In this document: one piece after another, positions 1 to 64,000 of the stretch
Position numbering within the stretch: the first letter of the stretch is position 1
Layout of the letters: each line of letters starts with the position of its first letter
The notes under the pieces: generated by a model
Database searches by the model: none
What the model was told of the DNA's origin: nothing
What the model saw: only the letters and a program-made list of their open reading frames with translations
Program-made: the position numbers and the translations under genes
NCBI GenBank assembly: GCA_026400835.1
Contig: JAPLOA010000091.1
Location: forward strand, 1-64,000
Length of the DNA: 64,000 nucleotides
From: Planctomycetales bacterium
GTDB lineage: Bacteria > Planctomycetota > Planctomycetia > Planctomycetales > Planctomycetaceae
Direction of reading: 5' to 3'

Positions 1-211
1 TCCTTCGCTCGAATTTCACTTCGGGGGGAGGGGCATTCCGCGCTGACTCCGAAACTCCGACAAATCAAACCTCGCATTGAAAGGAACTCGTCAGCACTCG
101 ACGACAATGCGACGAGCGTGAATAATCCGGGTTAAACGAAAACGATCGATACTCGATTAAATCAACAGCCCGTTAACGTCTGGTCCTCGCCGCTTTGAAA
201 GTTTCAATAGC

Positions 212-643
212 TTATTGCTTGTTGTTTCTTCCTGGGCGACCACTCTTCGATCGTGAACTGCTATTTCCGTTCTGATTAACGGCCTGCTGTCTACCGCCCG
301 GGCCTCCCATCGGAGGTCCGGCGGCCAGTTGCTGGACCTGTTGAGCCGTCAGGATCTGAGCTAACTGAGCGTCGACCTGACTCTGCAGTGTTGCCAATTG
401 CTGGCGTTGAGCGTCTGTAAGCTGTAATTGGTCCTGAACGAAGCCTAACAGGATTTCGCCCGGTCGAGGCGGGCCACCATTTCCGTGTTGTCCTTGAGGA
501 CCGCCCTGACCGGGAGGACCTTTCTGTCCTCCGGGACCCCCCAAGCCCTTTCCACCCTGACCGCCGCCGGGTGGTCCAGCGGAGGACACATGAACGAGAC
601 TCAGAACCAGTCCTGCACACAAACAGACGACGAATGATCTCAT
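212..643 (-). CDS. Small secreted Gly/Pro/Gln-rich protein
   Basis: A 143-residue protein with a clear signal peptide (hydrophobic stretch at residues 4-20, cleavage probably after VSSA near residue 22). Residues 23-60 are a low-complexity Gly/Pro/Gln segment. Residues about 65-105 form a short amphipathic helical part (QLTDAQRQQLATLQ followed by ILTAQQVQQL) that recalls the Spy/CpxP-type periplasmic fold, in which 'LTxxQ' motifs recur. The tail is Asn/Ser/Arg-rich. I do not recognise a specific family. The exported, disordered, helix-containing plan suggests a periplasmic or surface binding protein. The start is the ATG directly before the signal peptide. It is divergent from the glycerol kinase gene. 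Confidence 0.7.
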   Translation of the reverse strand: MRSFVVCLCAGLVLSLVHVSSAGPPGGGQGGKGLGGPGGQKGPPGQGGPQGQHGNGGPPRPGEILLGFVQDQLQLTDAQRQQLATLQSQVDAQLAQILTAQQVQQLAAGPPMGGPGGRQQAVNQNGNSSSRSKSGRPGRNNKQ

Positions 644-1236
644 GTGAAAACTCCCACGATATTCTCTGCACCGAATGAATTGAGGCTGAATGTGCGCGGG
701 ATTGTTCTTTCAAGTCAGTCTCAATCGTGCGCCGCGCACCGGAAAATTCTTCTCATCGCAAAGTTGCTGGCAGGCATTGAACAATCGCAAAGCAACGTAA
801 TAGATCCCGCCGAAGCCCGGCTCTCATGAATCAATCGCATCGACATCCTCGCCGGGTGCAGCCAGCGGGGAGCAACCGCTGGTCGCCATGTGTCATTGTC
901 GGTCTACGAGGAAAAGCGACGTTTGGGAGAGTGCCGTCGGAATCAGGAGCCATACTGCAGTGGGCGTCCGACTATTGATTCCTGAAAACATTCCCAAACC
1001 TGTGACACATCCTGAAAGAATGAACTCAGCGACTGAACATAAAAACCGGGCTTCCGGACCGGGACACTCTCTTCCGTCTCTCGCGAAAAAGCGGACTCAA
1101 TCAGGCCCGATATGGGCTTAACGGGTTTCCCGGACAAACCTCCGCCGGAAATCTTTTGAGAATTCTCCTGCTCTGCTCAGTGGTGTACGATCCGCGCCAT
1201 CCTGACTGTCTGTCTGCTTCATTTAAGGTTCCCACA
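644..1236. other. Divergent intergenic region, no gene seen
   Basis: About 590 bases between the secreted Gly-rich protein gene (minus strand) and glpK (plus strand). Short open frames exist on both strands, but none has a good start context or a protein-like composition. The region must hold the promoters of both flanking genes. I could not pick out a convincing -35/-10 pair, operator or riboswitch. Confidence 0.5.
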
Positions 1237-2730
1237 ATGCCTTCCTGCATTCTTGCGCTTGATCAGGGCACCACAAGTTCACGGGCGATCGTGTTTGCAC
1301 ACGATGGCTCAATTCTGGCCGTTGCTCAGAAGGAGTTTACTCAGTTCTTTCCTCAGTCGGGCTGGGTCGAACACGATCCGGAGGAGATCTGGACGACTCA
1401 GCTGGCCGTTGCCAAAGCCGCACTCAGGAAGGCAAAAGTTTCCGCGGCCGATGTCGCTGGTATTGGGATCACAAATCAGCGTGAAACGACCGTGCTGTGG
1501 AATCGTCGGACCGGGCAACCGATTCATAACGCGATTGTCTGGCAGGATCGTCGTACCGCCGGGCTTTGTGACCGACTAAAAAAGAGTAAGAATGCCGGCG
1601 ACTTTCGCGAACGCACCGGGCTCGTGATCGACTCATACTTTTCCGGTACCAAGATCGCGTGGATGCTGGAGAATGTTCCCGGTGCTCGGGAGTTAGCCAA
1701 AGCCGGCGATCTGGCTTTCGGAACAATCGACTCCTGGCTGGTCTGGAAACTGACCGGCGGAACGGTGCATGTGACTGATGTAACGAATGCCTCCCGCACC
1801 ATGGTCTGCGATATTCATAAGGCCGAGTGGGATGATGATCTGCTGAAGGCTCTGAAGATTCCTCGCAGCGTCTTGCCGCGAATCTGTTCCTCCAGTGAAA
1901 TCTACGGTGAGACCACAAAAGCTCTGTTTGGCGCACCAATCGCAATCGCGGGCATCGCCGGCGATCAGCAGGCCGCGTTGTTCGGACAGATGTGTACTAA
2001 GCCTGGCATGGTGAAGAATACTTACGGCACCGGTTGCTTCATGTTGATGAATACCGGGACGAAACTTCGAGCCTCCAAAAACAATCTGCTCACGACGATC
2101 GGCTGGAAGATTGGCAAGGAGACGGAATACGCTCTTGAGGGAAGTGTTTTCATCGCTGGAGCGGTCGTGCAATGGCTGCGAGATGGTCTAAAAATTATCC
2201 GCACGTCGCCGGAAGTCGAACAGCTCGCCGCATCGGTACCAGACAACGGCGGAGTTTATCTGGTTCCGGCTTTTGCTGGACTCGGGGCTCCGCATTGGGA
2301 TCCGTATGCTCGTGGAATTGTGGCCGGTCTGACTCGAGGAGCCACGGGCGGACACCTGGCCAGAGCGGCTCTGGAATCGATCGCGTATCAAGTGGCCGAT
2401 GTGCTGGATGCAATGCGAGCGGATGCCGGAATTAAGATCACATCATTGCGAGTCGACGGGGGTGCGGCAACAAACAATCTGCTGATGCAGTTTCAGGCTG
2501 ACATGCTGGGCGTTCCTGTCGTCCGTCCGAAGATTTTTGAGACGACCGCATTGGGCGCCGCGTTTCTGGCCGGACTCGCGACAGGCTTCTGGAAGAATCG
2601 TGAACAACTGGCGTCTCAATGGCAGATTGATCGTACGTTTGAACCGTCCATGCCGAAGTCACAGGTTGAATCACTTCGACATGGCTGGAACAAAGCGTTG
2701 GAAAGATCGAGGGAATGGGAACTTGGCTAG
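1237..2730 (+). CDS. glpK: Glycerol kinase
   Basis: Phosphorylates glycerol to sn-glycerol-3-phosphate with ATP in the cytoplasm. The 497-residue product has the usual FGGY-kinase layout: an N-terminal ATPase-fold motif ([14 protein letters not shown], residues about 6-19), the family block [12 protein letters not shown] followed by [10 protein letters not shown], the substrate-side block [14 protein letters not shown], then [11 protein letters not shown] and [10 protein letters not shown], and a C-terminal FGGY domain with [18 protein letters not shown]. An in-frame start exists 81 bases upstream, but the protein homology begins exactly at the ATG used here ([11 protein letters not shown]). 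The next gene on the strand is the matching dehydrogenase glpD, so the pair forms a glycerol catabolic locus. The 340 bases between them hold two copies of a palindromic repeat, so co-transcription is uncertain. Confidence 0.96.
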
Positions 2731-2767
2731 CCACGCCATTGAGTTTCTTTTTCAGTACTTAACGCCG

Positions 2768-2835
2768 TCTCTTTGCGACTTTGCGGCTTTGCGTGAGACA
2801 ATTTTTTTCACGCAAGGACGCGAAGACGCAAAGGG
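2768..2835. repeat. CTTTGCG-type palindromic repeat, copy 1
   Basis: A 68-base imperfect inverted repeat. The left arm is built from CTTTGCGACTTTGCGGC. A T-rich centre (CAATTTTTTT) follows, and the right arm is ACGCGAAGACGCAAAG. A second copy lies about 85 bases downstream in the same orientation. Both are in the glpK-glpD spacer. It could form a long hairpin in the transcript. Comparable short palindromes are dispersed in many planctomycete genomes. Confidence 0.8.
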
Positions 2836-2919
2836 AACAACTTTCAGGGATGGCGTCAGGGGGCGTCAAGGCAAATATTGGGTGGTGAGTGGTTCGCCTT
2901 TTGGGGGACTGAATATTTT

Positions 2920-2987
2920 CTCTTCGCGACTTTGCGGCTTTGCGAGAGACAATTTTTTTCACGCAAAGACGCGAAGACGCAAAGGGA
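2920..2987. repeat. CTTTGCG-type palindromic repeat, copy 2
   Basis: Direct-orientation second copy of the element at 2768-2835. It differs at a handful of positions (for example TCTTCGCGAC for the left start, and CGCAAAGACG where copy 1 has CGCAAGGACG). The T-rich centre is conserved. Several differences keep the arms pairable, which suggests that the hairpin rather than the primary sequence is retained. Confidence 0.8.
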
Positions 2988-3070
2988 ATCACGAGTAGCG
3001 TTGGCGAGATTTACGAACGCATCATAATGCCCCAAAGGCAATACTCTGTTCGGATTGATGGATCGACCAA

Positions 3071-4687
3071 ATGAATCGTACTGACATGATTGCCGCTCTG
3101 GATGAACGCGGCGGTCCATGGGATGTCATCATCATCGGTGGAGGAGCCACCGGACTCGGCGCGGCGCTGGAGGCGGCCTCGCGAGGTCATCGCACGGTGC
3201 TTGTTGAGTCGCACGATTTTGCTCAGGGAACGTCCAGCCGTTCAACCAAGCTGATTCATGGCGGAGTTCGCTATCTGCGGCAGGGGCAGATTGGCATGGT
3301 GCGACACTCGCTGCTGGAACGCCAACGACTGCTCCGGAACGCGCCGCATATCGTGCATTCCCTGGACTTTGTGTTGCCGACCTATCGCCGCGGTGCTCGT
3401 ACGTTCTACTACGCTGGCATGAGAATTTACGATCTGCTGGCCGGGCAGCTGTTGAACGGTCGAGCCCGCCGTTTGTCGGTCGACGAAACTGTTCAGCAGC
3501 TTCCCAACTTGCGAAGTGAAGGTCTGCGTGGCGGAGTTCTCTACGCCGATGGGCAGTTCGATGATACGCGACTTGCCATCACGCTGGCTCGCACAGCCGC
3601 CGCCAAAGGAGCTGTCGTCGCAAACTACATGAAGGTTGAGCGACTGATTCGCAACGGCTCGAAGATCACCGGTGTTGTTGTGCGTGATCAACTGACGGGA
3701 ACAGAATATTCGCTGGCAGGGCGAGTCGTCCTGAATGCGACCGGAGTTTTCGCCGATGCGATTTTACAGATGGATGAAGACTCAGCAGGCGATGCAGCGA
3801 GCCGTTCTCGCGAGCATGATTCACGGCCGCGGATTGCACCAAGCCAGGGATCTCACCTGGTGCTCGATGCCAATTTCCTGCCGGGTTCAGCGGCGTTGAT
3901 GATTCCCGAGACCGATGATGGCCGAGTTCTCTTCGCGATTCCGTGGCATGGCAAAGTGTTGCTGGGCACAACCGATCTGGCCGTGAAGGAAGTGCAAAGA
4001 GATCCTCGGCCGGGACGTGCAGAGATTGATTATTTGCTGAAACACGCAGGACGATATTTGAAACGCAGCCCTATGGAGTCTGATGTACGTTCCATGTTTG
4101 CGGGACTCAGGCCGCTGGTCGGAGCCAAATCCGGCACGCAGTCGACGGCCAGTCTGTCTCGCGAACACATCATCCACACGTCTGACGGCGGACTGATCAC
4201 CGTCATCGGCGGCAAGTGGACCACGTATCGACAGATGGGCGAAGACCTGATCAACCGCGCGGAGCAGACCGGTGGACTGTCGCGCAAACCGTCTGTCACA
4301 GCGGGTCTTCGACTACACGGATCGGACAAGTCGTCGGCCGATTCGTTTGCTGCGTCGAATCTTCGGATCTATGGCAGCGATGCAAAGACGATTGAAGAGT
4401 TATCACGAACTCACACGGCATGGGGTGCGTTGCTGCATCCTCGGTTACCCTATCTTGCTGCCGAAGTCATCTGGGCCACGCGTAACGAGATGGCTGTCAC
4501 GGTCGAAGACGTCCTGGCGCGAAGAACGCGAGCACTATTCCTTGATGCCGCTGCGGCCGTTGAATGCGCACCTGTCGTGGGTCGGTTATTGGCCGGCGAA
4601 TTAAATCACTCCACAGAATGGGAGCAGCAGCAGGTGCAATTGTTTCGCAAACTGGCAGAGGGTTATCCTGGAGGCGTTGGCCAGTGA
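3071..4687 (+). CDS. glpD: Aerobic glycerol-3-phosphate dehydrogenase
   Basis: FAD-dependent oxidation of sn-glycerol-3-phosphate to dihydroxyacetone phosphate, with electrons passed to quinone at the membrane. The product has 538 residues, the usual length. The dinucleotide-binding motif IIGGGATGLGAALEAASRG lies at residues about 20-38. The GlpD/GlpA signature TSSRSTKLIHGGVRYL lies at about 55-70. A further FAD/substrate block is GSHLVLD...ALMIPETDDGRVLFAIPW, followed by LLGTTD. The C-terminal GlpD cap domain is recognisable at TRNEMAVTVEDVLARRTRALFLD. It follows glpK on the same strand, completing conversion of glycerol to DHAP. Confidence 0.96.
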   Translation: MNRTDMIAALDERGGPWDVIIIGGGATGLGAALEAASRGHRTVLVESHDFAQGTSSRSTKLIHGGVRYLRQGQIGMVRHSLLERQRLLRNAPHIVHSLDFVLPTYRRGARTFYYAGMRIYDLLAGQLLNGRARRLSVDETVQQLPNLRSEGLRGGVLYADGQFDDTRLAITLARTAAAKGAVVANYMKVERLIRNGSKITGVVVRDQLTGTEYSLAGRVVLNATGVFADAILQMDEDSAGDAASRSREHDSRPRIAPSQGSHLVLDANFLPGSAALMIPETDDGRVLFAIPWHGKVLLGTTDLAVKEVQRDPRPGRAEIDYLLKHAGRYLKRSPMESDVRSMFAGLRPLVGAKSGTQSTASLSREHIIHTSDGGLITVIGGKWTTYRQMGEDLINRAEQTGGLSRKPSVTAGLRLHGSDKSSADSFAASNLRIYGSDAKTIEELSRTHTAWGALLHPRLPYLAAEVIWATRNEMAVTVEDVLARRTRALFLDAAAAVECAPVVGRLLAGELNHSTEWEQQQVQLFRKLAEGYPGGVGQ

Positions 4688-4721
4688 TTCAAGCGTAACG
4701 CGGCGTTGTAAAACCAAAAAT

Positions 4722-4777
4722 GTAGGTTGGACATTCTTGTCCGACGAGATTTCGACAGGCAAGAATGCTCATCCTAC
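4722..4777. repeat. GTAGGTTGGACATTC palindromic repeat, copy A
   Basis: An imperfect inverted repeat whose left arm starts GTAGGTTGGACATTCTTGTC and whose right arm is GACAGGCAAGAATGCTCATC followed by CTAC. Related copies lie at 25668-25704 (partial, opposite orientation) and 63901-63976. Here it sits directly before the start of the unknown gene at 4801. Confidence 0.75.
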
Positions 4778-4800
4778 TCGAAAATCAAGAAGATCCTTCC

Positions 4801-5787
4801 ATGCAACTTCTCGTTCCCGAATCTGTTCGCTCATCAGTTACAGTCGCCGAAAACATCACGGTCTCTGCGTTAAACACTACTGAGCTTGCACAAGGCAAAA
4901 CATCATGGCCGGCCTTGCAGGGACTCGCGTCATCGTCTGATCACAGCAATGGTATCGCGTTCACGGGCAATGAGGATGCTCAGGCGGTCAGTGCGATGCT
5001 CGAAAAGCTGACCGATCAGATCAACGTCGCGGGTGATTCTGCGATCATCGTGTCCTCCGAAGAGCCGATTCCGACGAGTTTATTGTCGCAGCTACCACAG
5101 AGCCTGCATTCACTCATTCGAAGGCCGTTGCATCACGATCTTTTTTATCTGCCGACAATGTCCAGCGAACTTCTCGCATCGAAAAACGGACTTCTTGATA
5201 TCGTCGTGCAGAATTCTCCGCTCTGTATGGCAATTCCCAAAGCTCCTGCAATGGAACGCTTTCCGCTGGCAGGCCCGGGACAAACATTTATAAAGCATGA
5301 CTCGTTGATGGCTGCCATCGACAATGCCGTACAATCGCAGGCGACAGATCAAAGAAACAAACGCTGCATCGAATCCGGCCTGCTGTTGCTGTGGGATTTT
5401 CTGGATGAGTCACATGATATCTCCCAGACCATGGAAGGCAAGGGCTCTCCGAGAACCGCAGACTACTGGCACGGCATCATGCACCGCCGCGAGCCCGACG
5501 CCGGCAATGCGTCCTACTGGTTTTGTCGAGTCGGCTCTCATCCGGCGTTGGATCATCTCGGCACGCAATTGATTGCGTGGATGAGTGAACTGAAGGCCTC
5601 TCCGGAAATGCTGCAACTGGCGGAATCGCGACTGCTGAAAAGCAAATCGCTCGACCCTTTTGCGCTGATCGAGTTGTCCAGCGCGGCTCTACGTAATCCC
5701 GGATCGGTGTCCGATCAAACTCTTCGCATGGTGCAGTATCTGGAGATGCTGAATCTGCTGGTGTGGTCATGCGGGAGTGGCGGGTGA
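4801..5787 (+). CDS. Conserved hypothetical protein (unknown function)
   Basis: A 329-residue soluble protein with no signal peptide or membrane segment. I do not recognise an enzyme family. The most distinctive block is HGIMHRREPDAGNASYWFCR with VGSHPALDHLG following, near residues 220-250. It is rich in His/Arg/Trp and looks like a conserved functional surface. I believe similar blocks occur in planctomycete hypothetical proteins, but I cannot check this. An in-frame ATG 36 bases upstream lies inside the palindromic repeat at 4722-4777, so the second ATG is preferred. It follows glpD by 113 bases on the same strand, but nothing in the sequence ties it to glycerol metabolism. Confidence 0.65.
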   Translation: MQLLVPESVRSSVTVAENITVSALNTTELAQGKTSWPALQGLASSSDHSNGIAFTGNEDAQAVSAMLEKLTDQINVAGDSAIIVSSEEPIPTSLLSQLPQSLHSLIRRPLHHDLFYLPTMSSELLASKNGLLDIVVQNSPLCMAIPKAPAMERFPLAGPGQTFIKHDSLMAAIDNAVQSQATDQRNKRCIESGLLLLWDFLDESHDISQTMEGKGSPRTADYWHGIMHRREPDAGNASYWFCRVGSHPALDHLGTQLIAWMSELKASPEMLQLAESRLLKSKSLDPFALIELSSAALRNPGSVSDQTLRMVQYLEMLNLLVWSCGSGG

Positions 5788-5911
5788 AGTTATCTGAGTT
5801 GTGCGAAGGTCTCCGACCTCGCACGGTCGCTGACCGCAGGTCTCCACTGCGTTTGCATGCTGGGAACGAGGGAGCAAATCAGATCACTAAATCATCAACT
5901 GAAAAGGAAAG

Positions 5912-6235
5912 TCACGAAAGCTGTCCTGCATCACCCGGAAGGCGGCTCAGCAGTTCTGTTCGCGACAGCCTTGTCGACGCCCGCTGTCGGTCAGTTCTTT
6001 GCAATGAACATGTAAGCTCGGCGACCACAGCCGCATGGTTATCGTAAAACCATGTCAGCACACTGTAGACTTGCTCCGGACGCAAATCCGGATGTAGACG
6101 CAGCAACTCTTCTGCCGTCCAGCCATGCTGGAAATGTTCTGCAGCAAGCGCACTGGCTTTGTATCGTGTGCCGGCGACCAACATCGCACCGTGCGAATTG
6201 ATTTCGAGGTGCGGGTAAATTGTCCCAGTGGTCAT
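5912..6235 (-). CDS. DUF433 domain protein (antitoxin-like)
   Basis: A 107-residue protein whose first 75 residues match the DUF433 pattern: a strand-rich start (TIYPHLEINSHGAMLVAGTRY), then a helix-turn-helix-like part (GWTAEELLRLHPDLRPEQVYSVLTWFYDNH). DUF433 proteins are usually antitoxins of type II systems whose toxin is a small PIN-like DUF5615 protein encoded directly downstream. No such gene is visible in the 120 bases after this stop, so it appears to be an orphan. The start was chosen because a GGAG-type ribosome site lies about 8-10 bases before this ATG. A slightly longer frame exists. Confidence 0.75.
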   Translation of the reverse strand: MTTGTIYPHLEINSHGAMLVAGTRYKASALAAEHFQHGWTAEELLRLHPDLRPEQVYSVLTWFYDNHAAVVAELTCSLQRTDRQRASTRLSRTELLSRLPGDAGQLS

Positions 6236-6471
6236 TTCGCAAGGTCTCCTATAAGCCAAATGAACATCCCCGTAATCCTGTGTTGATTAATGATATCGAG
6301 ATTGCAGGACTCAATGCGAGACAACTGTTGCTTATGTTGTCAGAAGGCTCAATGCAGCTTCGCCGACTGGCCTCAGATTTATAACGTTGCATTTGGCTCA
6401 AGATGAAGGCCAATGCGTTCCGGATCCTCTCGCGTCTTTGACATCGCACACGGTCTCTGACCAAACGTCTC

Positions 6472-6499
6472 CCCTTTGCTCACAATTGTGAGCAAAGGG
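6472..6499. promoter_or_regulatory. Perfect 28-bp palindrome
   Basis: A perfect dyad with 14-base arms: CCCTTTGCTCACAA and its exact complement TTGTGAGCAAAGGG, with no spacer. It lies in the roughly 350-base region between the rtcB stop (6582, minus strand) and the DUF433 start (6235, minus strand). It could be an operator for the DUF433 gene. As a cruciform or hairpin it could also mark the end of the rtcB transcript, though no T-run follows on either strand. The rest of this gap shows only low-grade repeat sequence (a GTCGGAGA...CCGGCC motif near 6527-6562). Confidence 0.55.
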
Positions 6500-6581
6500 A
6501 ACCTACGTTCAAACGGGGATGGCTCGGTCGGAGACCGGCCATAACGCCTCTCCGACCGGCCATACGAAAATAGCGGCGGCA

Positions 6582-8072
6582 TCAATCATCCGCCTGATCG
6601 CCGTCTTTGATGACGAAGCGAGCTTTCAGTCTTGCGACTTCGGTCGCCAGGCCGGCCGACTTGACCGACCGCAGAACTTCATTGAAGTCCTTATACGCGG
6701 CCGGAGCTTCGTCTTTCGGATACTGACGACAGTTGCTCAAAATGTCGTGCTCTTCAAACGATTGATCGATCGACTTCTGGTCCAGCTCTCGAATCGCCCG
6801 TTTGCGACCGAGTGCTCGACCTGCACCGTGGTTAACGCTGTAGCAACTGATGCTGGCTCCTTCGTCGGCCACCATGACGCTCGATCCTGCCTGAGGATTC
6901 CCTGGCAGCAAGATCGGATGTCCGGTGCTTTCGTAACGAGTCCCCTTCAGCGAATGATGCCCGCCCGGAAACGCGCGAGTTGCCCCTTTGCGGTGAACCC
7001 AGGCGACGTTGTTGTTCACAACTTCCTTACGAGCAATATTGTGGCTGATGAAGTACACGAGCTGTCCGGTCGTTCCCGGAATAATCTCCTGAAACGCTTC
7101 CAGCACCAATGCGTTGATCAACATATGGTTGGCCGTCGCAAAGTTTGCTCCCAATGCCATGTCGTCCAGATATGCGTTGGCTTCCTCTGTTCCCAGAGGT
7201 GCATACACGAGTTCTCGATCGCTCCCCGGCAACGGGATATCCCACTTCGCGAACTTCGACTGCAGAGACTTAAACTGTCCATCCGCCAGGTTATGGCCGA
7301 TGCCGCGTGATCCACAGTGTGACAAGAATGCCACTTGGTTGTCCTTCATTCCGAAAACTTCAGCGGCCTTGCGAGCACGCTCGTTGTCTTCCAGATGAAC
7401 GACTTCACACTCGCCGAAATGGTTGCCTCCACCGTAAGATCCCAGCTGTTTCATCTTGCCTGGAAACTTGTGGCGAAAGATTCCGACTTCCATATGTCGA
7501 TCCAGGCGTGCTCCCAAAGCATCACGAGTATCATCGTGGCCAACATGGAAAGAGTCTTCGCAGCGTTCCGCCCATTCCGGGGGAATTCCGAGCTGATTAC
7601 AAACCGACTCTGAGGCACCTTCCAGCATCAACTGGCGACCAAGTGTCTCGTCGACTCGTCGCGATTTCGGAGCACTCTGCTGACCGCGGCCAGCCCCTGT
7701 CGGAGTTCGCTCACAGATGGCATTGATGAGTGCTCGTCGAATACGCCGATCGCTGATTTCTTCAGCCGGAACGCTCAACTGCAACAGGCTCATTGAGCAT
7801 TTAATGTCGACACCAACGGGCCCCGGATAAATGTGTGTTGGCGAAACCATCACGCAGCCAACGGGTGCTCCGTATCCGCAGTGGGCATCCGGGTTCAACA
7901 CGAGGTCTGTGACTCCCGGAGCAAGCCGTGAGTTGACGGCCTGCTTCAGGCAGCCTTCATCAAATGTGCTGCGGATGGCGTGTGTGCCGATGACTGTGAT
8001 CGGTTTTGTGTTTGAGTCGGTCGTCGGCAAAATCGCAGTGGCTTCGCCGGTGCTGATAAGTTCGTAAGCCAT
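6582..8072 (-). CDS. rtcB: RNA-splicing ligase RtcB
   Basis: GTP-dependent ligase joining RNA 2',3'-cyclic phosphate or 3'-phosphate ends to 5'-OH ends. The 496-residue product carries the RtcB motifs in order: metal-binding NPDAHCGYGAPVG (about residues 57-69), GVDIKCSM supplying the Asp/Cys ligands (canonical GVDIGCGM-like), GGGNHFGECEVV, LSHCGSRGIGH, and NHGAGRALGRKRA, where His415 is the expected guanylated residue. The sequence is divergent from the housekeeping type (GVDIKCSM is unusual). The start is the ATG before AYELISTGE; a 40-residue upstream extension has no homology look. It is the last gene of the minus-strand block Ro60 - five Y-RNA units - rtcB, so its likely job is healing RNA that is handled by the Ro/Y RNA machine. 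No archease gene is visible in the window. Confidence 0.95.
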   Translation of the reverse strand: MAYELISTGEATAILPTTDSNTKPITVIGTHAIRSTFDEGCLKQAVNSRLAPGVTDLVLNPDAHCGYGAPVGCVMVSPTHIYPGPVGVDIKCSMSLLQLSVPAEEISDRRIRRALINAICERTPTGAGRGQQSAPKSRRVDETLGRQLMLEGASESVCNQLGIPPEWAERCEDSFHVGHDDTRDALGARLDRHMEVGIFRHKFPGKMKQLGSYGGGNHFGECEVVHLEDNERARKAAEVFGMKDNQVAFLSHCGSRGIGHNLADGQFKSLQSKFAKWDIPLPGSDRELVYAPLGTEEANAYLDDMALGANFATANHMLINALVLEAFQEIIPGTTGQLVYFISHNIARKEVVNNNVAWVHRKGATRAFPGGHHSLKGTRYESTGHPILLPGNPQAGSSVMVADEGASISCYSVNHGAGRALGRKRAIRELDQKSIDQSFEEHDILSNCRQYPKDEAPAAYKDFNEVLRSVKSAGLATEVARLKARFVIKDGDQADD

Positions 8073-8307
8073 GATCTTTCTTTCCAAAGGCGAGCGGCAG
8101 GGCGTCAACCCTCCGTTTTTTTTGAGTTCTTGGTGCTTAGTGTTTAGTGCTTGGTTGAATCGCAGGTTTACCACAGAGGGCACAGGGATCACAGAGAAGA
8201 ATGGCAGAGGGCGAGTGTGATTTGAGCGACAGGCCCATAGAGAGGCTTTTGAGTCTTCCCAAAGAGTTCTGGTCGCCTGTGATCTCGGTCCACGGTTTGG
8301 ATCCTCA

Positions 8308-8339
8308 GTAGCCGTCTCGCTCCGCCGAGACGAGCCTTG
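8308..8339 (+). repeat. 32-base palindromic repeat, left member of inverted pair
   Basis: The unit reads GTAGCCGTCTCGCTCCGCCG followed by AGACGAGCCTTG, and itself contains the hairpin TCTCG-CTCCGC-CGAGA. An almost identical unit lies in opposite orientation at 8442-8473. Its two changes (G to A and C to T) fall in the stem and preserve pairing. Confidence 0.75.
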
Positions 8340-8441
8340 CTGTGTGCACGCGAGTGAAGAAACTATGGTTGATCCTCACCACAGCCTCATCCATGCTTTG
8401 TGAAAACCTCGGTCGGCCTTGGCAATACAACTTGCACCCGA

Positions 8442-8473
8442 CAAGGCTCATCTCGGCGGAGCGAGATGGCTAC
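8442..8473 (-). repeat. 32-base palindromic repeat, right member of inverted pair
   Basis: Opposite-orientation partner of the 8308-8339 unit, with 30 of 32 bases the same by eye. The two together could pair over about 32 bp and enclose a loop of about 100 bases immediately downstream (minus strand) of the last Y-RNA unit. Confidence 0.75.
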
Positions 8474-8481
8474 AGAAAACG

Positions 8482-8647
8482 CCGATCACGACAAGAATCG
8501 ATGAAACGTTGCGCGCTCTACCGGACTGAGCTACGGCCCCGGTGCTGAAGCGAGTTGTGGCTTGCTTCAGAGAATGGAGCCGGTGGGATTCGAACCCACG
8601 ACCTCGAGGGTTACAGCCTTGTAGTTCCATCTGCATTCGTGATGCGG
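8482..8647 (-). ncRNA. Y RNA unit 5, permuted full tRNA mimic with hairpin insert
   Basis: Read on the minus strand. Lower stem: CCG(C)ATCACG pairs with CGTGATCGG. Then the conserved CGAATGC, and an upper stem GATGGAAC/GTTTCATC. Inside is a circularly permuted tRNA body: variable region AGGTC, T-arm GTGGGTTCGAATCCCAC, acceptor 3' strand CGGCTCC plus A, then an insert containing a 7-bp hairpin (CTGAAGC/GCTTCAG), acceptor 5' strand GGGGCCG, TA, and D-arm GCTCAGTCCGGTAGAGC. The acceptor pairs over 7 bp. The tRNA tertiary marks U8, A14, G18G19, C48 and TTCGA of the T-loop are all present. The conserved CTTGTCG closes the 3' side. The stem is the expected Ro-binding module and the tRNA part resembles YrlA-type effector modules (known from Salmonella). 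Alternative: a true permuted tRNA gene, but the stretches before the T-arm and after the D-arm do not form a clear anticodon arm. Confidence 0.85.
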
Positions 8648-8706
8648 TGTTTCGAAGTAGGTTTTCGGTTCTCAGTGTTCGGTTTTCGGATAAGTCAGAA
8701 GAGAAC

Positions 8707-8805
8707 TCAGCCGGAGACAAGAGGGATCGAGAATTCTCCGCTTTCGCGGGGCGGGGTTTGAACCCGCTGGTTGCCAATGTATTCCCGATGGCATTCCCTG
8801 GCTGA
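8707..8805 (-). ncRNA. Y RNA unit 4, T-arm and short capped acceptor only
   Basis: Minus strand. Lower stem TCAGCC/GGCTGA, continued by GGGA/TCCC. The conserved GAATGC follows, then upper stem ATCGGGAAT/ATTCTCGAT (9 bp). The enclosed module has a perfect T-arm, GCGGGTTCAAACCCCGC, immediately followed by a 4-bp stem capped by a GNRA tetraloop (CCGC-GAAA-GCGG). No D-arm is present. The 3' side carries the conserved CTTGTC. The unit is 99 bases long. Confidence 0.8.
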
Positions 8806-8824
8806 TACTCACAATGGAAAGTCC

Positions 8825-8891
8825 CAAAGTTCGACAAGGGTTCGTGGTGACAGCGTTTTGGAGATGTAGTCACAACAGCATTCGATCTTTG
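8825..8891 (-). ncRNA. Y RNA unit 3, minimal stem without tRNA module
   Basis: Minus strand, 67 bases. Lower stem CAAAG/CTTTG, conserved CGAATGC, upper stem GTTGTGAC/GTCACCAC (7 of 8 pairs), a loop of about 17 bases beginning TACATC, and a conserved CTTGTCG before the closing stem. It keeps exactly the parts shared by the other four units and lacks T-arm, acceptor and D-arm. That isolates the putative Ro-binding core. Confidence 0.75.
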
Positions 8892-8904
8892 AGGTTTCAA
8901 AATA

Positions 8905-8994
8905 AGTTGTCAGTTGTCAGTTGTCAGTTGTCAGTTGTCAGTTGTCAGTTGTCAGTGGTCAGTGGTCAGTTGTCAGTGGTCAGTGGTCAGTGGT
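8905..8994. repeat. Tandem heptanucleotide repeat (GTTGTCA/GTGGTCA)
   Basis: About 12-13 head-to-tail copies of a 7-base unit, first mostly GTTGTCA and then mostly GTGGTCA. It lies between Y-RNA units 2 and 3. Related single units (AACTGAC, GTCAGTT) are scattered at 9040-9055 and 9450-9530. A tract of this type is a slippage hotspot and probably varies in length between strains. Confidence 0.85.
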
Positions 8995-9061
8995 TAAGCA
9001 TTTGAGATTTCAAATTTGAAATTTGAGATACTGCTCAATGTCAACTGCCAACTCTCCTCAG

Positions 9062-9195
9062 ACATCGCTCGACAAGGAATTCGTAAGACGTCGTTTGCTC
9101 TACCGGACTGAGCTACGGAATGCTTTCGCACTCCGACAGGAATTGAACCTGCGACCTAACGTGTAAATGTAGTCCTACTGGCATTCGGGCGATGT
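9062..9195 (-). ncRNA. Y RNA unit 2, permuted full tRNA mimic with GAAA cap
   Basis: Minus strand. Lower stem ACATCGC/GCGATGT, GAAT/ATTC, then upper stem GTAGGAC/GTCTTAC and CGTT/AACG (the position of a tRNA anticodon stem). The tRNA body is permuted: variable region AGGTC, T-arm GCAGGTTCAATTCCTGT, acceptor 3' strand CGGAGTG, tetraloop C-GAAA-G, acceptor 5' strand CATTCCG, TA, D-arm GCTCAGTCCGGTAGAGC (identical to unit 5). The acceptor pairs over 7 bp with one G-U, plus the closing C-G. The conserved CTTGTCG lies on the 3' side. A GNRA-capped acceptor cannot be aminoacylated, so this is a tRNA mimic rather than a tRNA. It matches the plan described for YrlA-type bacterial Y RNAs. Confidence 0.88.
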
Positions 9196-9283
9196 TGGAG
9201 ATGAGTTTTCAGTGTTCAGGCAATCGCATTTCGGACAGGAAGGTTTCAAATCTGAGATCTGAAATTTGAGATCGAAAAAGCAA

Positions 9284-9421
9284 ATCCGACAAGGTTTTGA
9301 CGAGACATTTTTCGTACGCGTCTTCTGTTCCGCCACCAGTCATTCTCATGACTGAGCGGGATTTGCACCCGCAAGAGATTTCTCTCATACGATCCTGATG
9401 TAGTCCCATCGGCATTCGGAT
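9284..9421 (-). ncRNA. Y RNA unit 1, T-arm and GAGA-capped acceptor
   Basis: Minus strand, first unit after the Ro60 stop. Lower stem ATCCGA/TCGGAT, conserved CCGAATGCC, upper stem GATGGGAC/GTCTCGTC (8 pairs including wobbles). The module has a T-arm-like hairpin GCGGGTGCAAATCCCGC (loop TGCAAAT instead of the TTC type), followed by an 8-bp acceptor-like stem TCAGTCAT/ATGACTGG capped by the GNRA loop GAGA. No D-arm. The conserved CTTGTCG lies just before the closing stem. A short T-run follows the unit, but a real terminator is not evident. Confidence 0.82.
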
Positions 9422-9532
9422 CATTCTCGAAAAGAGTCTTCAGTAGTCAGTCGCCAGTTAACAGGACTCCGCAGCGGCAGATTCTGATACCTGCGACTGC
9501 TCTGCCAACTGACGACCGCCAACTGACAACTC

Positions 9533-11110
9533 TCAGATTCTCATCTGAGAAATCTCATTGACCCAGTGGTTCTCCGAAAAGCGTCCGCCAGCGACGTCCG
9601 CAATCAATTGAAACACATGGTCACTGAAACCTCCGACGTTGATGATGTCTGATCGCTCCTTGCCCTGAGTTGTCCCGTTAGGCTGGATATCGATGCAGAT
9701 CATCTTCGCTTGTGGATTGCGTTGCTGGAACGCCATCCACTCCTTCATCGTTTCAGTCGCCTGAGTTCCGTAGCCATAGTGTCGGTTTGAATCGATCCAC
9801 GATTCGTTGTCGGAAACGTAGATGATCAAATCTCCCTTGGCCTTCGTCTCGTTCAGGTGCTTCAACGGCAGGCTGCAATTGGTTCCTCCGGATGGCAACT
9901 TCATCAGCTTTTCAGCGTTTGTCATCACCGTATCCCGAGGATTCAGCTGGCAGGGTGTTACCCGGTCACTGAATGGAACAACAATTGTGTCCGGATTGCT
10001 CCGCATCACTGCGGCGGCCACCAGAGCGGCCACGTCGATACACTTCGCGGCCGTTGTTGAACCTGCTCGATGACCCGTCACAGGAGAATGCATCGATCCG
10101 GACACGTCCGGGAACACATAAACCTGCCCGTTGATCTGAGGCACATTGCGAATCGCGATTTCCATCGCATCCCGCAAAGCATCTTTGACTGGTCGAGGAA
10201 CCTCGTCGGTAATACTGATCCAGGCGGTCAGCAACTGATAGGGGAAGACCTTCGCCTTCTCAATCAGGTTCGCATTCTTAAGCCGGTTCGCAATAACTCC
10301 GATGAGGTCCTTGTCTTCAAATACACCCTGTCGCACGAACGTGTTAAGGTTCATGCGAGTCATCGTCCATGATGCGTTCCGGGCAATCTGCTGCCAGTCT
10401 TTCTTTGTCAGAGGAAGCGCCGTCAACATTTGGAACGGAACATCAGGCGCCTTTACCTTGCCAGGATTCGTGTTTCGCTTGAAGGCCTCATACTGCTTCA
10501 CGATTTCCGGAAGAGATTCCTCGTTGAAGGTGCGACCGATCAGGTAAGCGTACAAAGCTTCTCGCGAAGCATCCTTTGGCTTTGGATGAACCATCTTGAT
10601 CACATCCGCCAGCGACGGATCGTTACCTACGGAACCAGAGAACAACTGTTCGTCCGTGCGATTCTCCAGCCACTGCAGGATCAATCGCTTTGGTAACGTT
10701 CCAAGACTCTTTCGGCCAACAACTCCGGAACGCATAATCTGCACAAAGTTTCGCAGCATTTTCGGTGAGTCGATGACTCGATCAAAGATCTCGGCCAGCA
10801 AACCCGGAGAGCGAACCGAAAGCACAGCACAAAGAAGTGCAGGCATATCCTTCATGTAACCCTTCGCTCGAGCGAACAAGGCAACCTGAGCGATGTACTC
10901 CGGCTCATTCGTACCGCAGAGTTCAAGGATCGTTGCGAGCTGATCTTCGGCGGAAACGTAGAACGTGTTGTTCAGGCATCCGGTTGCGGCGTACTGAGCC
11001 AGCTTGTGCTTTGCGGAGAACTCATACGCCGTTCCGTCCGCTTCGTTAACAGCATCAGTTTTTGGAGCCAATAATCCAACGATTGATTTGAAGAGCGACT
11101 TGCTGGCCAT
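9533..11110 (-). CDS. rsr: Ro60/TROVE domain RNA-binding protein
   Basis: Bacterial orthologue of the Ro60 autoantigen: a ring-shaped HEAT-repeat protein (TROVE domain) that binds Y RNAs on its outer surface and misfolded or damaged RNA ends in its central hole. The product has 525 residues. TROVE occupies about residues 1-325 (LAQYAATGCLNNTFYVS, FARAKGYMKDMPALLCAVLS, LTKKDWQQIARNASWTMTRMNLN). A C-terminal von Willebrand A domain follows with an intact metal-ion site: DVSGSMHS starting at Asp335, the Thr of GGTNC, and the later DNES. It is the first gene of the minus-strand block leading into five Y-RNA-like units and rtcB, the expected partners. A sigma-54-type promoter lies about 60-75 bases upstream. 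The gene symbol follows the usage for bacterial Ro-sixty-related proteins. Confidence 0.93.
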   Translation of the reverse strand: MASKSLFKSIVGLLAPKTDAVNEADGTAYEFSAKHKLAQYAATGCLNNTFYVSAEDQLATILELCGTNEPEYIAQVALFARAKGYMKDMPALLCAVLSVRSPGLLAEIFDRVIDSPKMLRNFVQIMRSGVVGRKSLGTLPKRLILQWLENRTDEQLFSGSVGNDPSLADVIKMVHPKPKDASREALYAYLIGRTFNEESLPEIVKQYEAFKRNTNPGKVKAPDVPFQMLTALPLTKKDWQQIARNASWTMTRMNLNTFVRQGVFEDKDLIGVIANRLKNANLIEKAKVFPYQLLTAWISITDEVPRPVKDALRDAMEIAIRNVPQINGQVYVFPDVSGSMHSPVTGHRAGSTTAAKCIDVAALVAAAVMRSNPDTIVVPFSDRVTPCQLNPRDTVMTNAEKLMKLPSGGTNCSLPLKHLNETKAKGDLIIYVSDNESWIDSNRHYGYGTQATETMKEWMAFQQRNPQAKMICIDIQPNGTTQGKERSDIINVGGFSDHVFQLIADVAGGRFSENHWVNEISQMRI

Positions 11111-11171
11111 GATCCCATTCTCCTGTTTTTGTTTCCATCTCGTTGTCGTGTCGTTTGATGAGATGTAACAA

Positions 11172-11187
11172 AGCAGGCTCTGTGCCA
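11172..11187 (-). promoter_or_regulatory. Sigma-54 (-24/-12) promoter of the Ro60-Y RNA-rtcB block
   Basis: On the minus strand the sequence TGGCACAGAGCCTGCT matches the sigma-54 consensus TGGCAC-N5-TTGCW with both diagnostic elements intact and correctly spaced: GG at -24 and GC at -12. The only core change is C for the first T of TTGC. Transcription would begin near 11161, leaving a leader of about 50 bases before the Ro60 ATG at 11110. Proteobacterial rtcBA operons are known to use sigma-54 with the activator RtcR. No rtcR-like gene is in this window. Confidence 0.65.
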
Positions 11188-11314
11188 GCTTGAAAAAAAA
11201 TTCCCAGATGGCGACACAAGTCTATATTCAGAATGGGTTTAAAAAATTGTGCGTCACAATCGGCGGAATATTCGCCTGACTCAAGTCCATCTAAAATATA
11301 TCCTGAGCGATAGC

Positions 11315-11336
11315 ATAATATCCGTGTAGATATTAT
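11315..11336. promoter_or_regulatory. Inverted repeat, candidate upstream activator site
   Basis: Perfect 8-base arms ATAATATC and GATATTAT with a 6-base spacer, about 130-150 bases upstream of the sigma-54 promoter. That is the distance at which enhancer-binding activators of sigma-54 usually sit. It directly abuts the stop codon of the upstream gene. A second, weaker dyad (around GGCGGAATATTCGCC) lies about 11252-11276. The role is inferred. Confidence 0.45.
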
Positions 11337-12758
11337 TCAGGGCTTGACAGCTTGCGGCATGGAATCCACGGTCCCCGGATCCACAGCGCGATACATGGAC
11401 AAGGGGCTTTGCTCCGCACCCTCGAACTCGAGGGGGAACGGCATCGGCTGAGTTGCCGCAATCATCACGAGACCTCCCACTTCAGGTCGTGGCAGAAGTG
11501 CGGCCGTTGCTGGTTTCGCTGTGATCACAAACCAGCGGCGGTCTTTCATCAGGATCTGAGCACGCAGGACGCGAGCGAACTCCGGCGTCACTCCGCCCTC
11601 GCGGCTTCCAAAGATCTTGTCGCCGATCGTTCTGGCGGTCGTTTCAAAGTTTGCCGTCGCCGCACTCATGGCCTCCTGAACCTCTGCGCTGGCCCAGTAG
11701 TCACGCATCGTGATTCGGAGCGTCTGATTATTGATCACGGATTCCTGCACAATGGCCCAGACAATGGATTGCAGTTCCTTGTCGGTCGCGACCTTCTTCA
11801 GGTTTTCACGAATCACCGACCGGACTTTTTCATTGCGACTGATTCGCCCCAGGATTCGCTCGGTCACTTCCACGAACTCGTTCGATCGTGATTCCATCGC
11901 GGGGGTGACCTCTTCTTTCATGAAGCGATCAAACTCCAGCTTCACAGCGTTCTTCTCCGGCAAAGGAGACACGTCATAAAGATATCGCCACGTAAATGAG
12001 AACAGGGAGACTCGATTCCACAGGTCTTTCCCCACTTCGGTGGCGAGGGGGCGAGCTTCCTCCTGAACGATCGGCAAAATTTCAGTACGAACCAGCGGAA
12101 CAATCTGATTGCGAATAATCTCGACCTGATAGCGATCAGCCAGCTTTCCAAAGTCGCCTCGATGAGCATTCAGGACCGTCGGCAATTCCGTCTCAATCGC
12201 CTCTACACATTTCCCGATGCCGGTCTCGACAATCGGCTGCAGTTTCAGCATCACCTGTTCGCGGTGTTGCTCCCAGTCCCTGGCAATGATCTCGGCAATC
12301 TGCTGCTGCCGTTCCGAAGTGATGAGTGTTGTGGCAACCCAGTCCAAAGCCGTCGGTGTCGTGTGATACTCCAGCTGGTAACCAAGCGGAAATGCCTTGT
12401 CGACGGCTGAGTCATAAAGAACGACGGTCGCCTTCTGAGTATATGCCTCCACATGAGGCAAAACCGGCTTACTTGAATCCGCAGGAGGCGGGGTGAAGTT
12501 GTTGCGAACGCGCCCAACCTGGCGATAGCGTCCATCCTCAGTTTTCAGGAAAATCGGATCGCCGGAAGCCAGCAGGAGATAAGACGCGGACACCGCGGAG
12601 TATTCCTGCGGTGCTCCGGCCAGCCAGCCTGCAATCCCCGCGACGGTCTCTGACGCCCCGCGACCACTGGCCGCGAACTGGCCAAGGACAGCCAAAACAC
12701 CGCCAATAATCAGGGCCAGCCAGGCTGTTGTGCCCACTATCAATTTTCGAGTCTGCAT
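11337..12758 (-). CDS. Membrane-anchored protein of unknown function
   Basis: A 473-residue protein with one N-terminal membrane segment (residues about 7-28, LIVGTTAWLALIIGGVLAVL), followed by a large, probably periplasmic part. Residues about 55-130 look beta-rich (LASGDPIFLKTEDGRYRQVG; KATVVLYDS). Residues about 140-400 are predicted mostly helical and charged, with many Glu/Arg/Val heptads (for example LPIVQEEARPLATEVGKDLW), suggesting a long helical bundle or coiled coil. No catalytic motif is recognised. It lies upstream of Ro60 on the same strand with a 226-base gap that contains the sigma-54 promoter, so it is probably a separate transcription unit. Confidence 0.75.
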   Translation of the reverse strand: MQTRKLIVGTTAWLALIIGGVLAVLGQFAASGRGASETVAGIAGWLAGAPQEYSAVSASYLLLASGDPIFLKTEDGRYRQVGRVRNNFTPPPADSSKPVLPHVEAYTQKATVVLYDSAVDKAFPLGYQLEYHTTPTALDWVATTLITSERQQQIAEIIARDWEQHREQVMLKLQPIVETGIGKCVEAIETELPTVLNAHRGDFGKLADRYQVEIIRNQIVPLVRTEILPIVQEEARPLATEVGKDLWNRVSLFSFTWRYLYDVSPLPEKNAVKLEFDRFMKEEVTPAMESRSNEFVEVTERILGRISRNEKVRSVIRENLKKVATDKELQSIVWAIVQESVINNQTLRITMRDYWASAEVQEAMSAATANFETTARTIGDKIFGSREGGVTPEFARVLRAQILMKDRRWFVITAKPATAALLPRPEVGGLVMIAATQPMPFPLEFEGAEQSPLSMYRAVDPGTVDSMPQAVKP

Positions 12759-13174
12759 GGGGGAGAATTCGGTGTTGCGGCCAATTGCCTGGGTGGATTT
12801 TCGGAAACTGTCTCAGACTCTTCCGTCCGCGACAACGCCCTGGCTCATTGCATTCGTAGAGGTGGCAAATCTCGATGGCGAGTCCCGTTAGTATGACTCT
12901 AACCTGCTTCGAGCCTTGATCTTCACGAAAAAACTGCCGGAACTGCTCAACGAGAAGGCTTTCCCCAGCTTCGCAGGTTTATTAGACTTCTCAGCGACTG
13001 GCAGTTTACCGAATCCCCGTGAGGTGCCATTCGTTCAGATTATCAGACAATATTGTATTGTTGGCCATCTGATCGTTCATCGGAGTGGGTCAGAAGCGTT
13101 TCGCTTCTGAAGGAGTCATTTGTCGCCCTGGGAAACCACGGCACCAAATCGTATGTCGGAAGGGACTCTGAACG
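12759..13174. other. Divergent intergenic region with one perfect hairpin
   Basis: A gap of about 415 bases between divergently transcribed genes. No coding sequence is supported. The one clear structure is the hairpin CAGAAGCG-TTT-CGCTTCTG at 13091-13109, about 65 bases upstream of the SbcD-like start. A purine-rich GGAAGGGA at about 13158-13165 probably serves as ribosome site for that gene. Confidence 0.5.
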
Positions 13175-14833
13175 ATGGCGTTTGAGCCACAACGATTTAT
13201 TCATGCTGCCAATGTTCGTCTGGATGTTCCCGTGAGCGTGCAAACGGCGGAGAAACTGACTGACGACCTTCGCTTTGCATTCGAAGACGCGACGCTGTAC
13301 GCCTTTGATGAAGTCATCGAAGTGTGCATCAAGCGTGACGTGGATTTTCTGCTTCTGTCGGGCAACATCTTTATTGAGGCCGATCGCAGTCTCCGCGCCA
13401 GACTCAGGCTGCTGAAGGGCTTTCATCGGCTCGACGAACAGAACATTCATGTCTTCGTACTGCCGGGTGATGCCGATCCGCCGGAAGCCTGGCGAGCGAT
13501 TCCCGAATTGCCGGAGAACGTTACCGTCTGCTATAGCTCAAGTCCCGAGCCGATGGAGCTGTATGTAAAAGATCAGCTTGCGACGACAGTTTCTGCCTCC
13601 ATGTGGTTTGGTGAAGTTGACGATTTCGGGATTCGCGTGATTGCTCGCGGTGGTGGCGGAGTTCAACCGTTTCGCATCGGTGTTGTCAGCAAAGCCAAGT
13701 TTGAAGAAGCACGCCGCATGGCGTCAATGGCGGCCTCGGCCTCCGACGAAGCTCTCGCTTCCACCATGCAGAATGTCGTGTCCGGAGAACGGATTGATGC
13801 TCCCGGTTCAGATTTGGACGCAGGGGACAACGACGAATCGACTCGCGTCTGGCATTCGATCGACGCAGAGAACGGCGAAAAACCTCGCCGCATTGCTGAC
13901 AACCGCCGCCGGCAGACCCAGCGATCGCTGGACAGTCTCGAAGCCGGCCCTACAGATGAGCATCCGTCGCTGGATCCTGATTTCATCAAATACACCGACG
14001 AAATGCTGCGTGAAGGCCATCTGAATTACCTTGCACTGACCGGCGAGATGGCTCGTACCACACTGTGGCGTGAAGATGGAGTTGTGCATTGCCCGGGGAC
14101 AACTCAGGCTCGCAGTCAACTCGAAGGTGCGGGCGGAGCTTGTTCGCTGGTTGAGATCGACGCCAACGGCGAAGTTCGCATCACGTCGGTCGACACCAGT
14201 TGCGTTGACTGGAAGACGATTGAAGTCAACGTGCGTCCGCATACGACCCTGTCGGCCATGTTGCAGCAGATGAAAACCTGTCTGATGGAACTCAAGCCCG
14301 GGGCGGCCGACCGCATCTGGTCCGTCAACTGGGTCCTGCGAGGCGTTCTTCCGGCCTTGCAGGAGCTGACTCGCAACGACCTTGATGTCGCAGCCGCAGT
14401 CGAATTGGATGAGCTGCGTCATGCGGGACGAACGATTCGGCTGCTGCACGATATTCGTACTCTCCCGAACGGCTGGCCCGTGGGCGATCCGCCAACAAGT
14501 CTCGCGGATCAGTTTCAGACTTTCGTGACTCGATCGAAGCAGCTTTCAGATGAAGCTCTCCAATCTCTGATCGACGGTGATGAAGACCTGTCGGCAGGTT
14601 GGAAGCAGCGTTTGACTTCGCTGATGCCATCGGTCGATCCGGAACAGATTCTCGCCCGCATGCGGACTGATGGTGCGTCATGGTTTGCACCGAACTTCGG
14701 GATTGACGGCGTGTTTGCCGAGGGTGATCCGGACGATTCGTTTCTGGATGAGCCAGCAGCGGAAGACGCTGGCGAAGAAATCACCGACCTGACGGACGCG
14801 GAATCTCCTGAAGATGAGGACTCCGATGACTAA
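13175..14833 (+). CDS. SbcD/YhaO-like phosphoesterase-fold protein with eroded active site
   Basis: A 552-residue protein with the layout of SbcD/Mre11/YhaO metallophosphoesterases, but with the metal ligands replaced. Motif I, normally hADxHL, reads FIHAANVRLD (Asp to Asn, His to Arg, residues about 9-18). Motif II, normally GDxFD, reads LSGNIFIEAD (about 63-72). Motif III, normally GNHD, reads PGDADPP (about 98-104). The late GHxH motif reads ALTGEMART, directly before a recognisable HCPGTTQARSQLEGAG block that matches the usual YPGxxQGR region. The fold is therefore probably kept and nuclease activity probably lost. A Ser/Asp-rich insert (about 185-250) and a very acidic C-terminus follow. 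The SbcC/YhaN-like ATPase begins 51 bases downstream, so the two likely form a complex. Assignment to the family is by motif order. Confidence 0.8.
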   Translation: MAFEPQRFIHAANVRLDVPVSVQTAEKLTDDLRFAFEDATLYAFDEVIEVCIKRDVDFLLLSGNIFIEADRSLRARLRLLKGFHRLDEQNIHVFVLPGDADPPEAWRAIPELPENVTVCYSSSPEPMELYVKDQLATTVSASMWFGEVDDFGIRVIARGGGGVQPFRIGVVSKAKFEEARRMASMAASASDEALASTMQNVVSGERIDAPGSDLDAGDNDESTRVWHSIDAENGEKPRRIADNRRRQTQRSLDSLEAGPTDEHPSLDPDFIKYTDEMLREGHLNYLALTGEMARTTLWREDGVVHCPGTTQARSQLEGAGGACSLVEIDANGEVRITSVDTSCVDWKTIEVNVRPHTTLSAMLQQMKTCLMELKPGAADRIWSVNWVLRGVLPALQELTRNDLDVAAAVELDELRHAGRTIRLLHDIRTLPNGWPVGDPPTSLADQFQTFVTRSKQLSDEALQSLIDGDEDLSAGWKQRLTSLMPSVDPEQILARMRTDGASWFAPNFGIDGVFAEGDPDDSFLDEPAAEDAGEEITDLTDAESPEDEDSDD

Positions 14834-14884
14834 TCAGGATAAGAATATTACTGGACGCGATGCAGTCTTGCAGAGGACTTCGGC

Positions 14885-17800
14885 ATGAGGCTGACGGAAA
14901 TCGATATCGACCGTTTTCGAATCTGGCGAAGTCTGCTGCTGCGCCTGGATCCGAAGGGCCTGAACGTCATCTACGGTCCAAACGAAGCCGGCAAGACAAC
15001 GTTGATGCGGTTCATTCGCTCAACGCTGTACGGCTACGAACCGTTATCAACGGAGCCCGCGTGGCATCGGCCGGATGCTGAACAGCCATGGCGTGGTGCG
15101 TTACGATGTGAACACGGCGGTCGAACCTGGCGAATTCATCGGCGAGCGGAATTCGAAGGACGCGGCAAGCTTCGTTTATCCGGCGGCCCGGAAGGGATCG
15201 ACAAAGAACAAGCCGTTTCCAATCTGTTGTCCGGAACCAGCGAAGAAGTTTACACCGACATCTTTGCGGTGGGTGTTCGTGAACTACAGCAGTTGGCGAC
15301 GCTCGGCACGAATCAGGTGGCCGAGTATATCTACGGACTTTCTCTGGGACATCAGGGTCGGCAGATTCTGGATGCTCTTGGGGATGTGCGCGAACGTCGT
15401 GCCTTGATGTTCGGAGAGGACAATCGTTCGGGCAGGATTCCGCAACTTTTCGATCGCTATGCCAAACTCTCCGCCGGACGTAAGAACACCGGTGTTGCGC
15501 GAGATAAGCACGCCAAGCTGACGCGCCGCCGTCGTGAACTGACAACAGAGATTGATGAGTTGCAGCAGCGCGAAGATGCAATCCGCAACGAACTTCGCGG
15601 CCTGCGATTTCTGCAGACCTGCCATAAGCCATGGAAACGAATTCGTGAGTTGCAGGAAGAACTGGCGAAGCTGCCGGTCATCCCGACGAATCCAACAGAG
15701 GCTCTGAAACAGTTCGCGACGGCTGAGAAAGACTTCCAGGAAGCCAGCAGCCGACGCGACAAGCTGAATGAACAGTCGGCTCAGTTTCGAGGCCAGGCTG
15801 AACGCATCCAGATGGATCAGCAGTTCGATAAAGAACGCTATGCGATCCAAAGTCTGGTCGATCAGGCGGACTGGCTGCGACAGATTGAGGAACAGATTCG
15901 CACGGCTGAAGATCGCTCGTCTGAACTCCGGCGAGAACTCAATCATCAGCTCACACAGATGGGCCCCGGCTGGAGTATTGACCGCCTGAATGCTGTTGAT
16001 ACTTCTCCTGCCGCCCACAACAAATTGCTGGAAGCCGCAAGGAAGTATCATGATGCTCTGCAGCGACGCGGGAAACTGCGTCGCTGGAATCGCAGCATGA
16101 CCAAACGCAGCCAGAAGGAGCTGGTCGAGCTGAATGCCCAGCTGGATGAAGTCGGCATGCCGGTGAATGAAGCCATCGAGATGGAGCAGGCTCGGCTGAA
16201 GGAACTTGAAAATCTTGGCCGCCTGCGACTTCAGGAAGAACAACTCGCGCTGAAAATCCAGACCGTGCGACGCGTAATTGATCGTGTGGATTTGAACGAA
16301 TCAATTCCCGAGTGGGTCGACAAGACGATCACGACGATGGGCTGGATCGGGGCCGCGTTGTGTGTCTTCGGGATGGCGACGTTTTCTTTGGGCGGAGAGG
16401 CCCAGCGTTCACTGGGTGGAGCACTGGCCGCTGCAGCGTTTGGTTTTGCCGGCATCATGTGGTGGGGCGTGCGTAACGGCCTGCGAAACAATTTCGACGC
16501 GACCGTCGGAGTGAAGCTCGACGACATCGCTGACGAAGCGCGCCAGGCCGATCGCCAGCTGAGATTGCTGCAGGATCGTATCCAGAGGATGGCGATTGCA
16601 GATCGTTACAGTAAAAATCACGCAGAGAATGCGGATAACTGGAAATCATCAACGGCCGAAATGGTCGATCGCATCGGCGATTGCTCGCAACGCATTGCCG
16701 AGCTGGAAGTATTACAGAAAAAACAGATGCGAGCTGCCGCACGGCGGATGCGTCTGAAGATGCTGCGAGATCGCTTCCGGGGTGCTCAGCAGGATTTGAA
16801 CGTCCAGCGACAGGAATGGTGTCGTTTGCTGACTCAGGTTGGCATGGATGAGACTATTCACGTCGAACAGGCCTTCGACTGGTGGCGCAAGATTCAGGAT
16901 GTTCGTGAACTGCTGACACAATGGCGAAACTCCGCGCCGGAAGTTGAAGGCCTGCGTCGCATGTTTGAAGCGATGCGGTTGCGAGTGGAACAATTGGGTG
17001 GCCGACTGCCAAACGCCAGGAAGATGAACTTCGTGCGTCCCCTGGAGGTTCTTACCGCGTGGCAGTTGCAGTTGAAATCACACGAACGCGATCGATCGGA
17101 GAAGGAACGTCTTGTCAACGACGCCGATACTCGTCAGCGAGATGGAATTCATGCTCAGCACCAGATGGAAGCCGCTGAACTGCGCCGCAGCGCGATTCTG
17201 GCTCGATCCGGAGTGGCATCTCGAGAAGAGCTCGTTCGTCAGCAGGAAGTCGAAACTCGTCGAGTACAGCTTGAGAATCAACTCAAGAAAGCCAACGATG
17301 AACTGAGTGACGCTGCGTCGGCTGAGACCGAACTGGCGATCGTGGAAGATGATTTGTTTCGCTTCGATCCTCCCCGTGCGAAAGAAACCATCCAGATTCG
17401 CACGGCGGAACTGACAGAAGTCGAGCAGAAGTTGAATCGGAATCATGAAGAACTCGGCAGCCTGAAGCAGGAAATTCGGCTTCTGGAGTCTGGCCGGGAT
17501 TCGCACGAAGAATTCTTCCGTAAGTCGCAGTTGGCGTCAGAAATCTACCGCGCGAGTGAGGAATGGTTCTCGCTGCAGATTGAGCACGAAGCCGTGATTC
17601 AGATCCGTCGGCGATTCGAGCAGGAGAATATCTCAGGCACGCTGATTACCGCGTCGCAATACATGCACCGCATGACATCCGGACGGTATCACCGCATTTG
17701 GGCTCCGCTGGGTGAAGACTATCTGTGTATTGATGATGAGTACGGCCAGACGTTTCGTGTCGAACAGCTCAGCGGGGGAACTCGTGAGCAATTGTTCCTC

Positions 17801-18190
17801 TCAATCCGCTTTGCTCTCGTAAGAGAATTCGCACGACGCGGCGTTGAGCTGCCGCTGGTGATGGACGACCTGTTCGTCAACTTCGACCAGGAACGTACCG
17901 AAGCCGCCGCTGATTGTCTTCTGGATGTTGCCAGGGATGGTCAGCAGGTTCTGTTCTTTACCTGCCACGAGCACATTGCACATCTGTTTCAGAAAAAGAA
18001 TGTCGAGCCGCTCTGGCTGCCGGGGCACAAAGTGGCCTTTGACACCATGAAGCCAGACATCGAAGATCATTCTCAATCATCGTCCGGCGAAGCCGACACA
18101 AACAGTGCCGACTTCGTTGCGAACTCAGATGAACTGCTCGACGAACGCTTTGAAACATCCGCCGACGGAGATCCTGCCAGCGCGATCTGA
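14885..18190 (+). CDS. SbcC/YhaN-like coiled-coil ATPase
   Basis: A 1101-residue SMC/Rad50-type ATPase. An N-terminal P-loop YGPNEAGKTTLMRFIR (Walker A at about 31-39) is followed by long coiled coil (about 165-470). Two adjacent hydrophobic segments near residues 484-530 (MGWIGAALCVFGMATFSLGG and ALAAAAFGFAGIMWWGV) are followed by more coiled coil. The C-terminal ABC half has the signature QLSGGTREQLFLSIR (from about 961) and Walker B ELPLVMDDLFVNFD (Asp994/Asp995). A hydrophobic hinge in mid-coil is typical of the YhaN branch rather than of SbcC with its zinc hook. It is coupled downstream of the SbcD/YhaO-like gene. In Bacillus the yhaO-yhaN pair is linked to DNA repair. Here the partner phosphoesterase looks inactive, so a structural or signalling role of the pair is possible. 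Confidence 0.88.
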   Translation: MRLTEIDIDRFRIWRSLLLRLDPKGLNVIYGPNEAGKTTLMRFIRSTLYGYEPLSTEPAWHRPDAEQPWRGALRCEHGGRTWRIHRRAEFEGRGKLRLSGGPEGIDKEQAVSNLLSGTSEEVYTDIFAVGVRELQQLATLGTNQVAEYIYGLSLGHQGRQILDALGDVRERRALMFGEDNRSGRIPQLFDRYAKLSAGRKNTGVARDKHAKLTRRRRELTTEIDELQQREDAIRNELRGLRFLQTCHKPWKRIRELQEELAKLPVIPTNPTEALKQFATAEKDFQEASSRRDKLNEQSAQFRGQAERIQMDQQFDKERYAIQSLVDQADWLRQIEEQIRTAEDRSSELRRELNHQLTQMGPGWSIDRLNAVDTSPAAHNKLLEAARKYHDALQRRGKLRRWNRSMTKRSQKELVELNAQLDEVGMPVNEAIEMEQARLKELENLGRLRLQEEQLALKIQTVRRVIDRVDLNESIPEWVDKTITTMGWIGAALCVFGMATFSLGGEAQRSLGGALAAAAFGFAGIMWWGVRNGLRNNFDATVGVKLDDIADEARQADRQLRLLQDRIQRMAIADRYSKNHAENADNWKSSTAEMVDRIGDCSQRIAELEVLQKKQMRAAARRMRLKMLRDRFRGAQQDLNVQRQEWCRLLTQVGMDETIHVEQAFDWWRKIQDVRELLTQWRNSAPEVEGLRRMFEAMRLRVEQLGGRLPNARKMNFVRPLEVLTAWQLQLKSHERDRSEKERLVNDADTRQRDGIHAQHQMEAAELRRSAILARSGVASREELVRQQEVETRRVQLENQLKKANDELSDAASAETELAIVEDDLFRFDPPRAKETIQIRTAELTEVEQKLNRNHEELGSLKQEIRLLESGRDSHEEFFRKSQLASEIYRASEEWFSLQIEHEAVIQIRRRFEQENISGTLITASQYMHRMTSGRYHRIWAPLGEDYLCIDDEYGQTFRVEQLSGGTREQLFLSIRFALVREFARRGVELPLVMDDLFVNFDQERTEAAADCLLDVARDGQQVLFFTCHEHIAHLFQKKNVEPLWLPGHKVAFDTMKPDIEDHSQSSSGEADTNSADFVANSDELLDERFETSADGDPASAI

Positions 18191-18430
18191 GTACCCGCAA
18201 AGCCTAACGCTGAATGACTGCGCCCCGGGGTGCAGTCATCGCTGATGTTCCATGTGGGGCTTTGTCGCCCAAAAGGCGGCCCCGTGTGCGCGATACTCAG
18301 GATGGCGGCCGAGATTGTTCTGATACATGTCATGCCTACAGGTGGCGGCGAGTCGCGAATAGCTGTCCGGCAGGCTCGTGCCTGCCCACAACAATCCGCG
18401 ACTGCCCCGAGTTCCCTGCGACAGCCCCGA

Positions 18431-19954
18431 TTACAAATTGCGTTCCTGGTCGGCCTTATTCAAAGCCTTCAGGTAGGCATGAGCGGCCGCTTCAATGATG
18501 TCGGTACTGATGCTTTTGCCATGGTACTGGCGACCGTTCACATTGATTTTGACGCGAACTTCACCCTGAGCATCCTGACCTTCAGAAACGCTGCGGACGT
18601 CAAATTCTTCCAGCCGAGCCGGGAGTTCAACGATGCGTTCCATGGCTTTGAAGACTGCATCAATCGGGCCGTCGCCAATTGCCGCATCACAACGAACCGG
18701 AAAACCTTCGCACTGCAGTTCCAATGTGGCTGTCGGGATTGCAGACGATCCAGCCGATGTATGGAAGCTGACCAATCGCCAGCGATCCGCAGCATCGGAC
18801 AGCCGATTCTCGATCAACGCAACAATGTCCGAGTCGTATACTTCCTTCTTCTTGTCAGCCAGAGCAATAAAGTCGTCGAACGCTTTCTGCAGTGCCTGAT
18901 CGTCGAGGTTGAATCCTAACTGGACCACTCGATCACGAAACGCGTGGCGTCCGCTGTGTTTGCCGAGCACCAGATTCTGGCCCACATAGCCGACATCTTC
19001 CGGTCGCATGATTTCGTATGTGGATCGTTCCTGCAGCACGCCGTGCTGATGAATACCGGCTTCGTGAGCAAACGCGTTCTGACCCACGATCGCCTTGTTC
19101 CGCTGCACTTTCATGCCGGTAATTGTGGATACCAAATGACTGGTTGGATACAGCCGCTGAGTATTGATCTTCGTATGCACCCCGTAGTAATCCGCTCGGG
19201 TGCGAATTGCCATCACGATCTCTTCGAGCGCGGCGTTGCCAGCCCGTTCACCAAGACCGTTGATCGTGCATTCGATCTGTCGAGCACCAGCTTCCATCGC
19301 GGAGAGACTGTTGGCAACGGCCAATCCCAGGTCATCATGACAATGCGCGCTGATGATGGCCTTGTTGATGTTCGGCACGTTCTTCTTCAGATGCGAAATC
19401 ACTTTGAAGTAGTGATTCGGTGTCGCATAGCCGACGGTGTCCGGGATGTTGACGGTCGTGGCTCCGGCGTCGATTGTTTTCTCAACAACTTCGCAGAGAA
19501 AATCGAGTTCCGTGCGAGCCGCATCTTCGGGCGAAAATTCAATGTCGTCGCAGAACTCTTTGGCTAGCTTCACCGAGCTGATTGCTCGCTCAATGATTTG
19601 TGCCTTATCCATCTTGAGTTTGAATTCGCGATGAATCGCACTCGTGGCGAGAAACACATGGATGCGGCGTTTCTCTGCCGAAACCAGTGCGGCCCTGGCC
19701 TTGGCGATATCGTCTTCACGACTGCGAGCCAGTGCACAGATCGTAGTCCGATCACCGAACCTCGCGGCAATCTGAGAGACGGCTTCAAAGTCGCCCGGAG
19801 AGGCAATCGGGAAGCCGGCTTCAATCACGTCGACACCCAGCTCTACCAGGGCTCGTGCAACTTCCAGCTTTTCCCGAGTATTCATGCTGCAGCCGGGAGA
19901 CTGTTCGCCGTCGCGGAGAGTGGTGTCGAAGATGATGATCTGGTCGCCGGTCAT
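18431..19954 (-). CDS. leuA: 2-isopropylmalate synthase
   Basis: First committed step of leucine synthesis: acetyl-CoA plus 2-ketoisovalerate gives 2-isopropylmalate. The product has 507 residues, with the HMGL-like TIM barrel starting IIFDTTLRDGEQSPGCSMN (substrate and metal site), VNIPDTVGYATP, the metal-binding SAHCHDDLGLAVANSL and NGLGERAGNAALEEIVM. A linker precedes the C-terminal allosteric LeuA dimer domain (ATLELQCEGFPVRCDAAIGD...VRVKINVNGRQYHGKSISTD). Expression is probably controlled by the leucine attenuator located just upstream (20038-20154). Convergent with the YhaN-like gene; the 240 bases between the stops show nothing clear. Confidence 0.97.
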   Translation of the reverse strand: MTGDQIIIFDTTLRDGEQSPGCSMNTREKLEVARALVELGVDVIEAGFPIASPGDFEAVSQIAARFGDRTTICALARSREDDIAKARAALVSAEKRRIHVFLATSAIHREFKLKMDKAQIIERAISSVKLAKEFCDDIEFSPEDAARTELDFLCEVVEKTIDAGATTVNIPDTVGYATPNHYFKVISHLKKNVPNINKAIISAHCHDDLGLAVANSLSAMEAGARQIECTINGLGERAGNAALEEIVMAIRTRADYYGVHTKINTQRLYPTSHLVSTITGMKVQRNKAIVGQNAFAHEAGIHQHGVLQERSTYEIMRPEDVGYVGQNLVLGKHSGRHAFRDRVVQLGFNLDDQALQKAFDDFIALADKKKEVYDSDIVALIENRLSDAADRWRLVSFHTSAGSSAIPTATLELQCEGFPVRCDAAIGDGPIDAVFKAMERIVELPARLEEFDVRSVSEGQDAQGEVRVKINVNGRQYHGKSISTDIIEAAAHAYLKALNKADQERNL

Positions 19955-20037
19955 GGGGCTTTCTCCGTGCGGAGGTCGTCAAAAGGAACAAAGCAGGAGT
20001 TTTGGTCTGAGCATTCAAACCGTCAACTCATGCCAAC

Positions 20038-20100
20038 AAAAAAACCCTGAGGAAGTCCTCAGGGTTCGTAAAGTCTATCAGACTGCATGCGTACCTGAGG
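20038..20100 (-). terminator. leu attenuator: terminator and alternative antiterminator
   Basis: Minus strand. A rho-independent terminator is formed by ACCCTGAGGA and TCCTCAGGGT (20044-20065) followed by seven T (20044-20038), 84 bases before leuA. An upstream segment CCTCAGG (20100-20094) can pair instead with CCTGAGG of the terminator's left arm, giving an antiterminator. The leader peptide coding region contains CCCTGAG, which can pair with the same upstream segment. This is the classical 1:2, 2:3, 3:4 scheme of amino-acid attenuation, with ribosome stalling at Leu codons favouring read-through. Confidence 0.88.
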
Positions 20101-20106
20101 CGGGCT

Positions 20107-20154
20107 TCACGATGGAAGCAGTAGAAGGCTCAGGGTCAGCAGCAGGTTATTCAT
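20107..20154 (-). CDS. leuL: Leucine-rich leader peptide of the leu attenuator
   Basis: A 15-codon frame, MNNLLLTLSLLLLPS then TGA, with 8 leucine codons (three CTG in a row, then CTG, CTT, CTA, CTG, CTT) starting at an ATG 198 bases upstream of leuA. It has no protein function. Its translation senses charged leucyl-tRNA and sets which hairpin forms downstream. Its codons ACC CTG AGC double as segment 1 of the attenuator. No strong Shine-Dalgarno is seen before the ATG. Confidence 0.88.
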   Translation of the reverse strand: MNNLLLTLSLLLLPS

Positions 20155-20436
20155 GGTTTCAATGATCGGCAAAGTGCCGTCTTTTCTAAACGATTCCAGT
20201 CAGTTCTTTAAGGCATTCCGCAGGAGTTTTCGTTTGCCGAATCTCCCCACGAAACAGACTTTTCACCCGATCGAGACGAGTTGTCTCGCACGCAGGTTAC
20301 CGCGATCAACGGCAATCGTCAACAACTTTCGTGGATTCCTTGCGATCGGCCAGGTTGTATGCCAGTATGAACACCCCCACCGGAAACTGGCGAGCGAGCA
20401 GACACCACACTCCATATTGCCGCGAAGGACTAGATC

Positions 20437-21825
20437 TTGCCACCATCGCAGGAAAACTCACACGAGCGAATCCCGGTCGAGCACAATCCTTACGAGGCCT
20501 TTGATGCGGCCGGTAGCTTTCCGGTCGACTCCAGTACCGTGGCCAGCCGCACGCGATTCAAAGTCCTGGGAGTGCTCTGCCTGCTTTCGGGCATTCTTTA
20601 TCTTGATCGCATCTGCATTTCGGCAGCCGTGGATTCGATCAAAACAGATCTCAGCATCACCAACACCGAAGCCAGCTATTTTCTGATGGCATTTCAACTG
20701 GCTTATGGCTTGTTTGAAATTCCTACAGGCCGCTGGGGCGATCGACTCGGCGCACGCCGCGTGTTGACTCGCATCTCAGTATGGTGGTCTGCCTTCACAG
20801 CCATCACCGGAGCCTGTACCGGCCTGTGGATGATGGTCGTGGTCCGATTTCTATTCGGAGCGGGCGAAGCAGGTGCGTTCCCCAATGTCGCTCGAGTCAT
20901 GGCGCGATGGTTTCCGGATCATGAACGCGGTCGAGCTCAGGGTGTTCTGCTAGCCGCGTCACAAATCGGAGGAGCACTCGCTCCGTTTCTGGCAGCAGTC
21001 TTAATCCAATGGATCGGTTGGCGCTGGACGTTTGTCGCGTTTGGTTCTGTCGGCGGAGTTTGGGCCGCAGGATTCTATTCGTGGTTTCGAGATGACCCGG
21101 CCGAACATCAATCCGCGAACGCCGCTGAGGTTGCTCATATTGGTCGCGGCGCATCGGCCGGCAGCGTGCATTCCGCGATTCCCTGGAACCTCGTTTCTGT
21201 GAATCCCAGCATCTGGTTTCTCAGTTTGATCATGGCCTGCGCTTCATTCAACAGTTACATCTACTTCAACTGGTTTCCCAGTTATCTGAAGGAAGGTCGA
21301 GGTATCGGAGCCACCGAAGCCGGCGCGATGTCGTCAGTGGTTTTGGCTTGTTCCGCTGCGGGAACTCTGTGCGGAGGTTATCTGCTGGATCTGTTTGTGA
21401 CCGGGAAGGGAGTTGGCCGAAAACGTATTCATGGTGGTGCGAGCTTCTTTCTGTCGTCCGTGTTGTTGGGCTGTGGCCTGATGTCTTCCAACGCCTGGCT
21501 GGCCGTGCTCTTCACCGGTGCGTCCTGTTTCGCAACTCAGGCCACTCAGTCTTTGTGGTGGTCCAATGCGATTGGCATCAGTGGAAAACATGTGGGTGCG
21601 TTGTTCGGGCTGATGAATTCCGTTGGCGTCTTCGGAGCTATGAGCTCCACGTATCTGGTTGGAGCCATCGCCGATTCGCTGGGCAGTCAGGGCTACACCG
21701 GCCGCGATCAATGGGATCCTATTTTTTATATCAACATGGGTGTTCTTTGCACGGCAGGCCTGCTGTGGTCGACGTTTATCTACAAGAATGTTGAGTCCGC
21801 GGAACCGCAAAACACAGTCTCTTAG
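20437..21825 (+). CDS. MFS transporter (anion:cation symporter type)
   Basis: A 462-residue major facilitator with 12 predicted membrane segments. The loop 2-3 signature GRWGDRLGARRVLTR (about residues 97-111) and the family-typical LDRICISAA in segment 1 and FGAGEAGAFPNVARVMARWFP in segment 4 place it near the ACS family (hexuronate, glucarate, phthalate-type organic anion symporters). The substrate cannot be told from sequence. The start is TTG at 20437: an AAGGA ribosome site sits 7 bases before it, and no ATG or GTG lies nearby in frame. It stands alone, with a dispersed repeat behind it and an amidohydrolase gene next on the strand, which might act on an imported compound. Confidence 0.88.
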   Translation: MPPSQENSHERIPVEHNPYEAFDAAGSFPVDSSTVASRTRFKVLGVLCLLSGILYLDRICISAAVDSIKTDLSITNTEASYFLMAFQLAYGLFEIPTGRWGDRLGARRVLTRISVWWSAFTAITGACTGLWMMVVVRFLFGAGEAGAFPNVARVMARWFPDHERGRAQGVLLAASQIGGALAPFLAAVLIQWIGWRWTFVAFGSVGGVWAAGFYSWFRDDPAEHQSANAAEVAHIGRGASAGSVHSAIPWNLVSVNPSIWFLSLIMACASFNSYIYFNWFPSYLKEGRGIGATEAGAMSSVVLACSAAGTLCGGYLLDLFVTGKGVGRKRIHGGASFFLSSVLLGCGLMSSNAWLAVLFTGASCFATQATQSLWWSNAIGISGKHVGALFGLMNSVGVFGAMSSTYLVGAIADSLGSQGYTGRDQWDPIFYINMGVLCTAGLLWSTFIYKNVESAEPQNTVS

Positions 21826-21852
21826 GAACAGTCCCGGAGTAAGTTCCCTGAA

Positions 21853-21925
21853 TCACAACCCGACGCGTCAGCGAGGGATCGGTGTCTTGCAGAAAAATCC
21901 CTCACTCACGTTTCGGGTTGTGATT
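21853..21925. repeat. Core palindrome (CCCGACGCGTCAGCGAGGGA type), standalone copy
   Basis: Inverted repeat: left arm ATCACAACCCGACGCGTCAG then CGAGGGAT, right arm ATCCCTCACTCACGTTTCGG then GTTGTGAT, about 25 bases between arms. This core also occurs inside the MITE-like element described at 25477, 35961, 39531 and 40926, but here without the element's terminal repeats. A different palindrome (CCGGAACGCGTTAGCGTCCGG) follows at about 21975-21996. Nothing else is seen in the gap 21826-22150. Confidence 0.8.
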
Positions 21926-22150
21926 TCTCACCTCAGTAAAAACCGGATGTTATTTCGGGACTGTTCCTTAATCAGCCGGAACGCGTTAGCGTCCGGTTCT
22001 CGCCGCAGAACCCGTTCAAAACAATCGGGGGCTGACGCCCAGCGGTGAGTGAAACGACTAAATCAACAGCCCGCAGAGGCAGGACGACTGTAGCAACCTC
22101 ATGGTGTGACCATCAACACACAGTCCCAAATACGAACGAGTGAGCTTCCA

Positions 22151-22999
22151 ATGTCAATCATCGATGTGCACAGTCATTTCTGGCAGTTTCCGGAACACTT
22201 CAATGACGACTTCCGCCAGCAGGGCAAGCGTGCAAAAGCCGGCGTGGAGCTCGATCTGACTGTCACGTTTGAAGACTATCAACGCACTTCGGTTCCGGAT
22301 GTCCGCACGATCGTTTTCGGCGGCAAGTCGAAACTCAGCGGACTCTGGGTCGATGATCGATCGATCAGAGATTACGTCGCGCAGCATCCGGATCAGTTGC
22401 TGGGGTTTATGTCACTCGACCCAACTCAGGATGGCTGGGAACGTGAACTGCGCGAAGGACATCTGGAACTTGGGCTGCGTGGAATCAAGCTCATGCCGAT
22501 GTACGCTGGTTTTCGTCCGGACGAGGAACGAATTGCGCCGCTGTGGGAGTATGCTCAGAAACATCAACTGCCGGTACTGCTCCATACCGGGACGACGTTT
22601 ATTTCGCAGGCTCCGTTGGAATGCACTCTGCCTCGCCATCTTGATCCAGTTGCGACTCGCTATCCGGAAGTGCGGATGATTCTGGCTCATCTCGGTCATC
22701 CATATGAAGGCGAATGTGTTGCGGTGATTCGAAAGCACCAGCATGTTTACGCAGACTTATCAGCGCTGCATTATAGACCGTTTCAGCTTTACCACAGCCT
22801 CATGCTGGTTCAGGAATACGGAGTCTGGGACAAAGTTCTGTTCGGCACCGACTACCCATTTACGACCGTGTCCGCCACGATCGATGGACTGCGCAATCTG
22901 AACAACATGCTGGCTGGAACGGCTCTGCCACGATTGAATGAGGCTGCGATTGAACGGCTGATCTATCGCGACAGCCTGCCGCTGCTGGGGCTGAGCTGA
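22151..22999 (+). CDS. Amidohydrolase family 2 protein (metal-dependent hydrolase)
   Basis: A 282-residue cytoplasmic TIM-barrel hydrolase of the Amidohydro_2 type. An N-terminal HxH metal motif IDVHSHFW, the barrel strand GLRGIKLMPMYAGF, VLLHTGTTF with the third His, MILAHLGHPYEGE with the fourth, and the conserved Asp in VLFGTDYPFTTV near the end are all present, so it should be active. Family members include decarboxylases and lactone or amide hydrolases acting on small carboxylates. The specific substrate is unknown. A GTG 45 bases upstream gives a longer frame, but the ATG directly before SIIDVHSHFW is preferred by homology. Confidence 0.85.
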   Translation: MSIIDVHSHFWQFPEHFNDDFRQQGKRAKAGVELDLTVTFEDYQRTSVPDVRTIVFGGKSKLSGLWVDDRSIRDYVAQHPDQLLGFMSLDPTQDGWERELREGHLELGLRGIKLMPMYAGFRPDEERIAPLWEYAQKHQLPVLLHTGTTFISQAPLECTLPRHLDPVATRYPEVRMILAHLGHPYEGECVAVIRKHQHVYADLSALHYRPFQLYHSLMLVQEYGVWDKVLFGTDYPFTTVSATIDGLRNLNNMLAGTALPRLNEAAIERLIYRDSLPLLGLS

Positions 23000-23018
23000 A
23001 CCGTACGGAATACAGAAA

Positions 23019-23040
23019 CCCCGTCGGCTAAGCGACGGGG
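23019..23040. terminator. GC-rich hairpin after the amidohydrolase gene
   Basis: CCCCGTCG-GCTAAG-CGACGGGG, a perfect 8-bp stem 20 bases after the stop. No T-run follows on the plus strand, so it would be a poor intrinsic terminator. The sequence type (CCCGTCGGCTAAGCGACGGG) looks like another dispersed planctomycete palindrome. Confidence 0.4.
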
Positions 23041-23235
23041 GTCCCGTAAGCTCGTCGCTCCGTCGAAGGGATTCTTTTGTTCGCAGCAGAACGCCGGATG
23101 GCTCGCGTCATTCCGCGATAAGGAGTCGCTTCATAATTCATAGGGGTTGCCTCTTGATGGCTACGAAGATCTCCGCTTAACGTAATCCACGAAGAGCGTC
23201 GTATGAAGTGATTCGTTGTTGTCAGGCGGCGAGGG

Positions 23236-23662
23236 GTGCGAGGTGATCTTTTAGGGACTGGTGATTCGCCGCGTCCGACGGATGCTGAACTGCCATCCTG
23301 AATGTTCTCCGGGCTCAGGAAGCCTGCACGGTTCGTAATGTCTACAACGACCTGGTCAGGACCGTGATATGGGTCATACCACCGTCCTGAAGCTGATGCA
23401 GATCATGTTTGAAAAGAGATTGGTCACTCGGGACGACTCACAGCGATCACACGTTTACAAAGCTCGTCAGCAGGAACAGACGCCTCAGCAGATGCTGGTA
23501 ACTGATCTGCTGATTCGAGCCTTCGGCGGTTCAACGGAAAAGCGCGTCATGCAGACTCTATCGGCGAAGAAGGCTTCAAAGGAGGAACTGGCTGAAATTC
23601 GTCGGCTGCTGAACGAACTGGAAGGCGGTACGACAAGAGCCATTCCGTTGAAACTATCCTGA
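23236..23662 (+). pseudogene. BlaI/MecI-family repressor, disrupted by two frameshifts
   Basis: The intact C-terminal part (from ATG 23369) reads MGHTTVLKLMQIMFEKRLVT, the recognition half of a BlaI/MecI/CopY winged helix, followed by the dimerisation region. The missing N-terminal half is present upstream in two other frames: PTDAEL at 23275-23292, then AILNVLRAQEACTVRNVYND. Adding one base near 23293 and one near 23365 restores PTDAELAILNVLRAQ...DLVRTGDMGHTTVL without a gap. The possible original GTG start at 23236 is a guess. Normally such repressors are paired with a BlaR1-type M56 protease gene; none is present. Two single-base deletions could also be assembly errors. Confidence 0.8.
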
Positions 23663-23790
23663 ATGCTCACGTCACACACGAAATAACGGGGGCAATTCAA
23701 TAGCGTTTCGTGAGTTGAAAAACGACAGCGGAAGTGGCTCGGGGCTCAGCGAACTTCGGACTCATTTCTGATGTGCGAAATCGAAAATCG

Positions 23791-25329
23791 TCACTGCTGC
23801 CAGTAATTCCGGTCCAGTGTGCGGTAGTTGATCGCTTCGGTTAAATGAACCGAACTAATCTCTTCACTATCTGCCAGATCGGCGATCGTACGACTAATTC
23901 GCAGAATCTTGTCGTGTGCTCGTGCTGACAGGCCCATTTCTTCCATGGCGTGCTTCAGAAGTCCCTCGGCATCCGACTCCAGACGGCAGAATCTTCGAAT
24001 CTGAGGCGGCTTCATCTTGCCGTTCACACGAACCGATTCCTTTTTGAAACGAGCGTTCTGCCGCTTCCGTGCCCCGACAACGGCTTCTCGCATTGTTTCG
24101 CTGGAAGTGCCCTCGGACTTGTCCGACAACTCTCGAAACGGCACCGGCGGCACTTCGATGTGGATATCAATTCGGTCCAGCAACGGACCACTGATGCGAC
24201 TGAGATAGCGTTCGATCGCCAGCGGTGCACAACTGCAATTGCGTTTCGGATCACCTCGAAAACCACACGGACACGGATTCATGGCCGCGACTAACATCAC
24301 GTTCGCCGGAAACGTGACGCTGCCCATGGCTCGAGAAATCGTAACGTGCTGATCTTCCAGCGGCTGTCGCAGCACTTCGAGCGTTCGACGATTAAACTCG
24401 GGCAACTCGTCGAGAAATAAAACTCCATTATGAGATAAACTGATTTCACCCGGCTGAGGAATACTGCCACCTCCGACCAGTCCGGCTTCGCTGATCGTAT
24501 GATGCGGTGCTCGAAACGGACGACGCAACAGCAACGGTTGCCCTGGCTCCAGTTGTGCGACAGCGCTGTAGATGCGAGTCGTCTCGAGACTTTCTTCGGG
24601 TTCGAGTTCCGGGAGGATCGTACACAGGCGTTGAGATAACAACGTCTTGCCGGTTCCGGGTGATCCAATCATCAACAGATGATGACAACCTGCCGCAGCC
24701 ACCATGACCGCTCGCTTGGCCATCTCCTGACCTTTGACGTCAACATAGTCGATGTCATAAACCCCAAAGCTGCGTCGCGCGCTGTCCCAACTGAAGATGA
24801 CGGGATCCAGAGGCAACAAGCCGGTCAGGAAGCCAACCGCTTCAGCCAGTGTTCCCACCGCAATGACGTCAATGCCCTCGACGACCGCCGCTTCCATTGC
24901 GTTCGCGGCCGGCACAACGATATGAGTCTGCCCGGAATCTCTGGCGGCCAGTGCCATAGACAGAACGCCTTTGACCGGGCGCAGACTGCCATCCAGAGCC
25001 AGTTCACCCACGTAAACAACTTTTCGTCCCGGTTCGATCTCGATCTGCCCGTCGGAAATCAAAAACCCCAGCGCAATAGGCAAATCCAGGGACGCTGCAT
25101 CTTTGGGAAGATCGGCCGGCGACAGGTTGATCACAACTCGATCACTGGGACGACCGTAGCCGCTGTTGACGAGTGCTCGTTCGATCCGATGAATGCTCTC
25201 TTTGACCGCCGCTTCTGCCAGTCCGACCAAAATCACCTTGGGAATTGCACCGGGGGAAATATCGACTTCGACCTCGACAGGGCGAGCTTCAATTCCGAAC
25301 AGAGTATACGTAGCGAGTCGAGACAGCAT
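23791..25329 (-). CDS. comM: ComM/YifB-family Mg-chelatase-like AAA+ ATPase
   Basis: A 512-residue protein with the three ComM parts: an N-terminal ChlI domain (LATYTLFGIEARPVEVEVDI... GLAEAAVKES), the Mg-chelatase AAA+ core with Walker A MIGSPGTGKTLLSQRL and Walker B NGVLFLDELPEFNRRTLEVLRQPLE, and the C-terminal helical domain with ARAHDKILRISRTIADL. A Cys cluster CPCGFRGDPKRNCSC, typical of this family, lies between. In naturally competent bacteria ComM is a hexameric branch-migration helicase promoting recombination of imported DNA. The start is the ATG before LSRLATYTLFG; 19 extra residues upstream are possible but lack homology. Confidence 0.92.
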   Translation of the reverse strand: MLSRLATYTLFGIEARPVEVEVDISPGAIPKVILVGLAEAAVKESIHRIERALVNSGYGRPSDRVVINLSPADLPKDAASLDLPIALGFLISDGQIEIEPGRKVVYVGELALDGSLRPVKGVLSMALAARDSGQTHIVVPAANAMEAAVVEGIDVIAVGTLAEAVGFLTGLLPLDPVIFSWDSARRSFGVYDIDYVDVKGQEMAKRAVMVAAAGCHHLLMIGSPGTGKTLLSQRLCTILPELEPEESLETTRIYSAVAQLEPGQPLLLRRPFRAPHHTISEAGLVGGGSIPQPGEISLSHNGVLFLDELPEFNRRTLEVLRQPLEDQHVTISRAMGSVTFPANVMLVAAMNPCPCGFRGDPKRNCSCAPLAIERYLSRISGPLLDRIDIHIEVPPVPFRELSDKSEGTSSETMREAVVGARKRQNARFKKESVRVNGKMKPPQIRRFCRLESDAEGLLKHAMEEMGLSARAHDKILRISRTIADLADSEEISSVHLTEAINYRTLDRNYWQQ

Positions 25330-25476
25330 GGCTGAGGGGCTTCGGCGTAGTCGCGTTGGTTTGAGGGGATGAATCCACCACCCCAAAGTCTGACGACAGA
25401 CTCAACCTGATGCAATCGAACGAGATGAGTATGAAACCTCCGGAGCTGTGGATTTCATCCTTACCCGAAGCGTGAG

Positions 25477-25647
25477 TTTTGAAGTTGCGCGTTTGGGACT
25501 ATCCCAACCCGACGCGTCAGCGAGGAATTGTGTTTTTGCGTTTCGCCAGTGTTTCCGCAAATCCCTCGCTGACGCTTCGGGTTGTGATAAATCCCTCTGT
25601 TTTTGGAAGCTTGATCAACCGAAGGTATGAAATGCGCAACTTCAAAA
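25477..25647. mobile_element. MITE-like element, copy b, with 8-bp target duplication
   Basis: A 171-base element bounded by terminal inverted repeats TTTTGAAGTTGCGCG and GCGCAACTTCAAAA, flanked on both sides by the direct repeat AGCGTGAG (25469-25476 and 25648-25655). Joining the flanks recreates the arm ACCCGAAGCGTGAGCGAGGG of the core palindrome, so it inserted into a copy of that repeat. It carries its own internal core palindrome (ACCCGACGCGTCAGCGAGG ... CCTCGCTGACGCTTCGGGTT). It has no coding capacity. The rest of the comM upstream gap (25330-25922) shows only this and the repeat at 25668. Confidence 0.85.
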
Positions 25648-25667
25648 AGCGTGAGCGAGGGATAACT

Positions 25668-25704
25668 CGTCGAAACCCTGTCGGACAAGAATGTCCAACC
25701 TACG
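25668..25704. repeat. GTAGGTTGGACATTC repeat, copy B (half element)
   Basis: Reads TCGAAACCCTGTCGGACAAG then AATGTCCAACCTACG, the reverse complement of the left arm of the element at 4722-4777, with part of the central spacer. Only one arm is recognisable. Confidence 0.65.
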
Positions 25705-25922
25705 TCCCCGAGGCTGACAACGCACAAGAGCCATGCCGCTCAGAATGTTCATGCCTTCAGAAGATAAACCCAAGGGCCCAAGAAAAGACGCAGTCGCCTG
25801 CGGCTTGCCGTTAAACATGATGGGCTACGGCCTGACGTCACACTGGAAGAAAAACACACTGAGCCGCGAAAACGGGTTAACGTCGTCGCGGCTCAGGGAA
25901 GACTTCAAGATCAAATCGCGGG

Positions 25923-26783
25923 TTACTTCCGTTTGCTGACGGTGTTCATCGCGGTTTTAGCAACAGCAAAACATTCGCGGATATCAGCCAGAGGATTTTT
26001 TTCGTTCTCTTCGTATTCAAGAGACAACGCTCCGTTCGCCGGGAAGCCAGCCAGCTGCAGTTCCGTGATCACTTCTTCGACGTTCAGGTGCCCCTTGCCA
26101 AGAATCACACCCTTCGTCTTGTCCTTCATTTCGGCGAAGTCCTTGAGGTGAATTCCGTACAGTCGGCCCTTCAACAGGCGAATGACTTCCGGAGCATTCT
26201 GACCGGAGCGGATATAATGCCCCAGATCCGCACACGCTCCGATTCGCTCGTCATGATTTTCGATCACACGCAGCACATCAATCGCTTTGTTGTAACGGTG
26301 CCCTGGACCGTGGTTGTGAATAGCAATTCGAATGTCGAATTCTTTGACCAGTTCATCGAGACTATCAAAGGAATCAAAATCCGGATCGGCCGAGATACAC
26401 GGTGCACCGATCTTTTTGGCGAACTCAAAAGTCCTGCGATTCTCGGCGGCATCTTTAGTGAACCGATTCACTCCGTGACCGGAGATCGTCAGTCCAAGAC
26501 TTTCCAGTTGTTTCTTCGTCGCTGCGATTTCTTCATCGCTCGAATTAATCGCCAGCATGCCGCTGTAGAACTCAACCTGCTCAAATCCCAGGTCTTTTGC
26601 GTGCTGCAGTGCTTCTTCACGCTTGTAACCTCTCAGCGAGTAAAGCTGAATGCCCAGCTTCGGCAACGTGGAATCTGTTGTGCTGGCCAGGCCCACTCGA
26701 GTGCCAAAAGCAACTCCGGCGGCGATCAGGGATGTTGTCTGAAGAAAACTGCGTCGAGTCTGAAAAGACACGGGATGCTCCAC
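25923..26783 (-). CDS. Tat-exported sugar phosphate isomerase/epimerase-like protein
   Basis: A 286-residue protein with a twin-arginine signal (QTRRSFLQTTSLIAAGVAF, residues about 8-26), followed by a xylose-isomerase-like TIM barrel (AP endonuclease 2 family). Recognisable barrel pieces are LGIQLYSLRGYKREEAL, GFEQVEFYSG, the metal-site His region AIHNHGPGHRYN, IGACADLGHYIRSG, YGIHLKDFAEM and LSLEYEENEKNPL. Export by Tat suggests folding with a metal cofactor before transport. Such periplasmic isomerase-like proteins are abundant in planctomycetes and are thought to act on sugars or inositols; the substrate is unknown. Confidence 0.85.
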   Translation of the reverse strand: MEHPVSFQTRRSFLQTTSLIAAGVAFGTRVGLASTTDSTLPKLGIQLYSLRGYKREEALQHAKDLGFEQVEFYSGMLAINSSDEEIAATKKQLESLGLTISGHGVNRFTKDAAENRRTFEFAKKIGAPCISADPDFDSFDSLDELVKEFDIRIAIHNHGPGHRYNKAIDVLRVIENHDERIGACADLGHYIRSGQNAPEVIRLLKGRLYGIHLKDFAEMKDKTKGVILGKGHLNVEEVITELQLAGFPANGALSLEYEENEKNPLADIRECFAVAKTAMNTVSKRK

Positions 26784-26977
26784 AAGAAGCCAGGGGAAGG
26801 AGAAAAAGGTCGGAGCGTGATTCTACGGAGCCCCGGCAGCTGCGACAAGCAGGCGGAAGCGAAGATGAGTTCGCACGCGAATTCAAAGCCTTCCCGTCTG
26901 CCTCGCGGTGGAAATCAGATTGACGTAAGCTGTTGCCCATGCCGGAGTACTCGGGCAGAACATTAACGTCGCGGGCC

Positions 26978-27788
26978 ATGGGTGTCACAACAACTCCGCG
27001 TCGCCAGCCGACAATCGAGCAATGAATCAGGAGCCTCCAGGCCTGTGGCTGGGATCAACTGCATTTATTTATTGATGGCGATGCGTCTGTCTCGGAAGAG
27101 TTTTCTACTGTCTCCAAAACAATTCGTAATCCTGCGGCCGAGGCGTGGAGAAATTTCTACCTGTCACTTTCAGAGCTGCTGCGAAGGTATCCGCCAGCCA
27201 ACGCACTGATGATGCTTCAGGATGACGCCTTATGGCCAACTCATTTTCCGGTCCGTGATTATCTGGAACAGATCCGCTGGCCGGACGATGATCGCTTTGT
27301 CGTCTCCCCATATTGTTGTGCAGACTATACGGAAGAGAAATCCGGATGGCATGAGTTCCGTGATACGTGGGTTTACGACGCGGTGGCATTGATCTTTTCC
27401 CGGACGGCGGAGGAGGAATTTCTGGCCGACCCGATCGTGATTGAACGTTGTCGTCACGACTGCAAGCCCTGGCGGACGTGACTCCTGGCTTGATCCGCGA
27501 TTTACGCGAGTTGTCGCGGATGATCCTCAGCAGATCGCCGCTGCCGTGAAGGATCTGATTGATCGAGACCTGTGTCCGCACATGATTCGTTCTGAGACGT
27601 TGATTCTGATGGCCGAACATCGCCAGCGTCTGGTTGATATCGGCCAGCAGGTTTATGCGGCGCATAAGACCGACCGAGATTTCGCGCGAGACTTTTACGG
27701 TTCGCTCACCAACAAGCCTGGTGAGTGGTGTTTTCCGCAACAGGTGATGTCTCGCCGAAGAAGACTGATGCACCCGGAAGTGCGTTGA
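26978..27788 (+). pseudogene. Glycosyltransferase-like gene broken by a stop and a frameshift
   Basis: A single reading frame from the ATG at 26978 gives MGVTTTPRRQPTIEQ, then a TGA at 27023-27025, then continues without shift as IRSLQACGWDQLHLFIDGDA, WRNFYLSLSELLRRYPPANA, LMMLQDDALWP and on to RCRHDCKPW, ending at 27481. The plan (short N-terminal greeting, 'HLFIDGDA', 'MMLQDDAL') is that of a nucleotide-sugar glycosyltransferase with a DxD-like QDD. In another frame from about 27475 the sequence resumes as GRDSWLDPRFTRVV to 27788, which resembles a glycosyltransferase C-terminus (VVADDPQQIAAAVKDLI). TGA is one substitution from TCA (Ser). The segment between the two halves seems too short, so an internal deletion is also likely. 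Confidence 0.6.
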
Positions 27789-27841
27789 CGCTTTTCCGGG
27801 TGCTCAATTCCATCTGCTGGCTGCGTCACATCAAGAAACGG

Positions 27842-29800
27842 CTACATCACCTCGGCGACCTGAATGCCCAGCAGCGACAGTCCTGTTCGTATCGCACGAG
27901 CCATCAAGTCGCAGAGAACAAGACGGCTGGTACGCAGTTCTTCGGACTCGGCGTCCTGAACCGAACATCGATCGTAAAACTTGCTGAACGAATCCGCGGT
28001 TTCATACAGCCAGGTCGTCAGCAAATGAGGCCGATACTCCGACAACATACTGTCGACCGCGTTGCCGAACATCAGAAGTTGCATCACCAGACGACGCTCT
28101 TCCGGACAGGTCAGCAAGACGGCGGCACCGCTGGTGGCGACGGTGTTGCGATCCAGATTCAGCTTGCGAAAGATTCCACAGATACGAGCGTACGCGTACT
28201 GCATGTAAGCAGCCGTGTCGCCCGTTGTGGCCAGCATCTTGTCCCAGTCGAACACATAGTCGCTTTCGCGGTTATGATGCAGGTCGGCATACTTGATGCC
28301 ACCGAGCCCGACGATCTCGGCCACTTGAGCCCTTTCGTCGCCCGACAGGATTGCTCCTTCGCGTCGCTTCTCATCGTTTTCATCGACGATACGTCGAGCC
28401 CGTGTAATGGCTTCGTCCAGCAGGCTTTCGAGACCAACCGTATCTCCGGAACGAGTCTTATACGGCTTTCCATCTTTGCCCATGACCGTACCGAACGACA
28501 CATGCAGCAGCTTCAGATCCGAGATACCCCATAAAAGAGTTGTGGCGAAGAGTTGCTGAAAATGTTCTGCCTGCCGTTTGTCAACGACGTACAGTAATTC
28601 ATTCGCGTGCAGTGTTTCTCTGCGATACTGAATTGTGGCAAGATCGGTTGTTGCATAAGTGAATGCTCCGTCCGATTTCTGCACGATGAAAGGAGCCGCA
28701 TTGCCTTCGACGAAAACGCAGGTCGCCCCTTCACTTATTCGAGCCAACTGCTTTTCTTTGAGGCTCCGCACAACTCCGGCGAGCATCGGGTTGTAGTAGC
28801 TTTCGCCCAGAGTCAAATCAAACTCGATCCCCAGTCGCACATAGATCCGATTCAGGGCTTCCAGACAGGCGGGCAGGAACTGGCTCCAGAGAGAATTGTT
28901 CTCAGCATCGCCCGCGTGCAGTTTGGCCGTCTCTTCCCGCGCTTTGCGAGCGATCTCGGGATGAGCATTCGACATCGCCAGCAGGCTGGGATTTTGCTGC
29001 ACGGAGCTGACGGTCTCTGTCGCAGATTTGAACGCTTCCTCCGCAGCCGTGAGTTGCTTCTTCAGGCTGTTCAACTGCTTCTTAATTTTGTCATCCGTTG
29101 CGGCTGCTTTCTCCTGTTGAGCCAGCAGGTTGCGAGCATCGCCAACAGCCTGCTCGGTGGCCGGGAGTTTGCTGACGGTGCCCTGATAGTCCGTCAATTG
29201 ATTGACAAGCTTGTAAAGTCGAGCAAGCTCCGAGACGGCTTCGGTTTCAAAGGCCGTCTGATTTCGGAAGTGACGATATCCGTAGATGATCATTCCGAAC
29301 TGTGTGCCCCAGTCACCAATATGGTTATCACTGGTCACCTTGTGTCCGGCAAATTTCAGTGTGCGACAGATCGCATCGCCAATCACGGTGCTTCGCAGAT
29401 GACCGACATGCATCGGCTTGGCGACGTTGGGCGATGAGAAATCCACGATCACATGGCGAGGCGTTGTCGCCGGTTGAACTCCGAGACGATCGTCGCCGGC
29501 GATCTTTGTGACTTGCTCCGCGAGGAACGTATCTTTCAATCGCAGATTAATAAACCCGGGGCCAGCCACCTCAGGAAGCTCACAGAGATCATCAATCTGG
29601 AGCTGGCTCTTCACGGCTTCCGCGATTTCGCGCGGCGGCTTGCCAAGCTGCTTCGACAGCGACATCGCAAAGTTGGCCTGAAAGTCACCGAACTTCGCAT
29701 CCTGTGCCGGACGAATCATGTCCAGAAATGGCGCAACGTCTGTCACGAGTGCAGAGAGGGGACCAACGAATCGGCTTCGAACGAGAGTCAGCAGGTTCAT
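27842..29800 (-). CDS. argS: Arginyl-tRNA synthetase
   Basis: Charges tRNA-Arg with arginine. The 652-residue class I enzyme has an N-terminal Add1 domain (DIMRPAQDAKFGDFQANFAM-like, residues 1-115), the Rossmann catalytic domain with the HIGH-equivalent HVGH in SSPNVAKPMHVGHLRSTVIG (131-134), and a coiled insert rich in Lys/Glu near residues 210-270 (TDDKIKKQLNSLKKQLTAAEEAF). Then come YVVDKRQAEHFQQLF, the GTVMGKDGKPYKTRSGDTV loop in place of a canonical KMSKS (usual for ArgS), and a helical anticodon-binding domain ending in LGIQVAEVM. The insert makes it somewhat longer than the usual enzyme of about 570-590 residues. Confidence 0.96.
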   Translation of the reverse strand: MNLLTLVRSRFVGPLSALVTDVAPFLDMIRPAQDAKFGDFQANFAMSLSKQLGKPPREIAEAVKSQLQIDDLCELPEVAGPGFINLRLKDTFLAEQVTKIAGDDRLGVQPATTPRHVIVDFSSPNVAKPMHVGHLRSTVIGDAICRTLKFAGHKVTSDNHIGDWGTQFGMIIYGYRHFRNQTAFETEAVSELARLYKLVNQLTDYQGTVSKLPATEQAVGDARNLLAQQEKAAATDDKIKKQLNSLKKQLTAAEEAFKSATETVSSVQQNPSLLAMSNAHPEIARKAREETAKLHAGDAENNSLWSQFLPACLEALNRIYVRLGIEFDLTLGESYYNPMLAGVVRSLKEKQLARISEGATCVFVEGNAAPFIVQKSDGAFTYATTDLATIQYRRETLHANELLYVVDKRQAEHFQQLFATTLLWGISDLKLLHVSFGTVMGKDGKPYKTRSGDTVGLESLLDEAITRARRIVDENDEKRREGAILSGDERAQVAEIVGLGGIKYADLHHNRESDYVFDWDKMLATTGDTAAYMQYAYARICGIFRKLNLDRNTVATSGAAVLLTCPEERRLVMQLLMFGNAVDSMLSEYRPHLLTTWLYETADSFSKFYDRCSVQDAESEELRTSRLVLCDLMARAIRTGLSLLGIQVAEVM

Positions 29801-29893
29801 GAATTCAGAGCTTCAGATCAGCGCGTTGCGAACAACAGCAGGACAAGGAATTTTTTGGAATTGAAAAGCATGGGATGTTGATTAAAAGAATCT

Positions 29894-29974
29894 TCGCAAC
29901 CCGAAGCGTCAGCGAGGCATTAACTGGCGAGTTTGTGCTGGTAAGGATTTCTCGCTCACGTTTCGGGTTATGAT
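29894..29974. repeat. Core palindrome, standalone copy c
   Basis: Inverted repeat: GCAACCCGAAGCGTCAGCGA on the left and TCGCTCACGTTTCGGGTTAT then GAT on the right, about 35 bases between. Same family as 21853-21925, without the TTTTGAAG terminal repeats. It lies in the 223-base gap upstream of argS. Confidence 0.75.
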
Positions 29975-30023
29975 AGGCACAATCAATCGCTCCCGTTTCC
30001 CAGATTAGTGACAAAGGGAACTG

Positions 30024-30347
30024 TTACCACCCGCTGGACATATTGGCTTCGATGGTTTTTTGAGCTTCCGAAAGATCGCAACCAGTATCCAGCATGTAGA
30101 GCCGAATTGCGTGTAACTTGTCGCCAGAGGCACGGGCCAGGCAATCGCGAGCGACATCGCATGGACGCGTTTTGCCTTCAAGACCCAGCAGACGCTTGGA
30201 GATGACCCAGATATCTCGAGGGCGCTTCGTGATTCTCAATACTTTCTCTTCGGGGTAGTACTTTTGAGCCATATGCTCAGCCTGTTCAAGGCTGGTGGCC
30301 CAACCAATCATGATGTGGGCTTCAGTTTCGATTTCAAAAAGAGGCAT
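30024..30347 (-). CDS. Small conserved-looking hypothetical protein
   Basis: A 107-residue soluble protein, MPLFEIETEAHIMIGWATSL at the start. It looks two-part: residues 1-45 form an alpha/beta unit (a strand, a helix EQAEHMAQKYYP, and a strand KVLRITKRP), and residues 55-107 are helical (CDVARDCLARASGDKLHAIRLYMLDTGC). Two or three Cys are present but no clear metal site. No family is recognised. Coding composition and the regular secondary-structure pattern support a real gene. It reads away from the divergent EF-hand gene. Confidence 0.6.
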   Translation of the reverse strand: MPLFEIETEAHIMIGWATSLEQAEHMAQKYYPEEKVLRITKRPRDIWVISKRLLGLEGKTRPCDVARDCLARASGDKLHAIRLYMLDTGCDLSEAQKTIEANMSSGW

Positions 30348-30639
30348 CGCGGAGTCCCTGCGAATGGATGAAAGATCGCCTCGTGATGAAGCGATTGAAT
30401 CTGCCAGTTGCCGGACGACGCCGTCGGATCGTCAGTGCCGAAGCACCTGTCGTCACCGCCGCAGAACACTCGCCTGTTCCCGCCAGCGTCCGTAGGATAG
30501 CAGTTCGGGGCAACATTTCGACAGACGGACGATTCCGCAAAATCTCAAAATCGTGCGGTCTTAGCTGCCTTGATCCGGGTTCAATCCGTAATTGGTCGAA
30601 AACAAAAAATCCTGTCTTCAGCACAAACGGAGAATCTCG

Positions 30640-31500
30640 ATGAAGCCCATCAAGCTTGCAGCTTTTGTCCTGACACTGACCGTTCCGGCCCTGTCCATGG
30701 CTCAGCCGCCTGTAGGTGATCGTCCTGACGGTCCACCGCCGGAAGGGCGTCAGGAACGCCCGCGTGACGGAGGTCAGGACGGACGCCCACGCTTCCCAAA
30801 CCCAGTGCTGGAAGCGATCGATGCCGATAAGAACGGCGAACTTTCGGCCGAAGAGATCGAGAATGCCGCGACTGCTCTGAAGTCTCTCGACAAGAACAGC
30901 GACGGCAAGCTTGATATGGTTGAGATGCGTCCCAACTTTGAAGGCATGGGACGCGGATTTGGCGGGCCTCCGGGGGGCGGCCCGGGATTTGGGGGAGGTC
31001 CCGGGTTTGGCGGTGGTCAGGGTGGCGGCGGAGCCGAAGACATGATGAATCGCCTGATCGCCATGGATGCCAACAAGAACGGAAAGCTCGAAAAGGATGA
31101 AGTTCCCGAGCGTATGCAGTCCATGTTCACTCGCGCTGACAAGAATGAAGACGGTGCAATTGACAAAGAAGAAATGACCGCGATGGCTCGCGAACGATCC
31201 GGCGGCCAGGGAGCTGGTTTCGGTGGTGGACAGGGAGGGTTCGGCGGCCGTGAGTTCCTGGCTCAGATGATGGAACGTGCCGATGCCGACAAAGACGGCA
31301 AGTTGAGCGGCGATGAGATCCCACTGTTTATGCGTGAACGTCTCGAGCAAACCGATACCAACAAAGACGGCGCACTGGACAAGGCCGAACTTGAAGCCGC
31401 AGCAGCTCGCATGAGCGAAGGTCGCGGACAGGGACGAGGCCGTGGCCAGCGTCCTCCCGTTGAAGGCGAGCCAAAGAGTGAAGAGAAGAAGTCCGAGTAA
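30640..31500 (+). CDS. Secreted EF-hand calcium-binding protein with Gly-rich linkers
   Basis: A 286-residue protein with a signal peptide (MKPIKLAAFVLTLTVPALSM, cleaved after MAQ or nearby), a Pro/Arg-rich start, and six canonical EF-hand loops in three pairs: DADKNGELSAEE, DKNSDGKLDMVE, DANKNGKLEKDE, DKNEDGAIDKEE, DADKDGKLSGDE, DTNKDGALDKAE. The pairs are separated by Gly/Phe-rich linkers (GFGGPPGGGPGFGGGPGFGG and a shorter one). All calcium-ligand positions are filled. It probably acts outside the cytoplasm, in calcium-dependent structure or adhesion. The start is the ATG before the signal peptide; a longer frame without a signal is less likely. Confidence 0.9.
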   Translation: MKPIKLAAFVLTLTVPALSMAQPPVGDRPDGPPPEGRQERPRDGGQDGRPRFPNPVLEAIDADKNGELSAEEIENAATALKSLDKNSDGKLDMVEMRPNFEGMGRGFGGPPGGGPGFGGGPGFGGGQGGGGAEDMMNRLIAMDANKNGKLEKDEVPERMQSMFTRADKNEDGAIDKEEMTAMARERSGGQGAGFGGGQGGFGGREFLAQMMERADADKDGKLSGDEIPLFMRERLEQTDTNKDGALDKAELEAAAARMSEGRGQGRGRGQRPPVEGEPKSEEKKSE

Positions 31501-31911
31501 GCAGGAGGATTGATTTCTCCGTGGCCTTCGTTAACAGGCGAGCGGCAGGGCGTCAGCCCTCCGAGTACACCCTCACCCTTCGATTCATGCGATTCCGACT
31601 ATCGTGTTTCCATGACACCTCGCTACATCGTGTTCCCGTTGGAGTTGACTCAGTGCATGGCACCGGGTACCCATCGTGTTCCTTACAAACAGGGGACAGC
31701 GGACCACATGCGATTCCGGCCCGAAGGGTCGACAATCTTCGCTTGGACTGCGGCAGCCTGCTGCCGCAGTCCAGGCGAAGCACGAATACAGTTATCGCCC
31801 GTTCGAATGGCTTGCGAACGAGGCATCAGGGCAGAAGATGTCAAATCTGAAACGTCAGATGCGGAGTCGTAAATTCTGTGACCCCGGCTTTCAGCTGAAA
31901 ACTCCCCGCAG
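31501..31911. other. Intergenic region with a strong hairpin
   Basis: About 410 bases between convergent genes. At 31745-31772 there is a perfect 12-bp hairpin, GGACTGCGGCAG-CCTG-CTGCCGCAGTCC, without a T-run. At about 31539-31563 lies a second copy of the GCGAGCGGCAGGGCGTCAG repeat also seen at 8090. No gene is supported. Confidence 0.55.
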
Positions 31912-33504
31912 TCAGTTAGCCTTCAAGCCATTTTCTGCCACAGCATCGACCGTAGCGCGGCCGAGAAAGCTGAGCAGGGGAATAAACAGCGTTGTGCCAC
32001 TGCCAATGTCGTCGGACAGAACGGAATCACTCACCTTCAAATGAGTGACCCCCACGCCGATGGGGCCTCGAGTGGAATCGAAGGGGATCCATTTTCCATC
32101 CACAAACGCTTCCGTCCACATGTGCGGCATAAATGCCGAAGGATTTGGTACGTAAATGAAGCCGACGGCAACTCGCGAAGGAATCCCCTGACAACGCATC
32201 AGCGCGCTTAGCAGGACGGCGTGCTCCGTGCAGTCACCGCGCATAGTCTTCAGAATCTCAGAAGCTGGCTGCATTGCGGTCGAAAACGGTGAAACTCGCA
32301 CATGTTTCCAGACATATTGTGTAAGCCGTTTGCATTTATCGATGGGAACCGAAGTCGCTCCGGCCGCAATAATCCCCATTCGTTTCAGGTCTTCATTCTC
32401 CGTCGTCATCCAGCGAGAGGACGATGTATAGCCGGGATCAATGTACGGTTTGCGAGGATTGGTGATCGACTCCAGGTTTCCGGCCTCGGGTATGACAGGC
32501 CGCAGTAACGTAACCAGAAGTTCATTCGAAGCCACCTGTTCAACCGTCTGGAACTCGGACGTTGGCAGATCAATCTGTTCGGATTTTCCCACAGTCACTT
32601 TCAGGCTCAGAGACGGACTACGTTCGAGGTTTGTCAGAGTCCGCTTCACTGGCAGCACACTGCGAAACTGCAGATCAAGAGAATCCATGCTGTCCTGGCC
32701 GAGCGCATCGGCGGCGTCTGTTCGTTCCAGTCGCAGTGTTTGTCCAATAAGCGGCTGTTCAATGCGAATCGGCATCAGTTCGGAGTCGTAGTAAATCGAC
32801 GACTTCATCCCGGGATTATTCGTAGGCCAATAGTCAAAACGCGTGACGGCGATCGTTGTGCCATCAGAAAGCTGCAGAGACTGTGTTTTCCCGCGTTCGA
32901 TTTCTATGTCGACAATTGCGGCTGTTTCGGGAAAGAACACAGCGCTCGTCCAGAGTCGTTGAGTTCCGGTGGATGCAGCGGGTAACCAGGCCGGGAAAAT
33001 CGCCGATCTCGGCTGGACGATGGCGTTTAGCATTTCCCGGCGAACCGATCCGCCAACATTCTCCGTCAATTCAAACGCAGACTTCTCCGCAAGCCATCGA
33101 CCGGAACGTTCAATCGCCGCTCCATCGGCACCGGTGCGACGGAGAGACCAGCTGTGAAGAATTCCGTCGGCTGTCTCGATGGTTTCCAAATGAGCTGACA
33201 CAGAGAGATCTGTCCCGAAGCGCCGAAGCTTCAGGCGAGTATCCCGGATGCGTCGAACGGAAGCGGAAGTATCAGCGGAACTGCGGGCAGGGCCATTTAT
33301 CGGAGTGGTCGTCAGCGATTCGTAGCCCACGGCTTTACCATCGAATTCAATGCGGTACCAGTGCTGCTGATTCTGTGTGGCAGCTTTTTTCTCCAGCGCG
33401 CCCGGAGTTCCTGCGATTAATCGCGGTGTTTGGGCGCAAAGGCTGTCGGGGCTGCCGAACAGCCAGAGCAAAGTCATCAGGATGAATCCCCGTCGATGTT
33501 TCAT
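31912..33504 (-). CDS. Exported transglutaminase-like protein
   Basis: A 530-residue protein with a signal peptide (HRRGFILMTLLWLFGSPDSLCAQ). A large N-terminal beta-rich region (about 25-330) is followed by a transglutaminase/papain-like core near residues 385-500, where the Cys-His-Asp triad is intact: MRGDCTEHAVLLSALMRCQG (Cys), FMPHMWTEAFVDGKWIPFDS (His, then Asp). Bacterial members of this superfamily are mostly proteases or amidases acting on peptides or peptidoglycan rather than cross-linkers. The start is the ATG before KHRRGF, giving a standard signal peptide. Confidence 0.85.
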   Translation of the reverse strand: MKHRRGFILMTLLWLFGSPDSLCAQTPRLIAGTPGALEKKAATQNQQHWYRIEFDGKAVGYESLTTTPINGPARSSADTSASVRRIRDTRLKLRRFGTDLSVSAHLETIETADGILHSWSLRRTGADGAAIERSGRWLAEKSAFELTENVGGSVRREMLNAIVQPRSAIFPAWLPAASTGTQRLWTSAVFFPETAAIVDIEIERGKTQSLQLSDGTTIAVTRFDYWPTNNPGMKSSIYYDSELMPIRIEQPLIGQTLRLERTDAADALGQDSMDSLDLQFRSVLPVKRTLTNLERSPSLSLKVTVGKSEQIDLPTSEFQTVEQVASNELLVTLLRPVIPEAGNLESITNPRKPYIDPGYTSSSRWMTTENEDLKRMGIIAAGATSVPIDKCKRLTQYVWKHVRVSPFSTAMQPASEILKTMRGDCTEHAVLLSALMRCQGIPSRVAVGFIYVPNPSAFMPHMWTEAFVDGKWIPFDSTRGPIGVGVTHLKVSDSVLSDDIGSGTTLFIPLLSFLGRATVDAVAENGLKAN

Positions 33505-33770
33505 GTTTAACAGTATCACAGATTTTTATGTCGGAAGCAGCAGCAGAATCTGCAACGAATTTGGCGATTATGCGGCTGCAATCGGGGGTCAACGGACACC
33601 TTGCCTGGGCGGCACAGTTTCTCCGGACGGCATGTTCGTGTTTAAAAATGGAGGCTTCCCTGCAAAATCGTCGTTTCGTCTAAATCCCGGCTCCCCATCG
33701 TTGGTTGAGTGCTAGGTTTCGGCAGACTGGCTGAACGCGTCAAAAAACTATTCTGCGCCGGAATCATGTC

Positions 33771-34454
33771 ATGAGTTTTCTGAAGAACTTTCTGAAGTCC
33801 AATTACCGTGATGGCGAAGCGACCCATGGTGTCAGCAGCTTTCGCAATTTGTCGGAAGCGGAGCTGGATGCTCATATGAGTATCGCTCGTTACGGCGACT
33901 TCACGCTGACCGACGCAGTCAGGCCGTCTTATAACCTGGAAATCATTCCACGGACGGGCTTCCGTCATGAGTGGTATGTGGATCAGGATTCCGGAGCACG
34001 CATTCCTGTCCTGATGTCTTCTGTGACTCGCGAAAAGCTGTTCGACACGTTTCTGTCACTGCTTGATCCGCTGGGTGAAACAGTCGACGTCGTTCTGGAA
34101 ACCAGTCACGACAAAAACAACGGGCAGCATACAGATCTGTACCGAGAGCAAATTGATATGCCGGTGCTGCAAAGCATTCTCTATGACTTTGAAGACCTGC
34201 TGATGGACGACGGGTGTTGTGGCATTGCCATTCTGAATCCACGAAAGCCAATGGAAGTTCAGCTCGACGAACACAAACTTTTGTTTGTGTATGGTCGCGA
34301 GAACGGTGACTACGAGCGAGCTTTCAAAGATAATCAGATCGCACGAATTGAAGACCTGCGATTTGTGACCGAAGCCGAACATGTGCATTCTTCAAGTGAC
34401 GAATTCCAACAGCGGTTTGAACAATTGTGTTACCAGCTGGGTATTGAGAACTGA
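33771..34454 (+). CDS. Hypothetical protein, acidic, unknown function
   Basis: A 227-residue soluble protein with no signal or membrane segment. Regular alternation of predicted strands and helices (LEIIPRTGFRHEWYVDQD, VDVVLETSHDK, DMPVLQSILYDFEDLLMDDG, CCGIAILNPRKPMEVQLDEH, KLLFVYG) suggests a compact alpha/beta domain. It has no catalytic motif that I can name. It precedes the degenerate M14 lipoprotein gene on the same strand by about 95 bases, so the two may be co-expressed. Confidence 0.7.
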   Translation: MSFLKNFLKSNYRDGEATHGVSSFRNLSEAELDAHMSIARYGDFTLTDAVRPSYNLEIIPRTGFRHEWYVDQDSGARIPVLMSSVTREKLFDTFLSLLDPLGETVDVVLETSHDKNNGQHTDLYREQIDMPVLQSILYDFEDLLMDDGCCGIAILNPRKPMEVQLDEHKLLFVYGRENGDYERAFKDNQIARIEDLRFVTEAEHVHSSSDEFQQRFEQLCYQLGIEN

Positions 34455-34550
34455 TCGTCGCTGTTTCCAGGTTTTATGACCAGTGAATGGGAGGTTCAGA
34501 TGAAGTGGTCCCCCCCACGCATCGAACACTGCCGTTGGCCTCAGGGCCGT

Positions 34551-35855
34551 ATGAATTTCCAACGACAGTTTCTGCTGCTGACCCTTTCCGCGGGAGCCAT
34601 AAATGGCTGCGCGTCCATACCGGCGATGAGCCCCGCGAACAGCGATGTCGCTACCGCCGCCAGCTCTGCACCGCCGGAGTTTGACGTCATTCCGCCGACT
34701 GTTGCTCAGAGCCCGGGTGTTCCTCAGACCCCGGCAGTTGCTGCAACTCCCGAACAGAAGCCAGCAACTTCGAGAAGTCTCACGGCCCCGCTTCCCGTAG
34801 ATCAGGGTTCTCGCGTTGCCAAAGAGATGCCCGCAGAAGCTCCGGCGGTCGCTTCGACCACTCCGAAGACTTCAAACGCTCCAACAACGTCAAGCACCCC
34901 GGCAACTTCAGATACTCCAACAAGTCCGGCTGAGACCAAACCTGTCCAAGCTGAAGTGAAGACTACGGAGCCGCAAAAATCCGGCAGTGAACCGTCGAAG
35001 CCTGTCAATGATACAGCTCGTGTGGCCCTGAACGAACCCGCGAAAGATTCCGCATCAGCGACTGCACCAGTCATGCAGAAGCCGGCGACTCCGGAACCAG
35101 CAAAGACTGCTCCAAAAACTCCCTCTGGTGTGCTCGTCAGTCCGCCCAGGCCATTTGCCTGGGAGGGAACGGGAAAGAGTACTGGCCAGCGTGCGTTTCA
35201 GATCGCATCGCCCGGCGAAGACGGGTATCGAACTTTGGTTGTCGGCAGCGTGGGCGGAAACGATCCGCTGGCTCTTGAACTGGTCGATCGACTGGCTCGG
35301 CGACTGCACGACGACAGTGTGATCCTTGGTGGTTACGACTGTACGATCATCCGAACACTGAATCCGGACGGTGAGGCGACTCAGCGCTTTCTGAACCAGA
35401 AGGGTGAATATATCAATGCGATGTTTCCGAAGCCCGGCGACAAATCGAATGCGAGCCCTGTGGCGGAAGTGGACTTCTTTCTGAAGCAGCTTCAAAAAGT
35501 GCAGCCGCAACGAGTTGTCCATGTGCGTACCGTGCCGGGTAAATCCGGAATTGTCGCTGCGAGTCAAAGTTGTGAGTCCGTCGGCAAGGAAGTTGCCGAG
35601 TGGCTCAACTTCAAACTGATCAGCCTGCCCGGGCAAAAGACGTCTGAAGGGTCGCTGGAGAGATACGTTTCAACCTCCGGAAGTTCAGACATGCTGACAA
35701 TTGGGATTCCCGATTCGACGCCACGCGGCGAGCTTTGGGATCTTTACGGCGACACGTTGATGAATCTACTTCTGCGAGACGACATGGCGACTCGTGAACT
35801 GGCCCGTCAACAGCCTCAGCCTGCGTCCGCGGACCGCCGTAATCAAAGTCCCTGA
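34551..35855 (+). CDS. Lipoprotein with degenerate M14 carboxypeptidase domain
   Basis: A 434-residue protein. The signal ends in SAGAINGC, an acceptable lipobox, and the start is the ATG directly before it. Residues about 25-195 are Pro/Thr/Ala/Ser-rich and look like a disordered cell-wall spanner. The C-terminal domain follows the M14/MpaA order: TLVVGSVGGNDPLALELVDR where active enzymes have HGxE, CTIIRTLNPDGEATQ with the conserved NPDG, and GEYINAMFP where active enzymes have DLNRNFP. The zinc ligands His and Glu are replaced by Gly and Asp, and the substrate-binding Arg is lost, so it is probably a non-catalytic binding domain. An upstream start adds 25 residues without a sensible signal. 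Confidence 0.75.
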   Translation: MNFQRQFLLLTLSAGAINGCASIPAMSPANSDVATAASSAPPEFDVIPPTVAQSPGVPQTPAVAATPEQKPATSRSLTAPLPVDQGSRVAKEMPAEAPAVASTTPKTSNAPTTSSTPATSDTPTSPAETKPVQAEVKTTEPQKSGSEPSKPVNDTARVALNEPAKDSASATAPVMQKPATPEPAKTAPKTPSGVLVSPPRPFAWEGTGKSTGQRAFQIASPGEDGYRTLVVGSVGGNDPLALELVDRLARRLHDDSVILGGYDCTIIRTLNPDGEATQRFLNQKGEYINAMFPKPGDKSNASPVAEVDFFLKQLQKVQPQRVVHVRTVPGKSGIVAASQSCESVGKEVAEWLNFKLISLPGQKTSEGSLERYVSTSGSSDMLTIGIPDSTPRGELWDLYGDTLMNLLLRDDMATRELARQQPQPASADRRNQSP

Positions 35856-35881
35856 TCGCCCCTTTGAGCCCGAATCGCTAG

Positions 35882-35960
35882 TTTTGAAGTTGCGCGTTTC
35901 GGCGCTGAGGTTGTTCACATGCGGAGAAACACTGGGATTTATCACAACCCGAAGCGTCAG
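35882..35960. mobile_element. MITE-like element, truncated copy d1
   Basis: The left 79 bases of the element (from TTTTGAAGTTGCGCG to AACCCGAAGCGTCAG), cut off where copy d2 begins. It is nearly identical, in inverted orientation, to the right part of copy f at 41019-41097, so a 5-kb segment is bracketed by inverted repeats. Confidence 0.75.
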
Positions 35961-36132
35961 TTTTGAAGTTGCGAGTTTCGACGCTTTGGTTTGTGCAGCC
36001 TGCAAAAGCATTGGGAATTATCACAACCCGAAGCGTCAGCGAGGGATTTACGCAAACACTGCGTAAAACGCAAAAACACAATCCCTCGCTCACGCAGCGG
36101 GTTGGGTTGGGCACAAATGCGCAACTTCAAAA
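35961..36132. mobile_element. MITE-like element, copy d2, nested in d1
   Basis: 172 bases with terminal repeats TTTTGAAGTTGCGAG and GCGCAACTTCAAAA. The flanks are AGCGTCAG (left, the end of d1) and AGCGCCAG (right), an 8-bp duplication with one change. The insertion point is within the AGCGTCAG motif of the core palindrome. The internal core palindrome is GAAGCGTCAGCGAGGGATTT and AATCCCTCGCTCACGCAGCG. Confidence 0.82.
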
Positions 36133-36140
36133 AGCGCCAG

Positions 36141-36877
36141 CCGTCTGTAGATTCAGTTCGTAGCGTTGACTTCAGTCGACATCGCTGCTGGTCAAGTGCG
36201 TAGCGTCGACTTCAGTCGACGGGGCAGCTGAGTGTGACGCGTGATGCTGGCTGAAGCCAGCACTACGTCACGCCAAACGGCACGAGTTCAAACCCCGACA
36301 GCATTGCTGCCTATTGAATTGTTTAACGGCAAGCCGCTGGATCGGTGCAACTCAGAACGATTCTGGCACCCATTTCAGGGTGCAATCGCAGGATTCGACG
36401 CGAACCGGTGGTGGCGCTGCGCTGACCACCGGCTACCGTCTTAAACCACTTCGCGGTGAATCGCAGCCTTCAACGTTTCCGTACAGGCTTGTGTACTTGA
36501 TTTCGCGCAGAGCCGCAAAAAACGAGTCTGCCGTTCGCCTGAGCCAACATCCGGAGAAAAAGAGCCGGAAGAGTTTGAATGCCGACGTTTATACAGTTCT
36601 GAGAACCCTGGAAACAAGTCCGTCAGAACTCCATACTGGCGATGTTTTCCCGTGGTTTGCAGGTCTGAAGAGGATTCAGTCCAATCCTGTGAACATTCCG
36701 GGAGAAAATTTCTTAACCTGGGCGTCATTAACTCACGGAGACTCGCCTGAGTTCCACTCGCTCGAAGGTCGCTGGTGTACTAGACTTCCGAGGCGGCGGT
36801 ATGCAGGTTTCCGGATCGGAAGCCAGCATTCTGCTGGAAGAAGTAAGCCTCTAATACTCGAACACTGAGTTCTCGCT
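36141..36877. other. Non-coding region with small palindromic repeats
   Basis: About 740 bases. At 36160-36260 there are two tandem units of a GTAGCGT(T/C)GACTTCAGTCGAC repeat and a palindrome ATGCTGGCTGAAGCCAGCA, both dispersed-repeat types. The rest (36300-36868) contains open frames on both strands, but none has a plausible composition or start. The end must hold the promoter of the zinc-ribbon gene at 36878. Confidence 0.5.
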
Positions 36878-39475
36878 ATGTCGTTGCCAACGTGTCCATC
36901 CTGCGGCCAGTCTGTCCTTGAAGACAACCCGGTGGATTGCCCGTTTTGTGGGGCCGCAATGGATGGTTCGCGAGGAGCCAAGAACACTCCTCGCCCTAAA
37001 GCAGGCCCTGTGGTGAACCGCCCGGGTGCTCGGAAGATTCCCGAAAAGCCTGCAACGCCCGCTGCTCCCGTGGCCGAGTCGGCAACGCCTGCACCGGAAG
37101 CTCCCAAGCCGGCTGCTCGACCGGCCGGTGGTCCGCGCGGCAGCAGGCCGGTCGTCGATGAAGATGATCCGTTTGGCGTTGGGATGAGCAGTGCGGCGTC
37201 TCAAGCGATACAGGCCACGGCAAAACCAGAAAAGGGACGGCTGCTGAAAGTTGTTTGCCCGATGTGTGAGCAGGTCGGGTTCGTGCCGAAAAATGCGGTC
37301 GGCAAATCCGTGAAGTGCGCGAATGAAAAGTGCATGGTGCCGATCTTTACGGCTCACGATCCCAGTGAGCAGGCAACGGATCGCAAGCCGGTTCGAATGT
37401 CCGACGAGGCCGAAGCTGCTCGTCGTGCTGCCGATGCTGCGAAGCCCAAAAAACGAAATCCAATGATCGTCTACGGCATCGTGGGCGGGATCCTGCTGTT
37501 ACTCACATTGGCGTTGATACCGCTGTTGAACAAGCCACCGGATCCCAGTGGTCTCGACAAGCCCGTAGTGATCAAAGATTTTGGTCCAACGGACGATGAG
37601 ATTGAACAAGAGAATTTGGAGAAAAAAAAGAAAGCGCAGGCAGCTCTTGATGCCGTGAATCCTCACATCGAAGTAGAAGCTCACGCCGGCCGCATGATCG
37701 GGATGGCCCGATTGCAGAATCTTCGGGACAAAGCGTGGGCTCGGAAGATGACCGGCGACGTCTTTCTGCGACTCAATCAGACAGCCAAAGGCGCTCAGGA
37801 GTTTAATCAGAGTGTGGTGATCGAGGGCGGCCGCGGTTATTACCGCATCGAACCTTATCTGACTCGATATTGGCGTGCGATTGCTGCAGGCGATACGGAC
37901 ACTGCTGCCAAAACATTGGCGGATGCTCTGGGCGAAACCAAAACACTTCCTCGAACAGGCAAGCTTGGGCTGGAGGCCGCCATGGGGCTTGCGTCGGTCA
38001 TGGTGAATGCCGGTCGACTCCAGGACGCAGTCGCTGTCATCGCGGCTCGACAACTGGACACAACAATTGCCGACAATCGAGATGCCATTGCTTCGACAAC
38101 GTGGTCCTTCACTTCCAGTCATAGTCGAGACGCCAGCACTGCAGGTCCGATGGTGCTCGATGCGTTGCTTTGGATCAACCCACTGCATACCGGAGTCGCG
38201 ATTGATCTGGGGCTTCATGATCGCTGGGAGGCCGCCATTGCCTGGTCGAAGACAACGCAGGATCCTCGCACATTGACCGACGCCCTTGTCGCACTCACGG
38301 AGATTGCTGCCGCACGGACGGCCGCATCGGAGACGTTCGCTCAGATTGAAGTGGCTGTTGAAGGGAGTGATGCTGTCAGTGTACTCCGCGTCAAAGCTGC
38401 GGTTGCTGCGGCGACAAAAGATGTGGCTCGTTTCGATTCCTGTATGACTCTGATGGGACAGATGCCAGTGTCTCCGGCAGCAGTCCTGCCAGCGTCATCC
38501 GTCCTCGTGCAGGATGACGTACCGGATCGAAGCTCCATTATTTACACGGCTTTATCGGTGTCTGAAGTACTTCGAGCTGCTGTCGCCAGCGGAAAGAAAG
38601 AACAAGCCGCAACTGTTATCACTCGGCTGTCAGCAGAGTTGTCCGCGATTGCTCCGTCAACGACTCAAGTGCGAAGACCGATTAATCAGATGGCCGCCAA
38701 TGAGGGAGGATTCAAGAAGCAACTGGCCGCAGAATTACGAGTTCCCGAGGACACTCAATTCGCCTCCATGTATCGCAACTATCGCAAACATATCGAACAG
38801 TATGCCAGGATCGCTGAAGACAGGCGACTGCTTGAAACCATTTTGCTGGCTCGTGTCATTCGCGCTGGTGGAATCGTCGAACTTCAGCAGGCCATGAACG
38901 CATCGCCCGAGCTGAAACAGGAAATCCTGCTGGATGAACTGAGCGGATTCCTCGCGATTACAGCACGACGATTTGGTCGCGATTTTCCAGAAGTCTTGAC
39001 GCCTGATGCATCACTACGTCAGGGGCGAGCACTCTTCGGCAATGCGGAATTGATCGTCCCCATCGCCGCCGCTGCAGATCGTGCGTGGGCGACGAAGGAT
39101 AATGATCTCGCGTCCGGACTGCGATTACTGGAATCTATTGTCACCGATCTGCCAGGCCTTCGTCAGGCTTTGGCCTGCGAACTGGTGGAAGCGACGGCAT
39201 TGACAGCAAAAGATCCGGCAGTCGTGCTGACAGCGATTTCGAAAATGCAGAACATCCTTTGGCGAGAAGAATGTTACGTCGTGGCTGGCCGAGCCTTTGC
39301 GGATCGAAAGCTGGATAAGAAGGCTGACGAATGGATGGCTGTTAACAAGCTGCCGCCTTTGGAGCAGATTTGCTTGCTCTATGGAGCGTCTTTAGGCATT
39401 CTCGAGCGACCAGTTCCCGTCGCTGATGCTCCTGCCGGAACTGATGCGAAGAAGGCAACGGATACGAAGAAGTAG
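36878..39475 (+). CDS. Zinc-ribbon membrane protein with large C-terminal helical region
   Basis: An 865-residue protein. The N-terminal zinc ribbon is CPSCGQSVLEDNPVDCPFCG (residues 6-25). A Pro/Ala-rich linker (about 35-95) precedes a second zinc ribbon with VCPMCEQVGFVPKNAVGKSV and KCANEKC (about 124-152). One membrane segment, IVYGIVGGILLLLTLALIPL (about 196-215), comes next. A long helical region after it (about 240-840) resembles TPR-like repeats (for example ARKMTGDVFLRLNQTAKGAQ with EFNQSV). The ribbons would be cytoplasmic and the helical part periplasmic. The tail is Lys/Thr/Asp-rich. This plan is familiar from planctomycete proteins of unknown function. A scaffold role is an inference only. 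Confidence 0.78.
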   Translation: MSLPTCPSCGQSVLEDNPVDCPFCGAAMDGSRGAKNTPRPKAGPVVNRPGARKIPEKPATPAAPVAESATPAPEAPKPAARPAGGPRGSRPVVDEDDPFGVGMSSAASQAIQATAKPEKGRLLKVVCPMCEQVGFVPKNAVGKSVKCANEKCMVPIFTAHDPSEQATDRKPVRMSDEAEAARRAADAAKPKKRNPMIVYGIVGGILLLLTLALIPLLNKPPDPSGLDKPVVIKDFGPTDDEIEQENLEKKKKAQAALDAVNPHIEVEAHAGRMIGMARLQNLRDKAWARKMTGDVFLRLNQTAKGAQEFNQSVVIEGGRGYYRIEPYLTRYWRAIAAGDTDTAAKTLADALGETKTLPRTGKLGLEAAMGLASVMVNAGRLQDAVAVIAARQLDTTIADNRDAIASTTWSFTSSHSRDASTAGPMVLDALLWINPLHTGVAIDLGLHDRWEAAIAWSKTTQDPRTLTDALVALTEIAAARTAASETFAQIEVAVEGSDAVSVLRVKAAVAAATKDVARFDSCMTLMGQMPVSPAAVLPASSVLVQDDVPDRSSIIYTALSVSEVLRAAVASGKKEQAATVITRLSAELSAIAPSTTQVRRPINQMAANEGGFKKQLAAELRVPEDTQFASMYRNYRKHIEQYARIAEDRRLLETILLARVIRAGGIVELQQAMNASPELKQEILLDELSGFLAITARRFGRDFPEVLTPDASLRQGRALFGNAELIVPIAAAADRAWATKDNDLASGLRLLESIVTDLPGLRQALACELVEATALTAKDPAVVLTAISKMQNILWREECYVVAGRAFADRKLDKKADEWMAVNKLPPLEQICLLYGASLGILERPVPVADAPAGTDAKKATDTKK

Positions 39476-39530
39476 GTGATTCGACACCAACCAGAATCGG
39501 TGGCGAAGGTTAGAATGCCTCGCTTTGATT

Positions 39531-39701
39531 TTTTGAAGTTGCGATGTTCAGGATTGGGTGAGATCAGCGGGGCGAAAACACAGGGATTTTTTATGACTCG
39601 ACGCGTCAGCGAGGGATTTGCACAGACCCTTGTCCAACGCGACTGCTCAATCCCTCACTGACGTTTCGGATTGCGATGGACGCAAACTCGCTACTTCAAA
39701 A
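39531..39701. mobile_element. MITE-like element, copy e
   Basis: 171 bases with terminal repeats TTTTGAAGTTGCGAT and CGCTACTTCAAAA (one mismatch). The flanks are CTTTGATT and CTTTGACC, identical in the first six of eight positions. Here the target is not a core palindrome, so insertion is not absolutely specific. The internal core palindrome is GACTCGACGCGTCAGCGAGG with CCCTCACTGACGTTTCGG. Confidence 0.8.
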
Positions 39702-39743
39702 CTTTGACCAGGGGTTAGTATCACCTTTACCAGAGAAGCACGA

Positions 39744-40850
39744 CTAAGGAATCCCGCGAACAATCTCCGGGCCAATGAGCTTTGTGAGCCAGATGGGGAG
39801 TTTCTGCCAAACGGCAATGACCTTGTCGAACTTGCCACTGCTGGGGCGGACATCACCGATGTCGCCTTTCCGCAGACAGTACTGCCAGACGGCTGGATAA
39901 GCTTCTGCACCCCACTGTTGCTTAAACTTGAATGTTCCGCTGTCGACAGAACTGCGACCGAAGTCGAATGCTTTCTGTCCACGTTCCACGCTGCGTTTCA
40001 GGCAGTGCCAATACATCAGCATATTGCAGGCGGTGTAATTGAACTCCCGCAGTGAACTCGCACTGGGGATCAAAGTCACCTCGGGGCCGTGCAGCAGAAA
40101 TCCCGATGCAATCGGACGACCATTCGTCATTACCGTACAAATCTCCGCACTGTCTCCAAACTGATTCAGCATCTCCTCAAACAGACGCTTTGAAAACGGC
40201 GGCGTTCCCAGGTCACGCATGTTCTGGCAGAAGACTTCATAGAAGTTCTTCAACTGATCCTTGTGACCAAACTGCACGGACAGTGATGAATCATTAAGCG
40301 GCTTCCTGACCTGACTCCGCAGCTTCGACTTCAATCCTGTCCACAGTTGTTCGGTGGTCTCAGGCAGTTCCAGCCGCATATGGACCTTCTCGGTATTTGT
40401 CGAATTCAGACGCGGGTGCTCGCTGCGGCTTTCATGTCTGACTTCCAGATGTTTGACGTTGAGTGAATCCGCCAGCGTCACGGCTTTGTCAATCAGCTGA
40501 CTGGCAATCTGAGCCGAATCCGCAAGTACACCGCCCGTATTCAGATAAGGCTGGCTGACCAGAAAACTTCCGAAAACCGGGCCTGTAATGTGCATCAGAG
40601 GCAGGACACCGACGATGCGTCGATCCTGCTCAGCCCAAAGAAACTGCGGCCGATGGCGCAGACCTTTTGCGAACACCGTGGCCCACTCAGTCTGCAAATG
40701 AAACCCATCGTATCCCCATTTGCAGAGATACTCGTTCCATCCGGACGGAGAGTTGGTCTCGTGGTGAACCAGAACGGATGTTGTCGTTGGGGCTGAACTC
40801 ATTGAGGCCAGATCCTGATTGGCGATGCCGGTAATCGTGTGTGTCATCAT
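39744..40850 (-). CDS. FemAB-like GNAT-fold protein
   Basis: A 368-residue protein with the double acyltransferase fold of FemAB/FemX-type proteins. Recognisable pieces are FLWAEQDRRIVGVLPLMHI, FVSQPYLNTGGV-like (LVSQPYLNTGGVLADS), HLEVRHES, the second GNAT unit TVMTNGRPIASGFLLHGPEV, NYTACNMLMYWHCLKRSVER and FDFGRSSVDSGTFKFKQQWG. The last block is typical of the FemAB-related proteins that accompany exopolysaccharide/PEP-CTERM loci. It follows three glycosyltransferases on the same strand, which supports a role in modifying a polysaccharide or lipid carrier. A start at 40802 (before SSAPTTTSV) has an AGGA ribosome site, while the longer start at 40850 lies only 7 bases from a repeat, so the shorter form is quite possible. 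Confidence 0.85.
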   Translation of the reverse strand: MMTHTITGIANQDLASMSSAPTTTSVLVHHETNSPSGWNEYLCKWGYDGFHLQTEWATVFAKGLRHRPQFLWAEQDRRIVGVLPLMHITGPVFGSFLVSQPYLNTGGVLADSAQIASQLIDKAVTLADSLNVKHLEVRHESRSEHPRLNSTNTEKVHMRLELPETTEQLWTGLKSKLRSQVRKPLNDSSLSVQFGHKDQLKNFYEVFCQNMRDLGTPPFSKRLFEEMLNQFGDSAEICTVMTNGRPIASGFLLHGPEVTLIPSASSLREFNYTACNMLMYWHCLKRSVERGQKAFDFGRSSVDSGTFKFKQQWGAEAYPAVWQYCLRKGDIGDVRPSSGKFDKVIAVWQKLPIWLTKLIGPEIVRGIP

Positions 40851-40925
40851 GGTTTTTCACAACCCGAAACGTCAGTGAGAGATCAACAGGCCTGTACGAT
40901 GCAAACAACATCCCTCGCTGACGCT

Positions 40926-41097
40926 TTTTGAAGTTGCGCATTTGCGTCTATCCCAACCCGCTGCGTGAGCGAGGGATTGTGTTTTAGCGTTTTAGGCAGT
41001 GTTTCCGTAAATCCCTCGCTGACGCTTCGGGTTGTGATAAATCCCAGTTTTTCTCCGCAAGTGAACAACCTCAGCGCCGAAACTCGCAACTTCAAAA
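40926..41097. mobile_element. MITE-like element, copy f, inserted in a core palindrome
   Basis: 172 bases with terminal repeats TTTTGAAGTTGCGCA and CTCGCAACTTCAAAA and a perfect 8-bp target duplication CTGACGCT (40918-40925 and 41098-41105). The host sequence is a standalone core palindrome (CACAACCCGAAACGTCAGTG at 40858 on, ending TCGGGTTATGATT at about 41118) split in its right arm. So the element, which contains a core palindrome itself, has landed inside another one. Opposite in orientation to copy d1. Confidence 0.87.
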
Positions 41098-41202
41098 CTG
41101 ACGCTTCGGGTTATGATTGAATCAACGGACGGCCTGAGGCAGGGTGTTGAATGATTCAGTCAACCTCTGACACATCCCGCCCGAATATTGTTTTACAAAT
41201 TA

Positions 41203-42435
41203 TTACCGAGCACCAGACACGACACTTTCTGAGATATCTGCAGATGAATCTGAGAGCTCTGCTTCGGCACTTGCCTGAAGTGCATTCTCAGAAATCCTCG
41301 CCGCCAGATCTTTTGAAAGCTGGCGATAGACGTCCACGATTTTCGACATACGGCGATCGAAGCAGAATCGTTCTTCAATCGTCCGGCGCCCCGCTTTCGC
41401 CAGTTCAATTCTCTGAGTGTCAGAGAGCACGCATTTTTGGATGGCTCGATACAGTGCGTTTTCATCGTCGGTCGGAACAACAAGACCATTCTGTTCGTGT
41501 TGAACCAGCTTGGGAATGCCATTGCAATTGGTTGTGACAACAACACGTTCAGACGCCATCGCTTCGAGAACAACGTTCGGCAAACCCTCTCGCAGGCTGC
41601 TCAGGACAAACAAGTCGATGGCACGATAAAGATCTCGCGGATCATTCATAAAGCCGGCCAGACGCACGTGATCCTGTAGTTCCAGTTCATTAATCTGGCG
41701 CTGAAGCTGTTCTCGCAGATGTCCTTCACCGGCAATGATCAGACCGATCGGATGGCCATCAATGATCAGTCTGGAGACCGCATTGATCAGATGATGAAAA
41801 CCTTTCTCTTCAGATAACCGCCCGACAGCTCCGATGAGAATTCGCTGGGAATCAAAGCCGAATCGAGCCTTATCCCGCAATGTTGGCGGCGCCGTCGTAT
41901 AATCATCCAGCACGATCGCATTATCGATCTGATGCAGCCTCTTTTCTCGAATCCCTGACGCACGGCAACTGTCATACAGATCCTGCGATACGCAGATGAT
42001 CTGTTGGTAAAGCTTCATGCTCAGACGATCAATCTTGTAGTACAGCGGTGTTCGCGATGTGAAGCGCACCCAGCCGTGAGCCGTTGTGACCAGGTGCATC
42101 CGATGAAACATGCGGACGATCAGTCCAATCGCGTTGCTCTTGTAATCGTGCCCATGCCACACCGTCACATTGCGTTCTTTGCAGATGCGAATGCACTGTT
42201 GAATTACACGCCAGTCTGTTGGACCATGGTCGTCAATACCGATGATCTCCGCGCCACTGGCCGCCGCTTTGCGTTCCAGAGTTGCAAAGCCCGGATCTCC
42301 GGGAGGTCGCATAAACAGGCATGCACAGTCGATCCCGTACTGCTGCAGGTAGCGAGGCGAATTCAGGATCGTCTTCTCCGGGCCGCCGCCGACTCCGGTC
42401 ACGACTCGTGTATGAAGAACAAATGGTGCGTTCAT
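41203..42435 (-). CDS. Glycosyltransferase, GT4 family
   Basis: A 410-residue GT-B enzyme. The N-terminal Rossmann half starts LHTRVVTGVGGGPEKTILNS, and the C-terminal nucleotide-sugar half has ILIGAVGRLSEEKGFHHLIN, the loop DHVRLAGFMNDPRDLYRAID and the EX7E motif FVLSSLREGLPNVVLEAMAS, then a Gly-less VVTTNCNGIPKLV. Such retaining enzymes transfer sugars to growing polysaccharides. It is the third glycosyltransferase in a minus-strand run (45227 to 41203), 51 bases after the previous gene. Donor and acceptor are unknown. Confidence 0.92.
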   Translation of the reverse strand: MNAPFVLHTRVVTGVGGGPEKTILNSPRYLQQYGIDCACLFMRPPGDPGFATLERKAAASGAEIIGIDDHGPTDWRVIQQCIRICKERNVTVWHGHDYKSNAIGLIVRMFHRMHLVTTAHGWVRFTSRTPLYYKIDRLSMKLYQQIICVSQDLYDSCRASGIREKRLHQIDNAIVLDDYTTAPPTLRDKARFGFDSQRILIGAVGRLSEEKGFHHLINAVSRLIIDGHPIGLIIAGEGHLREQLQRQINELELQDHVRLAGFMNDPRDLYRAIDLFVLSSLREGLPNVVLEAMASERVVVTTNCNGIPKLVQHEQNGLVVPTDDENALYRAIQKCVLSDTQRIELAKAGRRTIEERFCFDRRMSKIVDVYRQLSKDLAARISENALQASAEAELSDSSADISESVVSGAR

Positions 42436-42486
42436 AAGATTCTCTGTCTCTGACTCAGGCGTGGACTCTTCGTCACAATAGATTCA

Positions 42487-43995
42487 CTACCGCTGTGATC
42501 GAACAGTGTGACTTCCCGACGATGTGGGTGGTTTGAAGGCAATCACAGGTGGATCAGGCAAAGCGAGCCGACTCTGAATTCGCTCACTCTTCAGAAGATG
42601 CTCAAAGCGATCAGCCTTGCTCTTCCAGCTTTCCTGATGCAGGCGACAGCGCGCTAACGCCTGAGCCGGAGAGATTCCCGAGTAGACTCGATTTCGCACG
42701 ATCTGACTGAATTCCGCAGGCGTTTCCGCCGCATCAAGACAGTCGGCCCAGACATCCGTCGAAGGCAGGCGTTTGACGACCACGGATTTTCCTGTCGCCA
42801 GATACTCCTTGAGCTTCAAAGGCTGCATCGCCCGAGTCACAGGTAAATCGGCATAAGGCATAATCAGCACGCTGGCCTGCTCCGCGATTGCAGGTAAAGC
42901 AGACAGTGGCTGTGCGGGAAGAACTCGCACGTTTGAAAGAGTCAGCAAGGCAGGATCGGGATCCTGTTGCGGTCCAATCAGAACAATTGTTCCCTCAATC
43001 AGATCTTTGGACAGTTGAATCAGCGACGGTGAATCCATACGGCGATCGATGACACCCCAGAACACGATCAAAGGACCAGCAATCCCATCGACGGCAGTCG
43101 GCGCAGTTGCCAGCACTTCAGCCGCACTGATGCTGGCTGCCGCCGATGTCCCCTGAACAGACCTGGCGTTCCGGCCACTGCTGATGATGGCAGTCTCAGT
43201 CTCTTCCATAACAACCGACAGCGAAGTCAGACGACTGCCTGCCGCCGTCCGCAGATGCAGACGAGAACTTTCAAAGCGACGGGCAACAGATTCCGGACGA
43301 ACGATAATGCTCCGCTGACTATTCCAGAAATCAACGTCGACGCCATGAGTCAGCAGTGATGATGATCTTCCATGAGACGCAATCATCGACTGCAATGTTT
43401 CACTGACAGCGACAAGACTATCAGCCTGCTGGATCATGTCATGATCCATCCGTCGCAGAGTATTACCGTCCAGACCCGGCCACTGAGCAAAGTCATCGAC
43501 GCAATAATACACCCAACGATCCACGGACAGCGTATCCGGCAGATCGGCAGTAATCGGCAGCGTTGTCACGGCGACGACTGGCTTCGGTAGTTTTGCGATC
43601 AGAGGACTCAGTTGCCGTGTGAGCAGCCAGCGATTCAGACGTCGATCCCGGTCGCTGGAGAACCATGGCCACATTTTTGGGTTCACAACCTGCAGATTGT
43701 TGTGAATCGGAGATTCCTGTTCTCTCTGGACCGCCGCACCGGATCGTTGAGCTCTTCTGCTGAACAACCGCGTCAGCCCCGTTGAGCCCCATTGACGCAT
43801 CTTCTCCGCAACTCGCCGTGCTGTCTGCCTGTCAAGGCGCGGCGCACGAGTACCGATGGTGTTAACCCAGAGCACTGGGTATCGATCCAGCAAATTGCGA
43901 GTCAAATGCTGACAGGAGGACGGATGCCGTCCCCAGTCGTCTGAGAAGACCAGCAATGATCCAATCTTCTCTGTCGGAGGACACTCGGTAATCAT
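42487..43995 (-). CDS. Glycosyltransferase, GT-B fold
   Basis: A 502-residue protein. N-terminal half: GSLLVFSDDWGRHPSSCQHL, RYPVLWVNTIGTRAPRLDR, PKPVVAVTTLPITADL and the DGNTLRRMDHDMIQQADSLV region that marks these enzymes. C-terminal half: LIVFWGVIDRRMDSPSLIQL, a UDP-sugar-type VLPAQPLSALPAIAEQASVL and the ending MQPLKLKEYLATGKSVV, which replaces the EX7E motif. A roughly 70-residue insertion near residues 240-300 is Ser/Ala/Thr-rich. Its ATG overlaps the stop of the upstream gene by four bases (43992-43995), so translation is coupled to the next glycosyltransferase. Confidence 0.87.
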   Translation of the reverse strand: MITECPPTEKIGSLLVFSDDWGRHPSSCQHLTRNLLDRYPVLWVNTIGTRAPRLDRQTARRVAEKMRQWGSTGLTRLFSRRAQRSGAAVQREQESPIHNNLQVVNPKMWPWFSSDRDRRLNRWLLTRQLSPLIAKLPKPVVAVTTLPITADLPDTLSVDRWVYYCVDDFAQWPGLDGNTLRRMDHDMIQQADSLVAVSETLQSMIASHGRSSSLLTHGVDVDFWNSQRSIIVRPESVARRFESSRLHLRTAAGSRLTSLSVVMEETETAIISSGRNARSVQGTSAAASISAAEVLATAPTAVDGIAGPLIVFWGVIDRRMDSPSLIQLSKDLIEGTIVLIGPQQDPDPALLTLSNVRVLPAQPLSALPAIAEQASVLIMPYADLPVTRAMQPLKLKEYLATGKSVVVKRLPSTDVWADCLDAAETPAEFSQIVRNRVYSGISPAQALARCRLHQESWKSKADRFEHLLKSERIQSRLALPDPPVIAFKPPTSSGSHTVRSQR

Positions 43996-45227
43996 GAGTG
44001 AGCTCCCGTCTTCATGCGTTTCGTCATGGCAGCCTTCATCGGCTTTTCTTTCGGATGACGGTCTGTCGTCTCAAGGATGTCGTTATATACGTCGCGGTAG
44101 CTGTTCAGCATCCCTTGCAGTGAAAACTTCTCCTGAGCTCGACCTGCAGCCACGTCAGCCATTTGAAATCTCAAAGCAGGACTCTGATAAAGTTCAATCA
44201 ACGAATTGGCCAATGACGACGCATCTCCGGAAGGAGCCAGCATCCCACTGACGCCATGTTCAATCAGTTCCGGAAGTCCTCCGACCGCAGTGGAAACCAC
44301 AGGACGACGCGCGGCCATAGCTTCAATGACCGTGAGCGGAATGCCTTCACTGATGCTGGACATCAGAAACACGTCAGAGGCAGACAGCAGGTCAGCGATG
44401 TCTTTGCGAGTTCCCGCGAGCGTAACGGTCTGCTCCAGGCCGCGTTCCCGGATTGTTTGTTCAATGGCCGTTCGCTGATCACCATCGCCGGCGAGCAGCA
44501 GTCGCAGTCCAGGAATCTTATTGCGAGCCTCATCGACAGCTTTTAATGCCGTCTGATGATCTTTCAACTGGTGCAATCTTGCGACCAGAACAGCCACGAA
44601 GTCGGTCGGCAAGTAACCAAACTCTTCACGAATCCGTTCCCGTGCGCCAGCCGAAGGCTTACTCAAAGCCTTCAGATCAACACCGTTGTAAATCACCTCG
44701 ACGCGTGATTCCGGAAGGCCTTCGTTGTCGATCAGTGCCTGACGAACAGCCTTACCGCAACCAACCAGTCTGTCATGGCGTTTCAGCAGCAGACGACTGA
44801 CGATGGCTCGCTTGCGACTGGGAGTGTCCGGAAAATGACGACCATGTTCAGTAAACACGACCGGCCGCCGACCTGTCAATCCCCGGCTCAGCATCGCCTG
44901 AAAAAACGGTGTGCATTGGTGAGCGTGCAGGATCACCGCGCCTTCGCGATCAGCAAACTGTCGCAGACGCGCTGCACATCCTCGATCAATCCCGGGCTGC
45001 CGATGGAGATGTTCAACAATGAATCCGTCTTCCTGAAGTCGCGTCCCGATTTCACCGATCTCGTCCAATACCGCCACAATGCAGCGGAATTCTTTCTGCA
45101 TGCGGCGAATCATCTGATCCACCAGAACCTCCGCGCCGCCAACTCCCAGCGCGTGGATGACGTGACAGATCGTGGGGCGATCATCAATCGGAATGACTCG
45201 AAGTTGTCTAGGGGCTGCCTGAATCAT
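43992..45227 (-). CDS. Glycosyltransferase, GT4 family
   Basis: A 411-residue GT-B enzyme with ICHVIHALGVGGAEVLVDQM at the start (the acceptor-side loop typical of GT4), FTEHGRHFPDTPSRKRA, VIYNGVDLKAL, the donor half with LVARLHQLKDHQTALKAVDE, LAGTRKDIADLLSASDVFLM and an intact EX7E motif SSISEGIPLTVIEAMAARRP. It is the first of three glycosyltransferases in the run and overlaps the next by four bases (ATGA). Probable role: one sugar transfer in assembly of an exported polysaccharide. Confidence 0.92.
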   Translation of the reverse strand: MIQAAPRQLRVIPIDDRPTICHVIHALGVGGAEVLVDQMIRRMQKEFRCIVAVLDEIGEIGTRLQEDGFIVEHLHRQPGIDRGCAARLRQFADREGAVILHAHQCTPFFQAMLSRGLTGRRPVVFTEHGRHFPDTPSRKRAIVSRLLLKRHDRLVGCGKAVRQALIDNEGLPESRVEVIYNGVDLKALSKPSAGARERIREEFGYLPTDFVAVLVARLHQLKDHQTALKAVDEARNKIPGLRLLLAGDGDQRTAIEQTIRERGLEQTVTLAGTRKDIADLLSASDVFLMSSISEGIPLTVIEAMAARRPVVSTAVGGLPELIEHGVSGMLAPSGDASSLANSLIELYQSPALRFQMADVAAGRAQEKFSLQGMLNSYRDVYNDILETTDRHPKEKPMKAAMTKRMKTGAHS

Positions 45228-45283
45228 GGTTGATAAGTCGGGTTGAAAGGTTCCGGTCAGATGTTAGAAGTGATATGGAAGAA

Positions 45284-47956
45284 TCAGAGTTGTCGCCGTA
45301 ATGCCTGCCAGGCCTTCCAGACTCTTGCCGGCTGAACAGCTTTCAGAGCGGCTCGTGCCAATTGAGCGGGCGACTTCAGCAGTGTTTTCACTCGCTGTTT
45401 CTGAGGTATGAACATGGACCATACCGTGGATTCATAGCGAGCCGAGCAAGCGGGAATCAAATTCGGTTCGCAGTAGCTGTGAAAGACTTCTCGATGCCCT
45501 TCCGTCATGACGATGGACAGACAGCGAGCTGTCAAAGAGGCATCGCCGAAGGCCGCGAAATCCCGCCACGCAGCATCATTGATCTGGTCGGCTTTCATTC
45601 GCATCGCCAGAGCCTGCCCGGCATCATCTTCGCAGGAGGCTGCAATCCGCAGGACGTTGGCTTTCCGAAAGTCCTGAGCGGCCCAGGCTTCGGTTGGATA
45701 CTGCAATTCTTCAGGATGTTCCAGCGTTCTTCGTTCGTAAAGTGCCATCCAGCGACCGTAAGTCTTCATGACATCACGGGCATAGCTGTACATGGCATCG
45801 AACAATTCCGCATCGCGTTTTGCGATCAGATATCGTCCAAGCGCGTTCAGAAACACCGTGTAAGACCAATGACCTTCCGCATCCAGCAGGTGCAGGTCGT
45901 CCGGCTTCTGCTGAGGATGAGCACAGCGGCGAATCAGTTCTTCCAGCTTGCTGATATATCGGTCTGAATATGTCAGCAGCCACGCATCCAGCAAGGCATT
46001 GATCGAATTCCCCGCACCTCGACCAGGGCCATGAAAGTCTTCGAAAACAGTCGCTGAAGCCGCGCCTGTCGGGCCGTCATCCAGCAGACCGAAGATGGTG
46101 TTGCGACCATCGTCCATCTGAATCACCCAGTCGGCCAGCGACAGCACGCTTTCACGAGCCTCAACGTTGCCGGTCAGAAAATAGTAGTGCAGCAGACCGG
46201 TTGTGTAGTTGTGCTCACAGCCTGGACCACCGCCATAAGCATGGCCAGGTTTCTGATTGCGTCTTGAGTAAGTACGATGAGTACTCAATCGCGCGTCGAC
46301 GTAATGATCTGTGTGCCAGAACAATCCGCCATTGAACGCAGCTCTGTCTTCATTGGTGTGATAGATGTCGATATCGATCACATGCCGAGCCAGCGGATCC
46401 AACAGGTCGAACCATTTCAGGTCGCCCGTCGTGGCCAGTTGCAGAGTCGCCCCGAAGATCATGTCGAACTGATTATTGTAGTGCGAAACAATCGTGTTCG
46501 AACCGGCATAATGAGTCTGTTCATGATCCGCCGGGATATCTCCAAAATTTCGCCAGCCATACTCATCAATCGAAGCCCGGCGAGCATCAAGGTTGAATCG
46601 TCCAGCAGTCGCGCGGTCGAGATAACCAGCGAAACGCCCCACGACGGTGCCCGCTGACAGCTCTGAATTCAGAGTGCCTTGCGAGTTCAGCTCCGAAGAA
46701 ATTACTTCCCCCGGGAACCACGAAATCGCATGCGTCGTTCGGACAGAAGTCGGCGACTGGATCAGTCGTGGAACATCAAAGGCCCAGTCGAGATGGTCAA
46801 CGTCTGAATTGTTCTGTTGAGTCGAAATCCAAAACGAGCGAGTCTTCTGTTCGCCACCCTGAAGTTCGTGAGTCAGACCCTGCAATGCTGGAAACAAACC
46901 GACTTCAAGGCTGCCCATTGCGGCCGCGACGCTGCCGGGAAACTGTTGCCAGAATTCCGGAACAGCAATGGCCATCGTCGAGCCATCACCTTCGATCAGC
47001 AATGTTGGTTCCGCCTGATATCCTCGCAGAACTCCCGATTCACAGCTGGCTTCAAACCCACGCGAACGCACCGCGTTGGTTTCATCAGCCGACAGATGAT
47101 TCGTGCTGCTCCAGTGTTTCTCCCCACTGCCGAATTGTCGAATAAAGACCTCAGACATAGTCGCTCGCACGTCACTGTCGCGGCGAGCTTTCCAGTAAGT
47201 TCCGGCGTTCGCCGGGATCTCGTCGCTGTGCAGTGACAATTCCAGACTGCGAAACAGGAACGAGCCTGAATCTCCGAGATCCCAAAGCCCGCCCTTGTGA
47301 GCTGCTCGACGAGTATTCCGGATTCGAGTTTCCACCTGCAAAAGTCCGGCTGTCGACCAATGCGTCAGGCGAAACTGCAACGTCACCGAAGGCAATGCCT
47401 GAATGCGCAGCGAAACCAAAAACACCTGTCGCACTGAGCCACTGACTTCTGTACGAATATCGTCCAGTTGTAGCGCCAGTTCTTCACCGTGAGCATCACC
47501 AAGTCGAGGCAGCAATCGGACGGTTCGCTCTGCAGGTGGATCACTGTTGAGATCCCGCATCCGGAGACGAATCTCGCCCTCAACGAATTTCAAAGCGATG
47601 ATCGTTCCGGATGGTTCGACCGCGAGTTGTTCCGTGTCAGCGTTGTTCGATTCTTCGCGAGCAACTACGTTGAGAGATCTTGCGACACCGCTGACCTCCG
47701 GAGCGATGAAACTGGTCAGTAACCAGCGAACGCTTCCATCGTGCCAGCGATTCAGGACTTCAAACTGAGCATCGACCAAACTTGTGAAGCCATCAATACG
47801 ACCGCCGCCAGGATTCTTCAGTCGGCCTTTCGGAACACAAAGCCCCGCCACCACCGGAACGTTCTCCGCAGTCATTCTTCGCGAACGCAGCATCGCGGGA
47901 ATACTGAGCGTCTGACGATCATTCTGCAGAGTACTGGTTGAGGATTTCAGAGGCAT
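45284..47956 (-). CDS. YetA/PcRGLX-like polysaccharide lyase-type protein
   Basis: An 890-residue protein. The N-terminal part (about 20-260) is a beta-barrel domain of the RIFT type, with GLCVPKGRLKN, LNRWHDGSVRWLLTSF and a long beta-rich stretch. The remainder is an (alpha/alpha)-barrel with AYGGGPGCEHNYTTGLLHYY, SLADWVIQMDD, GHWSYTVFLNALGRYLIAKR and YPTEAWAAQDFRKANVLRIA. This is the plan of PcRGLX/YetA-like rhamnogalacturonan lyase relatives. No signal peptide is visible, so it may act in the cytoplasm or on a precursor. Within a glycosyltransferase cluster it may trim or remodel the polymer. The first ATG with homology (47956) is preferred over a TTG five codons upstream. Confidence 0.78.
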   Translation of the reverse strand: MPLKSSTSTLQNDRQTLSIPAMLRSRRMTAENVPVVAGLCVPKGRLKNPGGGRIDGFTSLVDAQFEVLNRWHDGSVRWLLTSFIAPEVSGVARSLNVVAREESNNADTEQLAVEPSGTIIALKFVEGEIRLRMRDLNSDPPAERTVRLLPRLGDAHGEELALQLDDIRTEVSGSVRQVFLVSLRIQALPSVTLQFRLTHWSTAGLLQVETRIRNTRRAAHKGGLWDLGDSGSFLFRSLELSLHSDEIPANAGTYWKARRDSDVRATMSEVFIRQFGSGEKHWSSTNHLSADETNAVRSRGFEASCESGVLRGYQAEPTLLIEGDGSTMAIAVPEFWQQFPGSVAAAMGSLEVGLFPALQGLTHELQGGEQKTRSFWISTQQNNSDVDHLDWAFDVPRLIQSPTSVRTTHAISWFPGEVISSELNSQGTLNSELSAGTVVGRFAGYLDRATAGRFNLDARRASIDEYGWRNFGDIPADHEQTHYAGSNTIVSHYNNQFDMIFGATLQLATTGDLKWFDLLDPLARHVIDIDIYHTNEDRAAFNGGLFWHTDHYVDARLSTHRTYSRRNQKPGHAYGGGPGCEHNYTTGLLHYYFLTGNVEARESVLSLADWVIQMDDGRNTIFGLLDDGPTGAASATVFEDFHGPGRGAGNSINALLDAWLLTYSDRYISKLEELIRRCAHPQQKPDDLHLLDAEGHWSYTVFLNALGRYLIAKRDAELFDAMYSYARDVMKTYGRWMALYERRTLEHPEELQYPTEAWAAQDFRKANVLRIAASCEDDAGQALAMRMKADQINDAAWRDFAAFGDASLTARCLSIVMTEGHREVFHSYCEPNLIPACSARYESTVWSMFIPQKQRVKTLLKSPAQLARAALKAVQPARVWKAWQALRRQL

Positions 47957-48010
47957 ACCAGGGACAATCAATGAGATTCAAAAACGTCTGTGACAATATT
48001 TCATGATCAA

Positions 48011-49963
48011 TCAGGTTCTGGCTGTCGTCTGAAGAGCCAGCTTACGAGTCGGAGCTTTCAGCATCGGCTTCGACTCTGGTTTGGCCCACGCATCCAGCCA
48101 GCGTGCCAGCACCAGCAGACTCCAGATCAACTGGCCGTGCCGTCCGGTTCCTCGACAGTGCGATTCGTACATCAACCGAGCCGCATCGACGTTGATATAC
48201 TGTGCCAGAAGGCTGTTCGAATTCAGCACATGCACTCGGACTTGTTCTTTCAAAGGTCCGCGAAGCCACGCATCGATTGGTAATTCGAAGCCCTGTTTGC
48301 GTCGATTCACGAGATCTTCAGGCAGACGCGATTCGAACAGTTGTTTCAGAATCCACTTCCCGGATCCATTGCGAATCTTGAACTCGGAAGGCATTGAAGC
48401 CACAAGCTCCATCAGCTTCCAGTCGATCAGTGGCGGACGCACTTCGAGTCCAAAGCCCATGCTGGCTCGATCCACCTTGGTCAGGAAATCATCAGGCAGC
48501 AGAACGTTCGTATCAGCCGACAACATCCCGCTTAGTGGATCGCGGTGACCGGCTTCAAAGGCGTCGATGATCGATTGCTCCGGTCGATAGTCTCGCAACG
48601 TGGCGGAAAAGTCACGACGCAGCAAACTTCTTCGCACAGCGCTTCGACAGATGGAAACCGTATTTGCGCAGGCTTCGGCCGGACTTCGCGAGAGATTCTC
48701 CATCGCGGTCTTTAGTCTTAGAGGCCGGGGTAACCAGTCGGCTTTCGGCCAGATGGCTGCCATCGGGCGCAGCACCAATGACCGAATCAGGGCGGGGATA
48801 CGATCGCGGATCTCAGCTTCTTTCAGATCGTGGAGGTATCGCGAATAGCCGCCGAAGAGTTCATCGCCGCCATCGCCGGACAACACCACTTTGACATGTT
48901 GCGCAGCAAGACGCGAAACGGCCATGGTCGGAATTGCCGAAGCGTCCGCAAATGGCTCATCGTAGAGAAACGTCAGATCGTCCAGATCTCGAACGGCTTC
49001 CGGCGTCACGATCTCTTCTGTATGAATACAGCCGAAATGCTTCGCAACTTCGCGAGCATGAGGCAGCTCACTGAATTCAGCTTCGTCAAAGCCAATAGAA
49101 AATGTCTGCACCGGATCAGTTCGCAGAGCTGACATCAGCGCAACGATAGAACTGCTGTCGAGGCCCCCGCTAAGAAATGCTCCCACAGGAACGTCGGCCA
49201 CAAGATGAGCGGCAACGCTTTCCTGCAGAGCGGCATCGACTCGTTCTTTCCATTTTTTGGCGGACGCAGGATTCTCCTGATCAAAGGAGAGCTGCCAATA
49301 CCGCTTCGGAGTCGCTCGAAATTCGCTCGGCGCGATTCGAAGGAAATGTGCGGCCTGAAGTTTCATGACTTTGGCAAAGATACTGCGCTGACCGGGAATA
49401 AATCCAAAGGTCAGATAGTCTTCAATCGCGGCCGGATCGATGGATCGGTCCAGATTCGGATGAGCGAGGATGGCCTTCAGCTCAGATCCGAAGACCAGCT
49501 TTTCGTTGTCTCGATAGATGAAGAACGGTTTCTGTCCCAGATGATCGCGAGCCAGCAGGAGTTCGCGACGACGAGCATCCCAGATTGCGAACGAAAACAT
49601 CCCGCGTAGATGAGTACAAAGATCCGCGCCGTGTTCTTCGTAGAGGTGGACCAGGACTTCGGTGTCGGAGTTCGTGCGGAAGATGTGCCCGCGAGCTTCC
49701 AGGCCTCGACGCAGTTCCTGATAGTTGTAGATTTCGCCGTTGAAAACGACGTGGATGGATTCGTCTTCGTTGGACAGTGGCTGTCGGCCGCCTTCGAGAT
49801 CGATGATCGCCAGTCGACGATGAACAAGACCAACGCTGCCAGCTCGAAAAGTGCCTTCACCGTCCGGTCCACGATGCGCAATGGCATTCCCCATCTCCGT
49901 CAGCAATTCCGCGCTGACTGATCGATTGGAATCCGCGTAAAGGACACCGGCAATGCCACACAT
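48011..49963 (-). CDS. asnB: Asparagine synthase-type glutamine amidotransferase
   Basis: A 650-residue two-domain amidotransferase. The N-terminal class II glutaminase starts MCGIAGVLYADS with the catalytic Cys2 and contains IAHRGPDGEG and RLAIIDLEGGRQPLSNED. The C-terminal ATP-pyrophosphatase synthase domain has VGAFLSGGLDSSSIVALM and VVLSGDGGDELFGGYSRY. It would make asparagine from aspartate or, in polysaccharide clusters, amidate a sugar acid. The close position next to the lyase-like and glycosyltransferase genes, all on the minus strand, favours the second. Similar genes accompany exosortase-linked exopolysaccharide loci, though no exosortase is in this window. Confidence 0.93.
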   Translation of the reverse strand: MCGIAGVLYADSNRSVSAELLTEMGNAIAHRGPDGEGTFRAGSVGLVHRRLAIIDLEGGRQPLSNEDESIHVVFNGEIYNYQELRRGLEARGHIFRTNSDTEVLVHLYEEHGADLCTHLRGMFSFAIWDARRRELLLARDHLGQKPFFIYRDNEKLVFGSELKAILAHPNLDRSIDPAAIEDYLTFGFIPGQRSIFAKVMKLQAAHFLRIAPSEFRATPKRYWQLSFDQENPASAKKWKERVDAALQESVAAHLVADVPVGAFLSGGLDSSSIVALMSALRTDPVQTFSIGFDEAEFSELPHAREVAKHFGCIHTEEIVTPEAVRDLDDLTFLYDEPFADASAIPTMAVSRLAAQHVKVVLSGDGGDELFGGYSRYLHDLKEAEIRDRIPALIRSLVLRPMAAIWPKADWLPRPLRLKTAMENLSRSPAEACANTVSICRSAVRRSLLRRDFSATLRDYRPEQSIIDAFEAGHRDPLSGMLSADTNVLLPDDFLTKVDRASMGFGLEVRPPLIDWKLMELVASMPSEFKIRNGSGKWILKQLFESRLPEDLVNRRKQGFELPIDAWLRGPLKEQVRVHVLNSNSLLAQYINVDAARLMYESHCRGTGRHGQLIWSLLVLARWLDAWAKPESKPMLKAPTRKLALQTTART

Positions 49964-50374
49964 AATCGTATTTTGCTTTCCAGCGATGAAGTTTGAGGCT
50001 GGACCTGGGCTCCGCGCGCATCCCCTCAGTGCACGACGAAGCCGCCGGTCTCACGAAAGCCTAGGTCACAACCGATCACCGCGCGGACGGTTTGGGAAAA
50101 TGAATATGTCCGGAAAGACACATTTGAATGCTCTGCACCGCTGCGTTGCGATTCTGAAACACGCTGCGGCAAGCCCGGTGGCGTCGGCGCAATCCGGACA
50201 ACCGCTTCAATCCGTGAAATTGATAAGATCGCACCGAGGAGTACAGTCCAGAGGTAAATCCCAATCGCGTTTCTCGCTGAGCGAGATTCGATGGTCGCCG
50301 GGGGTTTCAACCCCCCGAAACGGTGACATAAATATCCCTGGCGTCGCGGAGCGACGCATGAAAAGCCGGCCGGT
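49964..50374. other. Intergenic region with two hairpins
   Basis: About 410 bases between tetR (stop at 50375) and asnB (start at 49963), both minus strand. It contains GGGGGTTTCAACCCCC at about 50304-50319 and a perfect hairpin GCGTCGC-GGA-GCGACGC at about 50341-50357, plausibly marking the end of the tetR transcript. The rest presumably holds the asnB promoter. No gene is supported. Confidence 0.5.
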
Positions 50375-50980
50375 TCAATTCTTGCGTCCGCCCCCACGGA
50401 GAAAAATCCCGACCAATGCCATCGCCAGATCCCTTGTCAGATATTGCCCCGGACGTTTCTTGCGGGAAAAGATGTTGATGGGCTGATCCATCAGGCAGCA
50501 AAAACTGAGAGCCAGGAACTCCGGATCAGCCGGAGCTAGTTCGCCGGATTCGATTCCGCTCTGGATGGTGTCTGTTACGAGACGAAAGCGTTTAGTTGTG
50601 AGCTTGTCCAGAATTCCTTTGATCTCTTCCACCGGAGGACCGTAGTAAGTCTGAAACAGCAGGCAGGAGACTCGAGGATCGGCGATACAGAATTCAAAGG
50701 AACTCTGCACCATTGCCAGAAGCCGCGATTGGCAGTCAGGCAATGACTCGATTGCAGACTTCAGTTGCTGGAGATTCTTGCCGTAGTAATGTTCAACCAG
50801 CTTTCGAAACAGATCAACCTTATCCTCGAAGTGATAGTACAAGGTTGGCTGAGTCACCCCGGCGGCCTGAATGATGTCGCGGATACTTGTCGCCGCATAT
50901 CCTCGCTGCGAAAACAAAGTCAGCGCGCAGTCGAACAGGTGGGCTCTGGTCTCTGCGGTTTTGGTCTGGCGAGCAGTCAT
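50375..50980 (-). CDS. TetR-family transcriptional regulator
   Basis: A 201-residue regulator. The N-terminal helix-turn-helix is intact: TRAHLFDCALTLFSQRGYAA, TSIRDIIQAAGVTQPTLYYH, FEDKVDLFRKLVEHY (about residues 11-65). The C-terminal half is the variable ligand domain, ending GIFLRGGGRKN. Its ATG overlaps the stop of the redoxin-monooxygenase gene by four bases, so the two genes form one transcription unit. The palindromic TATAACGATCGTTATA site just upstream of that unit is its likely operator, giving autoregulation. Confidence 0.93.
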   Translation of the reverse strand: MTARQTKTAETRAHLFDCALTLFSQRGYAATSIRDIIQAAGVTQPTLYYHFEDKVDLFRKLVEHYYGKNLQQLKSAIESLPDCQSRLLAMVQSSFEFCIADPRVSCLLFQTYYGPPVEEIKGILDKLTTKRFRLVTDTIQSGIESGELAPADPEFLALSFCCLMDQPINIFSRKKRPGQYLTRDLAMALVGIFLRGGGRKN

Positions 50981-52848
50981 GGCTGATTGGAGATCTCTTT
51001 GCGTGGTTGTTTGAGATCATGGGCCAGATTGTCGAAAATCACATGAATCAGATCTTCGGTCTTGTCCGCTGTCAGCAGAAAAAAGCAGAACAGCATCTCG
51101 TCATCGGTCTCCTCTCCCCATGTCACTCGCTTCGGCGGCGACGACGGATTCGAGGGGTTCTGATCAGAATTATCGAAAGTCGCTTCGACGATCAGAACGG
51201 TCCCGGCCGGCAGTTTAAAAGGCCGCTCAAAGTAGTACTCATCCTGCCAGTTGTAATTCCAGTTCGGAACATCGATCAGGACCTCGGTGCTTTTGTCCGG
51301 CAATCTGGCGGTTACCTTCATTGACTTTCCCAGCAGATGCATATGCGGCACGATCCCGACCATGATGCTGTCCCTGGGAAGCCGATAGGCTGTCGAACGA
51401 CGATAATCGTTGTCGCCCGCTGGAATGTCCATCTCGTAGTTCGCCATCCAGATGCTGCCGACAAGTTTTGCCGATTCCTTCAAGGATTCTTCGACCGGCT
51501 TTTTGACAAAGTACAAGCCGATTTCGGACTGGTCGACTTCTTCTTTTCCCGTCGGGTGATAGTGAACCTGAACGACCAGATCGCTGCCCTTTTTCAGGTA
51601 TCGGCCCATATCATTGGGCAGCCGACGCGCCGTGTTTCCAACCGACCAGCCACCCAGCGCGCCGTCGGGAAGAAAGCCCGGGCCACCGAAGTTGGGATAT
51701 CCGGGTTCTGGAGTTGCATCGTCCAGCTTGCGTGCCTGACCTTTACTGTCAAGGAATAATACGGCATGGTGGACGACTCGTTTATTGCCCGGATGAAATT
51801 CCACGGCCGCCACCAGATGATCGCTGTCTGTTCCCAAAGGAATCACAAAATTCTGCAGCAGATCCGGGCCATCCGCGGGGACAGTGAACGGTTCGGGCAT
51901 CTTGACGATCAAATCCGGAGTTCCCAGTTGCCAGCCTTCTGCGAACTGCGGCGCAGGGGGAAGATCGGCTTCGTCACCTTTTGGACATCCGGCAGTCACC
52001 CAGTCTCTCAGCAGATTGAGTTCTTCATCTGTCAACCATCGCTCACCGACAAACCGATGCTGTGAGTTTGAGCCGGGCATCCACGGCGGCATGATCCGCT
52101 TCTGAGTCACCTCAACCAGCATCTCCGCATGTTTTGCCGCCTCTTCAAATGTTGTCAATGAGGACGGCGCAACCTGCCCCGGTCGATGACAGTTCTGGCA
52201 GCGAGTCTGAATCAGCGGCGCGATATTGCGGCAGTAAGTGATTGATGACTCTTTAGTGATGCGATCAACAGGCGGCACGATACATCCGACGGGAGACGTT
52301 TCAGGTTCTGCAACAGGCTTATCCGCGAGCACCGATGAGATCGCTGACTTCAGATAATGATTCTCGACTGAAGCGCGGCGGCGTCCGATTGATTCATAAG
52401 CGTTGTCGATCGCACCCTTGTAGACAATTTTTCCCTCAGCATTCAGCAGAAAAACCTGCGGCACATGAGACGGTTTGAGTTCTTTCAGCAGCAGATTTGA
52501 ACTGTCGAAGAGAACTGGGATACGCAATTCGAATTCTGCGAAGTGCTTTTGAGCCGCCTGACGTGACACGTCCGGTTCTGACAACACCCCAAAGACTTCA
52601 ACTCGGCCTCTAAACTCATCTGCCAGTCGATTGAGTTCAGGAGTATAGGAGTTTGCAATCGGGCATGTTGTGGAGAGAAACACAAATGCGCGAGGAACAC
52701 CGCGTTCGTTTTGCCCCGGCGAGTGAATTGTTCCGGAGAGATCGATGATGTCCACCTGAAGTCGAAATACTGATGGTTCAGCAGCGGTGAGGGACATTCC
52801 CGAAAACATCAGCGCAAACAAGATGACAGCAATGGGGTGACGCTCCAC
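50977..52848 (-). CDS. Redoxin - heme c - copper monooxygenase-like fusion protein
   Basis: A 623-residue exported protein with a signal peptide (RHPIAVILFALMFSGMSLTAA). Three parts follow in order. A thioredoxin-fold redoxin domain (about 25-180) has LSTTCPIANSYTPEL, a single active-site Cys, and PSHVPQVFLLNAEGKIVYKG. A cytochrome-c-like segment with CQNCHRPGQVAPSSL (about 220-290) is next. Last is a region with His clusters like type II copper-dependent monooxygenases (RVVHHAVLF, VQVHYHPTG, IVPHMHLLGKSM; about 360-520). The combination suggests a periplasmic copper/heme oxidoreductase, with the redoxin part perhaps maintaining the copper site. Substrate unknown. It is co-transcribed with tetR behind a palindromic operator. 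Confidence 0.85.
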   Translation of the reverse strand: MERHPIAVILFALMFSGMSLTAAEPSVFRLQVDIIDLSGTIHSPGQNERGVPRAFVFLSTTCPIANSYTPELNRLADEFRGRVEVFGVLSEPDVSRQAAQKHFAEFELRIPVLFDSSNLLLKELKPSHVPQVFLLNAEGKIVYKGAIDNAYESIGRRRASVENHYLKSAISSVLADKPVAEPETSPVGCIVPPVDRITKESSITYCRNIAPLIQTRCQNCHRPGQVAPSSLTTFEEAAKHAEMLVEVTQKRIMPPWMPGSNSQHRFVGERWLTDEELNLLRDWVTAGCPKGDEADLPPAPQFAEGWQLGTPDLIVKMPEPFTVPADGPDLLQNFVIPLGTDSDHLVAAVEFHPGNKRVVHHAVLFLDSKGQARKLDDATPEPGYPNFGGPGFLPDGALGGWSVGNTARRLPNDMGRYLKKGSDLVVQVHYHPTGKEEVDQSEIGLYFVKKPVEESLKESAKLVGSIWMANYEMDIPAGDNDYRRSTAYRLPRDSIMVGIVPHMHLLGKSMKVTARLPDKSTEVLIDVPNWNYNWQDEYYFERPFKLPAGTVLIVEATFDNSDQNPSNPSSPPKRVTWGEETDDEMLFCFFLLTADKTEDLIHVIFDNLAHDLKQPRKEISNQP

Positions 52849-52898
52849 CAGGCTTCTCCTTTCGAGGCGGCAAATCGACGAGAATGAGAAGTCTCAAG

Positions 52899-52914
52899 TA
52901 TAACGATCGTTATA
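52899..52914. promoter_or_regulatory. TetR-type operator
   Basis: Perfect 16-bp palindrome TATAACGATCGTTATA, 51 bases upstream of the redoxin-monooxygenase ATG and in an otherwise AT-rich stretch that could include the promoter. The size, symmetry and location upstream of a unit that encodes its own TetR protein make it the probable binding site. Confidence 0.75.
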
Positions 52915-53088
52915 TTTAACTCAACAGCACAACAACTGATCGTAAACTGCAAGAGAACGAAGCTGCATAGACGCCGTAGCGAGGGACGACGGCCTCGGAG
53001 GCATGATCGCAGTAGCAGTCGAGATTGTTCGTGAAGAACAGAGGCTAAGTCAGTGCAGCGTCCAGGATGACTCCACGAAACCGCAAAT

Positions 53089-53117
53089 GCTCGCCCCGCA
53101 GATCCTTAGGGGCGAGC
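53089..53117. other. Perfect 9-bp hairpin GCTCGCCCC/GGGGCGAGC
   Basis: GCTCGCCCC and GGGGCGAGC separated by 11 bases, in the 340-base gap between the redoxin gene start and the small protein gene. It lies about 70 bases downstream (minus strand) of the stop at 53190, a typical terminator position, but no T-run follows. A GTAGCGAGGGACGACGGCC-type repeat precedes it at about 52977-53005. Confidence 0.45.
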
Positions 53118-53189
53118 AATGGGTCGGCACGATTCAGGCAGCCAGTCGTGCTTGCTCAGATCGACTGTCTATACCTGCATTCTGAGTCT

Positions 53190-53561
53190 TCAGGTCGGGG
53201 GACTGGACTTTGATTCCTTTTTGCTCACCATCCAGTTCAATTCAACCGTCGCACGAAACGTCCCTGTTGCCCTCGGGCCAAAAGTTGTCTGGTATCCACT
53301 AATATCTCCCATCATCGTCTGAGGGGCAGCATCCTGAACCCAAACAGCGCCTACCAGTTTGTCAAGAAATGCCGTTGCTCCGACCGGCTGACAGTTTGCC
53401 GGCGGAGGGTATGGAACCGTAATGCCTGTTGCATTGACCGTGACGGTCACCGTGTTTGGCATTCCTGGCACTGGGGTCTTCGACACGCTCACGGATCCGA
53501 TGGAAACCGTGCGAGTCGACCTTTTGGGTTTCGGACGTTTCTTCACAATTAAATTCCTCAC
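53190..53561 (-). CDS. Small basic protein translationally coupled to the kinase
   Basis: A 123-residue protein, MRNLIVKKRPKPKRSTRTVS at the start (very basic N-terminus). It continues into a beta-rich domain (VTVTVNATGITVPYPPPANC, VGAVWVQDAAPQTMMGDISG, GTFRATVELNWMVSKK). No signal peptide or known family. Its start overlaps the stop of the Ser/Thr kinase gene by four bases, so it is probably made with the kinase and could be a substrate or accessory protein. Confidence 0.7.
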   Translation of the reverse strand: MRNLIVKKRPKPKRSTRTVSIGSVSVSKTPVPGMPNTVTVTVNATGITVPYPPPANCQPVGATAFLDKLVGAVWVQDAAPQTMMGDISGYQTTFGPRATGTFRATVELNWMVSKKESKSSPPT

Positions 53562-55549
53562 TCAGGCGACAAAAACATAACGGTCGGGTCACGAAACACG
53601 ACAGTTTTTCCTTTTGCAACAAACCCAACCAGCCCCTGGCTGGAAATCATTGCTTTCGCTGCCACTGGATCCTTACTGACGGTACTCCATGCGGGCTTGC
53701 CGTTAAGACTGACGGTGATTTCCGATTCCGTAGCGTGCATTTCGAGCAATACTTCCGCCGCATCTGGTACCGGAATCTCCGTGATTGCGAGGACGCTCAC
53801 ATGTTTCGCATAGCGGATGCCACTGACCCAGTCGGCAACGGTTATTGCAGAAAGAACAAGTTGCACAGGCTCCTTCTGCTCGTACCGTTCAATCGTGATG
53901 GCGTAACAGACTCGGGTTTTTCCTTCTGCCGTTTGCACTGCCTCGCCAAGCCCCCAGAAGAAGCCAACGTTTCCGACCCAATCGTCCATTGACAGGTCGG
54001 CTTTCATCCTGAGCGGCATCTTACCACTGAGCGGTGTTGCGATCAGCCACTGATTGCGTTCAGATCGCACAACCAAAGTTTCTTTTTCAGCCGATTGATC
54101 CCAAAAATCCAGCGAGTCTCCTCGATCGTTTGTGATCTCTTCCAGCGGCGCCGACAGCATATTGCTCCACTGATTCATTTCGGTCAGGGGAGCTAATGTT
54201 GCGACACCGGGAGTACCTCCCGTGGAAACAACGGGACCCTGCTGTTCCCGATCACATCCGCGACTCAAGCCTGTGATGATTGCGACGAAGGCAGTTGCCG
54301 CAATCACAACCTTAAGTGCTTTTGTCAGGCCGGTGGTCTGAACAGGCTGAGGAGTACTTTGGTCCAGAAAACTCTGCAGATCTGTCGCCAGGTCCGTACC
54401 AGTCAAATATCGATCAGAAGTATTCTTTGCGAGACATTTCAGACAGATGCGTTCCAGTTCAGGCGGAATCGAGTCGTCAATCGAACGCAAAGGGCGAACT
54501 TCACGATGCCGAATCTGCTCGAGCAACTCGGGCGAGCTTCGATACTGAAACGGGTGCCGCTTCGTCAGCAGCTGAAAGAAGATCACACCAAGACTATAAA
54601 GGTCCGAGCGGCCGTCGACTCGGTTGGATTCCCCACGAGCCTGCTCCGGAGACATATAGACCAATGTCCCCGCCATGTGAGATTTGTCATCCAGCTGCTC
54701 AAGCTCTGAAATCGCCAAACCGAAATCGGTGATGGCCGGAGTACCATCTGGTCTGAGCAGAACATTGGAGGGTTTAACATCCCGATGAACCAATCCCGCC
54801 AGATGAGCCTGATGCAGCGTTCTCGCAAGGTCACGGACAATATGAACAGCATGCTCTGTTGTGATTGGCTCCCCACGCATCCGCTGGGCCAGTGTCGATC
54901 CCTCTATCAATTCCGAGACAATGAACACACCACGCTCAGTGCGTCCAATGTCGTACACGGGAACAACACCGGCAATCTTCAGCGATGCCGCTTTTCTCGC
55001 CTCTGCCAAAAACGTAGCTGCTGTCTCGGCGACGGAGTCCGATTTATTCCTCGCAATTTTGACCGCCACATGCCGGCCAAGTTCAGGATCGAATGCCTTC
55101 CAGACTTCACCAAAACCGCCGGTCCCCAACAATGTAATCAGGCGGTACCTGCCAATGGCTTCATCTGGAACTCGAATGCGAGTCTGCGTAAGGATCGACT
55201 CGGGAACAACAACGTCCATCGTTGAGGCAATGAGTGGATCATGAATTTCCGAATGCGTTAACAGCCCACGATATTCAAACACCTGACGCACAAGACTGAT
55301 GGAGTCCGGGAAACGCCTGACGTAAGTGTCCAGAGAGGGTGACTGTCCCTGATCGCGGCGAAAACAAATCTCCGCGTCCAGAAGTTCTGCCAACAGCACC
55401 AGACGCTCGACGCCGGAAACGGTGGTCAACCATTCTTCGATCGAGGTGTCATCCGACTGAAGTCTCGACTCAAACGATGCCCGAATCTGCTTAAGGACAG
55501 ATGAACGTTCATCACTGAGTTCGGAAATCTTTGGGAATTCACGAGTCAT
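53558..55549 (-). CDS. Membrane Ser/Thr protein kinase
   Basis: A 663-residue transmembrane kinase. An acidic helical N-terminus (1-130) comes first. The kinase domain runs from about 134 (YRLITLLGTGGFGEVWKAFD, P-loop Gly at 142-147) with the catalytic Lys164 (VAVKIAR), HRDVKPSN with catalytic Asp257, DFG at 275-277 and APE-equivalent YMSPEQ at 298-303: all key residues are present. A Pro/Gln linker precedes a single membrane segment at about 411-428 (ALKVVIAATAFVAIITGL). The outer part (about 440-663) is beta-rich and resembles a lectin/LamG-like fold (ADLSMDDWVGNVGFFWGLGE). Such PASTA-less kinases with beta-sandwich sensors are common in planctomycetes. The ATG at 55549 is preferred; a long upstream extension lacks homology. 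Confidence 0.92.
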   Translation of the reverse strand: MTREFPKISELSDERSSVLKQIRASFESRLQSDDTSIEEWLTTVSGVERLVLLAELLDAEICFRRDQGQSPSLDTYVRRFPDSISLVRQVFEYRGLLTHSEIHDPLIASTMDVVVPESILTQTRIRVPDEAIGRYRLITLLGTGGFGEVWKAFDPELGRHVAVKIARNKSDSVAETAATFLAEARKAASLKIAGVVPVYDIGRTERGVFIVSELIEGSTLAQRMRGEPITTEHAVHIVRDLARTLHQAHLAGLVHRDVKPSNVLLRPDGTPAITDFGLAISELEQLDDKSHMAGTLVYMSPEQARGESNRVDGRSDLYSLGVIFFQLLTKRHPFQYRSSPELLEQIRHREVRPLRSIDDSIPPELERICLKCLAKNTSDRYLTGTDLATDLQSFLDQSTPQPVQTTGLTKALKVVIAATAFVAIITGLSRGCDREQQGPVVSTGGTPGVATLAPLTEMNQWSNMLSAPLEEITNDRGDSLDFWDQSAEKETLVVRSERNQWLIATPLSGKMPLRMKADLSMDDWVGNVGFFWGLGEAVQTAEGKTRVCYAITIERYEQKEPVQLVLSAITVADWVSGIRYAKHVSVLAITEIPVPDAAEVLLEMHATESEITVSLNGKPAWSTVSKDPVAAKAMISSQGLVGFVAKGKTVVFRDPTVMFLSPE

Positions 55550-55878
55550 GAAACACCCCCTGTCTGTGTCGGCGGGCTTAATGCTCAGGCAACATCGCGT
55601 GACAACGTGACTTGTTGACTTAGCCCAAAGTGACACACAACTGGCCAGCCTCACGATCAACTGAGGGGGGCCTCCGCATAAGATCTTAATCCAGAGGGCC
55701 AGATGAAAGGAAATGAGTGCTGAAAAATTCCTCGACACGATGGCCGGACGTCTCAGCAACTCTTTAGAGGCTTGCAGCCCTCTCTTATCAAAGCCGCCGT
55801 CCAATTGACGACGCTCTCCGGGCTGACGGAGATCAGGCATTGTTGAATGCCACACAACGCGTCACACAACCAGCCATC
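55550..55878. other. Intergenic region before the kinase gene
   Basis: About 330 bases between the cmk stop (55879) and the kinase ATG (55549). It should contain the kinase promoter. No convincing promoter boxes, operator or repeat were found. Confidence 0.4.
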
Positions 55879-56523
55879 TCAATCGCCAGCAACCCTTTTC
55901 GCGATCATTTCCACCACCTGCGCAATCGTCAGGTCCGAGGTATCAATCACGAGAGCATTCTCCGCGGGTTTCATCGGGGCGTGAGCGCGTTGCTCGTCAC
56001 GTTCGTCGCGTTGACGAAGCTGATCCATCACGGTCGTGATCGGCTGGTTCACACCTTTGTGAGCCAGTTCACGCTGACGTCGTCTCGCACGAGCTTCCAG
56101 ATTTGCGGTGACGAAGAACTTGTGTTCGGCATCAGGAAAAACCACTGTCCCCTGATCACGGCCTTCCGTCACCATGCTTCCGCGCCGACCAATCGCACGC
56201 TGCAGTTCAACCAGCCGATTGCGAACGCCGGGGTTCGAGGCAATGATCGACGAGACCGCCGTCACTTCCGGCGAACGAATATCGGCCGTCACGTCATCCT
56301 GATTCAGAAGCAGTCGATCACCATCGAACTCGATCGTACAGGCTGCCACAAGTTTTGTAACTGCCTCAAGGTCATTCTCATCACCGGCGGCTTTCAGGAC
56401 CGCCAACGCGACCGCTCGATACATGGCCCCGGTATCCAAAAAGCGAAAGCTCATTCGCTCAGCGAGCAGTCTTGCGACAGTGCTTTTTCCGGAACCTGCC
56501 GGGCCGTCGAGAGTAATAATCAT
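55879..56523 (-). CDS. cmk: Cytidylate kinase
   Basis: Phosphorylates CMP and dCMP. The 214-residue product has the family hallmarks: P-loop ITLDGPAGSGKSTVARLLAE (residues 3-22), SFRFLDTGAMYRAVALAVLK with the CMP-binding loop, VTEGRDQGTVVFPDAEHKFF and RARRRQREL with the lid Arg. It lies immediately downstream of the cytochrome b gene (37-base gap) on the same strand. Confidence 0.95.
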   Translation of the reverse strand: MIITLDGPAGSGKSTVARLLAERMSFRFLDTGAMYRAVALAVLKAAGDENDLEAVTKLVAACTIEFDGDRLLLNQDDVTADIRSPEVTAVSSIIASNPGVRNRLVELQRAIGRRGSMVTEGRDQGTVVFPDAEHKFFVTANLEARARRRQRELAHKGVNQPITTVMDQLRQRDERDEQRAHAPMKPAENALVIDTSDLTIAQVVEMIAKRVAGD

Positions 56524-56560
56524 GGATCTGACTTCCGCGAACGTTTCCGTTCGTCAACCG

Positions 56561-58513
56561 CTACTTACTGATGGCCGCCTTTACGGCTTCCATCTGACCT
56601 GGATAATCGGGTACTTTAGAAGCGGTATGGTCACCAGTCATCCAACGCACCAGTAAATCCAGATCAGTATCGGTCAGCTTCTCCGGAGTCGAAGCCGTCA
56701 TTTGATTTTTCGCACCATAATGACGAGCCGCCCCGGGGTTGCGAATAAAGTCCTTCAGCCACGCCGCTGAGCCATATTTTGCCATGGTCGGGTAACCTGA
56801 AGCACCGTCGTCAGTCGGCTGAGCAGGAAAGGCGTCGCCGATAGTTTCGTGACATTGCTTGCAGGAAGTGCCGTTCAACGCACCGGCCCAATTCCCTTCC
56901 GTCGCAAGTTTTCGTCCCTGCTCGATCAGAGCCGAATCGAATTCTGCTCCGGCATGTCCGGCTTCTGCAGCGAGAAACTCTACCAGAGCTTTCACGTTGT
57001 CAGCATTCTCGGCAGACTTCAGCGATTCGACGTTTCCTGAAGTCCAGTCCGCCATTTCCGAACCATCCGGATTGATGAATTCGACGCTCTCACCCGCAGC
57101 GGCTTTGGCCTGTGCATCCTTGAACCACTGAGCGTTCTTGAGCCAGGCGAAGTGATTCGAGTAATCGGTAACGATTCCAGTCATCCATTCTCGCTTGCCA
57201 AACGTGCCAAGATCAACAGCCGTCGGCGCACCGATCACGGGAACTTTCTCCGCGTTCATTTCCATCACCAGAGTTCCACGGCCCGTGTGTCCGTTGTAGC
57301 GATGACATGCTGCACAATGCTGAGCAAACAAGCGAGGCCCCTGAGTGTAGGGATCGCGACGCAGCAACGACACCGCTCCGTCGACGGGAATCTTGTCCGG
57401 ACCGGACGCCAGTTCAATGGCTCGTTGTCCATCGCGATGAGCTTCCGCCAGGGCCGCCTGATGTCCTCGATCATTTGCATCTTCATAAAACGCCATGACC
57501 GTCAGGACCGCGATCGCAATTGCCATCAGCCAGATAAACGCCTTGTTCAGACGATGTCCCCACTCGCCCAGTACCTGAGCCGTGATCGGCATCATAGTCA
57601 GAATGCCCATGATGATTCCCGGAACGACGATCGCTCCGAAGGTCAGACCGAGTGCTTCAACAGCATGGAATCGCAGGAAGCGAAACAGGAACAGGAAGTA
57701 CCATTCCGGACGGGCCGCATCAAACTTTACGGCTGGGTCCGCAGGAGCGCTGAGTTCGGCCGGTCGCAGAATGGCCAGCATCAGCACAACCGCCAGCACC
57801 GCAAGACAGGCAACCGCATCCTTCAACACCTGATCCGGCCAGAATGTGGTGTCCGGAGCATGTTTCGCATCATGAACTGTGAGGCCATGACGGCGAAAGA
57901 CGTAGATATGCAGAGCCAGGAAAGCGACCAGCGCTGCCGGAAGAATTCCAGCATGCATCGCAAAGAAGCGAGTCAGCGTCAGGTGACCGTAATCACTTCC
58001 GCCCTGAGCCAGCTTTTGTACTTCCGGACCAACGACCGGCGTCGCGCTCATGATGTTGGTTGTGACCTGGGTCGCGTAGTAACCCTTCTGGTCCCAAGGC
58101 AACAGGTAACCAGTCAGAGACAACCCCAACACGATCATCATCAGAACGATACCCAGCCAGAAATTCATCTCACGTGGAGCTTTATACGCTCCATCAATGA
58201 CGACCTGCACAAGGTGAATCGCCATCAGCACGACCATGGCCTGAGCCGCGTAGTGGTGCAGGCCGCGAATGATGTATCCGATGAACATTTCGTTCTGAAT
58301 GTAGTAAACGCTTTCCCAGGCCGTTCGAGTACTGGGGCTGTACGCTGACCAAAGCATAAAGCCGGTGATCATCTGCAGCGTGAAAGTGAAGACGAGCGTA
58401 CTGCCCCAGACATAGCGCCAGCGTGCGCCGCCGGGGACTCGTTCATAGAGCGCTTCGTGCATCAGTTCGCGAAAGCCGGTGCGGTTATCGAGCCAGTTAA
58501 TCATTGAATTCAT
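56561..58513 (-). CDS. Cytochrome b of a bc complex fused to a C-terminal diheme c-type region
   Basis: A 650-residue protein. The N-terminal 370 residues are cytochrome b, with several membrane segments. Heme His pairs are seen in RGLHHYAAQAMVVLMAIHLV and in FFAMHAGILPAALVAFLALH. The C-terminal 280 residues are periplasmic and contain two c-type heme motifs, QHCAACHRYNGHTG (about 395) and TSCKQCHETIGD (about 560). Together with the Rieske gene just upstream (stop 58622) this forms the core of a quinol:cytochrome c oxidoreductase. The fused heme part would replace cytochrome c1. It is followed by cmk. Confidence 0.9.
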   Translation of the reverse strand: MNSMINWLDNRTGFRELMHEALYERVPGGARWRYVWGSTLVFTFTLQMITGFMLWSAYSPSTRTAWESVYYIQNEMFIGYIIRGLHHYAAQAMVVLMAIHLVQVVIDGAYKAPREMNFWLGIVLMMIVLGLSLTGYLLPWDQKGYYATQVTTNIMSATPVVGPEVQKLAQGGSDYGHLTLTRFFAMHAGILPAALVAFLALHIYVFRRHGLTVHDAKHAPDTTFWPDQVLKDAVACLAVLAVVLMLAILRPAELSAPADPAVKFDAARPEWYFLFLFRFLRFHAVEALGLTFGAIVVPGIIMGILTMMPITAQVLGEWGHRLNKAFIWLMAIAIAVLTVMAFYEDANDRGHQAALAEAHRDGQRAIELASGPDKIPVDGAVSLLRRDPYTQGPRLFAQHCAACHRYNGHTGRGTLVMEMNAEKVPVIGAPTAVDLGTFGKREWMTGIVTDYSNHFAWLKNAQWFKDAQAKAAAGESVEFINPDGSEMADWTSGNVESLKSAENADNVKALVEFLAAEAGHAGAEFDSALIEQGRKLATEGNWAGALNGTSCKQCHETIGDAFPAQPTDDGASGYPTMAKYGSAAWLKDFIRNPGAARHYGAKNQMTASTPEKLTDTDLDLLVRWMTGDHTASKVPDYPGQMEAVKAAISK

Positions 58514-58621
58514 CGGGAATGAGCTTTCGAAGTCAGCCGTGCGAAGATATTCGAGTGCAGAAGGGAGAGGTCAGTGCCGGGTGAGCGGCGAACTGACCGG
58601 GGAAGGCTTTTCTCCCGTAAA

Positions 58622-59266
58622 TCAAACGGCAATCTTTTCAGCCGTCGCGCCGCGGAACTTCTGGTATCGCACCCAGATCTCCTGACCTGCAGGATCGTCC
58701 GCTCCATTGGTTCGCATCGAAACTTCCAGACTGTCCATATCGCGAGGAGGAATCTCGTTGGTCTTTTTGCCATCCAATGCAAACGCACTCGTGTGACATG
58801 GGCAGAAGAAGTCCTGTTCTGCAGGGCGGAAGTCGACAGAACAGCCCAGGTGCGGGCAGATGGAATTGAAGGCCAGAATCGGCCCATCGCCAACTTTTCG
58901 CAGCCAGATACTGCCAGCCGGAACATTCTTGAAGCGATTCCACGCATCTACGATATCGTCGAGAACTGTAACAGCGACCGGAGTTCCGTCGGCTGGCACG
59001 GCATCGCGATTCAGATCGAGTCGAATGAAGCCCTTCTCATCTTTTCGTGAGACTTCGCCGGACTTGCCGCCTGCTGCGGCATCTTTCCGCTTGCGAAGAA
59101 TGGGATCGAGAAAGAACAGGCCGCCCAGGGTGGCCGGAATCGTCACGATCACAAAGCTCAGAACTGCGGTCACGAAATGCACCAACACACTTCGTCTTGG
59201 CGCAAGTGGAGCGTGTCCGTCGGCGGCCGTGGGGCTCGCGTCCGAGGACGATGGTGATGAAGTCAT
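58622..59266 (-). CDS. Rieske iron-sulfur protein of the bc complex
   Basis: A 214-residue protein. One N-terminal membrane segment (SVLVHFVTAVLSFVIVTIPA, about 26-50) anchors a periplasmic domain with the two Rieske motifs CPHLGCSVDF and CPCHTSAFALDG; Cys/His spacing is canonical. It transfers electrons from quinol to the c-type hemes. The start is the ATG before TSSPSSSDASP; an upstream frame of 46 codons is not homologous. It precedes the cytochrome b-cc gene by 108 bases on the same strand. Confidence 0.92.
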   Translation of the reverse strand: MTSSPSSSDASPTAADGHAPLAPRRSVLVHFVTAVLSFVIVTIPATLGGLFFLDPILRKRKDAAAGGKSGEVSRKDEKGFIRLDLNRDAVPADGTPVAVTVLDDIVDAWNRFKNVPAGSIWLRKVGDGPILAFNSICPHLGCSVDFRPAEQDFFCPCHTSAFALDGKKTNEIPPRDMDSLEVSMRTNGADDPAGQEIWVRYQKFRGATAEKIAV

Positions 59267-59603
59267 AAGCAAAGATCCTGATATCGGGTCAAGACGCGGT
59301 TGTTGCCAACGCGATGTGTTGGTGGGGCGATTGAGGAATGGTATTTGAAGCAGTTCATCTGCCAAAGACAACCGTCTGCAGCCGGTTTGCATCGCCACGC
59401 ACACGTGCGGGAAATTTTGAGACTAGTAGATCTCTATATCGTAATTGTCAGCGATTACCGCTGATTATGGAGAGACGGGCGTCGGCTGCGATCAACGCAT
59501 CGCGGCAAGCTCTGAATTCAAGACGCACGATGGCTCTCCGACAAGGTTTTTCGGGACGATCGCTGCAAGGAGAACCGATAACGACCGCGCGGCAGTTGGC
59601 AAC

Positions 59604-59632
59604 AAAAAAGGGGCTCTGAAATTCAGAGCCCC
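59604..59632 (-). terminator. Rho-independent terminator after the cytochrome c gene
   Basis: On the minus strand GGGGCTCTGAA and TTCAGAGCCCC form a perfect 10-11-bp stem (59610-59632) directly followed by six T. It lies 40 bases downstream of the stop at 59672, separating that gene from the Rieske/cytochrome b unit. The surrounding gap (59267-59671) shows nothing else clear and should hold the Rieske promoter. Confidence 0.88.
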
Positions 59633-59671
59633 TCGCGACCTCAATGAGATGAAGCATTCTCAACACTGATT

Positions 59672-60154
59672 TTACGGCTGCAGGATATGCTTGCCGTTTT
59701 CGAACTGCTTGTGACACGCGTTGCAGCTGTCGAGCATAGTTTTCCAGGCACTGGTTGCAGCTTCGAAATCTTTGGCCCTGGCCGCGCCGTAGAGTTTCGC
59801 GCCGTGCTCTTTGGACGCTGTTGCATGCTTAACCCAGTCTTCTCCATGTTCTTTCGGGGCTCGACCGTAAAGCAGGTTGCAGCTTTCTGCCAGAATCAAA
59901 GCATCAGACTTAACAGCCTTCCAGCCTTTGTTGTCGGCAGGAGCAGCCGCCATACTCTGCTTGAGCCGCAGATAGGTGGGCTGGAAAACGTATTCCATAA
60001 ACTCGTGCATGCTGTCTTCAACCGGAACGACTTCACCGTCAATCGGAGAAGTTCGCGGAGCATAACCAGCGGTCACCGGAGCGTTTGAAGACATCGCCAC
60101 AGTAGCGGATAGTCCCGCCAGAGCGAGACACAGAAAACCAGTCATTCGTTTCAT
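59672..60154 (-). CDS. Small exported c-type cytochrome (C-terminal heme)
   Basis: A 160-residue protein with a signal peptide (KRMTGFLCLALAGLSATVAM), then a helical region (about 55-150). A single heme motif, CNACHKQFENGKHI, is close to the C-terminus, which is the arrangement of class II cytochromes (cytochrome c'). It has a terminator 40 bases downstream and sits next to the bc complex genes, so it is a candidate electron carrier or NO-binding accessory of that chain. Confidence 0.85.
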   Translation of the reverse strand: MKRMTGFLCLALAGLSATVAMSSNAPVTAGYAPRTSPIDGEVVPVEDSMHEFMEYVFQPTYLRLKQSMAAAPADNKGWKAVKSDALILAESCNLLYGRAPKEHGEDWVKHATASKEHGAKLYGAARAKDFEAATSAWKTMLDSCNACHKQFENGKHILQP

Positions 60155-60310
60155 TCGGATCACTACTTTCGGAGTAAAGGATCTGTTCTCTGCACGGTGT
60201 GAATTAAGGACGAGGGTTCTCGGGATACCTTTTGGAGTTCGCCTCAATCATGGCCGAACACTGAATAAGCACTTAACCTGTTGGCTTCGAATCGGTTTCT
60301 GTCGAGGCTT

Positions 60311-61981
60311 CTATGGATTCCCGCTTCGAGAACGAACGGAAAACTCCAGGCTCGATTCCGCCACCTGCTGGCTGAGGTAATCTCTCAGCATGATTCGCAT
60401 GCGATATTTGCCTTCCAGTGCCGGTAATGTCAATTCAAAGCTCTGAAAATAATCTGTCCGTTCCACATCGCAAAGGTCTTCAATCTGAAGTACCTGAATT
60501 TTCTCCAGCACCTCATCATCACCTTCGCGCATGAATTCGATGCGTGCCGCAAACTCTGATCGATACTTGCCGTCGTCGGTCAGCTCAGATTGAAAATTCT
60601 GAAGTTCGGTATAGACGATTACTCGCTGGCCCGGCTCAAAATTTGAAGTCGGAAACGCGACGACATTACCAAAGCCATCAATACGATCGCACAACATGGA
60701 TCGCTGAATTGTAAGACGTGAAAGGGGCTGAAGTTTCTTGGAGGCGGTCCGTAGATGACGCAGGGACTCCGTCAGTTGCTCTGTGCGATCAGCATCCCCT
60801 GATGTTTCTCGATAGCTGTTCATGGACATCATCAATGATTGCCAGAACTCCTGTTCTTCTTCCGGAAGCGATTCGATAATGCGGACTGACTCGGCCGACT
60901 TTCCTGCGATCATATACAACAGTCGGAGATCCGTCTGTTTCTGACGCCATTCGGCCGCTCGATCTGCTTCGCCGGACATCTTTTGAGGCCATGCCGACAG
61001 TTCAGCTTCCAGTTCCTGAATCGCTGCTTGTATATGCGAGTTTTCAGGAGTGAGCTCCGTCACCGGAGGCTGCTGCGGCAAACCCAAATCGGCCGACTGC
61101 TGACCTGTGTCGGGACTCACCGGGACGAGATTACTCTCTGTATCAGGGGCCGCCGGGTCTTCTCGATCCTTCAATAAACCAAAGGGGTCTGGCCAGCGGC
61201 GAATCTGCCTGCGAAGTTTGTCGGTGTTCTCGTCGATCCGAGGATTATACAAGCCGCGAAGACGGTCCAGCATGGTTGGTTCTGTCGCCACCTCAGGCTG
61301 CTCAATCGCAGTTGATGCTCCGTTCTCCACGGAAACTGAATTCAGTGCATTCGTATTCTCGCTGATCTCGCCCACCGAAGTTGCTGCAGCGGGTTGAGTG
61401 GAGATCATCACACCTGAGTTCGGGATCTCCGAGTCGGTTCTCATCGCTTCCGCAGAATTCAGCAACCCACGGGATCGAGGATCGGGGTGCCATGCCGGAC
61501 CACTGGCGTTCCAGGGCGAAGCAGTCTTCCCCGAAGTTCCGGGCAAGGATGATGAAGAATGGCTGGAAGCAGAGAGTTCTGAATGTCCCGTCGCAGGAAC
61601 TGCTGTCGGTGAAGACTTTTGGTTCAACATCGGCACGGGTCGACCAAGCCTTGCTTTTGGCTGAGCAAAGGCATGCCCTGAGACGGGGCGAATGCGACTT
61701 TGATCGGAGCCAGTTCGAGAGTCATTTTTCGGCGGCGCGGATGGCGCTGCGGAATAGCGATCTTCATTCCGCGACAACTCTTCCCGTAGTGGACTATCCT
61801 GAGATCGAACTGTAGTGACTTCGTGGCTGGCTGAACCACTTCGATCGGCTTTTATGGGGAGGAAGACCTGCGGAGTCACGCAACCACAAAGCAACATCGT
61901 CGCGCAGAGCAGCAATGCACATGCACGCTTTTGAAGCGCGAGAGCGATTTGATGGTTGCGTGATTGATGATCACCCGGCAT
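60311..61981 (-). CDS. Large lipoprotein of unknown function
   Basis: A 556-residue protein with a lipoprotein signal ending LLLCATMLLCGC (Cys at about residue 32). The start is the ATG before PGDHQSRNH, chosen so that the signal fits. Residues 35-180 are Ser/Thr/Pro-rich and probably disordered. Residues about 240-556 form a more ordered region with helices (IQAAIQELEAELSAWPQKMS; GEADRAAEWRQKQTDLRLLY) and a final beta-rich domain (QRVIVYTELQNFQSELTDDG ... LPALEGKYRMRIMLRDYLSQ). No family assigned. Next on the strand is the cytochrome c gene. Confidence 0.7.
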   Translation of the reverse strand: MPGDHQSRNHQIALALQKRACALLLCATMLLCGCVTPQVFLPIKADRSGSASHEVTTVRSQDSPLREELSRNEDRYSAAPSAPPKNDSRTGSDQSRIRPVSGHAFAQPKARLGRPVPMLNQKSSPTAVPATGHSELSASSHSSSSLPGTSGKTASPWNASGPAWHPDPRSRGLLNSAEAMRTDSEIPNSGVMISTQPAAATSVGEISENTNALNSVSVENGASTAIEQPEVATEPTMLDRLRGLYNPRIDENTDKLRRQIRRWPDPFGLLKDREDPAAPDTESNLVPVSPDTGQQSADLGLPQQPPVTELTPENSHIQAAIQELEAELSAWPQKMSGEADRAAEWRQKQTDLRLLYMIAGKSAESVRIIESLPEEEQEFWQSLMMSMNSYRETSGDADRTEQLTESLRHLRTASKKLQPLSRLTIQRSMLCDRIDGFGNVVAFPTSNFEPGQRVIVYTELQNFQSELTDDGKYRSEFAARIEFMREGDDEVLEKIQVLQIEDLCDVERTDYFQSFELTLPALEGKYRMRIMLRDYLSQQVAESSLEFSVRSRSGNP

Positions 61982-62286
61982 CGTGACGGTGAGTCCGAAG
62001 ATGGTGTTTTCAGAGTGACGACAGGACGTGAGACCAAAGAACCGGCCATCCGCGTCCATCTTGAACTGTATTTCTGGTCGCGGAATCAGGACACATCGGA
62101 TTGCAGGACCGGAAGGCTCAAGCCAAAACGTGGCCGACGTGGCGAAGGAGTTCCGGCGAAAACAGCCGCTTACTCGAGCTGCCGTGGAGCTTTAGGAAGT
62201 CTGGGAGCACTTTGGATTTCAGAAAAAACCGCCCACTGCACCCCAAAGTGGATGTTGACATCGACTTTTGGTGCCGATAGGATCAT

Positions 62287-62310
62287 AAACTGGACCACGT
62301 CATCCAGTTT
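62287..62310. promoter_or_regulatory. Inverted repeat upstream of the Tll0287-like gene
   Basis: AAACTGGA and TCCAGTTT, perfect 8-base arms with an 8-base spacer, 72 bases before the ATG at 62382. The position suggests an operator. The remainder of the 400-base divergent gap (61982-62381) shows no gene. Confidence 0.45.
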
Positions 62311-62381
62311 AGTCGCGACGCGAGAATCACACGTTCCTTGTTGCCTCCCTCAGAGTCCTTCCCGCCAATAAAGGAAAAGCC

Positions 62382-62933
62382 ATGGTTAGGCGAGTTTTGA
62401 TGTCTGGTCTGATTCTGGGAGCTTGCGTCGCTCTGCTTTCCACAATCGTTTCCAATCAGGGAACTGCCGAAGAAGCAAAGAAGAAGGCTCCTCCGCAGGA
62501 CGCTGCCGTCGAGCGTGCTCGTCGCGAAGTGCGGATGCTGGATGACATCTATAAGACGGCGGTCGTTCTTGTGACCGAACACTACGTGAAGACTGACTCC
62601 GACCTTGCCGCCGGCAGCGCGTTCAAGGTGCTGTTCGAATCCGTCGCGAAAAAGGGCTGGCACGAAGCGCGACTGGTCGACGCCACCGGGCACCCTTACA
62701 GCGACTTGAATCTTCCGAAAGAAGGTTTCGAAAAGAAGGCGATCGCAGAGTTGCTGGCTGGCAAGCCATCTTACGATCAGGTCATCACCGAAGATGGCAA
62801 ACGTTATCTTCTGGCCGCGACAGCGATCCCGGTTGTGATGGAGAAGTGCATCATGTGCCACGAAAATTATCGCACCGTAGAAAAAGGCAAAGCCGTCGGC
62901 GCGATCAGCTACAAAGTGCCGGTTCAGGAATAG
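62382..62933 (+). CDS. Tll0287-like (DUF3365) exported heme protein
   Basis: A 183-residue protein with a signal peptide (RRVLMSGLILGACVALLSTI), a helical region, then a domain with KAIAELLAGKPSYDQVITED, YLLAATAIPVVM and a single c-type heme motif KCIMCHENYR near residues 158-167. The order matches DUF3365/Tll0287-type heme sensor domains, which in other proteins sense redox state or small ligands. Here it is free-standing and periplasmic. A ribosome site AAGGAAA lies a few bases upstream. Confidence 0.87.
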   Translation: MVRRVLMSGLILGACVALLSTIVSNQGTAEEAKKKAPPQDAAVERARREVRMLDDIYKTAVVLVTEHYVKTDSDLAAGSAFKVLFESVAKKGWHEARLVDATGHPYSDLNLPKEGFEKKAIAELLAGKPSYDQVITEDGKRYLLAATAIPVVMEKCIMCHENYRTVEKGKAVGAISYKVPVQE

Positions 62934-63227
62934 AAGCCGCACAACCTTGACTCGAGGCCAGAGAGTCGCAATCTGAACAGGAGGAAACAGAGAGAGCAGA
63001 GAATCGCAAATCGCATTGAGTTTGCTATGTTCTCGGTTACCTCTGTTTTCTCCTGTAGATCTGTTGATCGCCTCTGCCAATCAAACCGACCTGGCTCCCG
63101 GGACGCAGGCAGCTCGCACTCGTTCTACAACTTCGCGAGCCCTGGCTCGAGCTTGATCTGCACATCAACCGCGTCATCCATCCAATAGCATTGTTGGAAG
63201 TTCGAAGTGGGATTGTATTGTGAACGG
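62934..63227. repeat. Intergenic region with long imperfect palindrome
   Basis: CAGGAGGAAACAGAG at 62978-62992 and CTCTGTTTTCTCCTG at 63041-63055 form an inverted repeat that could make a hairpin with one bulge. The sequence type is a familiar dispersed element. A frame on the minus strand from 63544 has no protein-like pattern and is not called. Confidence 0.5.
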
Positions 63228-63393
63228 AGTCGGCTATAAGTCAATTGGCGAGCTGGACGTTTATGACTCGCCTGAATGACAACGATCGGAAGACTGATTG
63301 AATCGCGACGCAGCCGAAGGCTGACTGCGAGTTGATACGTAAGCCGACGTGATGCAGACCTTGACCCGGTCTGCATTGCGTCGGCTTTTTTTT
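63228..63393 (+). ncRNA. Candidate small RNA ending in a strong terminator
   Basis: A very strong intrinsic terminator is present at 63341-63393: AAGCCGACGTGATGCAGACC and GGTCTGCATTGCGTCGGCTT pair over about 19-20 positions with few mismatches, followed by T-run TTTTTT. It is 400 bases past the nearest plus-strand gene, so it probably ends a separate transcript. Upstream are small hairpins (GGCGAG...CTCGCC about 63243-63268; CAGCC-GAA-GGCTG at 63311-63323). A weak promoter is possible: TTGGAA at 63194, 16 bases, TATTGT at 63216. The 5' end is a guess. Confidence 0.5.
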
Positions 63394-63559
63394 GTTTGCT
63401 TTTTGTGTGGAAGGGGCGTGAAGTCACCCATTCGGTTCGACGCGCCGTCGCAAAAATGGACGAGGAGAAGGCGTCTCCATTGCGGAATGAGAAAATCTCA
63501 AAAGAATTAATTGAAATGTCGCTATATTCCGATATATTTGTCACGGAGGCAATCGAAAC

Positions 63560-63880
63560 ATGGCGACGTCAAAATTGAAACTTACGGAACTGGAAGCTCT
63601 GGGCGAAGCGGCGGAGTGTCTGCGTACGCTGGCTCATCCGCATCGGCTGCGAATGGTTCAGATGCTGCTGCAGGGGGATTTTTCGGTTGGGGAACTTGCA
63701 GAAGCGTGTGGTTTGCCGAGTGCCATGGCGTCGGAACATTTGCGTCTGATGCAGCGGTGCGGATTTCTGACGAGCGAAAAGGATGGGCGACAGGTGTTTT
63801 ACCGAGTCGCTGAGCCTCATCTGAAGCAGATTATGGGCTGCATTGAGCAGCGATTTGGCGTGACAGCCGAAGCGAAATAG
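63560..63880 (+). CDS. ArsR-family transcriptional regulator
   Basis: A 106-residue winged-helix repressor. HTH region: CLRTLAHPHRLRMVQMLLQG, FSVGELAEACGLPSAMASEH, LRLMQRCGFLTSEKDGRQVF. No Cys pair in the DNA-binding helix (ELAEACG has one Cys only), so the classical metal site is incomplete; other ligands or a redox signal are possible. A GGAGG ribosome site lies 10 bases before the ATG. An AT-rich, partly symmetrical stretch (TATATTCCGATATAT, about 63523-63538) just upstream may be its operator. The genes it controls may lie beyond the window. Confidence 0.9.
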   Translation: MATSKLKLTELEALGEAAECLRTLAHPHRLRMVQMLLQGDFSVGELAEACGLPSAMASEHLRLMQRCGFLTSEKDGRQVFYRVAEPHLKQIMGCIEQRFGVTAEAK

Positions 63881-63900
63881 CGTTTTGTAAAACATGAAAC

Positions 63901-63976
63901 TGTAGTTTGGACATTCTTGTCCGACTAATGTGGTGTCTGGCGGATGTGTTTCGACGGGCAGGAATGCCCATGCTAC
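63901..63976. repeat. GTAGGTTGGACATTC repeat, copy C (full)
   Basis: Left arm TGTAGTTTGGACATTCTTGT then CCGAC, right arm TCGACGGGCAGGAATGCCCA then TGCTACA, with about 25 bases between. Same family as 4722-4777. It begins 20 bases after the ArsR stop. Confidence 0.75.
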
Positions 63977-64000
63977 AGGAGCACGATGCTCAGCAAACAG

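Follow-up and report, generated by a model that had tools for sequence, protein, structure and literature searches.

The leuA gene in the 64,000-nt stretch of planctomycete DNA analysed here (the window) is very probably controlled by a ribosome-mediated, leucine-sensing transcription attenuator of the classical kind. This reading builds on the anatomy of the element, its conservation in relatives, compensatory changes in its pairing, the codon bias of its leader and an amino acid choice that is specific to the gene downstream. Ribosome-mediated attenuation as such is already known. New here are its occurrence in this phylum, where nearly every leuA of the class has it, the matched Leu and Ile leaders of two paralogous enzymes, and what this means for transcription–translation coupling in Gemmata. 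No planctomycete amino-acid attenuator was found in the literature searched, which took in few subscription journals, and the 2010 survey by Lopatovskaya and colleagues could contain one.

Anatomy of the leuA leader

All four segments of the classical model, proposed in an earlier reading of the letters alone (the sequence-only reading), are found on the minus strand upstream of leuA (Table 1). The leader frame lies where that reading had placed it, with the codons ATG AAT AAC CTG CTG CTG ACC CTG AGC CTT CTA CTG CTT CCA TCG TGA, and is followed by AGCCCG, segment 2, a spacer and the terminator. The latter, whose position ahead of leuA also stands, is composed of GAACCCTGAGG-ACTT-CCTCAGGGTTT, forming 11 pairs when A–T pairs are counted, or of GAACCCTGAGG-ACTT-CCTCAGGGTTTTTTT when the T tract is included, with its end at 20038. 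The T7 tract ends 83 bases and the leader lies 150 nt upstream of the leuA start at 19954. Segments 1 and 2 can form 6 bp (CCUGAG/CUCAGG), while the alternative pairing CCTCAGG/CCTGAGG between segments 2 and 3, already suggested by the sequence-only reading, comprises 7 bp, and its two strands covary across genera. Two features speak against an attenuator: a clear Shine-Dalgarno sequence is absent before the leader frame in the window, and no sigma-70 promoter was called for the leader.

The description of leuA as a lone gene is borne out by its neighbours: the downstream open reading frame (ORF; 14885..18190, plus strand) is convergent and the upstream one (20437..21825, plus strand) is divergent, so that the terminator can serve leuA alone. 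A second LeuA-like protein is encoded elsewhere in the window's genome (L002, G000:C52:155788-156843); it is 44% identical to the window's LeuA and scores under every curated cut-off.

Table 1 Coordinates of the leuA attenuator in the window and of the related cimA element in the same genome.
Feature	Position	Strand	Description
Leader peptide ORF	20154..20107	-	Encodes MNNLLLTLSLLLLPS, 8 Leu codons of 15; DNA ATGAATAACCTGCTGCTGACCCTGAGCCTTCTACTGCTTCCATCGTGA
Segment 1 (CCUGAG, codons 7-9)	20129..20134	-	Able to pair with segment 2; from the fold without ribosome
Segment 2 (CCUCAGG), antiterminator strand	20094..20100	-	9-15 nt past the first base of the stop codon
Segment 3 (CCUGAGG)	20057..20063	-	5' arm of the terminator and partner of segment 2
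Intrinsic terminator hairpin GAACCCTGAGGACTTCCTCAGGGTTT	20042..20067	-	Conserved in relatives, with a changed loop
T7 tract of the terminator	20038..20044	-	Read in the sequence
GGAG, probable leuA Shine-Dalgarno	19963..19966	-	Predicted from the sequence
leuA, 2-isopropylmalate synthase, 507 aa	18431..19954	-	TIGR00973, 736.5 bits against a cut-off of 598.7
cimA attenuator, window's genome	G000:C65:43523-43640	-	Loci L003, L311; relatives L284-L333

Conservation, covariation and codon bias

The Leu-rich frame is conserved in relatives, a point on which the sequence-only reading had staked its case. An alignment of 12 leaders (11 from the window's genus and 1 from a neighbouring genus) contains exactly 15 codons in each, from an ATG start to a TGA stop, with Leu 4, 8, 10, 11 and 13 and Pro 14 invariant. 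The Leu codons vary synonymously, with the sole exception of Leu 8, which sits in segment 1 and keeps the single codon CTG in all 12. Conservation is limited to the leader, segment 2 and the terminator, and the flanks are unalignable, even directly before leuA.

Across genera, segments 2 and 3 change together. Most other Pirellulaceae have a leader end of the form ...GGTCTTAG, then G, and a terminator arm CCTGAGACC, with segment 2 overlapping the stop codon and pairing with segment 3. Both strands are altered jointly in other groups, giving GGGTGTTAGGG with CCCTAAGG and GGTTCCAGG with CCTGGAACC. When one sequence was taken from each of 51 genera, the duplex energy of a genus's own 2:3 pairing was -19.5 kcal/mol, as against -15.3 kcal/mol with the segment 3 of another genus. 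None of 20,000 permutations across genera matched the genera's own pairing, and the same test gave 1/20,000 in Pirellulaceae, 0/20,000 in Gemmataceae and 0/20,000 in the other classes; the kinship of the sequences makes these counts optimistic, although the effect holds within families. The position of segment 2 varies from family to family.

Rare codons of the regulatory amino acid are a known trait of attenuator leaders, the enteric leu leader among them. In 28 planctomycete leaders, CUA accounts for 27 of the 233 Leu codons, as against 5 of 997 in the downstream leuA genes (odds ratio 26, Fisher p 7e-16, likewise optimistic given kinship). CUU is similarly enriched among the Leu codons of the leaders.

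Competition of structures and proposed mechanism

The leader folds 3.3 standard deviations better than shuffled sequences. The competition between its structures was evaluated by masking those parts that a ribosome would mask. As long as the 3' arm of the terminator has not yet been made, the probability of 2:3 pairing is ~0.93 with the ribosome in the Leu run and only 0.65 without a ribosome, because the 1:2 pairing then competes. With the ribosome at the stop codon, it drops to 0.48 when 12 nt downstream are masked and remains at 0.93 when the mask covers only 9 nt. As soon as the 3' arm exists, the terminator is the most stable structure in every ribosome state; since it is thermodynamically favoured in the finished RNA, the switch would have to depend on kinetics, like that of attenuators already described. 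The pairing of an upstream segment with the leader codons, the remaining element of the sequence-only reading, was retained in part: the 6-bp pairing of segments 1 and 2 is seen in the fold of the window, and its support, including the invariance of the Leu-8 codon within segment 1, comes from inside the genus only.

From the sequence we infer that the leader is translated, that transcription can terminate within it and that the outcome responds to leucine, with the following kinetics. RNA polymerase would transcribe the leader while a ribosome behind it translates the 15-codon peptide. With ample charged Leu-tRNA, the ribosome should pass the eight Leu codons and reach the UGA, where its downstream edge would cover much of segment 2 (two thirds on average in the genus), leaving segments 3 and 4 to pair and transcription to stop at T7 ahead of leuA. 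With scarce Leu-tRNA, the ribosome would stall in the Leu run and segment 2 would be free as it is made, so that it could pair with segment 3, prevent the terminator from forming and allow leuA to be transcribed. If the leader were not translated at all, the 1:2 pairing would be expected to favour termination.

Distribution across planctomycetes

The sequence-only reading had proposed a search for the same leader before other planctomycete leuA genes; the arrangement proved near universal in the class, and the window is no isolated case. To count as positive, a region needed a frame in which 12 codons included 5 Leu or more and, no further than 100 nt beyond it, a terminator. In the class, 43 of the 51 leuA upstream regions were positive and 8 failed these strict criteria. 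A second sample from the wider phylum, made up of 8 further genomes of the window's family and 32 of other classes, gave 19 positives among 40 regions. Chance rates were drawn from window pieces, reverse strands and control genes. A Leu-rich ORF with a terminator occurred in 0/91 leuA upstream regions read as reverse complements and in 0/66 upstream regions of ilvB, leuC and trpE from the same genomes. Of 300 stretches of 450 nt drawn at random from the window, which may include the element itself, 3 passed the screen. The distance from terminator to leuA ranges from ~30 to 310 nt in relatives and is not conserved.

Six loci from other planctomycete classes (L082, L083, L084, L087, L092 and L149) have a Leu-rich leader at leuA and no recognised terminator; at these loci control may be exerted on translation or rely on a different kind of terminator. 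Outside the planctomycetes, a Leu-rich leader with a terminator at leuA was seen, among the matches listed, in Verrucomicrobia (L141, L148 and L181) and Deltaproteobacteria (L150 and L164), and may therefore have an earlier origin or several independent ones.

A sister element with isoleucine leaders at cimA

A covariance model was built from the 12 leuA leaders, with no cimA sequence among them, and searched over 79 related genomes. It recovered the leuA leader in 13 genomes (E 1e-13 to 1e-36), and its recurrent second target was a stretch upstream of cimA with Ile-rich leaders. This gene encodes citramalate synthase (TIGR00977, 703.7 bits), the isoleucine-pathway paralogue of leuA. As the model contained no cimA sequence, its recovery of the Ile leaders constitutes an independent test of the mechanism. 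In the window's genome, the cimA leader is the Ile-rich MSFSIISIQIIGLGGLMTARPPLYA, with a segment 2 (GCCTGAGG) lying over the stop codon and a terminator (GCCCTCAGGACACCCTGAGGGT) after which come six further T; the leaders of relatives read MFQSIHIIIAICIGGIFAVQAVMYA and similar. The element shares its layout, terminator and segment-2 motif with that of leuA and differs in its Ile-rich leader and in the gene that follows. Segments 2 and 3 covary at cimA as well (0/20,000 permutations, again optimistic given kinship).

The amino acid of the leader was then scored by requiring at least 5 of one residue in a stretch of 12 ahead of a terminator. Among leuA regions of the class this was reached by Leu in 51/65 and by Ile in 0/65, whereas among cimA regions it was reached by Ile in 16/50 and by Leu in 2/50; with a threshold of at least 4, Ile reached it in 27/50. 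On this sequence evidence, the leader amino acid follows the pathway of the downstream gene, Leu at leuA and Ile at cimA, and the pair on paralogous enzymes thus forms a natural experiment in which the leader tracks the pathway. Planctomycetes would thereby have ready-made control elements responsive to amino acids.

The cimA leaders of three Gemmata-like genomes (G047, G056 and G038; loci L317, L307 and L310) carry a mix of Ile and Val, e.g. AILVTASAVIGAVVIITTG, and perhaps both amino acids are sensed there. Weak secondary matches of the model that lack a leader (G000:C72, G023:C160 and G019:C108 among them) were rejected as plain terminators. Leaders of the attenuator kind were not recognisable at ilvB, leuC, trpE or hisG of the same genomes, and the ilvD upstream regions yielded only one weak, unconvincing match. 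Upstream of trpE, loci of the window's genus (L272-L277) share a conserved short frame (MTLLAWWQGTDHELESTRPILDRITQSVRIL...) with two adjacent Trp codons and no recognised terminator; the frame may encode a small protein or be the tail of an adjacent gene.

Alternative explanations and known systems

Leader-peptide attenuation, the interpretation offered by the sequence-only reading, remains the best one, the conserved frame being joined by the 2:3 covariation, the CUA enrichment and the Ile leader of cimA. The Leu-rich ORF might instead act on translation, with stalling exposing or hiding the leuA start, or with reinitiation after the leader raising leuA output, the hairpin being a mere stabiliser of the RNA. 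Planctomycetes have an excess of short leader genes near gene starts that has been ascribed to reinitiation (PMC4833913), and the actinobacterial LEU element ties the Shine-Dalgarno of leuA to a Leu leader (PMC1262725). However, the leader studied here lies 150 nt from leuA, a distance that is not conserved, and the flank is unalignable as far as leuA. Moreover, the hairpin nearly always carries a T tract, and changes in its 5' arm go together with changes in segment 2, which makes an action on translation very unlikely. It is exceedingly improbable that the leader binds a protein or metabolite, as a T-box, a riboswitch or the target of an RNA-binding protein would, and that the ORF is incidental. 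T-boxes and riboswitches are indeed built on the same plan, with a structured leader and a terminator, but conservation tracks the codons and the reading frame, and the amino acid of that frame fits the downstream pathway at both leuA and cimA. Nor was any Rfam family (amino-acid operon leaders, T-box and riboswitches included) matched at its cut-off in the window or in ten related loci; a similarity to NsiR1 in the window (21.5 bits, below the cut-off of 39) was rejected as resemblance between terminators. The last alternative is chance, an ordinary terminator that happens to stand beside a random Leu-rich ORF where divergent promoters lie. Short frames rich in Leu are not unusual, and a few random pieces of the window do pass the screen, but the presence of the element at nearly every leuA of the class, its absence from both sets of control regions and the covariation refute chance, leaving it a practically negligible probability.

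Among known systems, the enteric gammaproteobacterial leuL attenuator of leuABCD has a Leu-rich leader with the rare codon CUA, a terminator before leuA, an antiterminator and the segment order 1-2-3-4. The planctomycete element has all of these in common with it; it differs in belonging to another phylum, in preceding a lone leuA rather than leuABCD and in having a leader of just 15 codons. The actinobacterial attenuators and the LEU element resemble it in that leuA is preceded by a leader ORF containing a Leu-codon run (PMC1262725). The LEU element forms a pseudoknot with the Shine-Dalgarno of leuA and lacks a classical terminator (PMC1262725), whereas the planctomycete element has a terminator and an antiterminator far from leuA. 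A pseudoknot of the LEU type is unlikely here because of the length of the interval between leader and leuA and because the intervening sequence is unalignable.

Geometry in Gemmataceae and transcription–translation coupling

Classical attenuation requires the ribosome to be within a few tens of nucleotides of RNA polymerase. In the window's genus, segment 2 starts 3-9 nt past the first base of the stop codon and overlaps the stretch that a ribosome at this codon would cover, and in the other Pirellulaceae, where it mostly overlaps the stop codon itself, it lies inside the footprint of the terminating ribosome in 22/22 (mean 96% of bases). In Gemmata-like genera it is found ~20-31 nt before the stop, right after the Leu run and beyond the usual stop-codon footprint, which counts against the reading. 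A ribosome that has reached the stop would there leave segment 2 uncovered and occupy the RNA between it and segment 3, and would presumably still block the pairing of the two sterically.

A spatial separation of transcription from translation has been reported for Gemmata obscuriglobus, according to the account of Gottshall 2014 given in PMC6212462, and this is disputed. As attenuators need the two processes to be coupled, the leuA element bears on that dispute. With a looser screen, 29 of the 30 sampled Gemmataceae leuA regions were positive, of which at least one (L214) is unconvincing by eye, and the reverse-strand control gave 1 positive; the sample was assigned to Gemmataceae because the leader peptide of G347 is that of a Limnoglobus record (L106). 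This suggests, on the evidence of sequence, that at least leuA is transcribed and translated together in these organisms, and the element offers a simple test of coupling. We consider it somewhat probable that leuA and cimA are each under their own ribosome-read attenuator across Planctomycetota and that the position of segment 2 within the ORF in Gemmataceae implies tight coupling.
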